Source: Microvirga pudoricolor (lineage in GTDB: Bacteria > Pseudomonadota > Alphaproteobacteria > Rhizobiales > Beijerinckiaceae). From it: a DNA stretch of 64,000 nucleotides. The notes beneath the pieces were generated by a model, which searched no databases, was not told where the DNA came from, and saw only the letters and a list, made by a program, of their open reading frames with translations. The position numbers and the translations under genes are program-made. Below are positions 1-64,000 of the stretch, one piece after another. Location: NCBI RefSeq assembly GCF_016892705.1, contig NZ_JAFEMB010000001.1, positions 1,178,001 through 1,242,000 of the forward strand, written 5' to 3'. How positions within the stretch are numbered: the first letter of the stretch is position 1; the number at the start of each line of letters is the position of its first letter.

Positions 1-389
1 CGCTCCAGACCTTCGGGAACGTGGTGGACCTGTTCCGGTTCGGCGTCGCCACCCTGGTCATCGTGTCCGGCCTGCTCGCGGCCCACAAGCTCGTGCCGGC
101 GGGGCGGCGAACGCTCTGGTCCGTGTTGCCGGGGGTGGGCGTCACCCTCCTGTTGTGGCTTCTCGGCGGCATCGCGTTCGGATGGTACCTGGAATTCTAT
201 CCCGGCGCCTACGCGTCCACCTACGGGGGCCTCGCCACCGCCATGGTGGCGCTGATCTTCCTCTATACGCTGGGCGCCATCTTCCTGTTCGGCGGCGAAT
301 TGAACGGCACCATCATCATCGCCAAGCGGCGGCGGCTGCACAAAGAGGCCGCGACGGCCCCGTTCAACGACGTGATCAAGGCGCCTTAA
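1..389 (+). CDS. YihY/BrkB family inner-membrane protein, C-terminal part (5' truncated by window)
   Basis: The frame is open from the left edge and ends at TAA 387-389, so only about 128 C-terminal residues are visible. They contain hydrophobic segments around VATLVIVSGLL, VGVTLLLWLLGGIAFGWYL and MVALIFLYTLGAIFLFGGE. The pattern YASTYGGLATAMVALIFLY followed by LFGGELN is typical of the end of YihY/UPF0761 (formerly annotated as BrkB or ribonuclease BN) membrane proteins. The tail is short, basic and cytoplasmic-looking. The function of this family is not firmly established. A GTG at 21 lies in frame, but the family is about 300 residues long, so the real start lies outside the window. Confidence 0.85.
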   Translation, partial: LQTFGNVVDLFRFGVATLVIVSGLLAAHKLVPAGRRTLWSVLPGVGVTLLLWLLGGIAFGWYLEFYPGAYASTYGGLATAMVALIFLYTLGAIFLFGGELNGTIIIAKRRRLHKEAATAPFNDVIKAP

Positions 390-412
390 GACAGGATCCC
401 ACCTCCCGCCGA

Positions 413-570
413 CCTCATCCCGAGGAGCCTGAGCACCATATCGAACACTCTCGCCCTCATCCTGAGGAGCCGCGTTAGCGGCGTCTCGAAGGAGGGCTCC
501 AGCGGAGTGTTTCCAGTGCCAACTGGACCATCCTTCGAGACGAATGGCTGCGCGGGCCCTCAGGATGAGG
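413..570. repeat. Dispersed palindromic intergenic repeat, copy A
   Basis: This gap holds CCTCATCCTGAGG at 455-467 running into TCTCGAAGGA (484-493), and the mirror-image arms TCCTTCGAGACG (531-542) and CCTCAGGATGAGG (558-570). Together they form an imperfect composite inverted repeat. A further degenerate left arm, CCTCATCCCGAGG, sits at 413-425. The same arms recur at 7878-8020 in another intergenic gap. This resembles a REP/BIME-like family; no coding potential is evident. Confidence 0.75.
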
Positions 571-591
571 TCGTGGGATTGGCGGAACGGA

Positions 592-621
592 GAACGAAAA
601 AGGCCGGGCAATCGCCCGGCC
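592..621 (-). terminator. Rho-independent terminator of the cpdB-like gene
   Basis: A perfect 8-bp stem (GGCCGGGC 602-609, loop AATC, GCCCGGCC 614-621) lies just downstream of the minus-strand stop at 644. Read on the minus strand, the stem is followed by TTTTTCGTTCT, the expected U-rich tail. Confidence 0.8.
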
Positions 622-643
622 CTTTCCATGCTCTGCAAAACGC

Positions 644-2593
644 TCAGCCCGCGATGCGGTACTTGATGAAGCCCTCGGGCGCGTCGCCCATCTTCTCCAC
701 CTTGATGCCGGCGGGCTGGTAGGCGGCTGCATTCGGGCCCGTGACGAAGACCGTGGTGACGCTCGACGGGGGCGGCACGAGCGACCAGGAGCCGTCCGCC
801 TTGGGCGAGACTTCCTTGCGCTCGACGATGTAGCGCATGATGGCGTCGCGGGTGAGATCGGGGGCCTCGAACACGATGGTCTTGCCGTCGTTGCCGGGGA
901 AGTTGCCGCCGCCGCCCGCGCGGTAGTTGTTGGTGGCGACCACGAATTCCTGGTCGTCCTTCACGGGCACGCCCTTGTAGGTCAGGTCCTTGATGCGATG
1001 GGCATCCGGGGCGACCAGCTTGCCGTCATTGTCGTAGCGCGAGGGTTGCGTCGGGTCGATCTTGTACTGGACGCCCGCGATGACGTCGAAGTTGAAGGCC
1101 GGGAATTTTGGGTTGATGAGCTCCTGCTCGCCGCCCTTGGCCGGGTCGATCTGGTTGTAGATGCCCGCCGAGCGCTCCAGCCACTCGCGCACCTGGCTTC
1201 CTGTGATCTTCACCGCCCGCACGGTGTTCGGGTAGATGTAGATGTCCGCCATGTCCTTGATGGCGAGCGGGCCGGGCTTGATGTCGGTGAAGTAGTTCGG
1301 GCCGCCGCGCCCGCCCGCCTTGAAGGGCGCCGCCGCCGAGAGGAGCGGCAGGTCCTTGTAGGGCGTGTTCTTGAGCTGGTCGGCCAGATACCAGGTCTGC
1401 GCATCGGCCACGATCTTCACCGAGGCGTCGTCGGAGATCAGCGCGAAATAGGAATGGATCGGGACCGCCGTGGTGCCGACCGGCTCGCGCACGTATTTCA
1501 GCGTCGCGTCGTGATCGCCTTGCGCCGCCGCCATCACGGCGGCCTCCGACTCGACCTTCGGCACGACCTTGCGGTCGACGCGGTCGTAGATCGGGCGCGC
1601 CTCGGTCTTGAAGTCCGCCACCTTCCAGGCATTGCCCTCCTTCACGAGGTCGAGGTCGATCACGCCGAGGTGGCTGCCCCAGAAACCCGCCATGACGGCG
1701 GGCTTGCCGTTGAGGGTGCCCTTCTGGGGATCCACGCCCGGAATGTTGGCGAATTCCTTGCCGCCCGGGAAGGTGAAATGCTGATGGCCCGTGAGAATCA
1801 CATCGATGCCGTCGACCTTCGACAGGAAGAGCGCCGCGTTCTCCTCGCCCCCTTTACGCTCGCCGCCCGCGATGCCGGAATGGCAGAGCGCCACCACGAT
1901 ATCGGCGCCCGCCTTCTTGAGGTCCGGCACATGCTTGTTGGCCGCATCCACGATGTCGGTCGTGGTGGCCTTACCGTCGAGATGGGCCTTGTCCCATTGC
2001 ACGATCTGCGGCGGCACGAAGCCGATCACGCCCACCTTGATCTTTTGCTTGGCGCCCGCCTCGTCCGTGACCTCGCGGTCGAGGATGAGCCAGGGCTTCT
2101 GCAGCAACTCGCCGTTGGCCTTGGTGACGTTGGCGCAGACCAGCGGGAATTTGGCGGCCCCCAGGGCATTCTGCAGGAAGTCGAGGCCGTAATTGAACTC
2201 GTGGTTGCCGAGCGTGCCGCAATCGTAGTTCAGGGTGTTCATGGCGGCCACCATGGGGTGCACGTCGCCGGGCTTCATGCCCTTGCGGTAGGCGATGAAA
2301 TCTCCCAGCGGCGAGCCCTGGATCAGGTCGCCGTTGTCGAACAGCAGGCTGTTCTTGGCCTCACCGCGCGCGGATTTCACGATGGTGGCGGTGCGGGCCA
2401 AACCCACCGTATCGTCGGCCGCGTCGCGATAATAATCGTAGGGGAAGATATTCACGTGGAGATCGGTGGTCTCCAGGATGCGAAGCTTCACGGTCGGGTC
2501 GGCCGCGAAGGCGGCGCGAGGGAGAGCCACGGCTGCCGCGGCGGCAGCGCCCGTCTGGAGGGCGCGGCGGCGTGAGATGCTGATGGACGACAT
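644..2593 (-). CDS. cpdB: CpdB-type 2',3'-cyclic-nucleotide phosphodiesterase/3'-nucleotidase, Tat-exported
   Basis: This is a 649-residue secreted metallophosphoesterase of the 5'-nucleotidase family. The N-terminus carries a twin-arginine signal (SISRRRALQTG, then an Ala-rich hydrophobic stretch ending AAFAAD). The metal-binding signatures ILETTDLHVN, DNGDLIQGSP, LGNHEFNYG, ALCHSG and TGHQHFTFPG are all present. The C-terminal half has the substrate-binding 5_nucleotid_C domain, with YIYPNTVRAVKITG and NNYRAGGGGNFPG. The family hydrolyses 2',3'-cyclic nucleotides and 3'-nucleotides in the periplasm, for phosphate and nucleoside salvage. I chose ATG 2593 because it places the Tat motif near the N-terminus; an upstream in-frame start at 2641 would add 16 residues before it. 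A strong terminator follows. The gene stands alone, not in an operon. Confidence 0.9.
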   Translation of the reverse strand: MSSISISRRRALQTGAAAAAAVALPRAAFAADPTVKLRILETTDLHVNIFPYDYYRDAADDTVGLARTATIVKSARGEAKNSLLFDNGDLIQGSPLGDFIAYRKGMKPGDVHPMVAAMNTLNYDCGTLGNHEFNYGLDFLQNALGAAKFPLVCANVTKANGELLQKPWLILDREVTDEAGAKQKIKVGVIGFVPPQIVQWDKAHLDGKATTTDIVDAANKHVPDLKKAGADIVVALCHSGIAGGERKGGEENAALFLSKVDGIDVILTGHQHFTFPGGKEFANIPGVDPQKGTLNGKPAVMAGFWGSHLGVIDLDLVKEGNAWKVADFKTEARPIYDRVDRKVVPKVESEAAVMAAAQGDHDATLKYVREPVGTTAVPIHSYFALISDDASVKIVADAQTWYLADQLKNTPYKDLPLLSAAAPFKAGGRGGPNYFTDIKPGPLAIKDMADIYIYPNTVRAVKITGSQVREWLERSAGIYNQIDPAKGGEQELINPKFPAFNFDVIAGVQYKIDPTQPSRYDNDGKLVAPDAHRIKDLTYKGVPVKDDQEFVVATNNYRAGGGGNFPGNDGKTIVFEAPDLTRDAIMRYIVERKEVSPKADGSWSLVPPPSSVTTVFVTGPNAAAYQPAGIKVEKMGDAPEGFIKYRIAG

Positions 2594-2668
2594 GAGGTGA
2601 TCCCCTGAAACAAAGTTCTCTTTGGTCTCAGGAGAACACAACTTTCATGACAAGATCAACACGTCGTT

Positions 2669-3823
2669 TCAGGCGGACCGCAGGGCCGCGTCGAGATCGG
2701 CGAACAGATCGTCCGGGTCCTCCAGGCCCGTGGACAGGCGCAGCAGGTCCGGCGGGCATGGGGTGCCGGGCCCCTCGATGGAGGCCCGGTGCTCGATGAG
2801 GCTCTCGACGCCCCCCAGCGAGGTGGCGCGCTTCCACAGCCCGACGCGGGCGGCGGTCTTCACGGCGGCCGCCTCCCCGTCGGTGAGCTGGATCGACAGC
2901 ATGTAGCCGAAGCCGTTCTCCATCTGGCGCGCCGCCACGTCGTGGCCCGGATGCTGGGGCAGGCCCGGATAGAGCACCCGGGCGACCTTGGGATGGGCCG
3001 AGAGCCGCTCGGCCAGCGCCATGGCGCTCTTGGCCTGAGCCGCCGTGCGCACATGGAGCGTGCGCATGCCGCGCATGAGCAGGTAGGCCTCGAAGGGGCC
3101 CAGAACCGCGCCGCCCATCTTGCGGATCGACACGATCTTCTGCCAGAAATCGTCGGCCTTCCGGCCCGCCAGGGCTCCGGCGATCACGTCCGAATGGCCG
3201 TTCAGCACCTTGGTGGCCGCATGCATGACGATGTCGGCCCCGAGGCTCAGCGGGCGGGTGTGGATCGGCGAGGCCGTGGTGGAATCCACCGCGAGCTGCG
3301 CTCCCGCCGCATGGGCGATCTCGGCAGCAGCGGCGATGTCCGTAATGGTCCAGAGAGGGTTCGACGGGGTCTCGATCCAGACGAGCTTGGTGCGGCCGGG
3401 CATCACCGCGGCCCTAAGGGCGTCAAGATCGTCCGTCTCGACGAAATCGACCCCTAGTCCCCAGCGCGTCGCCTCCGTCATCAGCCAGCTCCGCAGGGCC
3501 CAGTACATGACCTTGGAGGCGACGATGTGATCGCCGGGATTGAGCGCCTGGAACACGGCGGTGGCCGCCGCCATCCCGGACGAGAACAGGAGCGCGCCGG
3601 CCTCCGCCTCCTCCAGCATCGCCAAAACGGCCTCGGCCTCGCGGGTGGTGGCATTGTCGGGGCGGCCGTACACGTAGCCCGACGAATAGGCGTTGTCCTC
3701 GTCGCGGATATAGGTGGTCGCCACATGGATCGGCATCACCACCGCCTTCGTGACCGGGTCCACATGCCCCATGGCTTGAGCCGCGAGGCTGCGCTTGGAC
3801 CAGCGGGAGGACGGGGACGACAT
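2669..3823 (-). CDS. Trans-sulfuration-family PLP enzyme (cystathionine gamma-synthase/lyase-like)
   Basis: The 384-residue product belongs to the Cys/Met metabolism PLP-dependent family. Landmarks are SGYVYGRPDNATTREAE near the N-terminus, LLFSSGMAAATAVFQAL, the Asp that contacts the pyridine nitrogen in AVDSTTASP, and the PLP lysine in MHAATKVLNGHSDVIAG. The C-terminus has LGGVESLIEHRAS, with the SLG-E-L pattern of the family. Members catalyse gamma- or beta-elimination or replacement on cystathionine, homocysteine or O-acylhomoserine; the motifs alone do not tell synthase from lyase. Start ATG 3823 has GGAGAA upstream. MetX, which would make O-acetylhomoserine, is encoded 21 kb away, so a role in sulfur amino-acid metabolism is plausible but inferred. 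Confidence 0.85.
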   Translation of the reverse strand: MSSPSSRWSKRSLAAQAMGHVDPVTKAVVMPIHVATTYIRDEDNAYSSGYVYGRPDNATTREAEAVLAMLEEAEAGALLFSSGMAAATAVFQALNPGDHIVASKVMYWALRSWLMTEATRWGLGVDFVETDDLDALRAAVMPGRTKLVWIETPSNPLWTITDIAAAAEIAHAAGAQLAVDSTTASPIHTRPLSLGADIVMHAATKVLNGHSDVIAGALAGRKADDFWQKIVSIRKMGGAVLGPFEAYLLMRGMRTLHVRTAAQAKSAMALAERLSAHPKVARVLYPGLPQHPGHDVAARQMENGFGYMLSIQLTDGEAAAVKTAARVGLWKRATSLGGVESLIEHRASIEGPGTPCPPDLLRLSTGLEDPDDLFADLDAALRSA

Positions 3824-3976
3824 GAGGCTTCTCCAGAAAGGGCGCCCGGTTCTCCGCCGGAACGTGCCGCAACGCAAGAGGTGAATGCTCAAGCCTTTCA
3901 ATCAGACCCACGGCACGCCTTGACGATTCCCGCCATCGCTCAACATGAGGGGCAAAGTTTCGCGTCAGGAAAACCC

Positions 3977-4486
3977 ATGCCGTCCGGCCCCGTCACCCTG
4001 AACCATCAGCCGACGCCGCCCCTGTGGCGCTTCCTGATCGCGGTGCTGCCCGTGGCGGCGGCGGGGTTTCTCGGCAGCATCGCCACCACGCCGAACATCC
4101 CGACCTGGTACGCGACCCTCGTGAAGCCCGGCTTCACGCCGCCGAACTGGCTTTTCGCGCCGGTCTGGACCTTGCTTTATGTGATGATGGCCTATGCGGT
4201 CTGGCGCATCCTGTCGCTGCCCGCCGACACCCCTGGACGGCGCGGCGCCGTGACGGCCTTCTTCGCGCAGCTCGCCCTGAACGCGCTCTGGTCCTGGGCG
4301 TTCTTCGCCGCCCATAGCCCGATGGCGGGGCTCGCGGTCATCCTGGCGCTGATCGCCGCCCTGCTGGTGACGATCCGGCGGTTCTGGGCGCTGGATACAG
4401 TGGCGGGCGCCCTGCTGGTGCCTTATCTCGCCTGGGTGTCCTACGCGACGGCGCTGAATGCCGCCGTCTGGTATCTGAATCGCTGA
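3977..4486 (+). CDS. tspO: TspO/MBR family tryptophan-rich sensory membrane protein
   Basis: This is a 169-residue membrane protein with five hydrophobic segments and the TspO/peripheral benzodiazepine receptor motifs: PTWYATLVKPGFTPPNWLFAPVW, then LLYVMMAYAVWR, ALNALWSWAFF and VPYLAWVSYATALNAAVW. In alphaproteobacteria TspO binds porphyrins and influences tetrapyrrole-dependent and photopigment gene expression. ATG 3977 is preceded by AGGA (3967-3970). It converges on hpt, with only 18 bases between the stops. The family call is secure; the regulatory role in this organism is inferred. Confidence 0.92.
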   Translation: MPSGPVTLNHQPTPPLWRFLIAVLPVAAAGFLGSIATTPNIPTWYATLVKPGFTPPNWLFAPVWTLLYVMMAYAVWRILSLPADTPGRRGAVTAFFAQLALNALWSWAFFAAHSPMAGLAVILALIAALLVTIRRFWALDTVAGALLVPYLAWVSYATALNAAVWYLNR

Positions 4487-4491
4487 GGGAG

Positions 4492-4508
4492 CTGAGGCTT
4501 GGCCTCAG
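4492..4508. terminator. Possible shared stem-loop between tspO and hpt
   Basis: CTGAGGC (4492-4498), loop TTG and GCCTCAG (4502-4508) form a perfect 7-bp hairpin in the gap between two convergent genes, overlapping the hpt stop. Neither side has a convincing U-run, so termination is only a suggestion. Confidence 0.35.
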
Positions 4509-5077
4509 GTCTTGGCCTCGTCGAACAGGCCGGGATTCTTGTCGAGGAAGTCGAGCACGCCCACGAAGGGCAACTGCCGGTAGGAATGGGCCACGTCCAT
4601 GCCGTAGCCCACCACGAACACGTCCGGACAGGTGAAGCCCACGTAATCCGCATGGATGGTGACGGCGCGCTTGCCGGGCTTTTCCAGGAGCACGGCGGTC
4701 ATCACGTTGCGGGCGCCCCGGGCCATGAGCAGGTCCTTGGCGAACACCACGGTGCGGCCGGATTCGAGGATATCGTCCACCAGCAGCACGTCGCGGCCCC
4801 GCACGTCGCTCTCCACGTCGCGCAGGATCTCGACCTGGCCCGTGGACACCGTTCCGGTGCGGTAGCTCGACAGGTGCACGAACTCCACCTGGGGCTCGAG
4901 GCCGGCCCGGTGCAGGGCCCGGATCAGGTCCGCCGCGAACATGAAGCTGCCCTTGAGCACCGCCACCACCAGGAGGTTCTTCGGCTGGGACTCGGCCACG
5001 ACCCGCGCGATCTCCTCGATGCGCTGCGCGATGGCCTTCTCGTCGAACAGGACCCGGATGCGGGGCGGCTGGTTCAT
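4505..5077 (-). CDS. hpt: Hypoxanthine phosphoribosyltransferase
   Basis: The 190-residue purine-salvage enzyme transfers phosphoribosyl from PRPP to hypoxanthine or guanine. The type I PRTase PRPP loop VLLVDDILESGRT is intact, preceded by VAVLKGSFMFAADLIR, and the C-terminal base-contact region reads PDVFVVGYGMDVAHSYRQLP. Length and motif order match bacterial Hpt. ATG 5077 gives the usual N-terminus; the frame stays open to 5236, but the added residues are Arg/Gly-rich and unlike the family. It is convergent with tspO and divergent from ftsE, with a 220-base promoter-sized gap upstream. Confidence 0.92.
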   Translation of the reverse strand: MNQPPRIRVLFDEKAIAQRIEEIARVVAESQPKNLLVVAVLKGSFMFAADLIRALHRAGLEPQVEFVHLSSYRTGTVSTGQVEILRDVESDVRGRDVLLVDDILESGRTVVFAKDLLMARGARNVMTAVLLEKPGKRAVTIHADYVGFTCPDVFVVGYGMDVAHSYRQLPFVGVLDFLDKNPGLFDEAKT

Positions 5078-5297
5078 CGTTCTTCCATACAAGTGATGCG
5101 TTCCATCCCAACCACCACGGGTCGCAGCGGAAGTCAAACAGGCAGGGGTAGGTCCCACCGATGCGTCAAATGCCCCGATCCGGCATTTCCTCACGCCTCC
5201 GGGCCCCCTGCCCCTTGGCAGCGACCGGGCCCGCATAGGATAAGCATGGCGAATCGAGAATCCGGCCGCGACGCGGCGCGCTAGATCCAGGGGCTTC

Positions 5298-6002
5298 GTG
5301 AAGGCATTCTACGACAGCGATTTCGACGAGGGCCCGGCGCCCACCGTGCATTTCGAGAATGTGGGCGTGCGCTACGGCATGGGCCCCGAGGTCCTGCGTG
5401 ACCTGACCTTCTCCATCGAGCCGCATTCGTTCCAGTTTCTCACCGGCCCGTCGGGCGCGGGCAAGACCACGCTGCTGCGCCTGATCCTGCTCTCCGTGCG
5501 CCCGACCCGGGGCCTCGTGTCCCTGTTCGGACAGGACGTGTCCAAGATCTCCAAGGCGGAGCTCACGGATCTGCGCCGCCGCATGGGCGTGGTGTTCCAG
5601 GATTTCCGCCTCCTCGACCACCTGACCACCTACGAGAACGTGGCCCTGCCCCTGCGCGTCCAGGGAAAGGAGGAGGCGAGCTACCGGGCCGAGGTGGTGG
5701 AGCTGCTGCGCTGGGTCGGGCTCGGCGACCGCATGCACGTGCTGCCCCCGGTCCTGTCGGGCGGCGAGAAGCAGCGCGCCGCGATCGCCCGCGCCCTCAT
5801 CGTGCGGCCGGAGCTGCTGCTCGCGGACGAGCCCACCGGCAACGTGGACCCGTCGCTGGCCCGGCGGCTCCTGCGCCTGTTCATCGAGCTCAACCGGCTC
5901 GGCACCTCCGTGGTGATCGCCACCCACGACTTCTCCCTCATGGACCAGCTCAACGTCCGCCGCCTCGTGCTCGGCGACGGCCAGCTGCACATCGACGAGT
6001 AG
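5298..6002 (+). CDS. ftsE: Cell-division ABC transporter ATP-binding protein FtsE
   Basis: This 234-residue ABC ATPase has Walker A GPSGAGKTT, Q-loop VVFQDFRLL, signature LSGGEKQRAAIARAL, Walker B LLLADEPTGNVD and H-loop ATHDF. The Q-loop sequence and the partner gene ftsX seven bases downstream identify FtsE rather than a generic importer ATPase. FtsEX couples divisome assembly at the inner membrane to activation of periplasmic peptidoglycan hydrolases. The start is GTG 5298. The N-terminus (KAFYDSDFDEGPAPTVHF) is slightly longer than the Escherichia coli protein. Confidence 0.93.
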   Translation: MKAFYDSDFDEGPAPTVHFENVGVRYGMGPEVLRDLTFSIEPHSFQFLTGPSGAGKTTLLRLILLSVRPTRGLVSLFGQDVSKISKAELTDLRRRMGVVFQDFRLLDHLTTYENVALPLRVQGKEEASYRAEVVELLRWVGLGDRMHVLPPVLSGGEKQRAAIARALIVRPELLLADEPTGNVDPSLARRLLRLFIELNRLGTSVVIATHDFSLMDQLNVRRLVLGDGQLHIDE

Positions 6003-6009
6003 GGGCCGC

Positions 6010-7023
6010 ATGAGCGATTCCCCGCGATCCCCAAGCGCCCACTCCAATGGTTCCCACCCCAAGGGTGCATCCGCCAAGGCAACTCAACCTGGCGGCCGCG
6101 AGCCGGGGCGCCTGCCCGCCTCGCTCCGGCGCAACGCCCCCCTGGTGCCGGTGGATTCGGCGGGCGGCCGGGCGCTCGCGGCCGTGATCGCGATCCTGAC
6201 CTTCCTGGCCGCCCTGTGCGCGGGCGGCGCCGAGCTGGTGGCGACGAGCTCCTCCCAGTGGCGCTCGGACGTGGCCCGGGAGGTGACGATCCAGGTCCGG
6301 CCCCAGACCGGCCGGTCCATCGACGCGGACGTGGACAGGGCGGCTTCCCTCGCCCGCCAGACCCCCGGAATCGAGAGCGCCCAGGCGTTCACCAAGGCCG
6401 AATCCGAGCGGCTCCTGGAGCCGTGGCTCGGCACCGGCCTCGATTTCGGCGACCTGCCCGTGCCCCGCCTCATCGTGGTCAAGCTCCAGCCGGACGTGAA
6501 GCCCGATTTCGGTGCCTTGCGCCAAGCCCTGAGCGCGGGGGTGCCCGGCGCGACCCTGGACGACCACGCCCTGTGGGCCTCGCGCCTCTCCACCATGGCC
6601 AACACCATCATCGGCATCGGGGTCGTGCTCGTGGTGCTGGTCCTGGTCGCGGCGGGGCTCGCGGTCACCTTCGCGACCCGGGGCGCCATGGCGGGCAACC
6701 GCGAGGTGGTGGACGTGCTGCATTTCGTGGGCGCCAACGACGATTACATCGCGCGCGAGTTCCAGCGGCGGTTCTTCCGGCTGGGCCTGCGCGGCAGCGC
6801 CATGGGGGCGGGAGCCGCGCTGGCGCTGACGATCCTGCTTGGCGCCCTCGCCGGGTCCTGGAGGGCGAGCCCCGCCGGCGACCAGATCGAGGCCCTGTTC
6901 GGGTCCTTCGGCATCGGCTGGCGCGGCTACGGAATCGTTGTTTTCATTGCGCTGATCGTCGCGCTGATCACCGCTCTGGTGTCCCGGCTGACGGTGAGAC
7001 GCTTTCTTAACGAAACCGGTTGA
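6010..7023 (+). CDS. ftsX: Cell-division permease FtsX
   Basis: This 337-residue membrane subunit of FtsEX starts at ATG 6010, seven bases after ftsE. It has a roughly 50-residue polar N-terminal tail, a first membrane span (AVIAILTFLAALCAGGAELV), a periplasmic domain with EVTIQVRPQTGRSID, and three C-terminal spans (IIGIGVVLVVLVLVAAGLAV, GAALALTILLGALAG, IVVFIALIVALITALVS). The segment HFVGANDDYIAREFQRRFF is the characteristic FtsX cytoplasmic loop. The long Ser/Gly/Pro-rich N-terminal tail is typical of alphaproteobacterial members. Confidence 0.9.
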   Translation: MSDSPRSPSAHSNGSHPKGASAKATQPGGREPGRLPASLRRNAPLVPVDSAGGRALAAVIAILTFLAALCAGGAELVATSSSQWRSDVAREVTIQVRPQTGRSIDADVDRAASLARQTPGIESAQAFTKAESERLLEPWLGTGLDFGDLPVPRLIVVKLQPDVKPDFGALRQALSAGVPGATLDDHALWASRLSTMANTIIGIGVVLVVLVLVAAGLAVTFATRGAMAGNREVVDVLHFVGANDDYIAREFQRRFFRLGLRGSAMGAGAALALTILLGALAGSWRASPAGDQIEALFGSFGIGWRGYGIVVFIALIVALITALVSRLTVRRFLNETG

Positions 7024-7086
7024 TACTGAAACCATCGATTATGGGTTGCCTCTTCCTCGCCGCATTGTGCAGTATCGTCCACCACG

Positions 7087-7854
7087 ATGAGTTCTCAGTC
7101 GCAGAACATAAACACGGCGAACGTGTTGAACGGGGCAGAAGCGCTCGGCTGGGGCTGGGCCTCGCAGGTGGCTCCCTTCATGCATAAGCGCCGTTCCTGG
7201 CTGGTCCGAGGAGGCCTCGCGCTCTTCGGGCTCGGGGTGGTCTTCGCCCTTACGGCCATGCTGGGATTCCTGGCCTTCGTGTATTCCCTGGACCGCTTCG
7301 AGCGGAAGCCCGAGACCGGCGCCGACGGCATCGTGGTGCTGACCGGCGGCGCGCAGCGGATCGACGACGCCATCAACCTCCTGGCGGAGGGCTATGCCGA
7401 CCGCCTCCTGATCTCCGGCGTCAACGAGAAGACCAACCGGGAGCAGATCTCCCGCCTCAATCCGGGCCAGCGCCACCTGTTCGATTGCTGCGTTGACCTG
7501 GATTACCGCGCCCGCAACACCATCGGCAACGCCATCGAGATCCGCCGCTGGACCGAGCGCAACCATTTCGCCTCGCTCATCGTGGTCACGTCGAACTACC
7601 ACATGCCCCGCGCCCTGGTGGAGCTGGAGCACGCTTTCCCGAACGTGCAGAAGATTCCCTATTCGGTGGCGGCCACCATCGATCCCCACGATTGGTGGCA
7701 CAGCGCCTCCACGGCCCGGGTGCTGTTCTCCGAATACGTGAAGCTCCTGGCCGTTTGGGTGCGCACCCGCTTCGAGTCCGATCCGGAGCATTCCAAGGCC
7801 GCCAGGATCATGAGCGGCGGCAATCCGCTGATCCAGGTGGCGGAGCCGCTTTAG
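7087..7854 (+). CDS. YdcF-like (DUF218) membrane-anchored protein
   Basis: The 255-residue protein has one membrane anchor (LALFGLGVVFALTAMLGFLAFV, about residues 45-65) followed by a DUF218 domain: ADGIVVLTGGAQRIDDAINLL, then YADRLLISGVNEKTNR, RNTIGNAIEIRRW and LIVVTSNYHMPRALVELEHAF. The TGG and N-T-x-x-N elements and the SNYHMPRA motif are conserved in YdcF/ElyC proteins, some of which act in envelope and peptidoglycan precursor metabolism. Lying just downstream of ftsEX, an envelope role is reasonable but inferred. No catalytic activity can be assigned from sequence. Confidence 0.85.
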   Translation: MSSQSQNINTANVLNGAEALGWGWASQVAPFMHKRRSWLVRGGLALFGLGVVFALTAMLGFLAFVYSLDRFERKPETGADGIVVLTGGAQRIDDAINLLAEGYADRLLISGVNEKTNREQISRLNPGQRHLFDCCVDLDYRARNTIGNAIEIRRWTERNHFASLIVVTSNYHMPRALVELEHAFPNVQKIPYSVAATIDPHDWWHSASTARVLFSEYVKLLAVWVRTRFESDPEHSKAARIMSGGNPLIQVAEPL

Positions 7855-7877
7855 ACATCCGCTTGCAGTTTTCCTAA

Positions 7878-8020
7878 CCTCATCCTGAGGGAATGGCGAA
7901 GCCATTCGTCTCGAAGGATGATCGAGTGGAATGTTTCCAGCGCTACCTGAAGCCCTCCCTCGGATCAAGTCCGAGGGCAGGCTCTTCGAGACGCCGCATT
8001 CGCGGCTCCTCAGGATGAGG
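7878..8020. repeat. Dispersed palindromic intergenic repeat, copy B
   Basis: The gap between the YdcF-like and PlsC-like genes holds CCTCATCCTGAGG (7878-7890) with GTCTCGAAGGATG (7908-7920), facing CTTCGAGACG (7983-7992) with CCTCAGGATGAGG (8008-8020). These are the same arms as the repeat at 455-570, again as an outward composite palindrome; the inner segments differ between copies. The repeat lies in an open frame that continues into the acyltransferase gene and could mislead automated start calls. Confidence 0.75.
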
Positions 8021-8110
8021 GTGAAGCGCCTAGAAACCGGGTCCCCTTTCGGGAAAAATGCGCTAGAAGAAGCCGCCCGCAGGCGCTCCCGCCCGCCACC
8101 TCGTCAGGCC

Positions 8111-8860
8111 ATGCTCGTTCTTCGCTCCCTTCTGTTCAACGTCGCCTTCTACATCAACCTGATCGTCTGGCTGATCCTGCTGATTCCGGGTTTCGTGGTC
8201 CCGCGCAAGGCCTTCATGCGTCTGGTCCAGACCTGGGCCAGAACCTCCCTGTGGCTGCTGCGGGTGCTCGCGGGCACCAAGGTGGAGTATCGCGGCCTGG
8301 AGCGGATTCCGGCGGGCGGCCTGCTGGTGGCGTCCAAGCACCAATCCCTGTGGGAGACCTTCGCGCTCCTGCCGGTCTTCGACGACCCCACCTTCATCCT
8401 CAAGCGGGAGCTGCAATGGATCCCGTTCTTCGGCTGGTACACCTGGAAGGCGGATTGCATCCCGGTGAACCGCAAGGCGGGCTCCCAGGCCCTCGTGGCG
8501 ATGACCGCCAAGGCCAAGGAGGAGGTCCGGGAAGGCCGCCAGATCATGATCTTCCCGGAGGGCACCCGCCGCCCGGCCGGAGCGCCGCCCGCCTACAAAT
8601 ACGGGGTGTCGCACCTCTATCAGAGCCTGGGCGTGCCCTGCCTGCCGGTCGGCCTCAATTCGGGCCTCTACTGGCCGCGCCGCAAGTTCATCCGGCATCC
8701 CGGAACGATTGTGGTGGAAATCCTGGAGCCGATTCCGGTCGGGCTCGAGCGCACCGAGATGTTCCGGATCCTCCAGGAGCGCATCGAGGACTCCTCCAAC
8801 CGACTCTACGAGGACGGCCGCCGCGAGATCGGCCTGCCGCCTGTTAGCGCCAAAGCCTGA
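8111..8860 (+). CDS. 1-acylglycerol-3-phosphate acyltransferase-like (PlsC) membrane protein
   Basis: The 249-residue protein has an N-terminal membrane span (LLFNVAFYINLIVWLILLIPG) and the acyltransferase blocks: block I SKHQSLWETF (the H-x4-E form common in this subgroup instead of H-x4-D), block II FGWYTWKADCIPVNR, block III MIFPEGTRR, and a downstream block with VPCLPVGLNSG. It would acylate lysophosphatidic acid to phosphatidic acid, or act on a related lysolipid, at the inner membrane. ATG 8111 is chosen because it begins the hydrophobic N-terminus; the same frame is open upstream only across the palindromic repeat. Confidence 0.87.
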   Translation: MLVLRSLLFNVAFYINLIVWLILLIPGFVVPRKAFMRLVQTWARTSLWLLRVLAGTKVEYRGLERIPAGGLLVASKHQSLWETFALLPVFDDPTFILKRELQWIPFFGWYTWKADCIPVNRKAGSQALVAMTAKAKEEVREGRQIMIFPEGTRRPAGAPPAYKYGVSHLYQSLGVPCLPVGLNSGLYWPRRKFIRHPGTIVVEILEPIPVGLERTEMFRILQERIEDSSNRLYEDGRREIGLPPVSAKA

Positions 8861-8883
8861 GATCACAACAGATTGAGCCGTCA

Positions 8884-8912
8884 TTGACGACTCACTCCGT
8901 CGTTCTTATATT
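8884..8912 (+). promoter_or_regulatory. Sigma70-type promoter placed for a leaderless or very short-leader mRNA
   Basis: TTGACG (8884-8889), a 17-base spacer and TATATT (8907-8912) closely match the -35/-10 consensus. The -10 ends only eight bases before ATG 8921, so transcription would begin at or next to that start codon. Confidence 0.5.
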
Positions 8913-8920
8913 AGGAACAA

Positions 8921-9355
8921 ATGGCGAACAAACGAACCATATCCTGGGCGATGGCGATGCGAGACATGCGCCATGATCGTGCACGGAGAGCGGGAGTGCG
9001 AGAGGAACGCTTACGGGCCACGGCGGACCTTCGTCCCAATCCGCCCCTGAGTTCATGGCGCGGTCATTCGGGCCGCCGCTACATCGTGGGCGTTCACGCC
9101 CTCGCCGAGAATGCCCTTCTGGACGTGGTGGACGCGGTCTTCCTGGCCGTCCGGCGCGGCCCCGACGGCGAGGCCCGCGTCATCGACGTGGCCGCCGCCG
9201 GTTCGACACCCAGCGCCACGGCCCGTACCCGCTGGATGACCCGGGTGCAGTCGCTCGGCGCCAACGAGGTCCATGTCCACCGGCTGGCGGACGGAGACGC
9301 GGAGCGCCGCGCCATCGTGGACGATCTGCGGATCGACGAGAACCAAGCCTGCTGA
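8921..9355 (+). CDS. Conserved hypothetical protein, start uncertain
   Basis: The 144-residue protein is not recognised. It begins with a basic stretch, then has a compact alpha/beta-looking region (GRRYIVGVHALAENALLD, DAVFLAVRRGPDGEARVIDV, LGANEVHVHRLADGDAERRA) and an acidic end. ATG 8921 has AGGAA eight bases upstream, but a strong promoter at 8884-8912 would start transcription almost on that ATG. Initiation would then be leaderless, or would use ATG 8951 or GTG 8996, the latter preceded by GGAGAGCGGGA. It converges with the thioesterase gene. No signal peptide or membrane segment is seen. Confidence 0.6.
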   Translation: MANKRTISWAMAMRDMRHDRARRAGVREERLRATADLRPNPPLSSWRGHSGRRYIVGVHALAENALLDVVDAVFLAVRRGPDGEARVIDVAAAGSTPSATARTRWMTRVQSLGANEVHVHRLADGDAERRAIVDDLRIDENQAC

Positions 9356-9374
9356 GCCCCTACCGCCCCGCCGA

Positions 9375-9848
9375 TCAATCCGCGATGCCGTCCCGGCCCG
9401 ACACCGTCATGAGGGTCGCCGTCAGGTAGGCGACGAGCCGCTCCTGCCCGGCCTTCTCGGCGAAGACGTCCGTCTGGGCGAGCGTGAGGGTGCGCCCAGC
9501 CTTGACCACCCTCCCCCGCGCCACGATCCAGTCGCCCACGGCCGGGGCCAGGAGGTTGATCTTGAACTCCGTGGTCAGAACCCCCGCATCGGCCGGCATG
9601 AGGGTCAGGGCCGCGAAGCCCGCCGCCGTGTCGGCGATGCTCGACACGGCGCCCGCATGAACGAAGCCATGCTGCTGCAGAATCCCGTCGGAGACCGGCA
9701 GGGCGATCTCGACCGCGCCGGGGCCGACCCCCGTGATCGTGGCGCCCAGCGTGCTCATGAGGCCCTGCCTGGCAAAGCTCTCCCGCACCCGCCGCTCGGC
9801 CTCGGGGCTTGCCTGCAATTTCGAGTTCTCCTGGATCCGGGCGCTCAC
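9375..9848 (-). CDS. PaaI-type hotdog-fold acyl-CoA thioesterase
   Basis: The 157-residue protein carries the hotdog signature QQHGFVHAGAVSSIADTAAG, where the Asp after SSIA corresponds to the PaaI-type catalytic position, followed by TTEFKINLLAPAVGDWIVARGRVV and a C-terminal beta strand. PaaI-like enzymes hydrolyse aromatic or medium-chain acyl-CoA thioesters in the cytoplasm. I place the start at GTG 9848 because GAGGAGA lies at a proper distance upstream; a TTG at 9866 is the alternative and would add six residues. It is divergent from the AAC(3)-like gene. The substrate is unknown. Confidence 0.82.
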   Translation of the reverse strand: MSARIQENSKLQASPEAERRVRESFARQGLMSTLGATITGVGPGAVEIALPVSDGILQQHGFVHAGAVSSIADTAAGFAALTLMPADAGVLTTEFKINLLAPAVGDWIVARGRVVKAGRTLTLAQTDVFAEKAGQERLVAYLTATLMTVSGRDGIAD

Positions 9849-9987
9849 GCGGGTGTCTCCTCGCAATGTCTTGCCTCAAATGACCGGACGCGGCAGCGTC
9901 GAGTCAACTTCAGCGAAAGTCGTGGGGGGTGGTTCCAAGGCGGCCCCGTCCGGTGCAGGATGCCGGGACGCCGAGCCGAGCTTTGCC

Positions 9988-10476
9988 ATGACAGCCTCTT
10001 CGACAGACTCTTCGACAGCCGCTTTTCCCGCCATCCAGCGCCTGGGCCCCGCCGACCTCACCCTGTTCCGCCGTATGAACGCCCTGTTCGGCGAAGCCTT
10101 CTCGGACCCCGACGCCTACGGGGCCGAGCCGCCGGACGACGCCTATGTGCAGGGCCTTCTGGCCAAGGACCACGTCGCGGCGCTCGTCGCCGTGTCGGAG
10201 GGCGCGGTGGTCGGCGCGCTCGTGGCCTATGAGCTGGAGAAGTTCGAGCGGGCCCGGCGCGAGGTCTACATCTACGACCTGGCGGTCGACGAGCGGTTTC
10301 GCCGCCGGGGCGTCGCCATGGCCCTCATCGCGCATCTGCGCGGGATCGCGGCCCGGCGCGGCGCCTGGGTGATTTATGTTCAGGCCGATTACGGCGACGA
10401 TCCGGCCGTCGCGCTCTACGAGAAGCTCGGGACCCGCGAGGACGTGATGCATTTCGACATCCCGGTGAACCCGTGA
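9988..10476 (+). CDS. AAC(3)-I-like aminoglycoside 3-N-acetyltransferase (GNAT)
   Basis: The 162-residue GNAT protein matches the AAC(3)-I subfamily along its length: IQRLGPADLTLFRRMNALFGEAF, YELEKFERARREVYIYDLAV, the acetyl-CoA loop RFRRRGVAMALI, and the diagnostic ending VIYVQADYGDDPAVALYEKLG then REDVMHFDI. The family acetylates the 3-amino group of gentamicin-type aminoglycosides. Homologues are found on environmental chromosomes as well as in integrons; no integron or mobile features are visible here, and composition fits the neighbours. ATG 9988 begins the conserved domain, although the frame is open further upstream. Resistance activity is inferred from similarity recalled for the family, not demonstrated. 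Confidence 0.8.
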   Translation: MTASSTDSSTAAFPAIQRLGPADLTLFRRMNALFGEAFSDPDAYGAEPPDDAYVQGLLAKDHVAALVAVSEGAVVGALVAYELEKFERARREVYIYDLAVDERFRRRGVAMALIAHLRGIAARRGAWVIYVQADYGDDPAVALYEKLGTREDVMHFDIPVNP

Positions 10477-10514
10477 ACCGGACATGATTCGATGATGGGG
10501 GAGGATCCTGCGGC

Positions 10515-11045
10515 ATGGCACGGCTGATCTACGCGCTGAACCAATCCCTCGACGGCTACGTCGACCACACGGCCTTTGCGCCCGATCCGGCGCTGTTTCG
10601 CCATTTCGTCGACGATGTGCGGGGCCTTGCCGGCATCCTGTACGGCCGCCGCATGTACGAGGTGATGCGCTACTGGGACGACGACCGGCCCGAATGGGAC
10701 GAAGCCGAGCGCGACTACGCGGCGGCCTGGCGCCGCCAGCCCAAATGGGTCGTGTCGCGCTCGCTCGAATCGGTCGGGCCGAACGCCACCCTCGTGTCCG
10801 AGGATGTCGCGGCGGAGGTGCGCGCCCTGAAGGCCCGGCTCGACGGGGTGATCGAGGTGGCCGGGCCCGAACTCGCCGCGAACCTCTCCGATCTCGGCCT
10901 CGTCGACGAGTACCGGCTCTACGTCCATCCCGTCGTGATCGGCGGCGGCAAGCCGTTCTTCGCCCGCGCCCGGCCGCGGCTGCGCCTCGTGGGGAGCGAG
11001 CCGATGAGCGGGGACGTGATCCGGCTGACCTACGTTCCGGCCTAG
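10515..11045 (+). CDS. RibD C-terminal/dihydrofolate-reductase-like family protein
   Basis: The 176-residue protein has the RibD_C/DHFR-fold pattern: LIYALNQSLDGYVD at the N-terminus, ILYGRRMYEVMRYW, KWVVSRSLESVGPNATLV, VAGPELAANLSDLGLVDEYRLYVHPVVIGGGKPFF. The motif YVHPVVIGGGKPFF is the hallmark of this stand-alone YyaP/YwjB-like group, whose physiological reaction is generally unknown, although an NADPH-dependent reductase fold is expected. ATG 10515 has a GGAGG Shine-Dalgarno about ten bases upstream. Its stop codon overlaps that of the convergent chaC-like gene. Confidence 0.87.
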   Translation: MARLIYALNQSLDGYVDHTAFAPDPALFRHFVDDVRGLAGILYGRRMYEVMRYWDDDRPEWDEAERDYAAAWRRQPKWVVSRSLESVGPNATLVSEDVAAEVRALKARLDGVIEVAGPELAANLSDLGLVDEYRLYVHPVVIGGGKPFFARARPRLRLVGSEPMSGDVIRLTYVPA

Positions 11046-11623
11046 CCCGCCCCGGCGTCCGGCTCCAGGGCCGCCATGATCCGCGCCAGCAGGGGATCGG
11101 TCACGCCCATGGCCTCGAGGTGCTCGTGGGTGGAGCGCACGTAGTCCACGTTGGCGCCCGAGACGCCCTGGCCCTGGCGCACGTGCTCGACCACGTCCTC
11201 GAAGGAGAGGCCGCTGGCATATTGCGCGTGGCGCCGGTCGACCACGTAGGCCAGCGCCCGCACGCTCTCGCGGCCCTCGAGCCGCACGGGCAGCCGGCGC
11301 TCGAGATAGACCGACGTCACCTGCTCGCGCTCGCGCAGGTACTGCACCGTGGCCGCGGCCTCGGCGGCCGCCACCCGGAACGCCACCCCGTGGCAGCGCC
11401 CGCCCCGGTCGAGCCCCATCACGAGGCCGGGCCGCTCCGGCGTGCCGCGATGGACGTGGGAGAGAACGCACAGCGCCCGGTGGTAGCCGTGCAGGCCCGC
11501 GTGGCGCCGCTCCAGGAACGGAAAGCCAGGCCGCCACATGAGCGAGCCGTAGCCGAACACCCACAGATCCTCTGCCAGATCCACTGCCAGATCCTTTGCC
11601 GGATCCTTCGTCCCTTGGCTCAT
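11042..11623 (-). CDS. ChaC-type gamma-glutamylcyclotransferase
   Basis: The 193-residue protein has the glycine-rich substrate loop WVFGYGSLMWRPGF, then RALCVLSHVHRGTPERPGLVMGL, the catalytic-Glu-containing region LREREQVTSVYLERR and YASGLSFEDVVEHV. ChaC enzymes degrade glutathione to 5-oxoproline and Cys-Gly in the cytoplasm. ATG 11623 begins the protein; the first 20 residues (KDPAKDLAVDLAEDL) come from a 12-bp tandem repeat and lie outside the domain. The frame stays open to 11716, but those residues look non-coding. The gene converges with the RibD-like gene and shares a CTAG palindrome with it as overlapping stop codons. Confidence 0.87.
   Translation of the reverse strand: MSQGTKDPAKDLAVDLAEDLWVFGYGSLMWRPGFPFLERRHAGLHGYHRALCVLSHVHRGTPERPGLVMGLDRGGRCHGVAFRVAAAEAAATVQYLREREQVTSVYLERRLPVRLEGRESVRALAYVVDRRHAQYASGLSFEDVVEHVRQGQGVSGANVDYVRSTHEHLEAMGVTDPLLARIMAALEPDAGAG
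11564..11606. repeat. 12-bp tandem repeat in the 5' end of the chaC-like gene
   Basis: Units cagatcctctgc (11564-11575), cagatccactgc (11576-11587) and cagatcctttgc (11588-11599) are followed by a partial cggatcc. In the protein this gives consecutive x-D-L-A tetrapeptides upstream of the catalytic domain. Confidence 0.8.
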
Positions 11624-11819
11624 GCGCTCATGCCCGAAACCTGCCCCGATCGGGATGTAGCACCGGCCGGCGCCTGTGTCGCAGGGCCGGCGGGAGCCGT
11701 TTCCCCGTCCCGTCATGCTCTAGACCACATTCTCGCAAGTCGATACTGCTCCGGGCATCGAAGTCCGGCATCGACGCTCGCGTCGTCCCAAGGACAGCCA
11801 AGCCGACAGGAGACCCCGG

Positions 11820-12932
11820 ATGGACCAAGCCCTCGCCGAGCCGCAGCGCCGTTCCGGCCGCTTCTGGCTCTACACGCCCTTCGTGATCCTGATCCTCGTG
11901 GCGATCGCCTGGAGCGCGGCCTGGTTCTACATCCGCAACCGCGCCGTGGAGGCCCTCGACGGCTGGCTCGCCGTGGAGGCCCGCGCCGGGCGGCAATGGA
12001 CCTGCCAGGACCAGCGCGTGGGCGGCTATCCGTTCAACATCGAATTGTCCTGCGCGTCCCTCAACCTGAAGCAGGGCGCCATCACGGGAACGCTGGGGGG
12101 CTTCCGCTCCGTGGCGCAGGTCTACCAGCCGCGCTTCATCATCACGGAGATCGACGGGCCCCTTCAGATGACCGACGGCGTCGCCACCCTGAGGGGCACC
12201 TGGGACCTCCTGCAATCGAGCGTGCACGGCACCCCGAACGGCCTGCAGCGGGCCTCCGTGGTGGCCGAGAATCCGAGCGTCACGATTTCCGGTCTCGGGC
12301 CGGCGGACCTGACATCCTCGAGCCAGCACCTGGAGCTGCATCTTCGCCCCAGCCCGGCCCGCGCCCAGGGAAACTCCCAGAACGGAAACTCCCAGAACGG
12401 AAGCACCCCAACGGGAGCGCAAGCGGGGCCCCAAGCGGGGGCTTATGACGTGGCGCTCAGCACCCGCCAGACCAAGATCCCGGTCCTCGACGCCCTCGTG
12501 GGCGGCGGAGAGGCCACCGACATCCAATTCGACGGCACCGTGACCCAGGCGGCGGGCTTCCGGGGACGGCCCGTGGCCGAGGAGCTCGAGCGCTGGCGCA
12601 ACGCGGGTGGCAAGCTCGACGTGCTGATGCTGTCCCTGGCCAAGGGCACCCGCCGGGTGGAAGCCAAGGGCGAGATCGGCCTCGACGCCCTGCACCGGCC
12701 GGCGGGCCAGCTCAGCGTGTCGGCGGCGGGCCTCGACGGCCTGCTCGGCAACGTGGTGGGCGGACGGGCGGGCGGCGCGCTGCTGGGCGCGCTCTTCGGC
12801 GGCGGCCGTCAGGCGCAGGGCCAGGCCGACGCCCCCAGGCTCGTGACCCTCCCGCCCCTGTTCCTGGCCAACGGCAAGCTCGCCATGGGCCCCTTCGTGA
12901 TCCCCAACGTGACCCTGCCGCCGCTTTACTAG
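11820..12932 (+). CDS. DUF2125 domain protein, membrane-anchored
   Basis: The 370-residue protein has a short cytoplasmic N-terminus, one membrane span (FWLYTPFVILILVAIAWSAAWF, about residues 14-36) and a large periplasmic domain with the DUF2125 features WTCQDQRVGGYPFNIELSC, YQPRFIITEIDGPL and a C-terminal QLSVSAAGLDGLLG. DUF2125 is widespread in alphaproteobacteria and has no assigned function; beta-rich repeats suggest an envelope-associated fold. About residue 185 holds a low-complexity insert made by a 15-bp tandem duplication, encoding GNSQNGNSQNGS. ATG 11820 has CAGGAGA at ideal spacing. Confidence 0.87.
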   Translation: MDQALAEPQRRSGRFWLYTPFVILILVAIAWSAAWFYIRNRAVEALDGWLAVEARAGRQWTCQDQRVGGYPFNIELSCASLNLKQGAITGTLGGFRSVAQVYQPRFIITEIDGPLQMTDGVATLRGTWDLLQSSVHGTPNGLQRASVVAENPSVTISGLGPADLTSSSQHLELHLRPSPARAQGNSQNGNSQNGSTPTGAQAGPQAGAYDVALSTRQTKIPVLDALVGGGEATDIQFDGTVTQAAGFRGRPVAEELERWRNAGGKLDVLMLSLAKGTRRVEAKGEIGLDALHRPAGQLSVSAAGLDGLLGNVVGGRAGGALLGALFGGGRQAQGQADAPRLVTLPPLFLANGKLAMGPFVIPNVTLPPLY

Positions 12933-13186
12933 GGGCCCTAAGTCCGGCGAGTGACACGGATTGCCAGGGCAAAACGCGTGAACACCCGGCTGCCGGTCGC
13001 ATTTGTTGAAAGCGCCATACCACAAAGCCGAGGCGCGCGCAGTCCATCGCCCGCGCCGGAGCTTGGCTGCGGCCGAGCACAGTGCGCACACGGTGCGACG
13101 GCGAGGTCCGGCCCGATCGACCGTCAGTCAGGCCGGTGCCGGGAAGGTGCGCGAATAGCTGCCGCGCCCGACAACACTGTCAGGAT

Positions 13187-15214
13187 CTAAGTCTCATGGG
13201 CTTTCGCCAACATGCCGTTGAAGAAGTGCTTGAACTTCTGAACCTGCTGGGGCCATGACCAATCCTGGATCGAGATCAGGTTCTCGGCCGAGAGCTCATC
13301 CAACAAAGACCGCTCGTGATGCAGGCGCCGAAGAGCCTTCTTCAGGTCCTCCTTGGACCGGGAGGCCAGGATGAAGTCCCGCTGCTTCGGGCCGAATGCC
13401 TGAGGCACGATTCCGACGTCGGTCGAAATGACAGGCACACCGCAGGCCATCGCCTCGAGCACGGGATTAGGCGTTCCCTCGATCTTGGAAACACAGACGA
13501 AGACGTCAATACTTGCGTAATAGTCCGGCATGTCGTGATGCGGGATCATCCGAATCTGGCGGTCGGCGAAATAGCTGTCGAGCGGAATGCCCTCCGCGTT
13601 CAACTCGGACAGGGCCGGCTTCAGGATCGTGTGGACTCCCTTGAAATCCTCGATATCTGCAGCCCAGGCGCTGTTGCCGGCCCAACCGACCACCAGCGGC
13701 CTGTCCCTGTCCCGTGGGCGCCGGCTGAGGCCTTTCCGGAACCGGTCCAGGTCGACACCGTCAGGGATGAGCATGGATGGCGGCGGATAAGCGGAAATTT
13801 CGGAATAGATGTCGTGCAAGCGCTGCGACGACACGGAATATCCTGTGACCGATTGAAACAACGGCGCAAACCGCTCGATATCGTCCGCGCCAAGGAAGAG
13901 ATGATCGTAGACAGACGTCGTGACGGCCCTGTTTGAGAGGTATCGGTCCCGCAATTCCTGCGTGCTGATGCCGAACTTCGACAGTTCGCCGACGAGGCCG
14001 GGGTCTTGAAGAGACAGCGGATCCTGCCGCCAGAAGAAGTGCACCAGATCGTTCTGCTGAAGCAGAGGGAGCAACCTGACCCGTTCGCCGATGTCATAGG
14101 ACGCCAGAATGTCGAACGCGAAGTCCGACGACAGGTGGGTCACGATTTGATGGGCGATATTATCGAAGGCCCACCCGACCGTATCGACCACCAAGCCAAT
14201 CTTGGGCCGGGACTTGGCCACGGCGCCGGCGGGTCCGACGGGCTCGCTCACAACCCCCAGCGAGGCTTGTCTCTCGGCAAGCCAGCTCTCCGTGACGTCG
14301 TCCCAGAACTTGTAGCCGTATTTCTGTTCCAGATGCTTGGCCGAACGGCGCAGGATGTCGGTGGAGAAACGCTTCTGCTCGTAGGCGACGTCGTTGTCCG
14401 TATCCGGCGGCGGATGATCGTGGACCAGCGCTATGGCGCCGGTGGTTCCGACCTTGTAACCGTCCCGGAAAAGGCGAAGCGACAAATCCGTATCCTCGAA
14501 CCCGATGAACAGCGCCTCGTCGTAGCCTCCGACTCTCTCGAACGAGCTGACCTTGAACACGCAGGACCCGCCGTACATGAACGACGAAAGAAAGCCCGGC
14601 CCATCATACGTCTCGACCGCCGTCTGAGGAAACGCGCTCCCGCCCCCGACGGAAACGCTTCCTTGGAGATCGTAGGTGATATGAAGCAGCCCCCCATAGG
14701 CAAACAGCGTTTTGTGATCGGGATCGAGCAGGGGGAGGCTCATGAAATGGGCGCCGAGCGCTCCGATGTCCTGCTGCAGACGCTGCAATGGGTTCGAAAG
14801 GAAGTAGATGTCGTTGTCGAGACACATCAACCATTCGGTGGCGACATGGGGAATCGTGGCGTTCCGCCCTCCTCCGACGCCGTGATTTTTCTCCAGCTCG
14901 ATCAACCGCGTGCGATAAGGCTGACGCGCCAGGATCTGGCGAAGCTGCTCCAAGGCCTCGGGCGTCGATCCGTTGTCGACCGCGAGCACCTCCCCGGCGA
15001 AGTCTGGGATGTGCTTTGCGATCGAGTCGCAGAGGCGCTCCGAGAGATTGACCCGGTTGAGGGACAGAAACGAGATCGTCAGATTGCTCCCGGAGTTCCC
15101 GATATTCGCACCGCGCCGGGCCACGAAGTCGCCTGCCAAGAAAGTGTTCAGGCGATGGGAAACGAAGGGGATTGAATGTGTATCGGCAAGATGTCTCGGA
15201 CGCTCGACGCTCAT
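13187..15214 (-). CDS. Two-domain glycosyltransferase (GT2 fused to GT4-type)
   Basis: The 675-residue protein has two glycosyltransferase folds. Residues about 45-310 are GT-A family 2: ISFLSLNRVNLSERLCDSI, VLAVDNGSTPEALEQL, the DxD-like WLMCLDNDIYF, and SFERVGGYDEALFIGFEDTDLSLRL. Residues about 330-670 are GT-B family 4, with PLVVGWAGNSAW and the nucleotide-sugar motif EGTPNPVLEAMACGVPVIST. It would add two sugars, or one with a second binding or transfer activity, to a cell-surface glycan. It begins three bases after the stop of the upstream methyltransferase gene, so the two are co-transcribed. Codon use and lower GC than the surroundings suggest acquisition by transfer. The acceptor is unknown. 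Confidence 0.88.
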   Translation of the reverse strand: MSVERPRHLADTHSIPFVSHRLNTFLAGDFVARRGANIGNSGSNLTISFLSLNRVNLSERLCDSIAKHIPDFAGEVLAVDNGSTPEALEQLRQILARQPYRTRLIELEKNHGVGGGRNATIPHVATEWLMCLDNDIYFLSNPLQRLQQDIGALGAHFMSLPLLDPDHKTLFAYGGLLHITYDLQGSVSVGGGSAFPQTAVETYDGPGFLSSFMYGGSCVFKVSSFERVGGYDEALFIGFEDTDLSLRLFRDGYKVGTTGAIALVHDHPPPDTDNDVAYEQKRFSTDILRRSAKHLEQKYGYKFWDDVTESWLAERQASLGVVSEPVGPAGAVAKSRPKIGLVVDTVGWAFDNIAHQIVTHLSSDFAFDILASYDIGERVRLLPLLQQNDLVHFFWRQDPLSLQDPGLVGELSKFGISTQELRDRYLSNRAVTTSVYDHLFLGADDIERFAPLFQSVTGYSVSSQRLHDIYSEISAYPPPSMLIPDGVDLDRFRKGLSRRPRDRDRPLVVGWAGNSAWAADIEDFKGVHTILKPALSELNAEGIPLDSYFADRQIRMIPHHDMPDYYASIDVFVCVSKIEGTPNPVLEAMACGVPVISTDVGIVPQAFGPKQRDFILASRSKEDLKKALRRLHHERSLLDELSAENLISIQDWSWPQQVQKFKHFFNGMLAKAHET

Positions 15215-15217
15215 CGC

Positions 15218-16429
15218 TTACTTTGCCTTGAGGGTACGCACGAGTTTACGAACGAGGTTCAGGGCCGGCGACGGGATCTTCCGACGCACGGCTTTATAGG
15301 CGGACACAACTCGCCACGGAACCGTATCGACCGTATGACTCAGCATATGATTGCTGGAGGCAAGAAGCTCGTTCTCGTGCTTCAATTCATGGACGAGCTT
15401 GTCGGCTGCTCCCAGCCTTTGATTCAAGGCGACGATGTCGTTCCGCAGAATTTTGATGTCGCCTTGGCAGCTTGCGTTCCGATCATGCAAACTGGCGATC
15501 TCGTCGGACAGTTGTGTAAAGACCGCCGATGACCGGGAAACGGCGTCACGCAAGATCTCGTTATCGGAGAAAAGAGCTCTCCGGGCCATCTCGGCCCTGC
15601 GATAGTCCTGGGTCAGCTGGTCGATCTTTGCCTTGTCGGACAGAGAGGTCGGTGTCGCGAAAGGTCCCGTCTCCAGACTTTTCATCGATGACGGGAAGAT
15701 CGCGGCGCTGGGCTCCAGATCGTTCGAGCCCCAGACTCCGACGAAGTACGAGCAGAAGCGGGGGTCCGGAGACGTGCTTGCGTCCGGCGGGACCATGACC
15801 GTGGCCTCGACGGCCTGATGGTTCATCATCCCGATCTGCTGCATGGTCGGGCCCTGCTGCGAGAAGCCCGGCGTCGTCGTGAACCCGATCGCCAGCCCGC
15901 CGAAGCGCCAGGAGCCGGCCCCGAGGACGCCCTCGCAGATCTGCCGACACTCGTCGAAGGTGTATTTCCGCTTGTGGAAGGGATTGCCCTGGTCGGGGTT
16001 CGGGTAATACCAGTGATCGTTGGGGCAGCTGATGATGATGACGGCATCATCGGTGGCGAGAGACTGGATTTGCTTCAGGTAGACCGTGGGGTCGTCGAGA
16101 TGCTCGAACGTCTCCAGGCTGATGATCAGGTTGTACTTCCGGTCGCGGAAGACGGACGCCACCTCTTCGGCCCTTCCGGTGCGGAAGCGGACGCCTTCGC
16201 GCTGGAAGTTGCTCTGCGCGGCTTCGATCGCCTCGTCCGAGATGTCGACGCCGTCCACGCTCGCGGCGCCCCAGTCCTTGAGCAGCGCTGCGCCGTAGCC
16301 TTCGCCACAGGCCACATCCAAAATATCCTTGCCCCGGCATATCGGCTTGGCGATGGCATAGCGGGCGGTATGAATGGCGGCCTCGAGAGCGGAATAATCG
16401 CCTGAGCCGGTGAAAGAAAGCCGTTCCAA
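15218..16429 (-). CDS. Class I SAM methyltransferase with C-terminal coiled coil
   Basis: The 403-residue protein starts with a SAM-binding domain: DILDVACGEGYGAALL (motif I), VDGVDISDEAIEAA (motif II) and LIISLETFEHLDDP, then IIISCPNDHWYYP. After about residue 245 comes a charged helical region with heptad-like spacing (LTQDYRRAEMARRALFSDNE through LVHELKHENELLASS), predicted as a coiled coil, and a basic tail. This layout is known in methyltransferases that act during LPS O-antigen or other surface-glycan synthesis, where the coiled coil can scaffold or measure chain length. TTG 16429 with AGGTAGG upstream is the best start. It heads a two-gene unit with the double glycosyltransferase. Confidence 0.83.
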   Translation of the reverse strand: MERLSFTGSGDYSALEAAIHTARYAIAKPICRGKDILDVACGEGYGAALLKDWGAASVDGVDISDEAIEAAQSNFQREGVRFRTGRAEEVASVFRDRKYNLIISLETFEHLDDPTVYLKQIQSLATDDAVIIISCPNDHWYYPNPDQGNPFHKRKYTFDECRQICEGVLGAGSWRFGGLAIGFTTTPGFSQQGPTMQQIGMMNHQAVEATVMVPPDASTSPDPRFCSYFVGVWGSNDLEPSAAIFPSSMKSLETGPFATPTSLSDKAKIDQLTQDYRRAEMARRALFSDNEILRDAVSRSSAVFTQLSDEIASLHDRNASCQGDIKILRNDIVALNQRLGAADKLVHELKHENELLASSNHMLSHTVDTVPWRVVSAYKAVRRKIPSPALNLVRKLVRTLKAK

Positions 16430-16750
16430 ATTTGCCTACCTGAAAAAATTTAGACAGCCGGCCTCATGATGAGCGAAGCTGCGAATTTCCAATCTGCCCC
16501 TGTTGAGCATATCCCATTTGCGCATCGGAGATGCAAGCCCGCCCACCGTCCGGGCAAGCTGTCGTTCCAATTATTATTGAGCCCGTGGGTCGCGTTGACT
16601 ATGAATGGTCGAGAGATTTCGATTACCGACAATGTACTTGGCCCCGCGAGGGAGTGGTCCGCAAATTTCTCAGAGCAACGACGAGCCTATGTTGTCGAAA
16701 TCTCTCATCCCGAGCATGTATATTCGACCATTATCTAGCAAATCATACAA
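16430..16750. other. AT-rich intergenic stretch at the edge of the glycan island
   Basis: This stretch is clearly richer in A+T than the rest of the window, especially from about 16,690 on. I see no convincing gene. It should contain the promoter for the minus-strand methyltransferase unit and the 5' region of the broken plus-strand gene. The composition supports horizontal acquisition of the 13-18 kb block. Confidence 0.6.
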
Positions 16751-18142
16751 ATGACGTGCATGAGAATGTACATTTATACAATAATTACCCTCCTCGGGTT
16801 GGTGATTTTATTTCTAATTTACTTATACACATTCTGACCGGGGATCCTGACGTCAGATTCCCTTCATCAACTCCATCAAGCACGATCCGGCCAGTACGAT
16901 GACTGGCATCCTCCACTCATGTCCTTGTTATGGTCAATCCTGCTGACGCCAGCTCATCCATCGGTGGGATACTTCATATTCCAAGCATCATTGCTGGGCC
17001 TGGGGTTCGGGCCCGTCGCCGCAAGCCCCCTTTTCGCCGGAAGACGGCCTGCCTGGGCCGTTTTGCTGGGCGGCCTGTGCCCGCCGGTCTGGATCATCGC
17101 GGGCGTGCTTTGGAAGGACGTCCTGTTGGCGGCGTTCTGGTTGTGCTGTTTCGGCTCGCTCTTGTGCGCAAGACATAGCTTGAAAGCAGGGAGGAGAACG
17201 CCTTTCCGGGCCATGACGGCCGTTGCTGTCGTCTTTGGAATCCTCGGCTGCCTGACGCGGATCAACGCCGCGCCCGCCTTTATCCCACTTGTGCTCGTGC
17301 TGGCCCCCTTCGGCAAAGCGAGCGTAAGGGTTGGCTTAGCGGGCGCCATGCTGGCCTTCGCCCTAAGCGCTAACACTGTTCTCAACGCCTCTCTGAACGT
17401 CGAACGATGGCATGTCAGCAGCGTCTTGTTCATTTTCGACCTGGGCGGGATGAGTTCGATCGAGAAGACAGTTCTCCTCCCAGGATCCTGGACCGCCGAG
17501 GAGCGGGCTCAGCTGACCGATACCTGCCATGACCCGAAATATGCCAACTCGTATGTTTGGGGGTCCTGCAGGTTTGTCTCGGACAAAATCCGGGAGCAAA
17601 AGCTTTGGGGAGCGGACGAGCTTCGAAACACGTGGGTCCAGGCGATCATGCAACATCCTATGGCCTATGTCAGGCATCGGCTGCAGCACTTCTTCAGCTT
17701 CCTGCAACAGCCCGAAGGTTATGGTGTTGGGGTGACCTATCCGAACGACTTCGGCATCACATTCGAGCAGGGCCCGATGTTCAGGACAATGCTCGCCGTA
17801 GTCGGCGCGAAGGATCGTGTCGGCCTGCCGGTTCCGGGCTCTTGGCTGCTGGGCTGGCTTGTCTACGGCATCGTTCTTTTCGGAGCGATCCTGTGCTCGA
17901 CCGTGAGTTCATGCCGCGCCGTCCTAGGCGCTGCCACCGCGTCGGCCGTCATCTATCTGCTCTGTTACGTGGTCGGCGGCGTCGCCAGCGACTACCGATA
18001 TGGATATTGGTCCGTGGTCGCCCTGACGGTGTCGTCTCTCTATCTGCTCCATGACCTGTCAGGCGCGCTATGGGCGCGCCTGACACAGGGCAGGTCTCGC
18101 ATGGGCGAGATTGTGTCCAACCCATCATGCGGCCAGACGTGA
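16751..18142 (+). pseudogene. Multi-pass membrane glycosyltransferase-like gene interrupted by an in-frame TGA at 16835-16837
   Basis: The frame from ATG 16751 (or 16760) encodes a membrane span (YIYTIITLLGLVILFLIYLY), then TGA at 16835-16837, then continues without another stop to 18140-18142. Directly after the TGA the frame reads PGILTSDSLHQLHQARSG and QYDDWHPPLMSLLWS, a conserved extracytoplasmic loop of GT-C-like polytopic membrane proteins. It is followed by about eight more hydrophobic segments. The homology-like sequence upstream of ATG 16919 shows that this ATG is not the natural start. The most economical reading is a TGG-to-TGA nonsense change, since Trp or an aromatic residue would fit before PGI. 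A call from 16919 alone would give a truncated 407-residue protein. It lies divergent from the methyltransferase/glycosyltransferase pair and probably belonged to the same glycan system. A sequencing error cannot be excluded. Confidence 0.75.
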
Positions 18143-18250
18143 CCCTCGGGCGCTCCCAGGACGGGGCGTAAGCGGGGCGGCCATGCCGATCCGCGCACGT
18201 GTCGGCCCAATATCCAACCACCCTTCTCCTCAACGGGGCGGATAGACCCA

Positions 18251-18748
18251 TCACGCCCCGCGCTTCGCCACGTGCGCGGCGAGTTTTCCCAGGGTCTGGG
18301 CGCCGTATTCGACGGCTCCGAAGCCGATCGCTCCTTCCCGGCGCTCCTTGGACGGGTGCATCTGGCGCAGGGTGAGCACGGTCTTGCCGTCGCTCTGCTC
18401 GTCGAAGGTGACGAGCATACGGAAGCGGCCGGGGTCGTCGTCCTCGTCCGCGCCGTGCTCGACCTCGATGAGGGCCGGGGCCTCGACCCGCAGGAACCGC
18501 ATCCGGTTGCCGTAGCGGGTGCCGTCCGGAGCCACCATGTCGAACCGCCAGAGCCCGCCGGGCCGGAGGTCGATCTCGCGGGTCTCGATCGAAAAGCCGT
18601 CGGGCCCGAACCATTGCGGGATCTGGTCCGGATCGGCCCACGCCGAGAAGACCAGGCGGCGGGGCGCCGCGATGACCCGGCTCAGGACGATCTCGCGGTC
18701 GAGGGGCCAGTCGCTCCAGGGCGAGGCGGAGTTTTGCGATGGGATCAT
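18251..18748 (-). CDS. SRPBCC/AHSA1-type START-like protein
   Basis: The 165-residue protein belongs to the SRPBCC helix-grip superfamily (AHSA1 branch): DREIVLSRVIAAPRRLVFSAWADPDQIPQWFGPDGF at the N-terminus, then RPGGLWRFDMVAPDGTRY, FLRVEAPALIEVEHG and a C-terminal helix (AVEYGAQTLGKLAAHVA). Members bind hydrophobic ligands, but the function of this branch is mostly unknown. ATG 18748 lies seven bases after the stop of the upstream ArsR gene. The ArsR-SRPBCC pairing is common in proteobacteria and suggests the regulator controls this protein, perhaps in response to a small molecule. Confidence 0.85.
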   Translation of the reverse strand: MIPSQNSASPWSDWPLDREIVLSRVIAAPRRLVFSAWADPDQIPQWFGPDGFSIETREIDLRPGGLWRFDMVAPDGTRYGNRMRFLRVEAPALIEVEHGADEDDDPGRFRMLVTFDEQSDGKTVLTLRQMHPSKERREGAIGFGAVEYGAQTLGKLAAHVAKRGA

Positions 18749-18755
18749 CAACGTC

Positions 18756-19091
18756 TCAATCCTTCGGGGTCATGCGTTGGATGTGGGCTTCCATGCGGTC
18801 GAGGCGGCTCTCCCAGGCACGGATATGCTGACGGATCCACGCTTCGGTGGCCTCCAGAGCGCCCGGCTCGATCCGGCAGATCCGGACCCGTCCGGCCTTC
18901 TCGGAGACCACGAGCCCGCTGCGTTCGAGAACCTGCACGTGCTTGAGCAGGGACGGCAGGGCGATGTCGAACGGCTCGGCGAGTTCGCCGACCGATCTCG
19001 GACCCTCGCACAGCCGGCTGACGATCGCCCGACGGGTCGGATCCGCGAGGGCCGAGAAGGCCCGGTCCAGGTTGGTGTGATAGTTAGCCAT
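18756..19091 (-). CDS. ArsR/SmtB-family winged-helix transcriptional regulator
   Basis: The 111-residue regulator reads NLDRAFSALADPTRRAIVSRL at the N-terminus, then the recognition helix region SVGELAEPFDIALPSLLKHVQVLERSGLV and the wing SEKAGRVRICRIEP. The typical ArsR metal-site cysteines are absent, so it is more likely a non-metal-sensing member of the kind paired with SRPBCC proteins. ATG 19091 sits seven bases after the -10 of a good promoter, so the mRNA may be leaderless. A 9-bp inverted repeat brackets that promoter and is the obvious autoregulatory operator. Co-transcribed with the SRPBCC gene. Confidence 0.88.
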   Translation of the reverse strand: MANYHTNLDRAFSALADPTRRAIVSRLCEGPRSVGELAEPFDIALPSLLKHVQVLERSGLVVSEKAGRVRICRIEPGALEATEAWIRQHIRAWESRLDRMEAHIQRMTPKD

Positions 19092-19095
19092 GACG

Positions 19096-19138
19096 GAAAG
19101 TATTGACCGGCGACGCGGACCGATCAAGAAATACTTTC
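19096..19138 (-). promoter_or_regulatory. arsR promoter with operator-like inverted repeat
   Basis: On the minus strand, TTGATC (19127-19122), a 17-base spacer and AATACT (19104-19099) form a sigma70-type promoter. The exact inverted repeat GAAAGTATT (19096-19104) / AATACTTTC (19130-19138) covers the -10 on one side and abuts the -35 on the other. A regulator bound to both arms would block RNA polymerase. Confidence 0.6.
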
Positions 19139-19416
19139 AGATGTGGCTAAGTTTTCGCCTCGGGATCGCGTGTCCGTCCAGACCTCACCGGATGGAGAGG
19201 CTCAAACGGGGTGCAACACGTGCAACGGCCGTCTCAACCTGGCCGTTTCGACGAACAGGGGTGGTGTTTGGACCGATCTATCGTCCGGCCGACTGGCCGT
19301 GCGACGGCGGTGGGACCCCTCGGGCGGATGGCGTCTTTCGCCTCTTTCCGCCGCGACCCGTCTCCCAGCCCCCATCGTATCCCAGCATGCGAAACGCGGA
19401 TAGGCCGGGCGGCGGC

Positions 19417-20406
19417 TCAGGCGCCCGGGCGCGGCTCCGGCCCCGTCTCGGACGCCTTGTCCGGCTCCACCTCCCGCCTGCGGCCGAAATCGGGCTCCGC
19501 CGTTTCCTGGCCGGACGAGATGATGCCGCGGCGGATGGCGCGGGTGCGGGTGAAGAGGTCGAACAGCTTGTCGCCCTCCCCCCAGCGGATGGCGCGGGCC
19601 AGCAGCGCGATGTCCTCGTTGAGGCGGCCCAGCATCTCCAGCACCGCGTCCTTGTTGTGCAGGAACACGTCGCGCCACATGGTGGGGTCGGAGGCCGCGA
19701 TGCGGGTGAAGTCGCGAAAGCCGCCCGCCGAGAACTTGATCACCTCGGATTGCGTCACGGTCTCCAGGTCCGCCGCCGTGCCCACGATGTTGTAGGCGAT
19801 GAGGTGCGGCACGTGGCTCGTGATGGCGAGCACCAGATCGTGGTGCTGGGCCGACATCACCTCCACGTTCGACCCGAGCGCGGCCCAGAAGGCCCGCACC
19901 CGGTCGATGGCGGCCTCGTCGGTGCCCTCCGGCGGCGTGAGGATGCACCAGCGATTGTGGAACAGGGTCGCGAAGCCCGCATCGGGGCCGGAATGCTCGG
20001 TGCCCGCCACCGGATGGGCGGGCACGAAGGCCACGCCCTCGGGCAGGTGCGGCTGCACCTGGGCCACCACGGAGCCCTTCACGGACCCCACGTCGGACAC
20101 GATGCAGCCCGCCAAAAGATGCGGCCGCAGGGCCTGGGCCACCGCCCCGCAGGCACCCACCGGCACGCACAGGATGACGAAATCCGCACCCCTCACGCCC
20201 GCCAGTTCGGTGGTCGCCTCGTCGGCCAGGTTCAGCTCGCGCACCCGCGCGACCACGCCCTCGTCCCGGTCGATCGCCACCAGGGTGTCGGCCAGCCCCA
20301 GATGGCGGGCCGCCCGGATGATGGACGAGCCGATCAGCCCCAGGCCCACGATGGCGACGCGGCGGAAGAGCGGTGCCGCGAGGGGCGGACCCAGGCGCTC
20401 AGGCAT
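19417..20406 (-). CDS. tyrC: Prephenate/arogenate dehydrogenase
   Basis: The 329-residue NAD(P)-dependent enzyme of tyrosine synthesis has the Rossmann motif [16 protein letters not shown] near the N-terminus, [26 protein letters not shown], the catalytic-His region [18 protein letters not shown], and [16 protein letters not shown] with [20 protein letters not shown]. It oxidatively decarboxylates prephenate or arogenate; the substrate preference cannot be read from sequence. ATG 20406 overlaps the end of hisC by eight bases. The order chorismate mutase, hisC, tyrC makes a compact tyrosine/phenylalanine branch operon. The C-terminus is a charged extension rich in Glu, Pro and Arg. Confidence 0.9.
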
Positions 20407-21499
20407 GGTCGCGCCCGAGGAACGCGCGCAGGGTCTCGACCAGGAGGCGGTTGGCCTCCTCGGTCCCCACGGTGAGGCGCAGGGCATCGGGCAGGCCGTA
20501 GCCGTCGATGCGGCGCAGGATCAGGCCCCGGCTCGACAGGAAGGCGTCCGCATCCCGGGCGGTCCGGCCGGGCTCTTTCGGGAAGTGAATCAGCATGAAG
20601 TTGCCCACGCTCGGCGTGGTCTTGAGGCCCAGCGCCCCGATCTCCTTGGTGAGCCAGTCGAGCCATTGCTCGTTATGGGCGATGGCGCTCGCCACATGGG
20701 CGTCGTCCCCAATCGCCGCGATCCCGGCCGCCATGGCGGGGCCGTTGACGTTGAAGGGGCCGCGGATGCGGTTGACCGCGTCGATGATGGGGGCGGGCCC
20801 CACCATCCAGCCGAGGCGCAGGTTCGCGAGACCGTGGATCTTCGAGAAGGTGCGGGTCATCACCACGTTGTCATGGGTGGCCACAAGTTCGAGCCCGGCC
20901 TCGTAATCGTTGCGGCGGACATATTCGGCATAGGCCGCGTCGAGCACCAGGATCGTGTGCGAGGGCAGCCCCGCATGGAGGCGCTTGACCTCGTCGAAGG
21001 GGATATACGTGCCCGTGGGATTGTTGGGGTTGGCCAGGTAGACGATCTTGGTCTTGTCCGTGACCCGCGCCAGGAGCGCGTCGACATCGGTCCGGTAGTC
21101 CTTCTCGGGCGCGATCACGGGGGTTCCGCCCGCCGCCAGGATGGCGATGCGGTAGACCAGGAAGCCGTGCTCCGAATAGAGCCCCTCGTCGCCAGGGCCC
21201 ATATAGGTGTTGGTGATGAGCGAGAGCAGTTCGTCCGAGCCCGAGCCGCAGATGAGGCGCTGCGGGTCGAGGCCGTACTTGGCCGCGATGGCCTCGCGCA
21301 GCTTGGTGGCCGAACCGTCCGGATAGAGTTCGAAGTGGTCCGCCGCCTTCAGGGCCGCGATGGCCTTCGGGGAGGGTCCCAGAGGGGTCTCGTTGGACGA
21401 GAGCTTGTGGATCTTGGCCACCCCGACGGCGGCGCTCTTGCCGGGCACATAGGCCTCGATCTGCATGATTCCGGGACGGGGCTGGGGACGGGCGGACAT
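20399..21499 (-). CDS. hisC: Histidinol-phosphate/aromatic aminotransferase HisC
   Basis: The 366-residue fold-type I PLP aminotransferase has [15 protein letters not shown] at the N-terminus, [28 protein letters not shown], the pyridine-contacting [10 protein letters not shown], the PLP lysine in [17 protein letters not shown] and the C-terminal Arg in LRLTVGTEE. HisC catalyses the histidinol-phosphate transamination. Located between chorismate mutase and tyrC, it probably also transaminates prephenate or phenylpyruvate and hydroxyphenylpyruvate; this is inference from context. ATG 21499 is chosen over 21577 because the domain begins there. Confidence 0.9.
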
Positions 21500-21628
21500 G
21501 GGGGTTCCTGCGGGTGGACGGGAGGTTCGGGCTCTCGGCCAAGGCTCTAGAGCATCGGGCCCGAAAGGGGAATGCACTTTTGGAACATCGGCGATGCGCC
21601 GCGCGCGACGCCCGGTCCGGCAGGCCGG

Positions 21629-22459
21629 TCAGCCGACCCGGAACCGGGCCGCATGGCTGCCGATCTCGGCCAGGTCCGCGAGGCTGGCGCCGGCCTCCGT
21701 CAGGGCTTTGCGCAGCGCCTCGGGCGCGAGATCGCCCGGCGCCGCGATGAGCACCGACAGGCCGTTGGCGTCCGCCGCGCTCGCCACGGCCTCGCCGCCG
21801 AGGCCGGCCAGGGCGCCCGTTGCGCCCTTGTGCCAGCGCTCGAACTGGGCCGCATAGAGCACCACGTCCCGCACGGCGGCGTCCGTCAGCGGCTTGGAGA
21901 TGCAGTAGACCGGGGTTCCGGCCGGGTGGTCCGGCCGCTCGATGAAGGGAAGGCGCGCGATGATCTTGGGACGGTCGGCCTCGGCCAGCGTCCGCCACCA
22001 GGCCCCGCTCGAGGCCCCCTGGTTCAGGCGGAAGATCCCCAGATCGCCCCGGCTCGCCGCCACGGCCTCGATCACGGCGTCGGCGCTCGGATGCATCGCA
22101 TAGGGCACCGTGAAGCCGAAATGGAACCGGGCCGAGTCGCGCATGGGCGCGTCCCCGCCCGACACGTCCGCGTGGACCGCGTAAGGCGCCTGCACATAGG
22201 TGAAGGTCGCGATGATGACCCGCCAGATGCTCTCCACGGTGTCGAGGGGCAGGAGCCCCCCATGCCGCTCCGCCAGGGCCCTCATCATGGAGGCCTCGCG
22301 TCCGGGCCGGAAGGCGGATCCGGAATCCGACGTCTTCTTGACCTGGATCAGCCGCTCGATGATCGTCCCCCGCTCCATGAGCAGTCGGTGCATCTCCTCG
22401 TCGATCCGGTCGATGTTCTGGCGCAGTTCGGCAAGGGTCGGAGCGGGTGTGTCGGACAC
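21629..22459 (-). CDS. AroQ-type chorismate mutase with a C-terminal domain
   Basis: The 276-residue protein begins with an AroQ helical domain of about 90 residues: LAELRQNIDRIDEEMHRLLMER, IIERLIQVKKTSD, FRPGREASMMRAL, and DTVESIWRVIIATFTYVQ. It converts chorismate to prephenate. The remaining 180 residues (FHFGFTVPYAMHPSADAVIEA, RGDLGIFRLNQGASSGAWW, ARLPFIERPDHPAGTPVYCI) do not show the TRF motif of prephenate dehydratase, though the general layout is reminiscent of one. The function of this part is uncertain. It is the first gene of the aromatic branch unit, 129 bases before hisC. Confidence 0.83.
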   Translation of the reverse strand: MSDTPAPTLAELRQNIDRIDEEMHRLLMERGTIIERLIQVKKTSDSGSAFRPGREASMMRALAERHGGLLPLDTVESIWRVIIATFTYVQAPYAVHADVSGGDAPMRDSARFHFGFTVPYAMHPSADAVIEAVAASRGDLGIFRLNQGASSGAWWRTLAEADRPKIIARLPFIERPDHPAGTPVYCISKPLTDAAVRDVVLYAAQFERWHKGATGALAGLGGEAVASAADANGLSVLIAAPGDLAPEALRKALTEAGASLADLAEIGSHAARFRVG

Positions 22460-22526
22460 GGAAAACTCACCTTGAATGGGTGGGAGGCGCTCTCTCTCCT
22501 TAACGGCCCAAGGCCAAAGAGCAACC

Positions 22527-23510
22527 TCAATCCCGGACGGGCTGCGGCTTGCAGGCGATCGGACCCGCGCATAGGGCTCGGGCCAGTTCGTCCGTCCGCA
22601 GCCGCCGCCCCTCGGCGGTCGGGTGGAAGATGGTGTCGTACATCCGTTCCAGGGGCTGGAGGCCGCCGCCGGGGACGTCCACCCATTCGCCCCCGCAGGA
22701 CGTGAACAGGCCCCTCGCCCGCTTGAGCAGGTTCTGGCGGTTGCGAATGTTCGCCTGGTCCATGAGGTAGATGTTGTCGGGCGTCCCGATCACGCGCACG
22801 CCCCGCCCCGCCAGGGAGCGGATGCTCGCGCAGAGGATCTGCCGCATCGGTGGCGAGACCGTTCGTCCCATGGAGGTGGTGCGGGCGCTGTCCTGCACGG
22901 TGGCGGGGGCGGGCCGGGCATCCGAGAGATCGAGGTCGCCATGATCGTCGACCCCGAAGCGCCAGTAGCCCTGCCGGGGAAGCGCGTCCCCGTCCCGGAT
23001 CCTCACCAGCTGCTGCCACAGGAACGAGGGTTCGAGATGGCGGATGTAGCCCAGCTTCAGGCGCCACGGCAGGCTCAGGAAATAATCCAAGCCCTCCTGA
23101 TGGCCCACCTCCGCGCTCATCTGGTTCATCTCCGTGGTGCGCGCATAGGCCTGGGTCTCGAGGGGCAGGAGCAGGATGTCGCCTGCCTGGAGGGCCGGCA
23201 GGGGGTCCGTCTCCTGCAGGGTGTACAGGACGTTCACGTGGCTTGCCGCGTTGACGGTCCGCAGACCCGTGAGGGCCTCGAGCCGCCGCGCCTCGATGCC
23301 GAACGTCGCATTGGATCCTGCCACGACCACGATCCGGCCCGGCGGCGCTTGCAGGAGCCTCAGCTTCTCGTGCCGGATCCAGGCGACCCATCCGGTCTCC
23401 TGGCGATGGGGGTTGAGCCTCCCCGCCCCGAGGATCCCGAGGAGCAGGACCAGCCCGAAGACGATGATCGTTCCGGCGCAGAAGCCGGCGAGGTAACGTG
23501 CCATGGGCAT
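22527..23510 (-). CDS. SGNH-like periplasmic protein partnered with an MBOAT acyltransferase
   Basis: The 327-residue protein has an N-terminal membrane anchor (FCAGTIIVFGLVLLLGILGAG) and an SGNH-like fold: RIVVVAGSNATFGIE (GSN at residues 65-67 in place of the usual GDS), DILLLPLETQAY in the middle, and MYDTIFHPTAEGRRLRTDEL near the C-terminus, supplying the D-x3-H pair. Such proteins usually work with a DltB/AlgI-type MBOAT to O-acylate a surface polysaccharide in the periplasm. Its ATG 23510 overlaps the MBOAT stop (TGATG), so the two are translationally coupled. The acceptor glycan is not identifiable. Confidence 0.75.
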   Translation of the reverse strand: MPMARYLAGFCAGTIIVFGLVLLLGILGAGRLNPHRQETGWVAWIRHEKLRLLQAPPGRIVVVAGSNATFGIEARRLEALTGLRTVNAASHVNVLYTLQETDPLPALQAGDILLLPLETQAYARTTEMNQMSAEVGHQEGLDYFLSLPWRLKLGYIRHLEPSFLWQQLVRIRDGDALPRQGYWRFGVDDHGDLDLSDARPAPATVQDSARTTSMGRTVSPPMRQILCASIRSLAGRGVRVIGTPDNIYLMDQANIRNRQNLLKRARGLFTSCGGEWVDVPGGGLQPLERMYDTIFHPTAEGRRLRTDELARALCAGPIACKPQPVRD

Positions 23511-25009
23511 CAGAACTGGAAATAGAGGAATTCGCTCTCGCGGGCGAATTGCAGCAGGACGATCAGGGCGACGGCGAACAGCGCCCCGTAGCCGATTCCG
23601 GCGGCGAACGAGGGCCGCCACGAGAGGGCGCGGCGGGAGGTTTGCGGCGCCACGAACCAATCCGGGTAGAGACCGGGCCGGAACCGGTAGAGAACCACGT
23701 ACATGTTGGGAGCCGCCACGCACAGGAGAAGCAGGGCCGCCACGAGCCCCAGGCCTTCGACCGGCCAAGCGTCCGGGAGAAGCGGGCCGCGGGCCCCCAG
23801 CATCGTCTTGACCATGATCCAGGCGCCCCGGAAGGTCTCCGCCCGGAAGAACACCCAGGCGAAGACCACCGCCAGGAAGGTCAGCCCCCAGGACAAGCCC
23901 CGGGACAGGCGGAACCCCATCCGGGCGGCCTGGGCGCGATAGGCGTGGTTGATCACCAGGTAGAGGCCGTGCAGGCCGCCCCAGATGACGAAATTCCAGG
24001 ACGCGCCGTGCCACAGGCCGCCGAGCAGCATCGTCAGGGCGAGGTTCGCGTAGCGCCGGGCCGTCCCGCGGCGGTTGCCGCCGAGGGGAATGTAGAGATA
24101 GTCCCGCAGGAACCGCGACAGGGTGATGTGCCAGCGCCGCCAGAAGTCGATGATGCTGGCGGACTGGTAGGGGGACAGGAAGTTGACCGGCAGCAGGATG
24201 CCGAACATGCGCGAGATTCCCAGCGCCATGTCGCAATAGGCCGAGAAGTCGAAATAGATCTGAAGCGCGTAGGCCAGCGCGCCGAGCCAGGCCTCCACGA
24301 AGGACATGCGCAGCCCCTGGTCGAAGGCGAGGAAGACGGGGGTGCTGTACTGCGAGATCGTGTCGGCGATCACGACCTTCTTGAACAATCCCACGGACAA
24401 GAGCGTGAGGCCCACGGCGACGTCGAGACCGCGGTCCCGGGGCGACCGGCTGGCGAATTGCGGCATCATCTCGCCGTGATGGAGGATGGGGCCGGCGATC
24501 AGGTGAGGAAAATAGGTGACGAAGAGGCCGTAGCGGACCGGGTCGGGCTCGCTCGCCTTACGGGCGTAGGTGTCGACCAGATAGGCGATCTGCGTGAAGG
24601 TGAAGAACGAGATGCCGATGGGAAGGGCGATGTCCTTCATGGCCCAGTGGGCCCCCAGGACATCGCCGAGGTTCAGGAGATCGCCGATGTTGGAGACCAG
24701 AAAATCGGCGTACTTGAAATAGGCGAGGGCCGCCAGGTTGAGCGTGACGCCAGCGACCAAGAGGTGGCGGGGCCGGTCGGGCCCCGACAGGGACCTAGCC
24801 CGCACAATGGCCCGGCCGAACGCGAAATTGAGCGCGATGGAGGCCAGCAGGATCGGCAGGAAACGGGCCTCCCACCAGCCGTAGAAGAACAGGGACGAGA
24901 CCAGGAGCCACAGGTTCGCGGCGCCCACGCTCCAGCGGCGCAGGACCCAATAGGCGGCCAGCACCGCCGGCAGGAAACCGAACAGGAATTCGGGCGAATT
25001 GAAGAGCAC
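23510..25009 (-). CDS. MBOAT family O-acyltransferase (AlgI/DltB-like)
   Basis: The 499-residue polytopic membrane protein has the AlgI-like start [79 protein letters not shown] and the catalytic-His motif [21 protein letters not shown]. It would transfer acyl groups across the membrane to an exported glycan. I chose GTG 25009 because family members begin almost exactly there; ATG 25048 is a possible longer start. Coupled downstream to the SGNH-like gene and divergent from metX. Confidence 0.88.
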
Positions 25010-25151
25010 GGCCAAGCCTGTGACGTCGAATCGCCGGAGCGCTATCATCGCCGACCCGCCCAGGCAAATGCGATTTTCGAACCCGCCCCGTCCATTGACG
25101 GCGGCACCCGCCCGAACTACCGGTATGTTCGTAAAAACGAACGCCGGATCC

Positions 25152-26321
25152 ATGCCCAGCCCCGCACTGTCCGCCGAACCGCGCAGCCAGGTCGACGACC
25201 CGTCGAGCCTCGTGGCGCGTTTTGGCGCCCATGAGCCGCTGGTGATGGACGCGGGTGTGCCCCTGGGGCCCTGGCAGATCGCCTACCAGACCTACGGCCG
25301 GCTCAATGCCGAGAAGTCGAACGCGGTCCTGATCTGCCACGCCCTCACGGGGGACCAGCATGCCGCCAATGTGAGCCCGGTGACGGGCAAGCCCGGCTGG
25401 TGGAGCACCATGGTGGGACCGGGCAAACCCGTGGACACCGACCGCTTCTTCGTGATCTGCACCAACGTGATCGGCGGCTGCATGGGCACCACGGGCCCGG
25501 CCTCCACGGACCCGGCCACGGGCCAGCCCTACACCCTCGACTTCCCGGTGGTCACCATCCGCGACATGGTGCGGTCCCAAGCCGCACTCCTCGACCGCCT
25601 CGGCATCGGGAGCCTGTTCTGCGTGATCGGCGGATCCATGGGCGGCATGCAGGTGCTGCAATGGGCCGCCAGCTACCCGGACCGCGTGTTTTCGGCCCTG
25701 CCCATCGCGGCGGCGGCGCGGCACTCGGCCCAGAACATCGCCTTTCACGAGGTGGGCCGCCAGGCCATCATGGCGGATCCGGACTGGCGCCGGGGCCGCT
25801 ATCTCATTGAGGGAACGCGCCCTTCCAAGGGACTCGCGGTGGCGCGGATGGGCGCGCATATCACCTACCTGTCGGAGCAGGCCCTGCACCGGAAGTTCGG
25901 CCGCAATTTCCAGGACCGGAGCGCTCCCACCTTCTCGTTCGACGCGGATTTCCAGATCGAGAGCTACCTGCGCTATCAGGGCCTGTCCTTCGTGGAGAGG
26001 TTCGACGCCAATTCCTATCTCTATGTCACCCGCGCCATGGACTATTTCGACCTCGCGGCGGAGCATGACGGCATCCTGGCCAAGGCCTTCAAGGGCAGTG
26101 CCACCCGGTTCTGCGTGATCTCGTTCACGTCCGACTGGCTGTTTCCCACCTCCGATTCCCGCGCCATCGTGCACGCGCTCAATGCTGCGGCGGCTTCGGT
26201 GGGATTCGTGGAGGTGGAGAGCGACAAGGGACATGACGCCTTCCTGCTGGAGGAGCCCGCCATGTTCGCGGCCGCCCAGGGCTTCATCGACGCGGCGGCC
26301 CGCGTGCGGGGCATCGCATGA
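25152..26321 (+). CDS. metX: Homoserine O-acetyltransferase MetX
   Basis: The 389-residue alpha/beta-hydrolase-fold enzyme makes O-acetylhomoserine for methionine synthesis. The nucleophile Ser162 lies in [17 protein letters not shown]; the acid is in [14 protein letters not shown] and the His in [20 protein letters not shown]-type and [12 protein letters not shown] family motifs are also present. ATG 25152 is preceded by a small hairpin (GTTCGT, AAAA, ACGAAC at 25127-25142). It overlaps metW by four bases (ATGA). The MetX/MetW pairing is typical of proteobacteria. No SAM-II riboswitch could be recognised upstream. Confidence 0.93.
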
Positions 26322-26962
26322 CCGCGGCGCTCGACCGCGCCCCACCGACGGCCCAGCCACCGACCCGCCTCGACTTCCTGCTCGTGGCCGACATGGTGGC
26401 GCCGGGCTCGCGGGTGCTCGACGTGGGCAGCGGCGACGGCTCGCTGCTCGCCCTCCTGCGCGACCGGCGCGGCGTGGATGGACGCGGCATCGAACTCTCC
26501 CGCGAGGGCGTCAACCAGTGCCTCGCCAAAGGCCTGCCGGTGATCCAGGGCGACGCTGACACGGATCTGGCGGATTACCCGGACGACGCCTTCGATTACG
26601 TGATCCTGTCCCAAACCATCCAGGCGACGCGCCAGCCCAAGGTCGTGCTGGAACAGCTGCTGCGCATCGGGCGTCGGGCCATCGTGAGCTTTCCGAATTT
26701 CGGCCACTGGCGCGTGCGCGTCGACGTCGGCCTGAAGGGGCGCATGCCCGTGACGGACAACCTGCCCTATTCCTGGTACGATACGCCCAACATCCATTTT
26801 TGCACCATTCGCGACTTCGTGGAGCTTTGCCGGGTGGTGGGCGCCCAGATGGAAAAGGCCGTGGCCCTGGACGCAGGCGGGCAGCCCATTCGGGTCGCCC
26901 TGCCCTGGTGGGTCTGGAACCTGCTGGGCGACCAGGGCGTGTTCCTGCTCAAGCGACGCTGA
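26318..26962 (+). CDS. metW: MetW, partner of MetX in methionine synthesis
   Basis: The 214-residue SAM-methyltransferase-like protein has [15 protein letters not shown] (motif I), [54 protein letters not shown] and [23 protein letters not shown]. The last two are diagnostic of MetW. It is encoded by an ATGA overlap with metX and is thought to support homoserine acetyltransferase activity; enzymatic methyl transfer is not established. Convergent with the RTX gene. Confidence 0.92.
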
Positions 26963-27008
26963 CGTCGGACGAGCGATCGGTCGGCGATGCGGGGCCCTGG
27001 CCAGCCTG

Positions 27009-28907
27009 TCAGACCAGGAAGAAATCTTTGTGCGTAAGGGCTTTGTGCGCGCCGACCTTGGCGAAATAGATCGCCTTGCGGGCGCCATTTCCATCAGCGT
27101 CGTAGTAAACCCTCCCGCTCTGGTCGTCATAGACGATGCGGTCGTCGCCGTCATGCGACGCCTTGCCGACCCAGAAGGCCTTCTCCTTGATGGCACCCTT
27201 CTTCTTGCCGGCGATCTTGAAGATCGCCCGGGAGAGATCGATGGTGTCGTGCTTGGCGGAAAAACCCTTGATCGTGTCGACATTCTTGCGCAGCGCCGTG
27301 TCGAAGACGAAGTGGTCGGCCCCCTTGCCGCCATTGAGCACATCCTTGCCGAGGCCGCCGGCTAGGGTGTCGTTTCCAGCTCCGCCCTTGATCTTGTTTC
27401 GGGCCTCGTTGCCCGTGACGACATTGTTCAGGGTGTTCCCCGACAACGTCCTGACCCTGCTCCCCGAAACGGCCGTCAGGTTCTCGAGATGGGCACCCAG
27501 CACATGGTTGACGGACGCCATCACGGTGTCGAGACCGGCCCCAACACCCTCGACGGCCACATCGCCTGCGGCGCCCACGTGGTAAATGTCGTCGCCCGCC
27601 CCGCCGATCATCCGGTCATGGCCGGACCCGCCCATGAGCGTATCGTTGCCCATCCCGCCATCCAGCGTGTTGTTGCCGCCGTTGCCGACGATGAGATTGT
27701 GGATTCCGTTGCCGGTCAGAACGAGGTCCGCCACACCCAAGGCCGTCAGGTTTTCGACCTCGTCCGACAGGGTATAGTTGAAGCCCGCGAAGACCGTGTC
27801 CACGCCCCCGTTCGCGTTTTCCGTCACGCGAACGCCGACGGCATCGACAGAGTAGGAATCGTTGCCCGATCCGCCCAGGAGCGTGTCGTTTCCGCCGACG
27901 CCCACCAGGGTGTCGGCGCCCGCGCCGCCGACCAGCAGGTTCGCCATGGCGTTGCCCTGCAGCTTGAGGGCCGCGCCCCCGGCGGCGCGCACAACCTCCA
28001 CATGATCGGGCGCCACATAGTCGATGGCCGCGATCACCGTATCGTAACCCTGGTCGGCGCCCTCCCTGACAACATCGCCGGCATTGTCGACGAAATAGAG
28101 ATCGTCGCCCCGGCCGCCGCTCATGACGTCGGCGCCGGCGCCTCCGTCGAGAATGTCCGCGCCGCCGCCGCCCGAGAGGTCGTTGACGCCTTCGTTGCCG
28201 ATCAGCGTGTTGTCGTCGTTGTTGCCGACAAGCTTGATCGGCGTGCAGCCGCATCCGGGCGCCGCCTTCAGGATTTCGATGTTGGCATCGGCCTCCAGAG
28301 CGTAGTTGAAGGACACGACGATCGTGTCGGTGCCCTCGCCGGCGGTCTCGATCACGACATCGTCCTGGTCGATGATGTAGGTGTCATTCCCCTTGCCGCC
28401 GGACATGACGTCGAGACCGCCACCGCCATCGATCCTGTTGTTGCCGTCGTTGCCGATGATCGTCTCGGCACCGGTCGAACCGGTAAGGGAGATGGAGGCC
28501 GGGCCGGGCGCGGCCTGGAGAACCTCGATCAGCCATCCGGACCCGAGAGTGTAGTCCATCACGGAGGTCACGACGGTGTCGAAGCCCGTGTCCTCGAGGA
28601 TTTCGTCAAGCTGATCATCGACATAATAATGGTCGTTGCCGGTGCCGCCCACGAGGCTGTCCACCCCGGCGGCGCCATTCAGGGAATCGTCCTGTCCACC
28701 GCCGACGAGCGTGTCGGACCCTGCCGCACCCCAGAGCGAGTCGTTGCCGTCGAAACCCAGGATACTGTCCTGGCCTTCTGTGCCGGCGAGCGTTTCGCCC
28801 GCATCGGACCCCGCGATGAGGTTGATGCCGGCGACCAATGACGGACTCGCAGCCGGCAGACCGGCGCGCGCGAACATTCCATGCAGGAATGTGGACCAGG
28901 ATGACAT
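27009..28907 (-). CDS. RTX (hemolysin-type calcium-binding repeat) exoprotein 1
   Basis: This 632-residue secreted-type protein is built of about five units of roughly 100 residues. Each unit contains GGxGxDxL/GNDxYxVD nonapeptide calcium-binding repeats followed by a DTVxxxxxY strand. The C-terminal 100 residues (GFSAKHDTIDLSRAIF, DDRIVYDDQSGRVYYDADGNG, ending DFFLV) form a type I secretion C-terminal module shared with the second RTX protein at 29778. There is no N-terminal signal peptide, as expected for type I secretion. An unusual Cys-Gly-Cys (APGCGCTPIKL) lies near residue 215. No ABC/MFP secretion genes are adjacent. Function is unknown; a cell-surface or matrix role is plausible. Confidence 0.87.
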   Translation of the reverse strand: MSSWSTFLHGMFARAGLPAASPSLVAGINLIAGSDAGETLAGTEGQDSILGFDGNDSLWGAAGSDTLVGGGQDDSLNGAAGVDSLVGGTGNDHYYVDDQLDEILEDTGFDTVVTSVMDYTLGSGWLIEVLQAAPGPASISLTGSTGAETIIGNDGNNRIDGGGGLDVMSGGKGNDTYIIDQDDVVIETAGEGTDTIVVSFNYALEADANIEILKAAPGCGCTPIKLVGNNDDNTLIGNEGVNDLSGGGGADILDGGAGADVMSGGRGDDLYFVDNAGDVVREGADQGYDTVIAAIDYVAPDHVEVVRAAGGAALKLQGNAMANLLVGGAGADTLVGVGGNDTLLGGSGNDSYSVDAVGVRVTENANGGVDTVFAGFNYTLSDEVENLTALGVADLVLTGNGIHNLIVGNGGNNTLDGGMGNDTLMGGSGHDRMIGGAGDDIYHVGAAGDVAVEGVGAGLDTVMASVNHVLGAHLENLTAVSGSRVRTLSGNTLNNVVTGNEARNKIKGGAGNDTLAGGLGKDVLNGGKGADHFVFDTALRKNVDTIKGFSAKHDTIDLSRAIFKIAGKKKGAIKEKAFWVGKASHDGDDRIVYDDQSGRVYYDADGNGARKAIYFAKVGAHKALTHKDFFLV

Positions 28908-29410
28908 GAAAACAGCCCCATAGACGGCACCTTCGCGGCGCTCGTATCGTCAGTGGCTACATAGTAACGCTCTCTCAGGTGCGCGTCCATGTTTATTCGG
29001 ATGGGACGCTCGGCACAAAGTATGACTCGTAGCAAAGCCAAGATCAGACCCCTCAGCGTCGGGCCGCAACATCCGTTTATACTTGAACAGTACATGGCGA
29101 TACGGAAAGGACCGCCCTGAGGCGGTCCTCCGTTGAAGCCGAGTCAAAATGTCGAAGTCCAATCGGGCTCGCCGGTCATGCGACCGCCCTGCCAGGGTGC
29201 TTCACGTCTTGAAAACCATTCCGCGGCAGGGAGAGCCCAACGAACTCGGGGCCAAATCTGAGGCCAAGCCTTCCTCCATGCAGATTGTTGTCAGAGAGCC
29301 AACGTTTTGTCGGAGGTCCTGGTTCGAGCTTGGCGCGTAATATTTCGCTCGCGCCCATGCCTGGGGTCGGGCATAGGGAAACGGTCCACTCGTCAGACCA
29401 GGCACCGCAC
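28908..29410. other. Intergenic region upstream of RTX protein 1, no recognisable gene
   Basis: The roughly 500-base gap carries the promoter of the minus-strand RTX gene and the 5' region of the plus-strand DUF486 gene. Short open frames here (for example 29149-29340 plus, 28950-29162 minus) match no family I know and lack convincing ribosome sites. A perfect hairpin is noted separately at 29109-29128. Confidence 0.5.
29109..29128. other. Perfect 8-bp hairpin of unclear role
   Basis: GGACCGCC (29109-29116), loop CTGA, GGCGGTCC (29117-29128 overall) form a very stable hairpin. On the minus strand it is followed by TTTCCGT, a weak terminator tail, but no gene reads into it from that side. Confidence 0.45.
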
Positions 29411-29758
29411 ATGCTTTCAGCCAAGCTCGCACCGCCGCTCCTTCTCATCGCCTCCAACGTGTTCATGACGTTTGCCTGGTACGGGCATCTGAAATACACG
29501 AACAAGCCGCTCTGGATCGTCATCCTGGTCAGTTGGGGCATCGCCCTCTTCGAATACTGCCTCGCGGTTCCGGCCAACCGGATCGGCCACACGGTCTATG
29601 GGGCGGCCGAACTGAAGACCATGCAGGAGGTGATCACGCTCGCGGTCTTCGCGGTGTTCTCGGTGTTCTACCTCAAGGAAGCCCTGACCCTGAACCACGT
29701 CGTCGGCTTCGCCTTCATCGCGCTCGGAGCCTTCTTCGTGTTCAAGGGACCGCTGTAG
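29411..29758 (+). CDS. DUF486 (DMT-like) small membrane protein
   Basis: The 115-residue protein has four predicted membrane spans and the DUF486 signature: LLLIASNVFMTFAWYGHLKY, WIVILVSWGIALFEYCLAVPANRIG, LKTMQEVITLAVFAVFSVFYL and GFAFIALGAFFVFKG. The family is related to small drug/metabolite transporters, but its substrate is unknown. ATG 29411 gives the family N-terminus. It converges with the second RTX gene 19 bases downstream. Confidence 0.88.
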   Translation: MLSAKLAPPLLLIASNVFMTFAWYGHLKYTNKPLWIVILVSWGIALFEYCLAVPANRIGHTVYGAAELKTMQEVITLAVFAVFSVFYLKEALTLNHVVGFAFIALGAFFVFKGPL

Positions 29759-29777
29759 GCCTTCCGGCACCCCACCG

Positions 29778-32105
29778 TCAGACGACGAAGAAATCCGACG
29801 CGTCGATCTTCGCCTTGGCCTTGTTGGTGAAAGTAGCGATGCGGATCGCCCCCTGCCCGCCCACTCCGTCGGCGTCGTAGGAAAGGATACCTTTCTTGGC
29901 GTCATAGATGACCCGATGATCCTCGTCGAGGGCGCGGGTCCCGAGCACGAAAGCATCCTTGTCGAGCTTGGCCGGCCGTTTTTCCGTGCCCTTGCGGCCG
30001 AGCTTCGTGAAGACGGCGTTGTCGAGCCAGATCTTGTCCTGGTTGTTGCCGTTGAAATCCGTCACCGTGTCGACGTTGGCGTTCTTGCGTTTCGCCACGG
30101 CGGCGTCGAGCACGAAGACGTCCCGGCCGTCGCCGCCCGTGAGAGTGTCCCGGCCGAGGCCTCCCACGAGCCTGTCGGCTCCGGAGCCGCCACGCAGGTC
30201 GTCGTCCCCGAGGCCGCCCGAAAGGATGTCGGCGGCGCCGCCTCCGATGATGAGATTGGCGGCTTCGTTGCCGGTCAGGGCGAGCGGCCCGGCGCCTGCG
30301 GCGGCGCTGAGATGCTCCAGGCCCGCCGCGAGTTCCCAGGAGATCGACGCCACGACGTGGTCGAGTCCCCCGGCATCGACGATGACGTCGAGGGCGTTGT
30401 CGACGGTATAGAGATCGTTGCCGGCTCCGCCATCGAGGGTGTCGGCTCCCGCGCCGCCTTCCAGGATGTCGTCTCCGCCGCCGCCGGTCAGGCGGTCGTT
30501 GCCGCCCAGGCCCCGGAACCAGTCCGCCCCGTCCCCGCCCTGCATGACGTCGGCGCCCTCGCTGCCCACCAGGGCCTCCCGGGCCTCGTCCAGAATGCCG
30601 ACCACCAGTTCTTTCTGGAAGGCGTTGCCGCTCTCATCCGTGACCTTGATGGCAATCCGGTGGGAGGCCTGCTGCTCGTAATCGATCTTCAGGCCGTCGG
30701 CCACGACGACCGTGTTGCCGTGGATCGCGAAGCGTCCGCCGGCATCGCTCACGAGGCTGAAGGTGAGGTCTGCGGCCGTGCTATCCTCGTCGGTCGCGAG
30801 CAGCGTGCCCACGACCGTGCCGTTCACGGGGCCTTCCTTGACGGTCGCGCCCGACAGCGCGATGTCGGTGGGCTTCTTGGTTTCAACCGGAACGGGTGTG
30901 TTGTCCGGATCGATCGCGAAGCGTTGCTGCATGATCGTGCTGGGGCCGGACGGCCCCTTGCTTTGCCAGGTCACGACCCATCCGGGGCGGCCGTCGGCGC
31001 CGAGATCGAACGCCGCCACGCTGGCCTCCGTCTGGTCGCCCGCCGTGCCGGCGTTGATCCCGCCCTCGACCGGCCCGTCGTTCACGAGCATCTCGGTGAC
31101 GATCTGGGCGCCGGTCCTGTCATAGACCGCCTGATAGATCTCGACCTTGGTGCCGCTTGCGTTTCGAACCTCCCACACCACGACCCAGCCGCCATCGGCG
31201 AGCACCGCGACGGACGGGTCGCTGACGATGAGGGTCGGATCCGAATTCGCCGGTGTGGCGTCGAGGATTTTCCTGCCCCCATCGTCGAAACGCTTCACGG
31301 AGATGCGATTGTCGTCCCCATCGACCCAGACGAGAACGTAGCCGCCGTCCGGAAGAGCCGCCACGCTGCTCGCCGTGAAATGCCCGGCCGTTTGGGACGC
31401 GTTTTGGGGGCTGTCATGCGCAACTCCGTCCTTGTCGAACAGACGCTGCTTGACGACCTTGCTGCCGGCGAATTCCTCGCTCGTCCAGGTCACGACGAAC
31501 CCGCCATCGGCGAGACCGGCGATGCTGACCTCGTCATCCACACCGGAAATCTGGCTCACATGGAAGTCGCTATCCACCCAAAGCGGTCGCCCAAGGGCGT
31601 CAAAGACTTGGATCTTCACATCGTTCTCGGGTGCATCTCCAGGCAAGGCCTCGTTCTCGGTCCATGCCGCCACCCAACCGCCGGAGCGGAGGGCTGCCAC
31701 GTCCGGCACGCTGGAATCCCAGAACCGACCGGTCCCATCGAACGGGCTGATCGTCTCGACCATGTTGTTCCAAGCGGGGCTCAACCCGACGATGTCATCC
31801 TGGGGTCTTGCGTTGTCGGTCTGCCAGACCGCCGTCCATTGTCCGTCCGACAGGCGCGCCAAGGCCGCGTTGGCGTCCATCCCCTCGCTGGTGCCCTTGA
31901 TGGTCGAGATCATGGTCTCGGAGAGGAATTTTCCGGTCGACGACCACTCCGCCACATGGATGTTGTCGCCCTGGGTCGGGGTCTGCTGCTGCCAGCTCAC
32001 CACCCAGCCCCCGTTGGGCAGGGTAATCACGTCCGCGGCCGTCTGGACCGTGTTCGCCTGGTAGACGGGAAGAAGGTCGCCGATACGGTGGATTGAACGA
32101 ACCAT
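29778..32105 (-). CDS. RTX exoprotein 2 with seven-repeat N-terminal domain and cadherin-like domain
   Basis: The 775-residue protein has three parts. Residues 1-400 hold seven repeats, spaced 51-69 residues, with the core GGWVVxW (for example NGGWVVSW at 31, SGGWVAAW at 141, DGGFVVTW at 200, DGGWVVVW at 304, RPGWVVTW at 373), suggesting a seven-bladed beta-propeller. Residues about 410-510 look cadherin/Ig-like ([39 protein letters not shown]). Then come RTX nonapeptide repeats and the same C-terminal secretion module as RTX protein 1 ([13 protein letters not shown], ending DFFVV). It is a likely type I-secreted adhesin or surface protein. Expression probably comes from its own AT-rich promoter region at 32106-32200. 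Confidence 0.87.
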
Positions 32106-32317
32106 GATGCAATGCTCCAGGAAGCCGACCGGAATCGGTGACGCGGGGACCGGACTTGACCGACTAATGATTGATATATCGTTTCATTAATCGGATTGTG
32201 GCGGCTTGAAAATGCCCCTGGGGCAGCGGGCGCCCGCCTTCCTCGACGGCGTCGCCGGGAAATGCCTTGACGCCAAACGCCTTGAAGCCTGACGTTGCGG
32301 CATAACGTCCGCTGGCC

Positions 32318-33271
32318 TCAGCGCTCCTCCGCCAGGGGATGGAGATCGCGCACCATGCTTTTGAGCCTCTCGTCGAGGACGTGGGTGTAGATCTGGGTTG
32401 TGGAGATGTCCGAATGGCCCAGCAGCTCCTGCACCACGCGCAGGTCCGCGCCGTTCTGGAGCAGATGGCTCGCAAAGGCGTGCCGCAGGACGTGGGGGCT
32501 GACCAGATCGGCCCGCAGGCCCGCCGCGCCCGCCGCCGCTTTCAGGTCGCGCGCGAAGGCTTGGCGGGTCAGGTGACCGCTCTCGCTGTCGGACGGGAAG
32601 AGCCAGCCCCCCCCTGGCTTAGTCCCACCCTTTCCGCCGGCTTGGCCTCCCTCCTCCAAGAGGTCCAGATAGGCCCGTGCCGCGCTGCGGGCGGCGTCCG
32701 TCAGGGGAACGAGGCGCTCCTTGCCGCCTTTGCCGCGCACGATGAGGAAACGCTCGCGGGTCTTGGCGGCGCTGCGCGGCAGGGCGATCAGCTCCGAGAC
32801 GCGCAGGCCCGTGGCGTAGAGCAGCTCGAGCAGGCAGGCCATGCGGGCGGCCCGCAGACGCTCGGGCCGCGACGCGCCCTCCCGGCCCACGGCCTCATGG
32901 GCGACGCGCAGGAGGATATCGACCTGCTCGACCGACAGCACCTTCGGCAGCGCCCGGCCCTTCTTGGGCGCCTGGACGGCCGCGGTGGGATCCACGGCCG
33001 CATAGCCTTCGACGTAGAGAAATCTATGGAACTGACGCACGGCCGAGAGGCGGCGGGCCGCCGAGGACGCCTTCAGGCCGCGCTCCTCCAGGCTTGCCAT
33101 GAAGCCCCGCACCGTGGCGGCATCGGCGCCGTCGGGCTCGCGTCCGGCCTGCCCCAGATAGGCGAGATAGTCCTCGAGATCCCGGCGATAGGCGTCGAGG
33201 GTGTTCTTCGAGGCGCCGCGCTCGGCCGCCAGCATGTCGAGAAACAAGCCGGCATGCCGCCCGGCCTTCAT
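32318..33271 (-). CDS. xerD: Tyrosine site-specific recombinase XerD
   Basis: The 317-residue recombinase has an N-terminal SAM-like core-binding domain (LFLDMLAAERGASKNTLDAYRRDLEDYLAYL) and a catalytic domain with all key residues: Arg in YATGLRVSELIALP, Lys in RGKGGKERLVPL, His-x2-Arg in SPHVLRHAFASHLLQNGADL, and LLGHSDISTTQIYTHV with the nucleophilic Tyr. XerD resolves chromosome dimers at dif together with XerC. A Gly-rich insert (EEGGQAGGKGGTKPGGGW) sits between the Lys and the downstream strand. The gene is coupled by ATGA overlap to the micro-ORF upstream. Confidence 0.93.
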   Translation of the reverse strand: MKAGRHAGLFLDMLAAERGASKNTLDAYRRDLEDYLAYLGQAGREPDGADAATVRGFMASLEERGLKASSAARRLSAVRQFHRFLYVEGYAAVDPTAAVQAPKKGRALPKVLSVEQVDILLRVAHEAVGREGASRPERLRAARMACLLELLYATGLRVSELIALPRSAAKTRERFLIVRGKGGKERLVPLTDAARSAARAYLDLLEEGGQAGGKGGTKPGGGWLFPSDSESGHLTRQAFARDLKAAAGAAGLRADLVSPHVLRHAFASHLLQNGADLRVVQELLGHSDISTTQIYTHVLDERLKSMVRDLHPLAEER

Positions 33272-33411
33272 TTCGGCAGACGGTTGCTGGGGATAGTCAC
33301 GCTCATGTCCCGGGGTTCCGGCTTGACGAAGGTCGCCAGGGAAAAGACGGCGGCGAAACCGAGACCGGCCAGGATGGCGACGACGACGAGAAACCGGAAA
33401 AGGGTCGGCAC
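33268..33411 (-). CDS. Small membrane protein translationally coupled to xerD
   Basis: The 47-residue frame from GTG 33411 (AGAGGGG upstream) encodes one membrane span (LFRFLVVVAILAGLGFAAVFSLA) and a short polar tail ending PRDMSVTIPSNRLPK. Its TGA overlaps the xerD ATG. The hydrophobic segment, ribosome site and coupling argue that it is real. Function is unknown; the tail motif may be conserved in related genomes. Confidence 0.65.
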   Translation of the reverse strand: MPTLFRFLVVVAILAGLGFAAVFSLATFVKPEPRDMSVTIPSNRLPK

Positions 33412-33568
33412 GGGGCCCCTCTTGAGACGATGCGGTCTGCTACAACCACGCATGGGCCCGCAAGGCAACCCCTGGCCGGTCACGCTTGATTGAAGTGCCG
33501 GAGCGCCGGGCCCGCAGGCCGCCTCGCGCCACCTATGACGCCAGCCGCCCTCATGCTAGGACGGCAGG

Positions 33569-34198
33569 ATGAACAAGATCAGCCGCTTCGATACCCCGGA
33601 CGGGGATGGCGGGCCCGAAACCGGCACTCCGGGCGACTCGCCCTCGGTCGGACGCCGCCTGGGCCGGCGCTCCATCGTGCTCGTCGGCCTCATGGGCGCG
33701 GGCAAGAGCACCGTGGGCCGCCGTCTGGCGCACGGGCTGAGCCTGCCGTTCCGGGACGCCGACCACGAGATCGAAGCCGCCGCCGGCATGACGATCCCGG
33801 AGATCTTCGCCATCCACGGCGAAGCCCATTTCCGCGACGGCGAGCGCCGGGTGATCGCCCGCCTCCTGCAGGATGGTCCCCTCGTCCTGGCCACGGGCGG
33901 CGGCGCCTTCATGAACGAGGAGACGCGCCTGAAAATCGGCGAGAACGGGATTTCGATCTGGCTCAAGGCCGACCTCGACGTGCTCATGCGCCGGGTGCGC
34001 AAGCGCGCCACGCGGCCGCTCCTCCAGAATCCGGACCCGGAAGGCACCATGCGCCGCCTCATGGACCAGCGCTACCCGGTCTACGCCACCGCCGATCTCG
34101 CCGTGGATTCCCAGGACGGCCCCCACGACAAGGTGGTCCAGGACATCGTCGCGGCCCTGCAGCGCTGGTTCGACACCCAGGAAAGACGCGCCCCATGA
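33569..34198 (+). CDS. aroK: Shikimate kinase AroK
   Basis: The 209-residue kinase has P-loop LVGLMGAGKSTVGRRLA, shikimate-contacting FRDADHEIEAAAGMTIPEIFA and FRDGERRVI, ATGGGAFMNEETR, and the lid Arg in RKRATRPLLQ. It phosphorylates shikimate in the chorismate pathway. The first 33 residues (Asp/Gly/Pro-rich) precede the domain and are usual in alphaproteobacteria. It overlaps aroB by ATGA. Confidence 0.93.
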   Translation: MNKISRFDTPDGDGGPETGTPGDSPSVGRRLGRRSIVLVGLMGAGKSTVGRRLAHGLSLPFRDADHEIEAAAGMTIPEIFAIHGEAHFRDGERRVIARLLQDGPLVLATGGGAFMNEETRLKIGENGISIWLKADLDVLMRRVRKRATRPLLQNPDPEGTMRRLMDQRYPVYATADLAVDSQDGPHDKVVQDIVAALQRWFDTQERRAP

Positions 34199-35343
34199 CC
34201 CATGCCGGACCTGTTGCGGCCCGCCGGCCCGAGGCCTCCGAGACGATCGTGCACGTGCCCCTGGGCGAGCGCGCCTACGACATCGTGGTCGGCCGCGGCG
34301 TGCTGCAGGAGGCAGGACCCCGCATCGCGGCGCTCGGTGCACGGACGGCCGCCATCGTGACCGACGCCCATGTGGGCCCGCTCTATGCCGAAACCCTGGA
34401 GCGGTCGCTCCAGGCCGAGGGCCTGCGCACCTCCACCCTGACGCTGCCTCCCGGCGAGGCCACGAAATCCTACGCGTCGCTCGCCGAGACCTGCGACGCC
34501 GTCATCGGCGCGAAGGTCGAGCGCGGCGATCTCGTGGTGGCGCTCGGCGGCGGCGTGATCGGCGACCTCGCGGGCTTCGCGGCCGCGGTCGTGCGGCGGG
34601 GCGTGCGTTTCGTGCAGGTGCCGACCACGCTCCTGTCGCAGGTGGATTCCTCGGTCGGAGGCAAGACCGGCATCAACTCTCCCCACGGCAAGAATCTCGT
34701 GGGCGCGTTCCATCAACCGAACCTGGTCCTGGCCGACACGGCCCTCCTGGACACCCTGCCGGCCCGCGAGATGCGCGCGGGCTACGCGGAGGTGGCCAAG
34801 TACGGCCTCATCGACGACGAGCGCTTCTTCGCGTGGTGCGAGGCGAACTGGCGCAGGATCGTCGCGGGCGGGCCGGAGCGCGACGAAGCCGTGGCGCGGA
34901 GCTGCCGCGCCAAGGCCGCCGTGGTGGTGCGCGACGAGCGTGAAGACGGCGACCGGGCCCTGCTGAACCTCGGCCACACGTTCGGGCACGCGCTCGAGCG
35001 GATCACGGCCTACGATTCCGCCCGCCTCGTGCACGGCGAGGGCGTGGCCATCGGCATGAACCTCGCCTTCCGGTTCTCCGTATCCCTCGGCCTGTGCGCC
35101 GCGGCGGACGCCGGACGCGTGGAGCGGCATCTCTCCGAGGTCGGGCTCCCGACCCGTCTGTCCGATGTCCCCGGCGGCTGCGGCACGGCCGATGACCTCC
35201 TGGAGGCCATGACGCAGGACAAGAAGGTCAAGGCGGGGGCGCTCACCTTCATCCTGGCGCGGGGCATCGGCCGGAGCTTCATCGCCCGGACCATCGAGCC
35301 CGGGACGGTGCGCGCTTTCCTGGCGGAGCAGTTGCAGGCCTGA
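34195..35343 (+). CDS. aroB: 3-dehydroquinate synthase AroB
   Basis: The 382-residue enzyme closes the DAHP ring in the shikimate pathway. Motifs include NAD-binding ALGGGVIGDLAGFAAAV, VQVPTTLLSQVDSSVGGKTGIN, PHGKNLVGAFHQP, and the metal ligands in YAEVAKYGLI, LNLGHTFGHALE and LVHGEGVAIGM. It starts within the aroK stop (ATGA) and is followed eight bases later by the CorC-like gene, making a three-gene unit. Confidence 0.94.
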   Translation: MTHAGPVAARRPEASETIVHVPLGERAYDIVVGRGVLQEAGPRIAALGARTAAIVTDAHVGPLYAETLERSLQAEGLRTSTLTLPPGEATKSYASLAETCDAVIGAKVERGDLVVALGGGVIGDLAGFAAAVVRRGVRFVQVPTTLLSQVDSSVGGKTGINSPHGKNLVGAFHQPNLVLADTALLDTLPAREMRAGYAEVAKYGLIDDERFFAWCEANWRRIVAGGPERDEAVARSCRAKAAVVVRDEREDGDRALLNLGHTFGHALERITAYDSARLVHGEGVAIGMNLAFRFSVSLGLCAAADAGRVERHLSEVGLPTRLSDVPGGCGTADDLLEAMTQDKKVKAGALTFILARGIGRSFIARTIEPGTVRAFLAEQLQA

Positions 35344-35351
35344 GCCCATCG

Positions 35352-36686
35352 ATGCCCGAAGACCACCTCTCCCTCGACCCCTGGCTGGCGGCTGCGGCCA
35401 TCGCCCTGGCGCTGCTGCTGATGGCGGCGTTCGCCGCCGCCGAGACGGCGTTCACGGCGGCCTCGCGGGCCCGCATGCTGTCGCTGGAGGAGACCGGTGA
35501 CCGCAGGGCCCGGGAGGTCAACCGCCTGCTGGGCCGGCGCGGGCGCTTCATCGGCGCCATGCTGATCGGGTTCAATCTCGTGGCGGTGGGGGCTTCAGCC
35601 TTCGCCACCAGCGTGATGGTGGGCCTCGTGGGCCGGGAGGGCGTGATCTACGCCACCCTGGGCATGGCGCTCCTCGTGATCGTGTTCGCGGTGGTGATGC
35701 CCAAGACCGCCGCGATCGCGGCGCCGGACCGCACCGCGCTGGCGCTGGCCCGTCCGGTCTCATGGGCCGTGACGCTCTTCGGCCCTCTCACGCAGCTCAT
35801 CGAGGTCATCGCCCGGGTGCTGCTGCGCCCCTTCGGGATGCGCCTCGGCGAGGCCCTGCCGGTCCTGTCCGCCTCGGAGGAGCTGCGCGGGCAGGTGGCC
35901 CTGCTGCACCGGGAGGGCGGCGTGGCCAAGGTGGAGCGCGACATGCTCGGCGGCCTCCTCGATCTGGAGGAGCTCACCGTCTCGGAGGTGATGGTCCACC
36001 GCACCAAGATGCGCACCATCAACGCGGACCTGTCGTCGGAAGAGATCGTGCGCGAGGTGCTGGTCTCGCCCTACACGCGCATGCCGCTCTGGCGCGGCAG
36101 CCAGGAGAACATCATCGGCGTTCTGCACGCCAAGGACCTGCTGCGCGCCCTGGACGCGGTGGGCGGCGACGCCGGACGGCTGACGGTGGAGACCATCGCG
36201 CTCGAGAGCTGGTACGTGCCGGACACCACCTCGCTCAGGGACCAGCTCAAGGCCTTCCTGCTCAAGAAGACGCATTTCGCCCTCGTGGTGGACGAGTACG
36301 GCGAGACGCAGGGGCTCGTGACCCTGGAGGACATCCTCGAGGAGATCGTGGGCGACATCCGGGACGAGCACGACCTGTCCGTGCAGGGCGTGCGCCCGCA
36401 GCGCAACGGATCGGTGAACGTGGACGGCTCCGTGCCGATCCGCGACCTCAACCGCGCCATGGACTGGGACCTGCCCGACGAGGAGGCGACCACCATCGCG
36501 GGCCTCGTGATCCACGAGGCGCAGGCCATACCCGATGCGGGTCAGGCCTTCACGTTCCACGGCTTTCGCTTCCAGGTGCTGCGCAAGTCCCGCAACCGCA
36601 TCACGGCCCTGAGGATCACGCCTGTCGTGCCGGCCCCGGAAACGCCGGATCCTCCGCCGCCAGGAAGTCCAGCATCGCCGCGCTGA
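35352..36686 (+). CDS. HlyC/CorC family CNNM-type transporter
   Basis: The 444-residue protein has a DUF21/CNNM membrane domain (AAAAIALALLLMAAFAAAETAFTAAS, LIGFNLVAVGASAFATSVM, VIVFAVVMPKTAAI), a CBS pair (TVSEVMVHRTKMRTIN, FALVVDEYGETQGLVTLEDILEEIVGDI) and a C-terminal CorC_HlyC domain (RIDGSVPIRDLNRAM-like VNVDGSVPIRDLNRAM). Related proteins move Mg2+ or Co2+. In many alphaproteobacteria it follows aroB. Its last 71 bases overlap the 3' end of the convergent hydrolase gene. Confidence 0.9.
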   Translation: MPEDHLSLDPWLAAAAIALALLLMAAFAAAETAFTAASRARMLSLEETGDRRAREVNRLLGRRGRFIGAMLIGFNLVAVGASAFATSVMVGLVGREGVIYATLGMALLVIVFAVVMPKTAAIAAPDRTALALARPVSWAVTLFGPLTQLIEVIARVLLRPFGMRLGEALPVLSASEELRGQVALLHREGGVAKVERDMLGGLLDLEELTVSEVMVHRTKMRTINADLSSEEIVREVLVSPYTRMPLWRGSQENIIGVLHAKDLLRALDAVGGDAGRLTVETIALESWYVPDTTSLRDQLKAFLLKKTHFALVVDEYGETQGLVTLEDILEEIVGDIRDEHDLSVQGVRPQRNGSVNVDGSVPIRDLNRAMDWDLPDEEATTIAGLVIHEAQAIPDAGQAFTFHGFRFQVLRKSRNRITALRITPVVPAPETPDPPPPGSPASPR

Positions 36687-37539
36687 CGGCGCCGGGCTCC
36701 TCCAGGTGCACCCAATGGGTGGCGGCGTCGAACCAGCGTGCGCGGCCCTGGGCGCAGACCGCCAGGCTCGCCTCGGCCAGCTCCCGTTGCAGGAACCGGT
36801 CCCGTACGCCCCACAGCACCTGGACCGGCATGGGCAGAGGATCGGTCACGGGCGGCTCGCCGAGCATCGGGAGCATCCGGTACCAGTTCAGCATCGCCGT
36901 CAGGGCGCCGGGCCGCGCCCACGCCTCGCGATAGCGGTTCAGGTCGCCCTCGGGAAAGGTGCCTGGGCGGCTCGACCCGACGAGGCTGCGCCTGAGGACC
37001 GCGTAATCTCCCGCCGTCAGAACCATCTCGGGCAACCGCGGAACCTTGAAGAAGCCCACATAGGAACTCTTGAGCATCTGGGAGGGGTGCGTGCGCACGA
37101 AGGGACCCGCCACGCCGGGATGCGGCGCATTGAGAATGACGAGGCGTTCGACCTGGTCGGGAAAGCGGGTGGCGGCCCACCATGCGACGATGCCGCCCCA
37201 ATCATGCCCGACGAGCCGGAAGGCCTGTCGTCCGCAGGCCTCCGCCAGCGCCGCCACATCCTCCGCCAGCGGATCGAGGGCGTAGGCGCTCCGCTCCGAC
37301 GGCTTGTCGCTGAGGTTGTAGCCCCGCTGGTCGGGAACGACCACGCGAAAGCCTGCCTCCGCCAACGGTCCGATCTGCTTGCGCCAGCCCCACCAGAACT
37401 CGGGAAACCCGTGCAGGAGCACCACGAGGGGGCCGCTCTCGGGCCCGGCTTCGATGCAGTGGAGCCGGAGGCCGTTGACCTCTTTCCAGGTCTCAGTAGC
37501 CGGGACCGGCAGGCCCGCGACGAGGCTGGACCCCGTCAA
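36616..37539 (-). CDS. Epoxide-hydrolase-like alpha/beta hydrolase
   Basis: The 307-residue protein has the oxyanion-hole motif [30 protein letters not shown], the nucleophile Asp in [15 protein letters not shown], the acid in WGVRDRFLQ and the His in [12 protein letters not shown]. An Asp nucleophile with HGFPE fits soluble epoxide hydrolases and haloalkane dehalogenases. The start is TTG 37537-37539, which overlaps the ndvA stop (TTGA), so it is translationally coupled to the exporter. The substrate is unknown. Confidence 0.85.
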
Positions 37540-39359
37540 CCCTCCGCCACCACGCGCTCGACCTCGTGCACCTGCACCTTGCGACGCTTGGGCCTGGGCT
37601 GGCTCGCGCCCGCCATGAACTGCGCCTTGGCGAGTTCCGCGAAGCGCCCGCCCGTGGCGACCAGCTCGTCGAAGGTGCCCGTCTCGACCACGCGGCCCTG
37701 GTCGAACACGAGGATGCGGTCGGCATTGCGGATGGTGGCGAGGCGGTGCGCGATCACGAAGGTGGTGCGGCCCTTCATGACCTCGTCCAGCGCCTTCTGG
37801 AGCTTCTGCTCGGTCGCGGCGTCGAGCGCGCTCGTGGCCTCGTCGAGGATCAGCACCGGTGGATTCTTGAGCAGCGCGCGGGCGATCGACAGGCGCTGGC
37901 GCTCGCCGCCGGACAGGGACCGTCCGCGCTCGCCGATGATGGTGTCGAGCCCGTCCGACTGGCGCGAGATGAATTCGATGGCCTGGGCGCGCTCCAGGGC
38001 CTCGATCATCTCCGCGTCCGTGGCGTCGGGACGGCCGACCTGCAGGTTCTCGCGGATGGACCGGGCGAACAGCATCGGCTCCTGGAACACCACGCCGATG
38101 TTGCGCCGGAGCGACGCCAGGGTGAGGTCGCGGATGTCGTCCCCGTCGATGCGGATGAGGCCCGATTGCGGATCGAAGGCGCGGTGCAGGAGGCCCAGCG
38201 TGGTGGACTTGCCCGAGCCCGTGGAGCCCACGAGCGCCACGTTCTCGCCTGGGCTCACCGTGAAGGTCACGTCCTGCACGGCCGGGCGCTTGCCGTCATA
38301 GGAAAAGCTCACGTTCTCGAACGCGACCGCGCCCGTGAAGCGCTCCACGTCCTTGGCGTTCGGGCGGTCGTGCACGGCGGGCGCGGTGTCGAGCACCTCG
38401 AAGAACTCGCGCATTTTCGGGGCTTGCATGAAGAGCTGGTTGATGAAGTTCACGGCCTGCTCCAGCCGCGAGATCAGCATGGTGGCCATGCTCATGAACA
38501 TCACCACCTCGCCGATGGTGGCCAGCCCGTTGAGGTGGAGCGCCGTGCCCACGAGAAAGATCGCCGTGACCGTGATGGTGGCGGAGGCCCGCGACGCCAC
38601 GGAGGCCACCGCCCACCAGAACAGCACCGGGTTCTGAGCCTGGAGAAGATCGTGGATGATGGTGTGGAGGGAGCGCGTCTCGGCTTCCACGCGCGTGAAG
38701 GACTGGATGACGGGCACGTTGCCCAGCGCGTCCGAGGCGTGCTCGGCGAGCGACGAGTGGTAGCTCTCGACACGGCCCTGCAGTTTCTCGGTCTTGCGCA
38801 GCACGATGGCGGTCAGCACCGTGAACACGAGCACGAGGCCGACCAGAAGCATGCCGAGCCGCCAGTTGATGAACACGGTCAGCGGCAAGAGCACGATGAG
38901 GGCGATGAAGGCCGACATGTGCTCCCGGAAGAAGCCGAGCCAGAGCCAGGCCATGCCGCTCGACCCCTCCAGCATCACCTTCAGGACGCGGCCCGAATGG
39001 GTGGAGGTGTGGAAGGCGAGCGGGAGCTCGAGCACGTGCTCGAAATAGTTCGCCATCACGGCCAACCGCCGGCGATGCGACAACCGGTCGGCCTGGAGCG
39101 CCACCAGGGCGCCCGCCCCGATGGTGAAGAACCCGAACGCCACCCAGGCGACGATGAGGGGCGTGAGCGTCCCGAAGGTCACGCGCGGCGTTCCGGGCAC
39201 CTGGGCCCGGGTCAGCACGTCGATGATACGCCCGAACAGGATCGGCTCCGCGAAAGCCGAGATCGCCAGGGCGACGTTCGCGAGGGCCAACATGGCCCCC
39301 AGCCTGAGGTCGGAACCGAGCTGGCCGAGGACGCGGGCGTAAAGGCGGATCAGCCACAT
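37536..39359 (-). CDS. ndvA: NdvA-type cyclic beta-glucan ABC exporter
   Basis: The 607-residue half-transporter has six membrane spans in the first 310 residues and an ATPase domain with Walker [20 protein letters not shown]-loop [12 protein letters not shown], signature [15 protein letters not shown] and Walker [13 protein letters not shown]. The N-terminus ([17 protein letters not shown]) and the HRAFDPQSG region match the NdvA/ChvA group, which exports cyclic beta-1,2-glucan across the inner membrane. The C-terminus is a basic extension after [10 protein letters not shown]. The NdvB glucan synthase is not in the window, so substrate assignment rests on subfamily resemblance. Confidence 0.85.
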
Positions 39360-39380
39360 GCGGCAGGCCTCCGGGAAGAA

Positions 39381-39660
39381 TCAGGCTCGGACGATGCCGC
39401 GGGCCACGTCCATGAGAGCGGCCACCGCCCGGGCATCGGGGCGATCCTGGGCGCGCAGGCTTGCAACGACGGCATCATGATCGTCCCTGCCTTTGTGCTG
39501 TCCGAGCTTCCACTGTCCTTCGAGAGCATCCACGTCAACGACGATCCCGACGATAGCGTTCAACATAGTTGCGAAACGGTGCGGGTCCACCCCATCGGCT
39601 GGGCATCGCTGCTCGGACAGTCTTCCCGCTACCTGGGCCGACCGACACTCCAGGCGAGCC
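39381..39660 (-). pseudogene. Remnant of a PaiB-like FMN-binding regulator (C-terminal end only)
   Basis: On the minus strand the stretch 39566-39384 translates to MLNAIVGIVVDVDALEGQWK followed by LGQHKGRDDHDAVVASL. This matches the C-terminal block (AIVGxxIxxxxLEGKWKLSQN) of PaiB/FMN-binding negative transcriptional regulators, which are about 200 residues long. The frame runs on upstream only into the CAP-domain gene, where the sequence no longer resembles the family, so the N-terminal three quarters are missing. It is therefore a decayed fragment in the gap between ndvA and the CAP gene. Exact upstream limit uncertain. Confidence 0.55.
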
Positions 39661-39663
39661 GGA

Positions 39664-40170
39664 TCAGCGGCCGTCCGAGGCCACCACCAGGGTCCAGTAG
39701 ACCTTGTACTTGGAATTGGGCGCATAGGCGGTCGCGATGGCCATGCGGGTGGCCTTGGGGTCGAGAAGCACCCGGTTGTGCTGCGGGCTCTCGCGCCAGC
39801 CTGAGAAGGCCTCGGCCAGGGTATGGTAGCCCGCCGACAGGTTGGCGCCGGGCGTTCTGTAGCCGGCGCCCGCGAGCCGGGCCTTGACGGCGTCGGCCGA
39901 GGCCGGCTTGTCGGCCGCCGCCATGGCGTCGGATTCCGCCTCCGCAAGGGCCTGCAGGCCGGGATCGAGGGCGAGCGGCGGCAGGTTGTTGTTACGCCGA
40001 TAGGCGCCGATCATGTCCCGGGCGGTCGCGGAATCCACCACGGCGCCGGGCTTGGCCATGGAGACGTAGAAGGCCGGAACCTGCTGGGCGACCGGGGTCG
40101 GCTTGCTGTCGCAGGCGGCCAGAGCCAGGCCCAGGGCGGTCAGGAGAAGGGTGCGGTTCATGAAGCTCAT
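39664..40170 (-). CDS. CAP/SCP-domain lipoprotein
   Basis: The 168-residue protein has a lipobox signal (LLLTALGLALAACDS, Cys at residue 20) and a CAP domain: ATARDMIGAYRRNNNLPPLAL, LQALAEAESDAMAA, AGYHTLAEAFSGWRESPQHNRVLLDP, and MAIATAYAPNSKYKVYWTLVVA. CAP-superfamily proteins are exported and mostly of unknown role in bacteria. It begins by ATGA overlap with the mechanosensitive channel gene, so the two are co-translated. Confidence 0.87.
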   Translation of the reverse strand: MSFMNRTLLLTALGLALAACDSKPTPVAQQVPAFYVSMAKPGAVVDSATARDMIGAYRRNNNLPPLALDPGLQALAEAESDAMAAADKPASADAVKARLAGAGYRTPGANLSAGYHTLAEAFSGWRESPQHNRVLLDPKATRMAIATAYAPNSKYKVYWTLVVASDGR

Positions 40171-42731
40171 GACGGCACTTTATCCTTCGGAAAGGTTAAG
40201 CCTTCGTCCTCCAGGGGCTCGGGCTCCTTCGGGTCCGGCTTTGGCGCCGGCTCCTCCTCGGCGGGCGCCGGGGCGGCGGACGGCGGCAATTCGCCGAGGC
40301 CGGATTCGCGCAGGGCTCGGAAGATCGCGAAATAGAGGTCGCTCGACACCCGTCCGGCCGAATCGATGTCGTCCACGAAGCAAATCAGGTCGAAATCGAT
40401 GGTGTTCTCGGTGACCTTCTTGAAGAACACCCGTGGCGGGGGCTCGCTCATCACCTCCCGGTGGGCGAGCGCCGCCTTGCGCATGACGTCCGATACATGG
40501 TCGGGGTCCGCCGCGCGGGGCACCGGTACGGAAACCAGCACGCGACCGATGCGGTCGTTGCGCACCCGGTTGCGCACGATCCCGGAGATCAGGTTCGAGT
40601 TCGGGACGATGAGGGTCGAGCGGTCTCCGGTCTGGATCTCGGTCGAGCGCACGTTGATGCGCCGCACATAGCCCTCCCCGTCGCCCACCACCACGAGATC
40701 GCCCACCCGGATGGGCCGCTCCCACAGGAGGATCAGGCCGGAGATGAAGTTGTTGACGATGGATTGCAGGCCGAAACCGATACCCACCGAGAGCGCGCCG
40801 GCCACCAGGGTGAGCCGCTCGAGGCTCAGGCCCAGATACGTGAACGCGATCGCGCCCGTGACGATGACGCCGAGATAGCCCGCCGCCGTGCGGATCGAGT
40901 TGCGCAGGCCCGCATCGAGGTCCGTGGAGGGCAGGAACGTGTTGTCGAGCCAGCGCTGCACCACCCGCGTGAACGCGAAGCCCACCGCGATGAACAGGCC
41001 CGCGATGAGGATGGACGAGAGCGAGATGGTGATGCCGCCCACCGTGAAGCCGAAGAAGGCGGCGCGCAGCGAGCCCGTATAGTCCAGGGACTGGATGCCC
41101 CAGGGGGCCAGGACCAGCATGACCGCCACGATGATGAGAGCCAGCCGCAGGACGCCGCTGGAGAGCACGCCGATCTGCTCCAGGGAGCGGCGCCTGAGGC
41201 CCGTATTGGCCTGGAGCGTGGTGGCGATGCGGCTCTGGCTGCGCAGGGTGTTGCCGATGAACTCGTCGGCCATCTCGATGCCCACCACGAGCACCGACAC
41301 CAGGATGGCGATCCAGATCGCCTGGTCGACCAGGAAGGATGCCAGCGCGATGTAGCCCGCCAGCACGCTGAGAATGACAACGGCCGTGACGATCCAGCCG
41401 ACGGTTCGCAGGGGTCCGCCGATGTTGATCCCCGTGGGAACGTAGGGTCCGAGGCAGTCTTCGGCCTGGCTCTCTCGGGCCGCGAAGCGTCGCAGCAACT
41501 CGGCGAAGATCAGCGCCGCCGCGAGCGCGAAGAGCGCCCGGGTCATGATGGAGATCGGCAGAACCGCCGCGATGGCGCGGTTGAAGGCTTCCAGGGCCTT
41601 GCCGACCACCACCACGGTCGCGATGGTGACCGCGAAGCTCATGATCCGGTCCGCGGTCTCGTTCGAGACGGGGATCAGGCGCCAGGATTGATGGTCCGGC
41701 GCCAGGATGGCGTCGACGAGCGCCCGCACGAAGGCCACGAAGGCGAGACCGCCCAGGATGGCGCCGATCACCAGCTCCAGACGGGGCGGCATGACCTCGG
41801 CGGAGTGGATGGCCACCCAGATGAGCCAGCTTCCCGCCGCCGCCGGAACCGCGCCGAGGATGAACACGCCGAGAGCCGCCAGCAGGCGGCTGCGGCGGGC
41901 CGGATCCGTGATGGCATTGTCGCGGCGGATCAGGCGCGGCGCGATCGAACGCCGTCCCACGTAGAGGGCGATCGCCACGCCCAGGGCCAGCCCGAGGAAC
42001 AGGAGGCGCGGGATGGTGGCGTTGCGCTGGAGATGCTCGACCGTATCCGACAGCGTGATGCTCTGGGCGCGGAGCTCGCGCGGGATCGCCTGGAGGGCAT
42101 TGAGCCAGAGAGTCGGTGACAGGAGCCCTTCGCTCTGCGCGAAGAGCGTGTTGGTGAAGGCGGCCCGCCTGCGGTCGGCGATCTGGGTGGCGATCTGGTC
42201 GGCCTGCACCAGGAGGGCGCGGCCCAGGCGCTGGGTCTCGTCGAACTCGGCGACGGCGGCCTCGCGTTCCGTGCGGTCCCGCGCCACGTCGGCGCTTTCC
42301 TCGGGCTGGCCCGCCGCGGGCTTCGGCCCGAGCTGGCTCAGGCGGGCGCGGCTGGCCTCGAGGCGGGGCGCCTGCTGGTCGATGACCGCATTGATGTTCT
42401 CGGTCAGGGGCGCGAGCTGGTCCCGTAGCGCCTGGAGTTCCGCGTCGTTGAGGGCGCGGCCCTGCAGGGCCACCTCTTTCTGGTCGAGCTCGGCCTTGTA
42501 GCCGTCGAGCTTGGCGCGGGCCGCCTTGGTGTCCGTCGAGAGAATGGGCCCTGCTCCCTCCGCGGGGGCGGCCCCGCGAGGCGCCGGGGCGGGCGCGGCC
42601 GGCGCCGAGGCCGGATTCGTCTGGGCCTGAGACTGGGCCGGGGGCTGCTGGGCCTGAACGGTTCCGCCGAGCGTCACGCTCATCGCCATCATGGCAGCCA
42701 CAATCCACTGCCGTGCTCTCATGCCTGTCAT
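40167..42731 (-). CDS. Large MscS-type mechanosensitive channel with DUF3772 periplasmic domain
   Basis: The 854-residue protein has a signal peptide (IVAAMMAMSVTLGGTVQAQ), a Pro/Ala/Gln-rich linker, a periplasmic coiled-coil/DUF3772 region (residues about 65-200), roughly eleven membrane spans and a C-terminal MscS domain: LSVGIGFGLQSIVNNFISGLILLWERPIRVGDLV, VRRINVRSTEIQTGDRSTLIVPNSNLISG. The last 35 residues are Pro/Glu-rich. Such MscK-like channels open on hypo-osmotic shock and protect the envelope. Its stop overlaps the CAP lipoprotein start. Confidence 0.9.
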   Translation of the reverse strand: MTGMRARQWIVAAMMAMSVTLGGTVQAQQPPAQSQAQTNPASAPAAPAPAPRGAAPAEGAGPILSTDTKAARAKLDGYKAELDQKEVALQGRALNDAELQALRDQLAPLTENINAVIDQQAPRLEASRARLSQLGPKPAAGQPEESADVARDRTEREAAVAEFDETQRLGRALLVQADQIATQIADRRRAAFTNTLFAQSEGLLSPTLWLNALQAIPRELRAQSITLSDTVEHLQRNATIPRLLFLGLALGVAIALYVGRRSIAPRLIRRDNAITDPARRSRLLAALGVFILGAVPAAAGSWLIWVAIHSAEVMPPRLELVIGAILGGLAFVAFVRALVDAILAPDHQSWRLIPVSNETADRIMSFAVTIATVVVVGKALEAFNRAIAAVLPISIMTRALFALAAALIFAELLRRFAARESQAEDCLGPYVPTGINIGGPLRTVGWIVTAVVILSVLAGYIALASFLVDQAIWIAILVSVLVVGIEMADEFIGNTLRSQSRIATTLQANTGLRRRSLEQIGVLSSGVLRLALIIVAVMLVLAPWGIQSLDYTGSLRAAFFGFTVGGITISLSSILIAGLFIAVGFAFTRVVQRWLDNTFLPSTDLDAGLRNSIRTAAGYLGVIVTGAIAFTYLGLSLERLTLVAGALSVGIGFGLQSIVNNFISGLILLWERPIRVGDLVVVGDGEGYVRRINVRSTEIQTGDRSTLIVPNSNLISGIVRNRVRNDRIGRVLVSVPVPRAADPDHVSDVMRKAALAHREVMSEPPPRVFFKKVTENTIDFDLICFVDDIDSAGRVSSDLYFAIFRALRESGLGELPPSAAPAPAEEEPAPKPDPKEPEPLEDEGLTFPKDKVPS

Positions 42732-42837
42732 TCAGTCAGCCCTATCGCGCCCCTCGGGAGGCCCGTCCTTCGCGAATCATTACGGCGAAAAGTCGCCTTC
42801 GAGGCGAGGAAGCGCAAGTTTGCCCAAGACGTTCGCG

Positions 42838-42878
42838 CAAAACAAAGCCGGCGCGGAGGCTTCCGCCTCGGCGCCGGC
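42838..42878 (-). terminator. Terminator of the small membrane-protein gene
   Basis: A GC-rich hairpin with arms 42847-42860 and 42865-42878 (one mismatch, loop TTCC) lies just downstream of the minus-strand stop at 42898. On that strand it is followed by TTTGTTTTGCG. Confidence 0.7.
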
Positions 42879-42897
42879 CCTTTGGAAATGTGCTCGT

Positions 42898-43182
42898 TCA
42901 GCGGGTCGGAGCCGCGCTCGGGTTCGGGCTCGCGGGCGCCGGGTAGGCTGGGTTGGCCGGCGGGGTCGCGTCGGTCGGATTGCGGCTGGAGCCCGTGGTG
43001 GACCCTGTGACGGCGGCGCGGGAGGCGTCCTGGCTCGGGTTATCCGGAGAGCTCATCCCCACCCAGACCAGATAGCCCGCCACGGCCACGAGCAGGAGCG
43101 CCATGGAGCCGATGAGAACTCCCAGGACGGGGCGGCCGGAGGGACCCTGGCGGGCCCGGTCATCAGTTACGACTTTGCGCAT
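42898..43182 (-). CDS. Hypothetical single-span membrane protein
   Basis: The 94-residue protein has a basic cytoplasmic start (MRKVVTDDRARQGPSGR), one membrane span (VLGVLIGSMALLLVAVAGYLVWVG) and a Ser/Thr/Pro/Asn-rich extracytoplasmic tail. It is not assigned to a family. ATG 43182 is favoured; the frame is open upstream to 43326 but with unlikely composition. It has its own terminator. Monocistronic. Confidence 0.68.
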   Translation of the reverse strand: MRKVVTDDRARQGPSGRPVLGVLIGSMALLLVAVAGYLVWVGMSSPDNPSQDASRAAVTGSTTGSSRNPTDATPPANPAYPAPASPNPSAAPTR

Positions 43183-43517
43183 GTGTGCCTCGTTTGACGT
43201 GAATGAGAGCAGGCCGTTGAGCCTCGGCTGTGAGAGGCCAACGCCAGAGCGTAGCGGCGGTTCCTGCGCGCCGCGCCGGGAGCGTGCAGGGCAATCGCTT
43301 TTGTGACGCTTCGGGCAGGGATCCAAACCTCCCGTGTCGCAGTTGTCGGAGGGGCGCTGCCTGAACAGTGTTTCCCGTGAGAGGCCATGAGTCGTGGAAT
43401 GGGCAAGGGAGTCGGATGTGGGGCTGGCATGCCTTCCATGCGCGACGCACCCTCCGTTTCAGCCATGTTTTCGCCGCGTTGGATGCCCTTGAGTAAGCGC
43501 CGATTCAAGGAGAGATC
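43183..43517. other. Divergent promoter region, no gene seen
   Basis: The 335-base gap separates the minus-strand small membrane protein from the plus-strand GH2 gene. It must contain both promoters. I found no convincing open frame, repeat or strong consensus promoter; AAGGAGAGATC (43507-43517) is the GH2 ribosome-binding site. Confidence 0.5.
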
Positions 43518-46268
43518 ATGCACGACAATCGCATCAGCCTCGATGGAGCGTGGGAATTCCTTCATGTGGCAGACGACCGTTTGTCGGGCCCGGCGGAGGT
43601 GCGCGAGGTCCAGGTTCCCAGCCCATGGCAGGCCCAGTTTTCGGACCTTCGCATGCGCGCCGGCATCGGCATCTACCGCAGGACCATCGAGATCCCGGAA
43701 GACTGGCTGCACGACAGCGTCTGGATGCGCTTCGGCGCCGTCTTCCACAACTCGCGGGTCTTTCTCAACGGCGAGCAGGTAGGCACCAACGAGGGTGGGT
43801 TCCTGCCCTTCTCGTTCGACGTGACGCACCACCTCAAGCCCGGCCTCAACGAGATCAAGGTGCGGGTGGACTCGCCCACGGACAACCCGGCGGAGTTCCC
43901 GGATTCGCCCTTCGCGGAAATCCCTTTCGGCAAGCAGAGCTGGTACGGCCCGCTGTCGGGCATCTGGCAGTCCGTGTACCTGGAGCGCCGCATCGCCGAC
44001 CACATGACGCGGGTGCGCTTGGTTCCCAACCGGGAAACCGGCCGCGTGACGTCCGGCGTGTTCTTCGCGCGCCCGCTCACGGGAGCGACCCAGGTTCGCC
44101 TCGAGGTCAAGGATCCGTCCGGCGCGGTGGCGCTGGAAGAGCATCACGAGACGCAGGTCGGCGTTACCAGCATGCCCTTCGAGTTCACGGTGTCCGACGT
44201 GCAGTCTTGGTCGCCGGACACGCCCAACCTCTACCGCGTTCGCCTCGAAATCATCCGCGACGGCGACGTGAAGGACGTCATCGAGGACCATTTCGGCTTC
44301 CGCACCATCGAAACGCGGGGCGGCCATCTCTATCTCAACGGCGAGCCGCTCTATCTGCGCTCGGCCCTCGATCAGGACTACTACCCCGACACGATCTGCA
44401 CCGTGCCGTCGGTGGCGTTCCTGGAGGACCAGTTCCGGAAGGTGAAGGAGCTCGGCCTCAACTGCCTGCGTTGCCATATCAAGGCGGCCGATCCTCGCTA
44501 CTACGAGGTAGCCGACCGGATGGGCGTGCTGATCTGGACCGAGTTGCCCAACGGCGGCATGGCCACGGACCGGTCGCGGGGCCGTAAGGAAAAGCTGCTG
44601 AAGGGCATCATCGACCGGGACGGCAACCATCCGTCCATCGTCATCTGGACCATCATCAACGAGAATTGGGGCGTCGACCTCGTCAACGATGCGGATCACC
44701 GCGACTGGCTCAAGCGCACCTTCGCGTGGCTGAAAGCCTACGATCCCACCCGCCTCGTGGTCGACAACTCGCCGCTGGCGCCGAGCTTCCACGTGGAATC
44801 GGACATCGCCGACTATCATTTCTACGCGGCGATCCCGGATCACCGGGACGAATGGGACCGGTTCGTGGACGAGTTGTCGAGCCGCGCCTCATGGCTGTAT
44901 TCACCTCACGGCGACGCCGTCATCACCGGGCGCGAACCCCTCATGTGCTCTGAGTTCGGCAATTGGGGCCTGCCCTATCCGAAGGACCTGCGCGACGCCA
45001 AGGGCGAAGAGCCCTGGTGGTTCGAGACGGGACATGATTGGGGCGAGGGCGTCATGTATGCTCACGGGGTCGAGAACCGGTTTTCCGACTGGAGCCTGGA
45101 CCGGGTGTTCGGCGACCTGCGCCGCTTCGTGACGGCGGCTCAGTGGCAGCAGTTCCGCGCGCTCAAATACGAGATCGAGGCGATGCGCCGGAAGCCGAAC
45201 CTGGCCGGCTACGTGATCACGGAGCTGCACGATTGCCATTGGGAATCGAACGGGCTGCTCGACATGCGCCGCAACCCGCGCGTCTTCCACGAACTGTTCC
45301 ACATCATCAACTCCGACACCGTGATCGTGCCCAAATGGGAGCGCGTGTCCTATTGGTCGGGCGAGACCGTCAAGCTGCAGGTGGCGGTGGCGCATGGCGC
45401 CGGTCCCGTGATGGAGGATTGCCAGCTGGAGATCAGGCTGGGGGACGAGACCAAACGCTTGTCCCTGCCCCGCATCGAGGCGCCGGCCGTAGTGGATCTC
45501 GGCACCATCGAGCTGCCCACGCCGAGCCTCGACGACCCGGCCCTGCGTCGGATCGCGCTGGAGATCCGCACCTCCGACGGATGCGTCGTGGCGATGAACC
45601 ACATCGATCTTGCGGTCCATCCGGAGCGTGGACGGCCCGCCCAGGCCCGTCAGCTCGTCTGGTCGGCCGACGAGGATCTGCGCGAGCGCTTCCGCACGCT
45701 CGGCTATGGCATGGCGCGAACCCTGGAGGACTCGACCCTCGTGGTCAGCCGCAACCATGACAAGCCGATCGCCGATCATGTGCGGAACGGCGCCAACCTG
45801 CTGCTGCTGCCCGAGGGCGACATGGGCCTCTACCCCTTCTTCCCCCACTGGCAGGCCGTGCGGGTTCAAAACCGCGACGGTACCCTCTGGCGCGGCGATT
45901 GGGCTTCATCCTTCGCGTGGCTGCGGCGCTCGCAGCAATTCGCCCGCTTCCCGAGCGGCCCGCTTCTCGACGAGACCATGGACCGGGTGCTGCCCACCCA
46001 TGTGATCGCCAACTGCAACCTGCTCGACTTCCAGGCCCGCGTGTTCGCCGGTCTCGTGGTCGGCTGGATCCACAAGCCCGTGGCGCTCGGTGTCGAGCGC
46101 TCCTACGGGAGAGGCCGGCTGGTGGCGTCGACGTTCAGGCTGTTCAGGGACGAACCCATGGCCGACCCGACCGCCACCATGCTGCTCGACAGTCTCGTGG
46201 AACTCTCCGTCGAGGCTCGCACGGCGCGGCTGGAGGAAGCGGTGCGGGCCGCAGAGGCGGCAGCCTGA
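43518..46268 (+). CDS. Glycoside hydrolase family 2 enzyme
   Basis: The 916-residue protein follows the GH2 plan: sugar-binding jelly roll (RISLDGAWEFLHVADD, MRFGAVFHNSRVFLNGEQVG, FSFDVTHHLKPGLNEIKVRVDSP), immunoglobulin-like domain, and a TIM barrel with LGLNCLRCHIKAADPRYYEVADRMG, the acid/base Glu in IVIWTIINENWGVD and the nucleophile Glu in LMCSEFGNWGLP. A further 330-residue C-terminal region has no clear label. No signal peptide is present, so it is cytoplasmic unless secreted by other means. Substrate (galactoside, glucuronide or mannoside) cannot be told. Strong Shine-Dalgarno; shares a bidirectional terminator with the convergent fusion gene. Confidence 0.87.
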   Translation: MHDNRISLDGAWEFLHVADDRLSGPAEVREVQVPSPWQAQFSDLRMRAGIGIYRRTIEIPEDWLHDSVWMRFGAVFHNSRVFLNGEQVGTNEGGFLPFSFDVTHHLKPGLNEIKVRVDSPTDNPAEFPDSPFAEIPFGKQSWYGPLSGIWQSVYLERRIADHMTRVRLVPNRETGRVTSGVFFARPLTGATQVRLEVKDPSGAVALEEHHETQVGVTSMPFEFTVSDVQSWSPDTPNLYRVRLEIIRDGDVKDVIEDHFGFRTIETRGGHLYLNGEPLYLRSALDQDYYPDTICTVPSVAFLEDQFRKVKELGLNCLRCHIKAADPRYYEVADRMGVLIWTELPNGGMATDRSRGRKEKLLKGIIDRDGNHPSIVIWTIINENWGVDLVNDADHRDWLKRTFAWLKAYDPTRLVVDNSPLAPSFHVESDIADYHFYAAIPDHRDEWDRFVDELSSRASWLYSPHGDAVITGREPLMCSEFGNWGLPYPKDLRDAKGEEPWWFETGHDWGEGVMYAHGVENRFSDWSLDRVFGDLRRFVTAAQWQQFRALKYEIEAMRRKPNLAGYVITELHDCHWESNGLLDMRRNPRVFHELFHIINSDTVIVPKWERVSYWSGETVKLQVAVAHGAGPVMEDCQLEIRLGDETKRLSLPRIEAPAVVDLGTIELPTPSLDDPALRRIALEIRTSDGCVVAMNHIDLAVHPERGRPAQARQLVWSADEDLRERFRTLGYGMARTLEDSTLVVSRNHDKPIADHVRNGANLLLLPEGDMGLYPFFPHWQAVRVQNRDGTLWRGDWASSFAWLRRSQQFARFPSGPLLDETMDRVLPTHVIANCNLLDFQARVFAGLVVGWIHKPVALGVERSYGRGRLVASTFRLFRDEPMADPTATMLLDSLVELSVEARTARLEEAVRAAEAAA

Positions 46269-46284
46269 CAACAGCCGCAGGCAC

Positions 46285-46316
46285 AAAAAAGGGCGGCCTC
46301 AGGGCCGCCCTTTTTC
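46285..46316. terminator. Bidirectional terminator between GH2 and GH1-RmlD genes
   Basis: AAAAAA, then GGGCGGCC (46291-46298), loop TCAG, GGCCGCCC (46303-46310), then TTTTT. The stem is perfect, with an A-run on the left and T-run on the right, so it can serve both convergent genes. Confidence 0.9.
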
Positions 46317-46331
46317 CTTGCCGGTTACGCA

Positions 46332-48539
46332 CTACTCAGCAGCAGCCCGAAATTTGAAATCTTCGACCCATTGGACCTCGCTGTCGCGGAAGAACCGCTC
46401 GAAGGCTCCCGCCAGGGAGGGCAGCAGAACTCCTCGTTCGCTCGTGAGGGTGGTGTCGCGCCCCTCGCCCGGAGCGCCCAGAACCAGATCCGTGTCGTAG
46501 CCCGCCCGCTGCGCCATGGCGACGGCGAAATCGTACCAGGAGACGCTGCCGGGGTTTGTCATGTGCCAGAGACCCGAGGCGTGGTCGATCAGGAGATTGA
46601 GCACCTCGTGAACGAGATCCGGCACGTAGGTGGGCGAGACCCGGTCCGCTCCAGCCTCGAAGGTCTGTCCGCTTCCGAGGCGATTCAGGACTGCCCAGGC
46701 GAAGTTGTACCGGTCCCAGGGCCCGAAGAACGCGCTGGTGCGCACGACGAGCGCCCGCTCGTGCAGCGCAAGCACCCGGCGCTCCGCCTCGGCCTTGCTG
46801 GCGCCATAGACCGTCAGGGGAGAGATCGGATCCGTTTCACCATAGGGACGTCCGGACAGGCCGTCGAACACCAGATCGGACGAGAAGGTGACGAGCGGGA
46901 TGTCGAGCTCGGCGCAGGCCTGCGCCAGCACGGCGGCACCCTCGGCGTTTTCCTGGAAGCACCTGTCGGGCTCTCCTTCCGCCTCCGCGACGCGCACGTA
47001 GCCCGCCGTATTGATCACCGCCCAGGGGCGGTGGTCGGCGAGAGTGTCGCGCACGCTCATCCTGTCCGCGATGTTCATGTCGGCGCGCGAGGTGAGAACG
47101 TGGTCGAGGCCGCGCAGGTTGCAGATCCGCGAGAATGCGCGTCCTAGCGTCCCGGTGCCTCCCGTGATCAGAAGCTGACGTGGCGATCCGACCAGACGGC
47201 ATGCCTTCGAGCGCCGGGTCGGGGACCGGTAGAATCGGGTGTCTCGCTTCCACCATCCTGCCCGGTCGAGCACCGGGTGGTCGTATGCGCCATTCCGGGC
47301 GAGAGCCTGCGTGGCCTGCGCCAGCGCGGTGGGGCGCGGCTCGGATCCGCGCACGTCGAAGGGACCCGGTTCGTAATGCCCGTGATTTTGGGTGAGAAGC
47401 GAACTCCAGTCCACGGTTCCGAACATCGTCCAGACGGTCACGGCGCGGATGTCGGCTCCCTCCTGGCGCAGGGCTTGCGCCGCCTGCCAGACCTCCATGA
47501 GCCAGCGGATCTGCTCGTCGCGGGAGGATCCGTGATGCGCTTCCGTGACCGCGATGGGACGCCGGTACCGCTCCCAGGTTTCCCGCAATCGGGCGAGCGG
47601 CCCGAGTTCCCTCGCCTCCAGCGGCATGCGAACGGCTTCCGCGTCCGCATAGCAGTGGCGCCCGTTGCCGCCCCGGTGGTGGTCCGGATACTGGTCGAGC
47701 CGTTCGTCGAGATAGCGCTCGCTCGTGAGATAGTGATTGATGCCGATGATGTCGGGCGCCGCGTCGGCTTCCAGGAAGAGGTCGAGATCTCTTTCCGAGA
47801 TGCCGTGATCCAGGAAGATCCGCCACCAGGGGTGATGCCGGTCGACCATCCCGCACAGGAGATCGAAGGTCAGCCAGCGCCTCTGGTTTTCGTGCTCGGC
47901 TTGGTATGCGAGCTTCGGTGTCGAGAACGTCTTCCCCAGGTCGTCCGTTTGCACGAGCCCCGCATCGGGCCGAACCCTGCGGATCGCCCGCATGGACAGG
48001 ACCGTGGCCTTGCACTGGTTGACGAGACATTGGAGGAAGGGGCCGTAGCCCGTCCCGTGAGGATACCAATGCCCGTAGAGGCCGCTGAACCGCGCCGTCG
48101 TCAGCGGTTCGTTGACCGGCGTATAGAGGTCGAGATGCGGGTAGCGCTCCGCGACGCGCCCGGCATGGCGGGCCAGAAGCTCCGGAAAGCCGGGATCGAG
48201 CATGTTCGTGTAGCGCGGGCCGCTTCCATGATGGCACAAGCCGGCGATGGGACGGATGTCGAGAGAGCGGAGATGTTCCAGGCGCTCGTCGTGCCAGGAG
48301 AAGTCGGCCTCATGAGGGGTGGCGGGAGAGATCGTCTCCCACAGCACAGGGTAGCGGAGGGTGCGGATTCCGAGCGCGGCGATGCGGTCGAGATCGTCGA
48401 GACGCTCGTGGTGACCCGTCTCGACGACTTGATCCCGGAACGTATCCCCGATCCGCGCCACAGTGCATTCGAGGCCGCCCCAAAGCTCAAGCGGTTGCTT
48501 CATCCGCTCGGAACCTCCATGGCCGTCCGACAAGATCAT
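46332..48539 (-). CDS. GH1 glycoside hydrolase fused to RmlD-like sugar-nucleotide reductase
   Basis: The 735-residue protein is a fusion. Residues about 15-430 are GH1-like: LELWGGLECTVARIGDTFRD, LGIRTLRYPVLWETI, acid/base Glu in LYTPVNEPLTTARF, DIIGINHYLTSERYL and a nucleophile-type Glu in PIAVTEAHHGSS. Residues about 450-730 are an extended SDR of the dTDP-4-dehydrorhamnose reductase type: LLITGGTGTLGRAFSRIC, INTAGYVRVAEAEG, FSSDLVFDGLSGRPYGE, and the catalytic YGASKAEAE. The pairing suggests deoxysugar or surface-glycan metabolism. ATG 48539 has GAGGG at six bases; ATG 48503 with GGAGG is a good alternative. It follows glf by nine bases, in the same operon. Confidence 0.87.
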   Translation of the reverse strand: MILSDGHGGSERMKQPLELWGGLECTVARIGDTFRDQVVETGHHERLDDLDRIAALGIRTLRYPVLWETISPATPHEADFSWHDERLEHLRSLDIRPIAGLCHHGSGPRYTNMLDPGFPELLARHAGRVAERYPHLDLYTPVNEPLTTARFSGLYGHWYPHGTGYGPFLQCLVNQCKATVLSMRAIRRVRPDAGLVQTDDLGKTFSTPKLAYQAEHENQRRWLTFDLLCGMVDRHHPWWRIFLDHGISERDLDLFLEADAAPDIIGINHYLTSERYLDERLDQYPDHHRGGNGRHCYADAEAVRMPLEARELGPLARLRETWERYRRPIAVTEAHHGSSRDEQIRWLMEVWQAAQALRQEGADIRAVTVWTMFGTVDWSSLLTQNHGHYEPGPFDVRGSEPRPTALAQATQALARNGAYDHPVLDRAGWWKRDTRFYRSPTRRSKACRLVGSPRQLLITGGTGTLGRAFSRICNLRGLDHVLTSRADMNIADRMSVRDTLADHRPWAVINTAGYVRVAEAEGEPDRCFQENAEGAAVLAQACAELDIPLVTFSSDLVFDGLSGRPYGETDPISPLTVYGASKAEAERRVLALHERALVVRTSAFFGPWDRYNFAWAVLNRLGSGQTFEAGADRVSPTYVPDLVHEVLNLLIDHASGLWHMTNPGSVSWYDFAVAMAQRAGYDTDLVLGAPGEGRDTTLTSERGVLLPSLAGAFERFFRDSEVQWVEDFKFRAAAE

Positions 48540-48548
48540 CGATGTCCC

Positions 48549-49703
48549 TCATGAAGCCAACGCCGCCGAAGCAGGCATGGCCTGGACCGAGCTGGTGTCG
48601 GCATTGGCCGGAAGGGATTCGTTGATGCGGCGGAAGGTTGCGAGGGCCTGTCCGACGATCTGATCCATGTTGTAGTAGCGGTACGTGGCCAGCCGTCCCA
48701 CGAACCACACGTCCGGCGTCGCCAGCGCCAAGCGCTCGTACTTCTTGAACAGCTCCTGGTTCTCGGGCTTGGGGATCGGGTAGTAGGGGTCGCCCTCCGC
48801 CGACGGATACTCGTAGGTGAGCGCCGTCTTGGCATGCTCCTGGCCCGTCAGGTACTTGTATTCGGTGATGCGGGTGTAATCCTCGGTCTGCGGATAATTC
48901 ACCACGCCCACCGGCTGATGCCACGCCTGGTCCAGCGTCACATGCTCGAACCGCAGGGACCGGTAGGGGAGCTTGCCGAACCGGAAGTCGAAATACTCGT
49001 CGATCGGACCCGTGTAGATCACCCGGCGGTGAGGGATGGTATCCTTCACGTCGGCATAGTCGGTCTGGGTCATCACGTGGATGTTGGGATGGCTGACCAT
49101 CGTCTCGAACATGCGCGTGTAGCCGTGCTTGGGCATGAACTGGAACTCGTCGCCGAAATAGCGGTCGTCCCGGTTGGTGCGCGTGGGCACCCGCGAGGTG
49201 ACCGATTTGTCGAGCTCGGAGGGGTCCAAGCCCCATTGCTTGCGCGTATAGCCCCGGAAGAACTTCTCGTAGAGCTCCCGGCCCACCACCGAGACCACCA
49301 CGTCCTCGGAGGTCTTGATCTCGTCCACGGGCTCGGCGCGGGCCTTGAACCAGTCCTGCAATTCCTCCGACGTGAGGCTGAGACCGTAGAGCTTGTTGAC
49401 CGTGTCGAGGTTGATGGGGATGGGCACCAGCTTGTCGTCCACCTTGGCCAGAACCCGGTGCTCGTACGGCCGCCACTCCGTGAAGCGGGAGAGATGGTCG
49501 AAGATCTGCCGGGAGTTGGTGTGGAAGATGTGCGGGCCGTATTGGTGGATGAGCAGGCCCTGGTCGTCGTAGCAATCGTAGGCGTTGCCGCCGATGTGAT
49601 TGCGGCGGTCGATGAGAAGAACCCGCTCGTTGCGCTCGGACGCCAGACGCTCCGCCAGGACGCTCCCCGCAAATCCCGCCCCGACAATCAGCCAATCGTA
49701 CAT
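48549..49703 (-). CDS. glf: UDP-galactopyranose mutase
   Basis: The 384-residue flavoenzyme interconverts UDP-galactopyranose and UDP-galactofuranose. It has the FAD motif WLIVGAGFAGSVLAERLA, HIGGNAYDCYDDQG, the active-site YGPHIFHTNSRQIFDHL, FRGYTRKQWGLDPSEL and RVPTRTNRDDRYFGDEFQ, with the C-terminal WFVGRLATYRYYNMDQIV. All are diagnostic of Glf. Its presence implies a galactofuranose-containing glycan. It lies four bases after the glycosyltransferase gene and nine bases before the GH1-RmlD fusion. Confidence 0.94.
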   Translation of the reverse strand: MYDWLIVGAGFAGSVLAERLASERNERVLLIDRRNHIGGNAYDCYDDQGLLIHQYGPHIFHTNSRQIFDHLSRFTEWRPYEHRVLAKVDDKLVPIPINLDTVNKLYGLSLTSEELQDWFKARAEPVDEIKTSEDVVVSVVGRELYEKFFRGYTRKQWGLDPSELDKSVTSRVPTRTNRDDRYFGDEFQFMPKHGYTRMFETMVSHPNIHVMTQTDYADVKDTIPHRRVIYTGPIDEYFDFRFGKLPYRSLRFEHVTLDQAWHQPVGVVNYPQTEDYTRITEYKYLTGQEHAKTALTYEYPSAEGDPYYPIPKPENQELFKKYERLALATPDVWFVGRLATYRYYNMDQIVGQALATFRRINESLPANADTSSVQAMPASAALAS

Positions 49704-49707
49704 GGAA

Positions 49708-50922
49708 TCACTCCGCGGGGGTGGTGGCGTAGATGGGAAGCGAGGCAGGCGCGCGGTCGGTGGTTCCGTCCATCACGTCCTCCATGAGCGTGTTCATGGC
49801 AGCCCAGGTCTTGTCCCACGAGCCGGAGGCCAGGTGGCGGTCGACCTTGGCGAGCCAGGCCTCCTTCGGACGGGACAAGATGGCTTCAGCCTTCTCGACG
49901 ACGTCCTCGGCCGAGTGGGCGATCTCCACGAGACCCTTGTCCCCGTAAGGCCGGATCACGTCCGTGATCGCGGTCGACACGACCGGAACGCCGGCGGCCA
50001 GGAATTCAGGCGTCTTCGTGGGGCTGATGAACCGGGTGGATTCGTTGAGCGCGAACGGCATGAAGCCGACGTTCCAGCCGGACAGGTAAGCCGGAAGCTC
50101 ATCGTAGGACTTGCCGCCGAGCCAATGGATGTTCGGGCGTTGCGGCAGGGATGCCGGATCGATCTTCACCACGGGGCCGATCATGACGAACTGCCAGTCA
50201 GGCCGCAGGTCGGCCACTTGGCCCACGAGCTCCACATCCATGCGCTCGTCGATAACGCCGAAGAAGCCAAGGCGCGGATGCGGGATCGCGGCCTGGTCGG
50301 CCGGATCCGCCTTGACGCACCGGGCCTTGCCGAAATGCCCGGCATCGATGGAGGACGGGAAGCCGTGCACGTTGTGATGACGCTTGCGCTTGGCCTCGTA
50401 CAGGCTCATGCCGCCCGTGAAAACGATGTCGGCGCGGGCAAAGAGGCTGTTCTCGAGGTCGATCAGTTCGCGGGAGGCGCCGCGGAAGAGCGAAAGCTCG
50501 TCCATGTTGTCATAAACACACAGGTCGCATTCCAGGCCGCTCGTGAAGGCGAGCGCCATCGGGGTATAGTACCAGAACACGCGCGGTTCGGTCGCCTCGC
50601 GGCCGATGAGCTCTTCGATGAGATCATGCTGCTCGGCGATGACGTCCTCGTGACCGAGGCCCTCCGGCAGAACCGGCACCGCGATGGTGACGCCCTGGGG
50701 ACGCTGGCTCATGTCCATGTGAGGCTGGACGTTGGGCTTGAAGATCGGCTCTTCGATGACAAGAACGCGATAATGCTTCGCGGCACGGCTCAAGAGGTGC
50801 TGCGGACGCTGCCAGACAAAATCCCACCGGAGATGTGAAAAGCAAACGAGGAGAGGCGTATTCGTGTCGGCCAAAAACGGCGAACGGGGGGCATGCGGCT
50901 GCGTCGTCGAACGCTCTTGCAT
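49708..50922 (-). CDS. Family 1/4-type glycosyltransferase of the galactofuranose cluster
   Basis: The 404-residue GT-B protein starts its domain with LLVCFSHLRWDFVWQRPQHL and has LCVYDNMDELSLF, PRLGFFGVIDERMDVELV, IHWLGGKSYDELPAYLSGWNVGFMPF and the donor-binding SPTKTPEFLAAGVPVVST. This resembles the TuaH/WsaF-like glycosyltransferases that decorate surface polymers. ATG 50922 is chosen; the longer frame to 51066 adds an unlikely N-terminus. With glf and the GH1-RmlD fusion it forms a three-gene operon, so UDP-galactofuranose is a possible donor, by inference. Confidence 0.83.
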   Translation of the reverse strand: MQERSTTQPHAPRSPFLADTNTPLLVCFSHLRWDFVWQRPQHLLSRAAKHYRVLVIEEPIFKPNVQPHMDMSQRPQGVTIAVPVLPEGLGHEDVIAEQHDLIEELIGREATEPRVFWYYTPMALAFTSGLECDLCVYDNMDELSLFRGASRELIDLENSLFARADIVFTGGMSLYEAKRKRHHNVHGFPSSIDAGHFGKARCVKADPADQAAIPHPRLGFFGVIDERMDVELVGQVADLRPDWQFVMIGPVVKIDPASLPQRPNIHWLGGKSYDELPAYLSGWNVGFMPFALNESTRFISPTKTPEFLAAGVPVVSTAITDVIRPYGDKGLVEIAHSAEDVVEKAEAILSRPKEAWLAKVDRHLASGSWDKTWAAMNTLMEDVMDGTTDRAPASLPIYATTPAE

Positions 50923-51108
50923 GGCGCGATCCTCAAAATGTGCGAGTTGTACGGGCGGACAGGTAGTCCGGGGGATGTGTTCAGGCGGTTTGGGACCAAG
51001 CCGCTGAAGGGTCGCGTGGGCGATCCGTCTACTAACCAAATGGATGCATGTTTGTTCCACGCCCATTCATCTTCGTGAACGGACGTTCAGAGGCTGTGCG
51101 TGTTCGCG

Positions 51109-51420
51109 CTATTTTTTCTCCAGCATCAGGTGTCCCTGCTTCTGGATGAAATGACGCGCCTTCTCGGCCACCATCGCGAGAATCCATGGCAGCCTGACCT
51201 CGACGCGAACCTGGTCTTCCATCACGTCGAGATGACCGTCGATGGTCTGACCCATCGCGGCAGCATGAAAATTCATGCGGTCCTGGTCCCAGGATTCGTC
51301 GAGCGCCGCGATCTTGTCCCCGAATTGCGACTTGAGCCGCGTAAATCCCGTTTGCAGGCGCCGATGCGCCTCGGCCTTGCCGAGATTGTGAGGAATGGAG
51401 ACAACGAGGGGCTTCGACAT
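51109..51420 (-). CDS. Polyhydroxyalkanoic acid system (PHA granule-associated) family protein
   Basis: The 103-residue protein matches the small PHA-system family: VVSIPHNLGKAEAHRRLQTGF, FAAAMGQTIDGHLDV-like FHAAAMGQTIDGHLDVME, VRVEVRLPWILAMVAEKARHFIQKQGHLML. These proteins are found in PHA-producing bacteria and are thought to associate with polyester granules, but their exact role is not known. Monocistronic in appearance. Confidence 0.8.
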   Translation of the reverse strand: MSKPLVVSIPHNLGKAEAHRRLQTGFTRLKSQFGDKIAALDESWDQDRMNFHAAAMGQTIDGHLDVMEDQVRVEVRLPWILAMVAEKARHFIQKQGHLMLEKK

Positions 51421-51482
51421 GCGGGACTCCGGAATCGGATGTCAAAGCGGAGACTCCCATCAGGTTCCCGACAGGCGAGCCG

Positions 51483-51788
51483 TCACAGCATCTCGACCTT
51501 GATGGCGCGCACCACGATGGTCTCCTGGCGGAAGCGCCGCTCGAGATCGGCGCGGTAGCCCTCCCACCACGCATGGTCGAGATCGCGGGTCATGACCTCG
51601 AACACGACCATGTCGTCATGATTCGTATGGCCGCCTTCCTTCCACATGCCCTGCGCCGGCGCGCGGGTGAAGCTGGTGATGCCGCCGAAGCGTTCGGCCA
51701 GTTCCGCGCGGACTTTGCCGTAATCGGCTCCGTCGAAGCGGCGACCGGCATCGTCAGCCAGGGGCAGGAGGATCTGAACCAGATGCAT
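51483..51788 (-). CDS. Conserved hypothetical protein
   Basis: The 101-residue protein (MHLVQILLPLADDAGRRFDG, FGGITSFTRAPAQGMWKEG, MVVFEVMTRDLDHAWWEGYR) has the look of a small ferredoxin-like alpha/beta fold with a conserved Trp-rich middle. I know homologues only as hypothetical proteins. ATG 51788 is preferred because AGGA is about eight bases upstream; ATG 51794 would be too close to it. Confidence 0.72.
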   Translation of the reverse strand: MHLVQILLPLADDAGRRFDGADYGKVRAELAERFGGITSFTRAPAQGMWKEGGHTNHDDMVVFEVMTRDLDHAWWEGYRADLERRFRQETIVVRAIKVEML

Positions 51789-51820
51789 GACCATAATCCT
51801 GGGGCGCCCGGCCGGAAAGA

Positions 51821-51852
51821 AAAGGGCAGGCGCTCTGCAAGCTCTGCCCTTT
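51821..51852 (-). terminator. Terminator of the hypothetical gene at 51861
   Basis: AAAGGGCAG (51821-51829) and CTGCCCTTT (51844-51852) form a perfect 9-bp stem with a 14-base loop. On the minus strand the stem runs into TTTTCTTTCC. Confidence 0.7.
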
Positions 51853-51860
51853 GGGGCTGG

Positions 51861-52181
51861 TCAGGCCTGGCGCGTATCCAGGGCGAAGCGCCCGGCGGGC
51901 TTGGAGATGCGCCACGGATGGGTCATGGAGGTGTAAACCGCCTCCGACGGGCGCAGGCGGCGCGCGGTGCCGTCGGCCAGCATTTCGTCGATGACCACAA
52001 ACCCGAAGATGGTGAGCCGCGTGGCCATCACTTTCGTGGCGCGGTCATCGGCCGCGACGGGGAGGAATCCGGCCGTATAGACCGCATCCATGAGGCTCTT
52101 CTGATCGCGCCGGGGAGACGCGGCCGTGCGCGCTCCCGGAAAGCGCACCACATTCGTCGCTTGAGACGATATCGATTCCAT
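51861..52181 (-). CDS. Hypothetical protein
   Basis: The 106-residue protein is not recognised. A Ser/Arg-rich start (NVVRFPGARTAASPRRDQK) is followed by SLMDAVYTAGFLPVAADDR and MATRLTIFGFVVIDEMLADG. The N-terminal VVRFPxxRxA pattern is common in small alphaproteobacterial proteins of unknown function. It is followed by its own terminator, so it is probably monocistronic. Confidence 0.65.
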   Translation of the reverse strand: MESISSQATNVVRFPGARTAASPRRDQKSLMDAVYTAGFLPVAADDRATKVMATRLTIFGFVVIDEMLADGTARRLRPSEAVYTSMTHPWRISKPAGRFALDTRQA

Positions 52182-52260
52182 CTACGCAACCCTTGGTCCC
52201 GAATCGAGGCCAAGAATCGCCCAGAGCCCTTAAGAAGCGCCTAACCGTATACGGACGGGG

Positions 52261-52680
52261 TCAGTTGATCCGGTGAAGGGAGACGTAAGCCGTGCCGGCC
52301 GACATCAGCCCGAGTTCCAAGGCCGGCCCCTTGGCCAGATCGATGATGCGCCGATGGGCGAAGGGCCCACGATCATTGACCCGCACCACCACGGACCGGC
52401 CGTTCTTCTCGTTGACGACGCGAAGCTTGGTGCCGAACGGCAGGTAGCGGTGGGCGGCCGTCATGGCCATGGAATTGAAGCGTTCCCCGCTGGCCGTGGA
52501 CCGGCCGTGGAACCCGGGACCGTACCAGGACGCTTGACCCCGCTGGATCTCCCGGCCCGTCTCGATCGTGTTGGCGGCTGGCAGCGAACTCGTCGCCGCG
52601 ACATCGACTCCTGAAGTGTTGCAAGCAGCAACGAAAAGAATTGGCGCCACAATTGACGCACGGGTGAGGATCTTTTTCAA
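52261..52680 (-). CDS. RlpA-like septal ring lipoprotein
   Basis: The 139-residue lipoprotein has a lipobox (VAPILFVAACNTSG, Cys at residue 20) and a double-psi beta-barrel: GQASWYGPGFHGRSTASGERF, MTAAHRYLPFGTKLRVVN, VVVRVNDRGPFAHRRIIDLAKGPALELGL. The catalytic-type Asp in VNDRGPF and the His in TAAHRYLPFG are present. RlpA enzymes cleave denuded glycan strands or bind them at the septum. No SPOR domain is present. The start is TTG 52678-52680, with AGGGGAG upstream. Divergent from the carotenoid operon. Confidence 0.87.
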   Translation of the reverse strand: MKKILTRASIVAPILFVAACNTSGVDVAATSSLPAANTIETGREIQRGQASWYGPGFHGRSTASGERFNSMAMTAAHRYLPFGTKLRVVNEKNGRSVVVRVNDRGPFAHRRIIDLAKGPALELGLMSAGTAYVSLHRIN

Positions 52681-52986
52681 GGATTATGCTCCCCTTGCCT
52701 TTGTGCAGGGGCGAAACGTGACGTATAAAAAGGCGAGAATATGGCAGACCTATTTTCGCCTTATATTGCTTCACTTTTGGCGAAGCTTAACCATTCATTC
52801 AATAGCCTGAAATTGAGTATCATTTGATATGATGACTATCCTATATGTTACTTTGTTTAATTCATTTCTTCCTCGTAACGATCCGGGCGTCGGTCAGCGC
52901 CGCGCCGTCGCCGGGGCCTAGCCCGGCAACGGAGGTGTTCTAGTTAAACGCCCATCGCTTCACCCGCATCCACGAGGCCCCTTCCC
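52681..52986. other. AT-rich divergent control region upstream of the carotenoid operon
   Basis: This roughly 305-base gap is markedly AT-rich between about 52,735 and 52,870, unlike the GC-rich flanks. It separates the rlpA-like gene (minus) from the carotenoid operon (plus). A possible weak plus-strand promoter is TTGAGT (52813-52818), 18 bases, TATCCT (52837-52842). No gene or clear operator was identified. Confidence 0.5.
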
Positions 52987-54561
52987 ATGGCGCACCGATC
53001 CCCGGCGCAACCGTCACCCTCCCAGGGCCTCGCCGGAAGGGTCGCGATCGTGGGCGCCGGCCCCGGCGGCCTTGCGTCCGCCATGCTGCTCGCCCGGGAA
53101 GGCCTGCCGGTCACGGTCTTCGAGAAAGAAGGCGCTGTGGGCGGACGGACCCGCACGATCCACGCGCCGGGCGGTTACAAGTTCGACATCGGACCCACGT
53201 TCTTCCTCTATCCCCGCGTGCTGTCCGACATCTTCGCGGCCTGTGGCGAGAGGCTCGAGGACCACGTGGAGATGAAGCGGCTCGACCCGCAATACCACCT
53301 CGTCTTCGAGGGCGGCGGCGAGATTCGGGCGACGCCGGATCTGGACCGTCTCGAAGCCGAGATCGCGCGCCTGTCGCCCGCCGATGCCCGCAACGTGCGC
53401 CGTTTTCTGGACGACAACCGCGCCAAGCTCGAGGCCTTCCGGCCCGTGCTGGAACAGGATTTTTCCAGCCCCGCCGACATGGTGTCGCCCGCCATGCTGG
53501 CGGCGCTTCCGAAGCTGCGGCCCTTCTCCAGCGTGGACCAGGACCTCAAGCGCTATTTCGCCGATCCGCGCGTTCGCCTCGCCTTCTCGTTTCAGACCAA
53601 GTATCTCGGGATGTCGCCCTTCCAGTGCCCGAGCCTGTTCACGATCCTGTCGTTTCTGGAATACGAGCATGGGGTCTACCATCCGATCGGCGGCTGCGGC
53701 GCGGTGTCGGACGCGATGGCCAAAGTGGCCCGCAAGATGGGCGTCGACATCCGCCTGAACACGCCCGTCGACCACGTGATCTACGAGGGCGGCGAGGCGG
53801 TCGGCGTCCAGGCCGGAGGCGAGCGCATTCCTGCGGGCTCCGTCGTGATCAACGGCGATTTCGGCCACGCGGTGCGCCGCCTGATCCCCGAAGACATGCG
53901 GCGCAACTGGCAGGACCGCAAGATCGACAGCACCAAGCTGTCCTGCTCAACCTTCATGCTCTATCTCGGCATCGAAGGCGGCATGGGAGACCTCGCGCAT
54001 CACACCATCCTCCTATCGAAGGAGTATGAGCGCAACATCCACGAGATCACGAACGGCATCCTGCCGGAGGAGCCGTCGATCTACATCCAGCACGCGGGCG
54101 CCACCGACCCGACCCTGGCCCCGGAGGGCCACACGAGTCTCTACGTGCTCGTGCCGGTCCCCAACCTGCGCTGCGGCATCGACTGGGCCCGCGAGGCGCC
54201 GCGCTACCGCAAGCTTGCCCTGGAACGCCTGAAGCAGCTCGGACTCGGCGACATCGAGAGCCGCATCCGTTTCGAACGCATGGTGACGCCGGTCGATTGG
54301 CGTGACGAGTTCTCGGTCTTCGAGGGCGCCACCTTCAATCTCGCCCACAACCTCACGCAGATGCTCTATTTCCGGCCGCATAACCGTTTCGGTCGCAACG
54401 TCTATCTGGTGGGCGGCGGCACGCATCCGGGCAGCGGCCTCCCGGTGATCTACGAGGGCGCACGCATCACGTCGCGCCTTGTTCTCGAAGACTTGGCCAA
54501 GCGCCGGGCGGGACAGCCCCCTGCGACCGGCCGCAACGCCCTGCCGGAGGCCGCCGAATGA
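52987..54561 (+). CDS. crtN: CrtI/CrtN-type carotenoid (diapo) desaturase
   Basis: The 524-residue FAD enzyme opens with the dinucleotide motif VAIVGAGPGGLASAMLLARE and EKEGAVGGRTRTIHAPGGYKFDIGPTFF, has YHPIGGCGAVSDAMAKVARK in the middle and ends with YLVGGGTHPGSGLPVIYEGA, the carotenoid desaturase C-terminal signature. Members insert double bonds into phytoene or the C30 compounds squalene/dehydrosqualene at the membrane. With hpn genes downstream, a C30 substrate is favoured. It is the first gene of the operon and overlaps the DUF2141 gene by ATGA. The symbol is given by role analogy, since CrtI and CrtN cannot be told apart by motif alone. Confidence 0.85.
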   Translation: MAHRSPAQPSPSQGLAGRVAIVGAGPGGLASAMLLAREGLPVTVFEKEGAVGGRTRTIHAPGGYKFDIGPTFFLYPRVLSDIFAACGERLEDHVEMKRLDPQYHLVFEGGGEIRATPDLDRLEAEIARLSPADARNVRRFLDDNRAKLEAFRPVLEQDFSSPADMVSPAMLAALPKLRPFSSVDQDLKRYFADPRVRLAFSFQTKYLGMSPFQCPSLFTILSFLEYEHGVYHPIGGCGAVSDAMAKVARKMGVDIRLNTPVDHVIYEGGEAVGVQAGGERIPAGSVVINGDFGHAVRRLIPEDMRRNWQDRKIDSTKLSCSTFMLYLGIEGGMGDLAHHTILLSKEYERNIHEITNGILPEEPSIYIQHAGATDPTLAPEGHTSLYVLVPVPNLRCGIDWAREAPRYRKLALERLKQLGLGDIESRIRFERMVTPVDWRDEFSVFEGATFNLAHNLTQMLYFRPHNRFGRNVYLVGGGTHPGSGLPVIYEGARITSRLVLEDLAKRRAGQPPATGRNALPEAAE

Positions 54562-54965
54562 AGACCCTCGCCTGTCTCGCCGCCGCAGGGATGCTTGCAT
54601 CGTCCGCGTCCTTCGCCGCCACCCTCGTGATCCGGGCCGAAGGGGTCAAATCCGGCGAAGGCATGATCTACGCGGGTGTCTGCGACAAGAGCTTCGACGA
54701 GGCCACCTGCCCCTACAAGGACCGCGAGCCCGCCCGGCCGGGCACCGTCGAGTTGCGCTTACGCAACGTCAAGCCCGGCACCTACGCGATCGCGGTCTTC
54801 CACGACCTGAACGGCAATGCGAAGCTGGATCGCAACTTCATCGGATTGCCGAACGAGCCTTACGGATTCTCCAACGATGTGGGGCGGCGCGGACCGCCGA
54901 ATTTCGAGGGTGCGCTGATCACCGTAAAGGAGCCCTCGACCACGGTCGTGATTCCGGTACGCTAG
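54558..54965 (+). CDS. DUF2141 exported protein in the carotenoid operon
   Basis: The 135-residue protein has a signal peptide (LACLAAAGMLASSASFAATL) and one DUF2141 domain: GEGMIYAGVCDKSFDEATC, LRLRNVKPGTYAIAVFHDLNGNAKLDRNFIGLPNEPYGFSNDVG. The motif FHDLNGNxKLDxNxxGxPxEPYGFS is highly diagnostic. The function is unknown. It is predicted periplasmic and is coupled to crtN by ATGA, so a role with the carotenoid product (binding, transport or folding) is a reasonable hypothesis. Two Cys at about residues 42 and 51 could form a disulfide. Confidence 0.87.
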   Translation: MKTLACLAAAGMLASSASFAATLVIRAEGVKSGEGMIYAGVCDKSFDEATCPYKDREPARPGTVELRLRNVKPGTYAIAVFHDLNGNAKLDRNFIGLPNEPYGFSNDVGRRGPPNFEGALITVKEPSTTVVIPVR

Positions 54966-54996
54966 AGACCGCGCATCACCCTCGACGAGGCCTCTC

Positions 54997-56079
54997 ATGC
55001 TGTGGCACGCCTATGCTCTCCTGTCCCATGGCGGGGACCGCATCGGCCTGCGCCACGGACGGGCGGCGGGCCGTCCCCGGCTGCGACGGCGTCCGGACGA
55101 CGTGCTGCGCACCCTGGAGGGCATCGACACCGCCGTCTGGACCGCCAATGCCCTGGCGGCCTGCGCCGAGACCGGCCTGATCGAGGCCCTGGCCCAGCCC
55201 CAGACCCTCGGGCGCCTCTCCGTTCGAACCGGCCTGCCGGAGGATTCCGTTCGGATTCTCGCAGGGCTTCTGGCGAGCCTGGGGTTCGCCTGGGAGGAGG
55301 ACGGTCGGGTTCACGCCGCTCCGGCCCTGGCGCCCTTCACCACACCGGACGGCGCGGCAACCTTCCGGGCCGCCCTGCGCGCGCCCTTGCTGCAGGCCGA
55401 GGCGTTCCGGGCCCGCGCGGCCACGGGAACGCTCGCCCTCGACGGCTGGACCCACACGGACGCGGCCATCATCGACGCACAAGGTCTGCTGACGCGGCTC
55501 TGGGCCGAGCGGGCGATCCCGAAGCTGCGCTTCCTGCCGGGGCTCACCGCACGGCTGTCGGCCCCAGGGGCGGCGCTTCTGGACGTGGGTGCCGGGGCGG
55601 CCGGCCTGTCGATCGCGCTCTGCGGCGCCTTTCCGCACCTGTCCGCCGCCGCGCTCGAGCCCGCGCCGCAGCCCGCCGCCATCGGCGAGGCGCGGATCGC
55701 CGAGGCAGGCCTAGCCGCGCGCGTCGCCCTGCGGCGCCAGCGCGTGGAGCACTTGGAGGACGAGGCCGCCTTCGACCTCGCCTTCCTGCCGCAGATGTTC
55801 CTGCCGGACGCCATCATGCCGGAAACGGCCCGGCGCGTGTTCCGGGCCCTGCGCCCGGGCGGCTGGGTGCTCGTGGCGGTGCTCGCCCGCCGGGGCCACG
55901 ACGTCCCGTCCGCGATCAGCCGCCTGAAGAACCTGCTCTGGGGCGGCAATGTCCGCGACGCCGACGCGGTGCGGCCGAGCTTGGCGGAGGCGGGGTTCAG
56001 CCCCATCATCCGGGCGCCGGGCGGGGGCGCGTTCCGCATGCTCTGCGCCCGCCGTCCAATCCTGCGGGAGGCTTCTTGA
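54997..56079 (+). CDS. SAM-dependent methyltransferase of the carotenoid operon
   Basis: The 360-residue protein has an N-terminal winged-helix dimerisation region (NALAACAETGLIEALAQPQTLGRLSVRTGLPEDSV) and a class I SAM domain with AALLDVGAGAAGLSIALCGAFP, a late VLVAVLARRGHDV and AEAGFSPIIRAPGGGA. This resembles plant-type/CrtF-like O-methyltransferases. In C30 pathways methyl esters of diapolycopenedioate are known, so carboxyl methylation is a candidate role; this is inference. GAGG precedes ATG 54997. It lies 31 bases after the DUF2141 gene. Confidence 0.78.
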   Translation: MLWHAYALLSHGGDRIGLRHGRAAGRPRLRRRPDDVLRTLEGIDTAVWTANALAACAETGLIEALAQPQTLGRLSVRTGLPEDSVRILAGLLASLGFAWEEDGRVHAAPALAPFTTPDGAATFRAALRAPLLQAEAFRARAATGTLALDGWTHTDAAIIDAQGLLTRLWAERAIPKLRFLPGLTARLSAPGAALLDVGAGAAGLSIALCGAFPHLSAAALEPAPQPAAIGEARIAEAGLAARVALRRQRVEHLEDEAAFDLAFLPQMFLPDAIMPETARRVFRALRPGGWVLVAVLARRGHDVPSAISRLKNLLWGGNVRDADAVRPSLAEAGFSPIIRAPGGGAFRMLCARRPILREAS

Positions 56080-56158
56080 AGTCGTTCCGCGTCCGCCTAG
56101 AACCTGAAGAACGGGACAACGCGACGCCATGGGCTCCGTCCCGCCGGGAGGAATTTTC

Positions 56159-57694
56159 GTGAGCGCTCAAGGAACGTCCGTCGCGATCATCGGTGGCGGC
56201 CTCGGCGGCCTTGCCGCGGCCTGCGTGGCGGGAGCCCGCGGCCACAAGGTGACCCTCTACGACAAGAACCCCTGGCTCGGCGGCAAGGCGGCGGTACTGC
56301 ACGAAGGCGGCTTCCGGTTCGATATGGGCCCCACCATCCTGACCGTGCCCCGCGTGCTGGACCGCATCTTCGCGGAAGCCGGCCGCAAGGTCTCCGACTA
56401 CATGGATCTCGTCCGGCTCGACCCGCAATGGCGCTGCTTCTTCGACGACGGCACGCGCATCGACCTGCAGGAGAACATCGACGCCATGGCGCAGGCCATG
56501 GACCGCTTCGCGCCCGGCAGCAACGCCGGCAAGGGCTACAAGCAGTTCCAGGAACTGTCCGAGAACCTTCACGGCATCTCCGAGCGGTTCTTCTTCTGGA
56601 AGCCCGTGGAGGACCTGTTCGACACTATCAACATTCGGGCCAACATGAACCCGGGGACGTTGAAGGACGTGCTGTCACTCCGCATGGGCTCGTCGGTCGC
56701 CGGCACGATCCGGTCCAAGGTGAAGGACGACCGCCTCGCCCAGATGCTGGACCACTTCACGCAATATGTCGGCTCGTCCCCCTACGGCTCCCCCGCCGTG
56801 CTCTGCGCCATCGCGCACATGCAGGCGGCCGACGGCGTGTGGTACCCCATGGGCGGAACGCGCGCCGTGGCGGAGGCCCTCGTCAAGCTCGCGGGCGAGC
56901 TCGGGGCCACCTTCCGGCCCGACACCGACGTGGCCTCGCTGGCGATCGAGAACGGCGTCGCCACCGGCATCGTCACGGCGTACGGCGAGACCGTGCGGTA
57001 CGACAACGTGATCTCCAACATGGATTCCATGCGCACCTACCGCGAACTGGTGGGCGGCGAGGTGGGCGAGCATTACGCCAAGAAGGATTTCGAACCCGCT
57101 TGTTCCGGCGTGGTGCTCTATCTCGGCCTGAATAAGCGCTACGACCAGCTCCTCCACCACGACTTCGTGTTCTCCCGCGACCCGGAGGAGGAGTTCGACT
57201 ACATCTACCGCAAGGGCGAGCCCGCGCCCGATCCCACCTGCTACATCGCCGCCCCGTCGATGACGGATCCCAGCGTGGCGCCGGAGGGCGGAGAGGCGCT
57301 CTACGTGCTGGTGCATACGCCGTACCTGCGCCCGCACCACGATTGGTCGCAGATGTTCCCGGCCTACCGGCAGGTGATCCTCGACAAGCTCAAGCGCACG
57401 GCCGGCATGGCCGACATCGAGAGCCGCATCGTGTTGGAGCGGCACCTGACGCCGCAGGACATCCACGACCGCTACAAGGTGCTCAACGGCGCGATCTACG
57501 GGTTGGCGAGCCACGGCAAGTTCATGGGCGCGTTCAAGCCCGGCAACCGCAGCCGTCAGGTACAGGGCCTGTACCTCGCGGGCGGCGCGGCCCATCCCGG
57601 TCCCGGCATGCCCATGGTGATGATGTCGGGCTGGATCGCCGCCGATGCCATGGACCAGGACAGCAAGGGCGAGACCTTACGGAAGGCGTCTTGA
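56159..57694 (+). CDS. CrtP/CrtNb-type carotenoid oxidase/desaturase homologue
   Basis: The 511-residue FAD protein is a second carotenoid desaturase-superfamily member: VAIIGGGLGGLAAACVAGARG, NPWLGGKAAVLHEGGFRFDMGPTIL, VWYPMGGTRAVAEALVKLA and a C-terminus YLAGGAAHPGPGMPMVMMSGW. The second gene of a CrtN pair usually oxidises terminal methyl groups of a diapocarotene to aldehyde or acid. GTG 56159 has a strong GGGAGG six bases upstream and is preferred over ATG 56129. Its TGA is overlapped by the next gene (TTGA). Whether it desaturates or oxidises is not decided by the sequence. Confidence 0.83.
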   Translation: MSAQGTSVAIIGGGLGGLAAACVAGARGHKVTLYDKNPWLGGKAAVLHEGGFRFDMGPTILTVPRVLDRIFAEAGRKVSDYMDLVRLDPQWRCFFDDGTRIDLQENIDAMAQAMDRFAPGSNAGKGYKQFQELSENLHGISERFFFWKPVEDLFDTINIRANMNPGTLKDVLSLRMGSSVAGTIRSKVKDDRLAQMLDHFTQYVGSSPYGSPAVLCAIAHMQAADGVWYPMGGTRAVAEALVKLAGELGATFRPDTDVASLAIENGVATGIVTAYGETVRYDNVISNMDSMRTYRELVGGEVGEHYAKKDFEPACSGVVLYLGLNKRYDQLLHHDFVFSRDPEEEFDYIYRKGEPAPDPTCYIAAPSMTDPSVAPEGGEALYVLVHTPYLRPHHDWSQMFPAYRQVILDKLKRTAGMADIESRIVLERHLTPQDIHDRYKVLNGAIYGLASHGKFMGAFKPGNRSRQVQGLYLAGGAAHPGPGMPMVMMSGWIAADAMDQDSKGETLRKAS

Positions 57695-58530
57695 GTCGGA
57701 GCCCAAACAGGCCACGCGCCGCCCCCCATGGCCGCCGCCCGGCGGAAACCTCCCCCGTGACACGCCGCTCGGCCGTGATCCACGGGTTCATGGTGCAGGT
57801 CTTCCGGCGCTTCTTCAACCGGCACATGAACGCGCTGCGGGTCGCCCAATGGGGCGTGCCCGAGACGGAGGCGGGCGGCCCCGTCATCGTGTATTCCAAC
57901 CACCCGGCCTGGTGGGACGCGGCGCTCTACATCCTGGCCGCGGACCGCTTCTTTCCCAACCATGAGAGCTACGCGCCCATCGACGCCGCGATGCTGAAGC
58001 AATACGGCATCTTCGGGCGCATCGGCGCGTTCGGCGTGGATCTCGACTCGCCCCGGGGCGCCGCACACTTCCTGGCCGCGAGCGCCGAGATCCTCTCCCG
58101 GCAGGACCGCGCCCTCTGGATCACCGCGCAGGGCCGGTTCGGCGACGTGCGCGAGCGGCCCCTGGGCCTGAAGCCCGGCCTCGCCCATGCGGTCGACCTC
58201 GCTCCCGATTGCACAATCCTGCCCCTGGCCATCGAATACGCGTTCTGGCTCGAGCGCGGCGCGGAGGCCTGCATCGCCTTCGGGCCGCCGATGCGGGGCG
58301 CCGACCTCGCGCGGCTTCCCCGGGCGGAGCGTCTGCGCCACCTGGAGGAGCGGCTCACCACGACCCTCAACCGCCTGAGCGCCGACGTGATGAGCCGCGA
58401 GCCGGACCGTTTCCGTCTCGTCCTGGAGGGCAGGTCCGGCGTCGGCGGGTTCTACGATGCCTGGCGCAGGCTCGCATCCGCCGCGCGCGGACGCCGCTTC
58501 GATTCCTCCCACGAGGGCCGCGCCACATGA
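57691..58530 (+). CDS. PlsC-like acyltransferase of the carotenoid operon
   Basis: The 279-residue protein has acyltransferase block I IVYSNHPAWWDAALY (N-H-x4-D), block II FGRIGAFGVDLDSPRGA, block III-like LWITAQGRFGDVRERP and ILPLAIEYAFWLE. No strong membrane span is seen. The start is TTG 57691, overlapping the upstream stop (TTGA) and preceded by GGAAGG; GTG 57757 is an alternative. By position between oxidase and glycosyltransferase genes, it may acylate a carotenoid glycoside, as CrtO does in staphyloxanthin synthesis, though CrtO is of a different family. Confidence 0.8.
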   Translation: MSRSPNRPRAAPHGRRPAETSPVTRRSAVIHGFMVQVFRRFFNRHMNALRVAQWGVPETEAGGPVIVYSNHPAWWDAALYILAADRFFPNHESYAPIDAAMLKQYGIFGRIGAFGVDLDSPRGAAHFLAASAEILSRQDRALWITAQGRFGDVRERPLGLKPGLAHAVDLAPDCTILPLAIEYAFWLERGAEACIAFGPPMRGADLARLPRAERLRHLEERLTTTLNRLSADVMSREPDRFRLVLEGRSGVGGFYDAWRRLASAARGRRFDSSHEGRAT

Positions 58531-59633
58531 CCGACATCCTGGCCCTCGTCCTGCTGGCGCTCGCGGTCTTCCCGCTCCTCCTGGGCCTGATGAACCTCGC
58601 GATCCTGCGCGCCACCCCGCGCTACCGGCCGCACGGGGACGTCCTTGTGTCGATCCTGATCCCGGCCCGCAACGAGGCCGCCCATATCGGCCCCGCCCTC
58701 GTGGCGGCGCGCGCCAGCATGGGCGTGCCCGTCGAGATCCTCGTCATGGATGACGGCTCGACGGACGAGACCGCCGCCATCGTGCAGGCCCATGCGGCCC
58801 GGGACGGGCGCGTGCGTCTTCTCACCGCGCCCGCCCTGGAGGATGGCTGGACCGGCAAGGTCCATGCCTGCCACCACCTCGCGGAGGCGGCCTCGGGCAC
58901 GCACCTTCTATTCGTGGATGCCGACGTCCGCCTGGAGCCCCAGGCGGCGGCCGCCCTCGCCGGGCACGCACAGGCGAGCGGCGCGGGCCTCGTCAGCGCC
59001 GTGCCGCGCCAGATCACCCGCAGCCTCGGCGAATTGCTCACCGTGCCGACGATCAACATCCTGCTGCTGGGCTACCTGCCCATGGGCTTCATGCGCCTGT
59101 CCCGCGATCCGGGCCTCGGAGCCGCCTGCGGCCAGCTGGTCCTGGCGGAGCGCGAAGCCTATCGCGAGGTCGGTGGGCACGGAGCGATCCGGGGTCTGCT
59201 GCACGATGGGATCCAGCTCGCGCGGGTCTTCCGCCGCCGGGGCCACATGACGGACCTCGTTCTCGGGGACACACTTGCGTCCTGCCGCATGTATCGCGGC
59301 TTCGGCGAGGCCTGGGCGGGCTTCGCCAAGAATGCCCACGAGGGCATGGCGACCCCGGTCGGCCTGCCGGTCTGGACGATCCTGCTCCTCGGCGGCCACG
59401 TGCTGCCCTTCTGCCTCCTTCCCTTTGCGTTCGGCCCGGTCCTGGCCCTGGCGGCGCTGGCGTCTCTGTCCGCTCGCGCCATCGTGACGCTGGCCACGCG
59501 GGAGAACCTGTTGTCGATTCCCCTGCATCCCTTCACGATGCTCGTGGGTCTGGCGATTCAATGGAGCGTGCTCCTGCGGATCGGCGGCGCCCGTCGGGCC
59601 GGCTGGAAGGGCAGGCTCTATCCGGCGGGGTGA
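58527..59633 (+). CDS. CrtQ-like family 2 glycosyltransferase
   Basis: The 368-residue protein has an N-terminal membrane span, a GT2 domain (VLVSILIPARNEAAHIGPALV, VPVEILVMDDGSTDETAAIV, the DxD in HLLFVDADVRLEP, and GIQLARVFRRRGHM) and C-terminal membrane spans (ILLLGGHVLPFCLLPFAFG, LHPFTMLVGLAIQWSVLL). This architecture is shared by CrtQ and hopanoid-associated glycosyltransferases. It would glycosylate the carotenoid carboxylate or a hopanoid-like lipid. It overlaps the acyltransferase by ATGA and lies three bases before the hpnCD fusion. Confidence 0.82.
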   Translation: MTDILALVLLALAVFPLLLGLMNLAILRATPRYRPHGDVLVSILIPARNEAAHIGPALVAARASMGVPVEILVMDDGSTDETAAIVQAHAARDGRVRLLTAPALEDGWTGKVHACHHLAEAASGTHLLFVDADVRLEPQAAAALAGHAQASGAGLVSAVPRQITRSLGELLTVPTINILLLGYLPMGFMRLSRDPGLGAACGQLVLAEREAYREVGGHGAIRGLLHDGIQLARVFRRRGHMTDLVLGDTLASCRMYRGFGEAWAGFAKNAHEGMATPVGLPVWTILLLGGHVLPFCLLPFAFGPVLALAALASLSARAIVTLATRENLLSIPLHPFTMLVGLAIQWSVLLRIGGARRAGWKGRLYPAG

Positions 59634-59636
59634 GGC

Positions 59637-61298
59637 ATGGGGCGCACCGTCACCACTGGCAAAGGCCCACGAGACGAGAACTTTCCCGTCGCGTCCCTTC
59701 TGCTCGCGCCCGAGCGCCGCGCCGCCGTCCTGGCCTTCTACGGCTTCGTGCGCGAGGCCGACGACATCGCCGACGCGCCGGACCTCTCGGGTCCGGACAA
59801 GATCGCGCGCCTCGACGCGTTGGAGGCCGCCCTCCTGGCGGGCGATCCTGCCCATCCTGGCGCCGCCCGGCTTCACGCCGCCCACCGCCGGCACGGCGCC
59901 GGGATCGACGAGGCCAGAACCCTTTTGGACGCCTTTCGGCAGGACGCCGTGAAACGCCGCTACGCCGATTGGGGCGAGCTTGCGGCCTATTGCGCCCTGT
60001 CGGCCAATCCCGTGGGGCGCTTCCTGCTGCGGCTCCACGGCGAAGGCGACACGGCCCTGGCGCCCGCCGACGCCCTGTGCACGGCGCTCCAGATCCTCAA
60101 CCATCTCCAGGACGCGCCGGACGACCGCGCGGCGCTCGACCGGGTCTATTGCCCGGTCGGCTGGATGGAGCAGGCGGGCGGCGAGGAGGCCTTCTTCTCG
60201 CCCGGCAACGCGGCGCGGCGGCGGGCCGTGCTCGATTCCGTCCTCGACCGGGTCGATGCCCTCGTGGAGGCCGCCTCCGCCCTGCCGGAGCGCCTGCGCG
60301 ACCGCCGCCTGCGCGCCCAGAGCCTGGCCACCCTGGCGCTCGCCCGGGCGCTGTCCCGTCGCCTGCGCCTGCACGACCCCGTGCTCCGCCGCGTTCAGGT
60401 GAGCAAGGCCGATGTTCTGCGGGCTTTCGGTGCGGGCCTGCGCGGGCTGCGGCCCGTGGAGAGCCGCGACGCCGCCATCACGGCCGCCGCCGTGCGGCGC
60501 TCGGGATCGTCCTTCCGGCTCGGGATGCAGAGCCTCACCGACGAGCGACGCCGCGCCATCCACGCGGTCTACGCCTTCTGCCGCGCCGTGGACGACATCG
60601 CCGACGGGGCGGCGCCGGTCGCCGAGAAGCTCGCCTTCCTGGCGGCGTGGCGACGGGAGGTCGACCATCTCGACGCGTCGCAGACCCCTGTCGGCCGCGA
60701 GCTGCGCCGGGCCGCCGACCGCTTCGGCCTCCCCTTGGGCGAATGCCACGCGCTCCTCGACGGCATGGAAACCGACAGCGGCGAATCCGTCCGCCTCGCG
60801 GATGACGCGGCCCTCGACCTCTACGGCCGCCGCGTGGCGGGCTCGGTGGGCGCTTTGTCGATCCGCATCTTCGGCCAGCCCGAGGCCCACGACTTCGCCC
60901 TCGGGCTGGGACGCACCCTCCAGCTCGTCAACATCCTGCGCGACGTGGACGAGGACGCGGCCCGCGACCGGGTCTACGTGCCCCTGGAGCGGCTCGCGCA
61001 GGCTGGCCTGCGCGACGCGCCCGCCCGTGCCCTCGTGGCGGATCCGCGCTTCGCCCGGGTCTGCCGTGACCTCGCCGGGCAAGCCCGCGCGGGCTTCGCG
61101 ACGGCCGACGCGGCCCTGAAAGCCTTCGACCGGTCGGCCCTCAAGCCCGCCATCCTGATGATGGAAAGCTACCGCCGCCTGCTGGACCGGCTCGAGGCGC
61201 GCGGCTGGGGCACCCGCCACGGCAAGCTCCGGCTCACCGCAGGCGACCGCCTCCAATTGCTGACGCTCGCCGTCACGTTTCCCATGAGGACCGCCTGA
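59637..61298 (+). CDS. hpnCD: HpnC-HpnD fusion: presqualene diphosphate / hydroxysqualene synthase
   Basis: The 553-residue protein holds two complete squalene/phytoene-synthase domains in one frame. Residues 1-265 resemble HpnC: ENFPVASLLLAPERRAAVLA, first Asp motif VREADDIAD (D42-D46) and second motif ILNHLQDAPDD (D159-D163). Residues 280-553 resemble HpnD: SSFRLGMQSL, first motif CRAVDDIAD (D319-D323) and second motif NILRDVDED (D436-D440), with GRRVAGSVG and RVYVPLERL. In the three-step route HpnD makes presqualene diphosphate from two farnesyl diphosphates, and HpnC converts it to hydroxysqualene. They are normally separate genes. Starts three bases after the glycosyltransferase stop; its TGA shares a base with the hpnE ATG. 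Confidence 0.88.
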   Translation: MGRTVTTGKGPRDENFPVASLLLAPERRAAVLAFYGFVREADDIADAPDLSGPDKIARLDALEAALLAGDPAHPGAARLHAAHRRHGAGIDEARTLLDAFRQDAVKRRYADWGELAAYCALSANPVGRFLLRLHGEGDTALAPADALCTALQILNHLQDAPDDRAALDRVYCPVGWMEQAGGEEAFFSPGNAARRRAVLDSVLDRVDALVEAASALPERLRDRRLRAQSLATLALARALSRRLRLHDPVLRRVQVSKADVLRAFGAGLRGLRPVESRDAAITAAAVRRSGSSFRLGMQSLTDERRRAIHAVYAFCRAVDDIADGAAPVAEKLAFLAAWRREVDHLDASQTPVGRELRRAADRFGLPLGECHALLDGMETDSGESVRLADDAALDLYGRRVAGSVGALSIRIFGQPEAHDFALGLGRTLQLVNILRDVDEDAARDRVYVPLERLAQAGLRDAPARALVADPRFARVCRDLAGQARAGFATADAALKAFDRSALKPAILMMESYRRLLDRLEARGWGTRHGKLRLTAGDRLQLLTLAVTFPMRTA

Positions 61299-62581
61299 TG
61301 ACCGGCCGCACCCACATCATTGGCGCCGGCGTCGCGGGCCTGAGCGCGGCCCTCGCGGCCTCGTCCGAGGGCCGCGAGACGATCCTCTACGAGGCCGCCC
61401 CCCAGGCGGGCGGGCGCTGCCGCACCCTCGACCCCGCCGACGGCTTCCGCCACGACAACGGCACCCACGTGCTGTTCACGGCCAACCGCTGCGCCCTCGA
61501 TCTGATCGAGACCGTCGGGGCGCGCCATCAATGGATCGAGCCCGAGCCGGAGGGATTGCCGCTCCTCGACGCGCGAACCGGGCGCCTGAGCCACGTGGGC
61601 CTCACGCCCTGGTCCTGGCTCGACCGCGCCCGCCGCCCGGCGGGCCTGAGCCTGGAAGATCTCGGACGGATCGCCCGGCTCGCCTTCTCGTCCGACGACC
61701 GCCCGGTTTCCGAGGTGGTGGGCAAGACCCCCATCCTCGACACGCTCATCGAGCCGCTCACGGTGGCGGTGCTCAACACCCCCGTGGCGACCGCCTCCTC
61801 CCGCCGCCTCGGCCGCGCCATGCGCAGCCTCCTGTCCCCCGGCGCGGGCCACCTGCTCGTCGCCCGCAACGGCCTGAGCGAGGACCTGGTTCAGCCTGCC
61901 CTCTGGGCGCTGGAGGACCGCGGCGCCACGATCCTGACGGGACAACGCCTGACATCCATCCGCACGCGCGGAGACCAGGTCGCCGCCCTCGTCACCACGG
62001 ACCGGATGGTGGTGCTGCGGCCCGACGACCAGGTGGTGCTCGCCCTGCCGCCCTGGGAGATCGCCCGCCTCGTTCCCCATCTGTCGGTGCCGGACGCGTT
62101 CGAGCCGATCCTCAACCTGCATTTCCGCATGCGCGGCCTCGACCGCCCGCGCTTCGTGGGCCTCATCGGGACCCTGGCCCAGTGGGTGCTGGTGCGAGCC
62201 GACCACGTGAGCGTCACCGTCTCGGCCGCGGACGCCGCCATGAGCCGACCGGCCGCCAGCCTGTCGGCCGCGATCTGGCGCGAGATCGTGCCCGCGCTCC
62301 AGGCGGTGGGCCTCGACGTCGCCCCGGACCGGCAGCCGGAAGCCCGGATCGTGAAGGAAAAGCGCGCCACCATCCGGCAGGCGGCGGGACCCATTCCCCA
62401 GCCGCTCCTGCGGCCCTTCGCCAACATGGCGCTGGCAGGCGACTGGATCGGCGATTTCCCGGCCACCATCGAGAGCGCCGTGATGGCGGGCGAGCGCGCC
62501 GCCGCCCTGCTGGGGCGCCCCCGAGTCCGGGGCTGCGCGCCAAGGGCCGGGGACGCGGCGCGCACGGGCCAGACCGCATGA
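61298..62581 (+). CDS. hpnE: Hydroxysqualene dehydroxylase HpnE
   Basis: The 427-residue flavoprotein has THIIGAGVAGLSAALAASSEG (FAD motif), EAAPQAGGRCRTLDPADGFRHDNGTHVLF, LLVARNGLSEDLVQPALWAL and a C-terminal LAGDWIGDFPATIESAVMAGERAA. The ending GDWI-x-TG-like pattern with ATIESAV is typical of HpnE, which reduces hydroxysqualene to squalene. It follows hpnCD with a one-base overlap (TGATG), and it overlaps ispH by ATGA. Confidence 0.9.
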   Translation: MTGRTHIIGAGVAGLSAALAASSEGRETILYEAAPQAGGRCRTLDPADGFRHDNGTHVLFTANRCALDLIETVGARHQWIEPEPEGLPLLDARTGRLSHVGLTPWSWLDRARRPAGLSLEDLGRIARLAFSSDDRPVSEVVGKTPILDTLIEPLTVAVLNTPVATASSRRLGRAMRSLLSPGAGHLLVARNGLSEDLVQPALWALEDRGATILTGQRLTSIRTRGDQVAALVTTDRMVVLRPDDQVVLALPPWEIARLVPHLSVPDAFEPILNLHFRMRGLDRPRFVGLIGTLAQWVLVRADHVSVTVSAADAAMSRPAASLSAAIWREIVPALQAVGLDVAPDRQPEARIVKEKRATIRQAAGPIPQPLLRPFANMALAGDWIGDFPATIESAVMAGERAAALLGRPRVRGCAPRAGDAARTGQTA

Positions 62582-63522
62582 GCGCGAGCCTGCCGCCCCT
62601 GACCGTTCTCCTGGCCTCCCCGCGAGGCTTCTGCGCCGGGGTCGACCGCGCCATACAAGCCGTGGAGGACGCGCTGATCCGCACCAACCGGCCCGTCTAC
62701 GTGCGTCACGAGATCGTGCATAACGGCCAAGTGGTGCGCGACCTCAAGCGCAAGGGCGCGGTTTTCGTGGAGGACCTGGCCCAAATTCCCGACGGGGCCG
62801 TGGCGATCTTCTCCGCGCATGGCGTTCCCCGCTCGGTGGAGCAGGAGGCCAAACGGCGCGGTCTCGCCGTGCTCGACGCCACTTGCCCGCTCGTGCGACG
62901 GGTGCATGTGGAGGCTCGCCGCCAGACGCAGGCGGGGCGCGAGGTCATCCTCATCGGCCACCGCGACCACGTGGAGGTGGAGGGCACCGTCGGACAGGTG
63001 AAGGGAACCGTGCACGTGGTCGGGAGCGTCGCGGAGGCGCTGACCGTCCAGGTGGCGACGCCGGACCGTGTCGCCTACGTGACCCAGACGACGCTCTCCG
63101 TGGACGACACGCGGGAGATCATCGCGGCCCTCAAGGAGCGCTTCCCGGCCATCGAGGGCCCGGACGTGAAGACGATCTGCTACGCCACCCAGAACCGCCA
63201 GATGGCCGTGCGGGTCATCACGGAGCGGGCGGACCGCGTGATCGTGTGCGGCGCGCGCAACTCCTCCAACTCCAACCGCCTGCGCGAGGTGGCCGAGCAC
63301 CGCGGCTGCCCGGCCCTGCTGATGGAGGACCTGCGCGACCTGACCCTCGCGTTCATCGACGGCGCGCGGGTGATCGGCCTCACGGCCGGCGCCTCGGCTC
63401 CCGAGATCATGGTGCAGCAGGCCCTGCGCCAATTGGCCGAGTGGCGTCGCGTCTCCGTGGAGGAGGTTCGCGTGACGGAAGAGGGCACCCGCTTCGCCCC
63501 GGTGGATTTCGCGCGGCTCTAG
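62578..63522 (+). CDS. ispH: 4-hydroxy-3-methylbut-2-enyl diphosphate reductase IspH
   Basis: The 314-residue enzyme makes IPP and DMAPP in the last step of the MEP pathway. The three 4Fe-4S cysteines are in SPRGFCAGVDRAI, VLDATCPLVRRVH and KTICYATQNRQMAV; active-site residues appear in VRHEIVHNGQVV, FSAHGVP, LIGHRDHVEVEG and CGARNSSNSNRL, with GASAPEIMVQ near the end. It terminates the operon, linking precursor supply with squalene and carotenoid synthesis. ATGA overlap with hpnE. Confidence 0.94.
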   Translation: MSASLPPLTVLLASPRGFCAGVDRAIQAVEDALIRTNRPVYVRHEIVHNGQVVRDLKRKGAVFVEDLAQIPDGAVAIFSAHGVPRSVEQEAKRRGLAVLDATCPLVRRVHVEARRQTQAGREVILIGHRDHVEVEGTVGQVKGTVHVVGSVAEALTVQVATPDRVAYVTQTTLSVDDTREIIAALKERFPAIEGPDVKTICYATQNRQMAVRVITERADRVIVCGARNSSNSNRLREVAEHRGCPALLMEDLRDLTLAFIDGARVIGLTAGASAPEIMVQQALRQLAEWRRVSVEEVRVTEEGTRFAPVDFARL

Positions 63523-63540
63523 GATGCGCCGGGCAGGCCG

Positions 63541-63741
63541 CTAATGCAGCCCGGCCTCTTCGCCCCATCCGATATCCCTGGCGACCAAGTCGGCCGTGGC
63601 GATCAACCGGGACAGGGACGGCAGGTTGGCGATCACCTCCGCCGGAAGCTCCCGCCGCAGGTCGAGAACACACAGGAGAGCCCGGAGAATCACGATGTCG
63701 GAGCGATCCTTCTCGGGCCAGTCGTCAAACGGCATCAGCAT
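63541..63741 (-). CDS. Hypothetical protein
   Basis: The 66-residue acidic protein (FDDWPEKDRSDIVILRALLC, LDLRRELPAEVIANLPSL, IATADLVARDIGWGEEAG) is not recognised. Predicted mostly helical. ATG 63741 has AGGA eight bases upstream. Its start overlaps the end of the next minus-strand frame by 17 bases, so the two are probably co-transcribed. Convergent with ispH. Confidence 0.6.
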   Translation of the reverse strand: MLMPFDDWPEKDRSDIVILRALLCVLDLRRELPAEVIANLPSLSRLIATADLVARDIGWGEEAGLH

Positions 63742-63970
63742 AGGGATGGTCCTGAACGACGTCGTCTGATGGATGAAGGTCCTCGCCCTCGACGAGCAGC
63801 ACCGGATGCCGGATGCCATACACCTCGCGCGACGCCTGCAGGGTTTCCCGGGTCACCCCGGCATAGATCGGAACGACCGGCTGGCCGTCGTATTCGCGGG
63901 GCAGCGCGAGGGGGCGCGCCTTCCACCCGAGCTCGATGATCCGGCTCATGAGGAGAGGATGGGTCTGCAC
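63725..63970 (-). CDS. Hypothetical protein, start unresolved and possibly extending past the window edge
   Basis: The frame encodes MSRIIELGWKARPLALPREY, then PVVPIYAGVTRETLQASREVYGI, ending in an acidic tail. It is open to the right edge of the window, so a longer protein is possible; candidate starts inside are GTG 63970 and ATG 63949. No family recognised. It precedes and slightly overlaps the hypothetical gene at 63541-63741. Confidence 0.5.
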   Translation of the reverse strand: MQTHPLLMSRIIELGWKARPLALPREYDGQPVVPIYAGVTRETLQASREVYGIRHPVLLVEGEDLHPSDDVVQDHPYADAV

Positions 63971-64000
63971 CAGCAGCGCGCGCAGTCCCAGGTGGAGGCA

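Follow-up and report, generated by a model that had tools for sequence, protein, structure and literature searches.

A Microvirga operon with a fused HpnC-HpnD and a probable route through squalene to a decorated C30 carotenoid

The window, a 64,000-nt stretch of Microvirga pudoricolor DNA, holds at 52987-63522 nine genes, all on the plus strand and never more than 62 bases apart (Table 1), in agreement with the initial annotation as to both the tight junctions and the families. Desaturase 1 overlaps the DUF2141 gene by 4 bases, the latter is followed after 31 bases by the methyltransferase gene and, after another 49, by desaturase 2, and a gap of 62 bases leads to the acyltransferase gene if the GTG at 57757 is taken as its start; this start codon is uncertain, as an upstream TTG would create an overlap and later starts a gap of up to 95. 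The remaining junctions are an overlap of 4 (acyltransferase/glycosyltransferase), a gap of 3 (glycosyltransferase/HpnCD) and overlaps of 1 (HpnCD/HpnE) and 4 (HpnE/IspH). The nine genes are presumably co-transcribed. No match to a sigma-70-type promoter was found upstream of desaturase 1, and the candidate promoter-like motif comes from an alignment of 13 sequences (window included) among the 49 upstream regions taken. Promoters of stress and light sigma factors were dropped as candidates, with the EcfG pattern matching one of the 49 regions and the RpoE-ChrR pattern none.

Table 1. Features of the carotenoid operon and its upstream region (window positions)
Feature	Position	Strand	Basis and comment
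Candidate promoter-like motif	52918..52945	+	Consensus CTgGtC...TCTAgtT; upstream of desaturase 1
Desaturase 1, CrtN-type	52987..54561	+	TIGR02734 528.7 bits (cut-off 238.1); under CrtID and CrtD equivalog cut-offs; putative first desaturations
DUF2141 protein	54558..54965	+	PF09912 96.8 bits
Class I SAM-dependent methyltransferase	54997..56079	+	PF13649
Desaturase 2, CrtP-type	56129..57694	+	TIGR02734 409.8 bits (cut-off 238.1); putative terminal oxidase
Acyltransferase	57757..58530	+	PF01553; position as META1p3664; no NCBIfam match
Family 2 glycosyltransferase, CrtQ-like	58527..59633	+	Position as META1p3663
Fused HpnC-HpnD, 553 aa	59637..61298	+	TIGR03464 335 bits (cut-off 250); TIGR03465 353 bits (cut-off 279)
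HpnE-like flavoprotein (divergent hydroxysqualene dehydroxylase)	61298..62581	+	TIGR03467 249.1 bits, under cut-off 283.05
IspH, operon lineage, second of the genome	62578..63522	+	TIGR00216 303 bits (cut-off 188)

Comparison of the 31 closest of the 56 named loci found revealed eight core genes (all but those for the DUF2141 protein and the methyltransferase) in 29 of them, and the operon is therefore not a product of chance. Core gene order is identical in these loci except in Hansschlegelia (L043), where the gene for the glycosyltransferase is on the opposite strand and upstream. The DUF2141 and methyltransferase genes are not essential, because they are present in only 14 and 21 of the 31 loci, respectively; the former is apparently frame-shifted in L023 and lies ~4 kb away in Hansschlegelia, and the latter is confined to Microvirga among the loci examined. 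The genes for the two desaturases, the acyltransferase and the glycosyltransferase also occur together in all 10 fetched loci of the family without a squalene module.

In the whole genome, no crtI_fam member other than the two operon desaturases exceeds the cut-off, and in phylogenetic trees both fall clearly outside the CrtI and CrtD-like groups, in favour of the initial annotation. Their finer placement is looser: desaturase 2 joins Staphylococcus CrtP weakly (90/75) and on a long branch, and desaturase 1 forms a clade of its own, which the tree assigns neither to the Bacillota CrtN nor to the CrtI clades. Desaturase 2 is 80-83% identical to its orthologues in Methylobacterium proteins and Methylobacterium-like genomes. 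Three SQS_PSY matches were found in the genome, namely, the HpnC half, the HpnD half and a 286-aa protein with a CrtB score of 47.5 bits (cut-off 550), and there is no CrtB or CrtM synthase among them. CrtM adjoining CrtN, as in staphyloxanthin-type loci, was not found either; the staphyloxanthin operon is comparable in its CrtN, CrtP and CrtQ-type steps but has one phytoene/squalene synthase-family gene (CrtM) by CrtN and no HpnCDE in the stretch. The combination of CrtB with a full-length CrtY that marks the C40 CrtB-CrtI-CrtY pathway was likewise not found in the window genome.

With nothing in that genome scoring as CrtB, it is very improbable that the operon makes a C40 carotenoid, for example, zeaxanthin, with the desaturases acting as CrtI and CrtB being encoded elsewhere, even though a published study assigned zeaxanthin in M. 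sesbaniae SWF67558 from m/z 569.3 and gave 'crtBI' genes for four strains (PMC11356035). The crtI printed for strain HBU67692, 1550 bp (PMC11356035), closely approaches the 1551 bp of the operon desaturase 1 of that strain. PF05834 matches over the Pfam cut-off do occur in the window genome and in M. sesbaniae HBU67692, but the matches listed comprise the N-terminal FAD part only, ~36-40 of 380 positions, and full-length matches occur instead in genomes G020, G060, G091 and G072. The absorption maximum of zeaxanthin is ~450 nm. The reported maxima of 503/525 nm (PMC11356035) are far from it, and the genomes call the printed Microvirga zeaxanthin assignment into question.

HpnC and HpnD occupy a single open frame in which both domains score over the NCBIfam cut-offs and each half carries two DxxxD motifs (D42/D46, D159/D163, D319/D323 and D436/D440, invariant in 13 aligned fusions). 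The squalene route itself has already been published for Methylobacterium extorquens and Azospirillum brasilense; what is new is the arrangement, in which the fused HpnCD, HpnE and the second IspH belong to clades separate from the hopanoid copies of the same family. Among 78 sampled genomes with HpnC/HpnD, a hopene cyclase accompanies the unfused proteins in 68 of 68 counted and is absent from 8 of 10 genomes with the fusion, L054 having been left out of the fused count as HpnD precedes HpnC there. In the HpnCD tree, Roseobacteraceae join the fusions (100/95 in the first tree, 98/92 in the later one), Kiloniellales join the carotenoid side weakly (88/55, first tree) and HpnCD of A. brasilense Sp7 falls on the same side (91/89). 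One carotenoid clade common to all the enzymes was considered and not retained: for HpnCD, a group of 18 that includes Azospirillum is unrejected (AU p 0.16) yet not demonstrated, and for HpnE there is no such clade because Azospirillum falls on the hopanoid side (91/87), Roseobacteraceae stand apart and the operon HpnE forms a clade of its own. A single event behind all HpnCD fusions is similarly unsupported because the fusion of G138 falls in the hopanoid clade. The genome holds two IspH copies, and an origin of the operon IspH as a copy of the one at the family's hopanoid locus is unsupported, the operon, hopanoid-locus and housekeeping proteins forming three separate clades.

The best-known setting of HpnCDE is the hopanoid operon, such as that of NGR234, and M. 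puerhi retains the module without the desaturases; nevertheless, we find it hardly credible that the operon HpnCDE serves hopanoids or free squalene, with the desaturase neighbourhood being incidental. Squalene-hopene cyclase (SHC) had no hits in the window genome, just 2 of the 33 genomes behind the named loci have an SHC over the cut-off (partial matches under it occur in two more), and the module adjoins desaturase genes in 29 of the 31 loci as well as in four Roseobacteraceae loci. The reaction of the operon HpnE is uncertified because its score lies under the family cut-off, as in all four carotenoid-locus proteins tested; the only hopanoid-locus HpnE tested scored 390, over the cut-off. 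The operon protein may nevertheless work like HpnE. The alternative suggested by these scores, that the divergent HpnE releases no squalene and that hydroxysqualene or a dehydrosqualene passes to desaturase 1, is most unlikely in view of two observations. In A. brasilense Sp7, the published account reports squalene accumulation upon crtNPOQ deletion (PMC13274349), albeit with an HpnE of another clade. In M. puerhi, the SHC locus is devoid of HpnC and HpnE and appears to depend on the module, outside which no HpnC was found and no HpnE was seen; the pigment module thus probably feeds hopanoids there, which fits squalene as its product. That squalene from HpnCDE feeds a C30 carotenoid branch, as originally proposed, is well supported because the window genome contains no SHC, no CrtB-like protein and no third CrtI-family desaturase over the cut-off.

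Related systems share parts of this layout. In M. extorquens AM1, a CrtP-acyltransferase-glycosyltransferase cassette is described as leading to acyl-glucosyl diapolycopenedioic acid, with the aldehyde dehydrogenase step left open, and hopanoid loss is reported to harm M. extorquens mutants (PMC10448405). The genes of strains AM1/PA1 (META1p3663, 3664, 3665, 3670 and hpnCDE-shc) resemble those of the operon in encoding CrtN, CrtP, the acyltransferase and the glycosyltransferase and in the squalene precursor, but hpnC, hpnD and hpnE are described as separate genes located with shc at another locus; unlike the operon, the six Methylobacterium-like loci fetched have no IspH or methyltransferase in the cluster. 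A. brasilense Sp7, in which hpnCDE deletion is reported to abolish carotenoids (PMC13274349), is similar in its squalene-mediated synthesis and the tree position of HpnCD but has two loci (hpnCDE and crtNPOQ-aldH) and separate HpnC and HpnD, with one stop between them. Roseobacteraceae/Limimaricola C30 loci (L047, L050, L051, L053, L205 and L239) have desaturases, acyltransferase, glycosyltransferase and hpnCDE adjoining, with DUF2141 in all but L239 and aldehyde dehydrogenase in or beside all but L051; they differ in that hpnCDE and the desaturase genes are divergently oriented, HpnC and HpnD are unfused, no IspH was seen in the cluster and, in L205, a sulfotransferase is present. Subdivision 2 Acidobacteria are described as having hpnC and hpnD in one gene, but in a hopanoid gene setting (PMC5462960).

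The operon does not lead all the way from precursor to decorated product, as the initial annotation had it, because an aldehyde dehydrogenase is missing from it; none was found in the window. A candidate unlinked to the operon lies on contig C9 (240377-241789), and this aldehyde dehydrogenase is present in all 28 Microvirga genomes in which the operon is intact and in none of the five without. Elsewhere, its relatives occur within C30 loci or next to them. Of the 31 loci, just 2 include the gene, and it was not detected (E <= 1e-60) in six Methylobacterium-like and six Salinarimonas/g21-type genomes carrying C30 genes. The C9 type may represent the oxidation step missing in M. extorquens, and provides a concrete candidate for the aldehyde-to-acid conversion left open in that organism.

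At the level of sequence, the gene content, the fusion, orthology and the absence of SHC, CrtB-like proteins and other desaturases over the cut-off are established. We consider that the operon encodes almost all of a pathway dedicated to making a decorated C30 carotenoid via squalene, with a probability of about 0.86. IspH would raise the IPP/DMAPP supply, farnesyl diphosphate (FPP) would be provided by the general pathway, and the fusion would convert two FPP through presqualene diphosphate to hydroxysqualene on one polypeptide. By analogy with tested relatives, HpnE would then yield squalene as the intermediate and desaturase 1 would desaturate it, whereupon desaturase 2 would oxidise terminal methyls and the C9 aldehyde dehydrogenase would probably complete the carboxylic acid. 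As in M. extorquens AM1, the glycosyltransferase and acyltransferase would form an acyl-glucosyl ester, with the methyltransferase, the nearest solved relatives of which are MTHB/DSYB and DnrK methyltransferases, probably converting the remaining carboxyl to a methyl ester; it is a suggested enzyme for methyl-ester pigments. The product is probably a methylated acyl-glucosyl diapolycopenedioic acid, and the operon offers one transferable unit for testing C30 pigment synthesis free of hopanoids.

More tentatively, and with somewhat less than even confidence, we suggest that the squalene modules of Alphaproteobacteria are of two kinds that separated long ago, a hopanoid one and a pigment one, and that the pigment module of Microvirga and its kin, self-sufficient through its own IspH, fused HpnC-HpnD and own HpnE, let hopanoids drop; in M. 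puerhi, the hopanoid pathway would have taken over the module after desaturase loss, such that squalene supply swaps owners. The DUF2141 protein, which has a signal-peptide-like N-terminus and two invariant cysteines (alignment of 26 sequences), is predicted to be exported and might bind or place the pigment. DUF2141 is recurrent in C30 loci.

Family searches of the operon proteins concur with the gene families named in the initial annotation, and the nine plus-strand genes that it described as overlapping or less than 80 bases apart are present, with the junctions given in the table. HpnC and HpnD constitute a single 553-residue frame; the operon HpnE scores 249 bits, below the family cut-off of 283, and the closest named relatives of the putative CrtP-type desaturase (desaturase 2) are Microvirga proteins of up to 90% identity. 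Two genomes of the window's genus group also agree in their coordinates with those carrying the M. puerhi and M. antarctica loci (G122/G172 and G070/G173), making Microvirga the most likely source of the window. Downstream of the operon come frames on the minus strand.

Coordinates of the operon, its surroundings and related features at other loci (L, fetched loci)
Feature	Location	Strand	Remarks
Nine-gene operon	window 52987-63522	+	junctions are overlaps or gaps of ≤62 bases, with acyltransferase GTG start at 57757
Upstream frame	window 52261-52680	-	resembles an RlpA-type protein
Glycosyltransferase gene	window 49708-51066	-	~2 kb upstream of operon; matches TuaH weakly (74 bits against a cut-off of 550)
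Decayed M. vignae operon	L046 9620-12839		desaturase 1 and glycosyltransferase survive as fragments; HpnD and HpnE are spread across different frames
Microvirga ossetica operon	L207 1-21506		entire operon minus DUF2141, on 977-kb plasmid
ABC-like gene pair (approximate)	L168 7511-10071; L169 9261-11752; L172 8302-10550		three Methylobacterium-like C30 loci; resembles ABC-type ATPase plus permease by sequence, between DUF2141 and CrtP
Palleronia sp. LCG004 sulfotransferase	L205 13923-15032		plasmid C30 locus, after glycosyltransferase

Desaturase trees, a check set in the initial annotation, place both proteins outside the CrtI clade (Pantoea CrtI included) and outside a CrtD-like clade, named from sequence and tree position. 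With 90/75 support and a long branch, desaturase 2 groups with Staphylococcus CrtP, and the putative CrtN-type desaturase 1 is placed beside Bacillota CrtN and CrtI, in unsettled branching order. Within the genome, crtI_fam has 17 matches, and the two above cut-off are the operon desaturases. SQS_PSY has three, namely, the two fusion halves and a 286-residue protein with presumably SecF- and TrmFO-like neighbours; the latter obtains only 47.5 bits against the CrtB cut-off of 550, and a crtB elsewhere in the genome, which the initial annotation had named as evidence against its reading, was not found. The lycopene-cyclase profile has five matches, those listed reaching no further than its first 33-36 positions out of 380. 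There are two IspH copies, and a genome search for a separate shc/hpnF locus, which would have indicated that HpnCDE also serves hopanoids, detected no squalene-hopene cyclase.

By orthology with Methylobacterium extorquens AM1 (PMC10448405, accessible text), the operon product would probably be acyl-glucosyl diapolycopenedioic acid, to which the putative Microvirga methyltransferase, whose closest solved relatives are small-molecule methyltransferases, probably adds a methyl ester; the same text proposes a yet-unknown methyltransferase in M. extorquens PA1. The DUF2141 protein has a signal-peptide-like N-terminus and two invariant cysteines; the accessible part of PMC5989583 describes it as adjoining crtG in many Sphingomonadales. 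Among the papers listed on C30 carotenoids and their squalene route, carotenoid origins, the HpnCD fusion, HpnE, DUF2141 and Microvirga pigments, we found no title or abstract opening on this operon. The sulfotransferase gene raises the possibility that the C30 pigment of Palleronia sp. LCG004 is sulfated.

A scan of named genomes yielded 56 loci, of which 31, from Microvirga, Salinarimonas and Hansschlegelia, were taken (HpnCD identity 53%-72%). All eight core genes, that is, the operon without DUF2141 and the methyltransferase, are present in 29; the exceptions are M. puerhi, where the contig begins 563 bases ahead of HpnC, and M. vignae, where the operon is reduced to broken remnants. The methyltransferase occurs in 21 loci and DUF2141 in 14, including one apparently frame-shifted copy (L023) and one lying ~4 kb from desaturase 1 (Hansschlegelia, L043). 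HpnC-HpnD is a single frame in all 31, the HpnD half being broken further along in M. vignae. The remaining 25 are less closely related; in four of these, from Roseobacteraceae, unfused hpnCDE adjoins the genes for the desaturases, acyltransferase, glycosyltransferase and DUF2141.

In the HpnCD tree, the operon fusions form one clade (17 rows, 100/100), which is joined by the Roseobacteraceae C30-locus proteins (100/95), the whole group being set apart from 24 rows of cyclase-bearing genomes (100/99). Kiloniellales and a Pseudomonadales MAG fall weakly on the carotenoid side (88/55); in a second tree, Azospirillum brasilense Sp7, whose hpnCDE are reported as proven in carotenoid synthesis (PMC13274349), joins them there (91/89). 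The operon HpnE proteins also form one clade (100/99), with Roseobacteraceae apart from it and Azospirillum grouping with hopanoid HpnE (91/87). IspH splits into three clades, each at 100/99: the operon copies (14 rows), those of hopanoid loci (9 rows, 5 of them distinct) and the housekeeping copies (26 rows).

The HpnCD fusion as such has been known since 2017 (PMC5462960). Searched with the fused query, 149 family genomes gave 100 matches, of which 78 were counted (best E <1e-40), the 22 weaker ones being left out as likely other synthases. The fusion was verified on fetched loci in 10 of the 78; the other 68 were treated as unfused, 20 from loci and 48 because none of their matches listed spans both halves. 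Squalene-hopene cyclase was matched in 68/68 unfused genomes, whereas 8 of the 10 fused genomes had no match. For three of the 71 cyclase genomes, all draft assemblies (G021, G050, G134), the evidence is a partial or fragmented match; G102 (84% complete) has a cyclase and no HpnCD match within the counted set. The two fused genomes with cyclase are M. puerhi, where a separate hopanoid-type HpnD adjoins the cyclase, and G138, from another genus of the family, with an in-frame HpnC-HpnD within the hopanoid clade, apparently an independent fusion, and the cyclase on the same contig. Among 33 genomes behind the named loci, cyclase exceeded the cut-off in M. puerhi and M. massiliensis, the latter carrying both hopanoid-type hpnCDE and the fused operon; two more gave short sub-cut-off matches.

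The M. puerhi hopanoid locus runs glycosyltransferase, HpnD, cyclase and then what we take to be HpnG-, HpnH-, IspH- and HpnN-like genes, without HpnC or HpnE. Among the matches listed, the HpnCD search of this genome returned only the fusion, which HpnE adjoins, and the hopanoid-locus HpnD, with no other HpnC; a desaturase 2 orthologue was not found (best E 6.4e-12). The simplest reading of this gene content would be that a one-time pigment module now provides squalene for hopanoids.

For AM1, the accessible text reports an aldehyde dehydrogenase still to be found, two candidate deletions having had no effect (PMC10448405); the Sp7 cluster includes a gene named aldH (PMC13274349). With query genes in or beside the C30 loci on the Palleronia and M. 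ossetica plasmids, we searched the window and 207 loci. A related gene lies directly 3' of IspH in M. massiliensis and Hansschlegelia (2/31 loci), and within or next to the C30 genes in 3/4 Roseobacteraceae loci and in 3/10 family loci without the squalene module (L175, truncated by the contig end, L176 and L177). Limimaricola has an aldehyde dehydrogenase annotated beside its C30 locus, and Azospirillum lipoferum a more distant relative near its own. The window's genome encodes one relative, unlinked to the operon and 48% identical to the M. ossetica protein. Within Microvirga, all 28 genomes whose operon is intact have the gene, M. massiliensis carrying the linked form, against 0/5 of those without (M. 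puerhi, M. vignae, its operon state read at its locus only, and three members lacking the genes); the Fisher p = 4e-6 is uncorrected for kinship and thus overstates the association. Absence of a match at E 1e-60 from six Methylobacterium-like and six Salinarimonas/g21-type genomes with C30 genes counts against this candidate as a general answer.

Zeaxanthin, its absorption maxima given as 503 and 525 nm, has been reported from M. sesbaniae SWF67558, and crtB and crtI genes from four strains, the HBU67692 crtI measuring 1550 bp (PMC11356035, accessible text). In the HBU67692 genome, operon desaturase 1 measures 1551 bp and the lycopene-cyclase matches, among those listed, are N-terminal only. 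A full-length lycopene cyclase accompanies the C30 operon in three g21 genomes and G072 (L100-L103), so that these genomes may combine a C30 with a C40 pathway.
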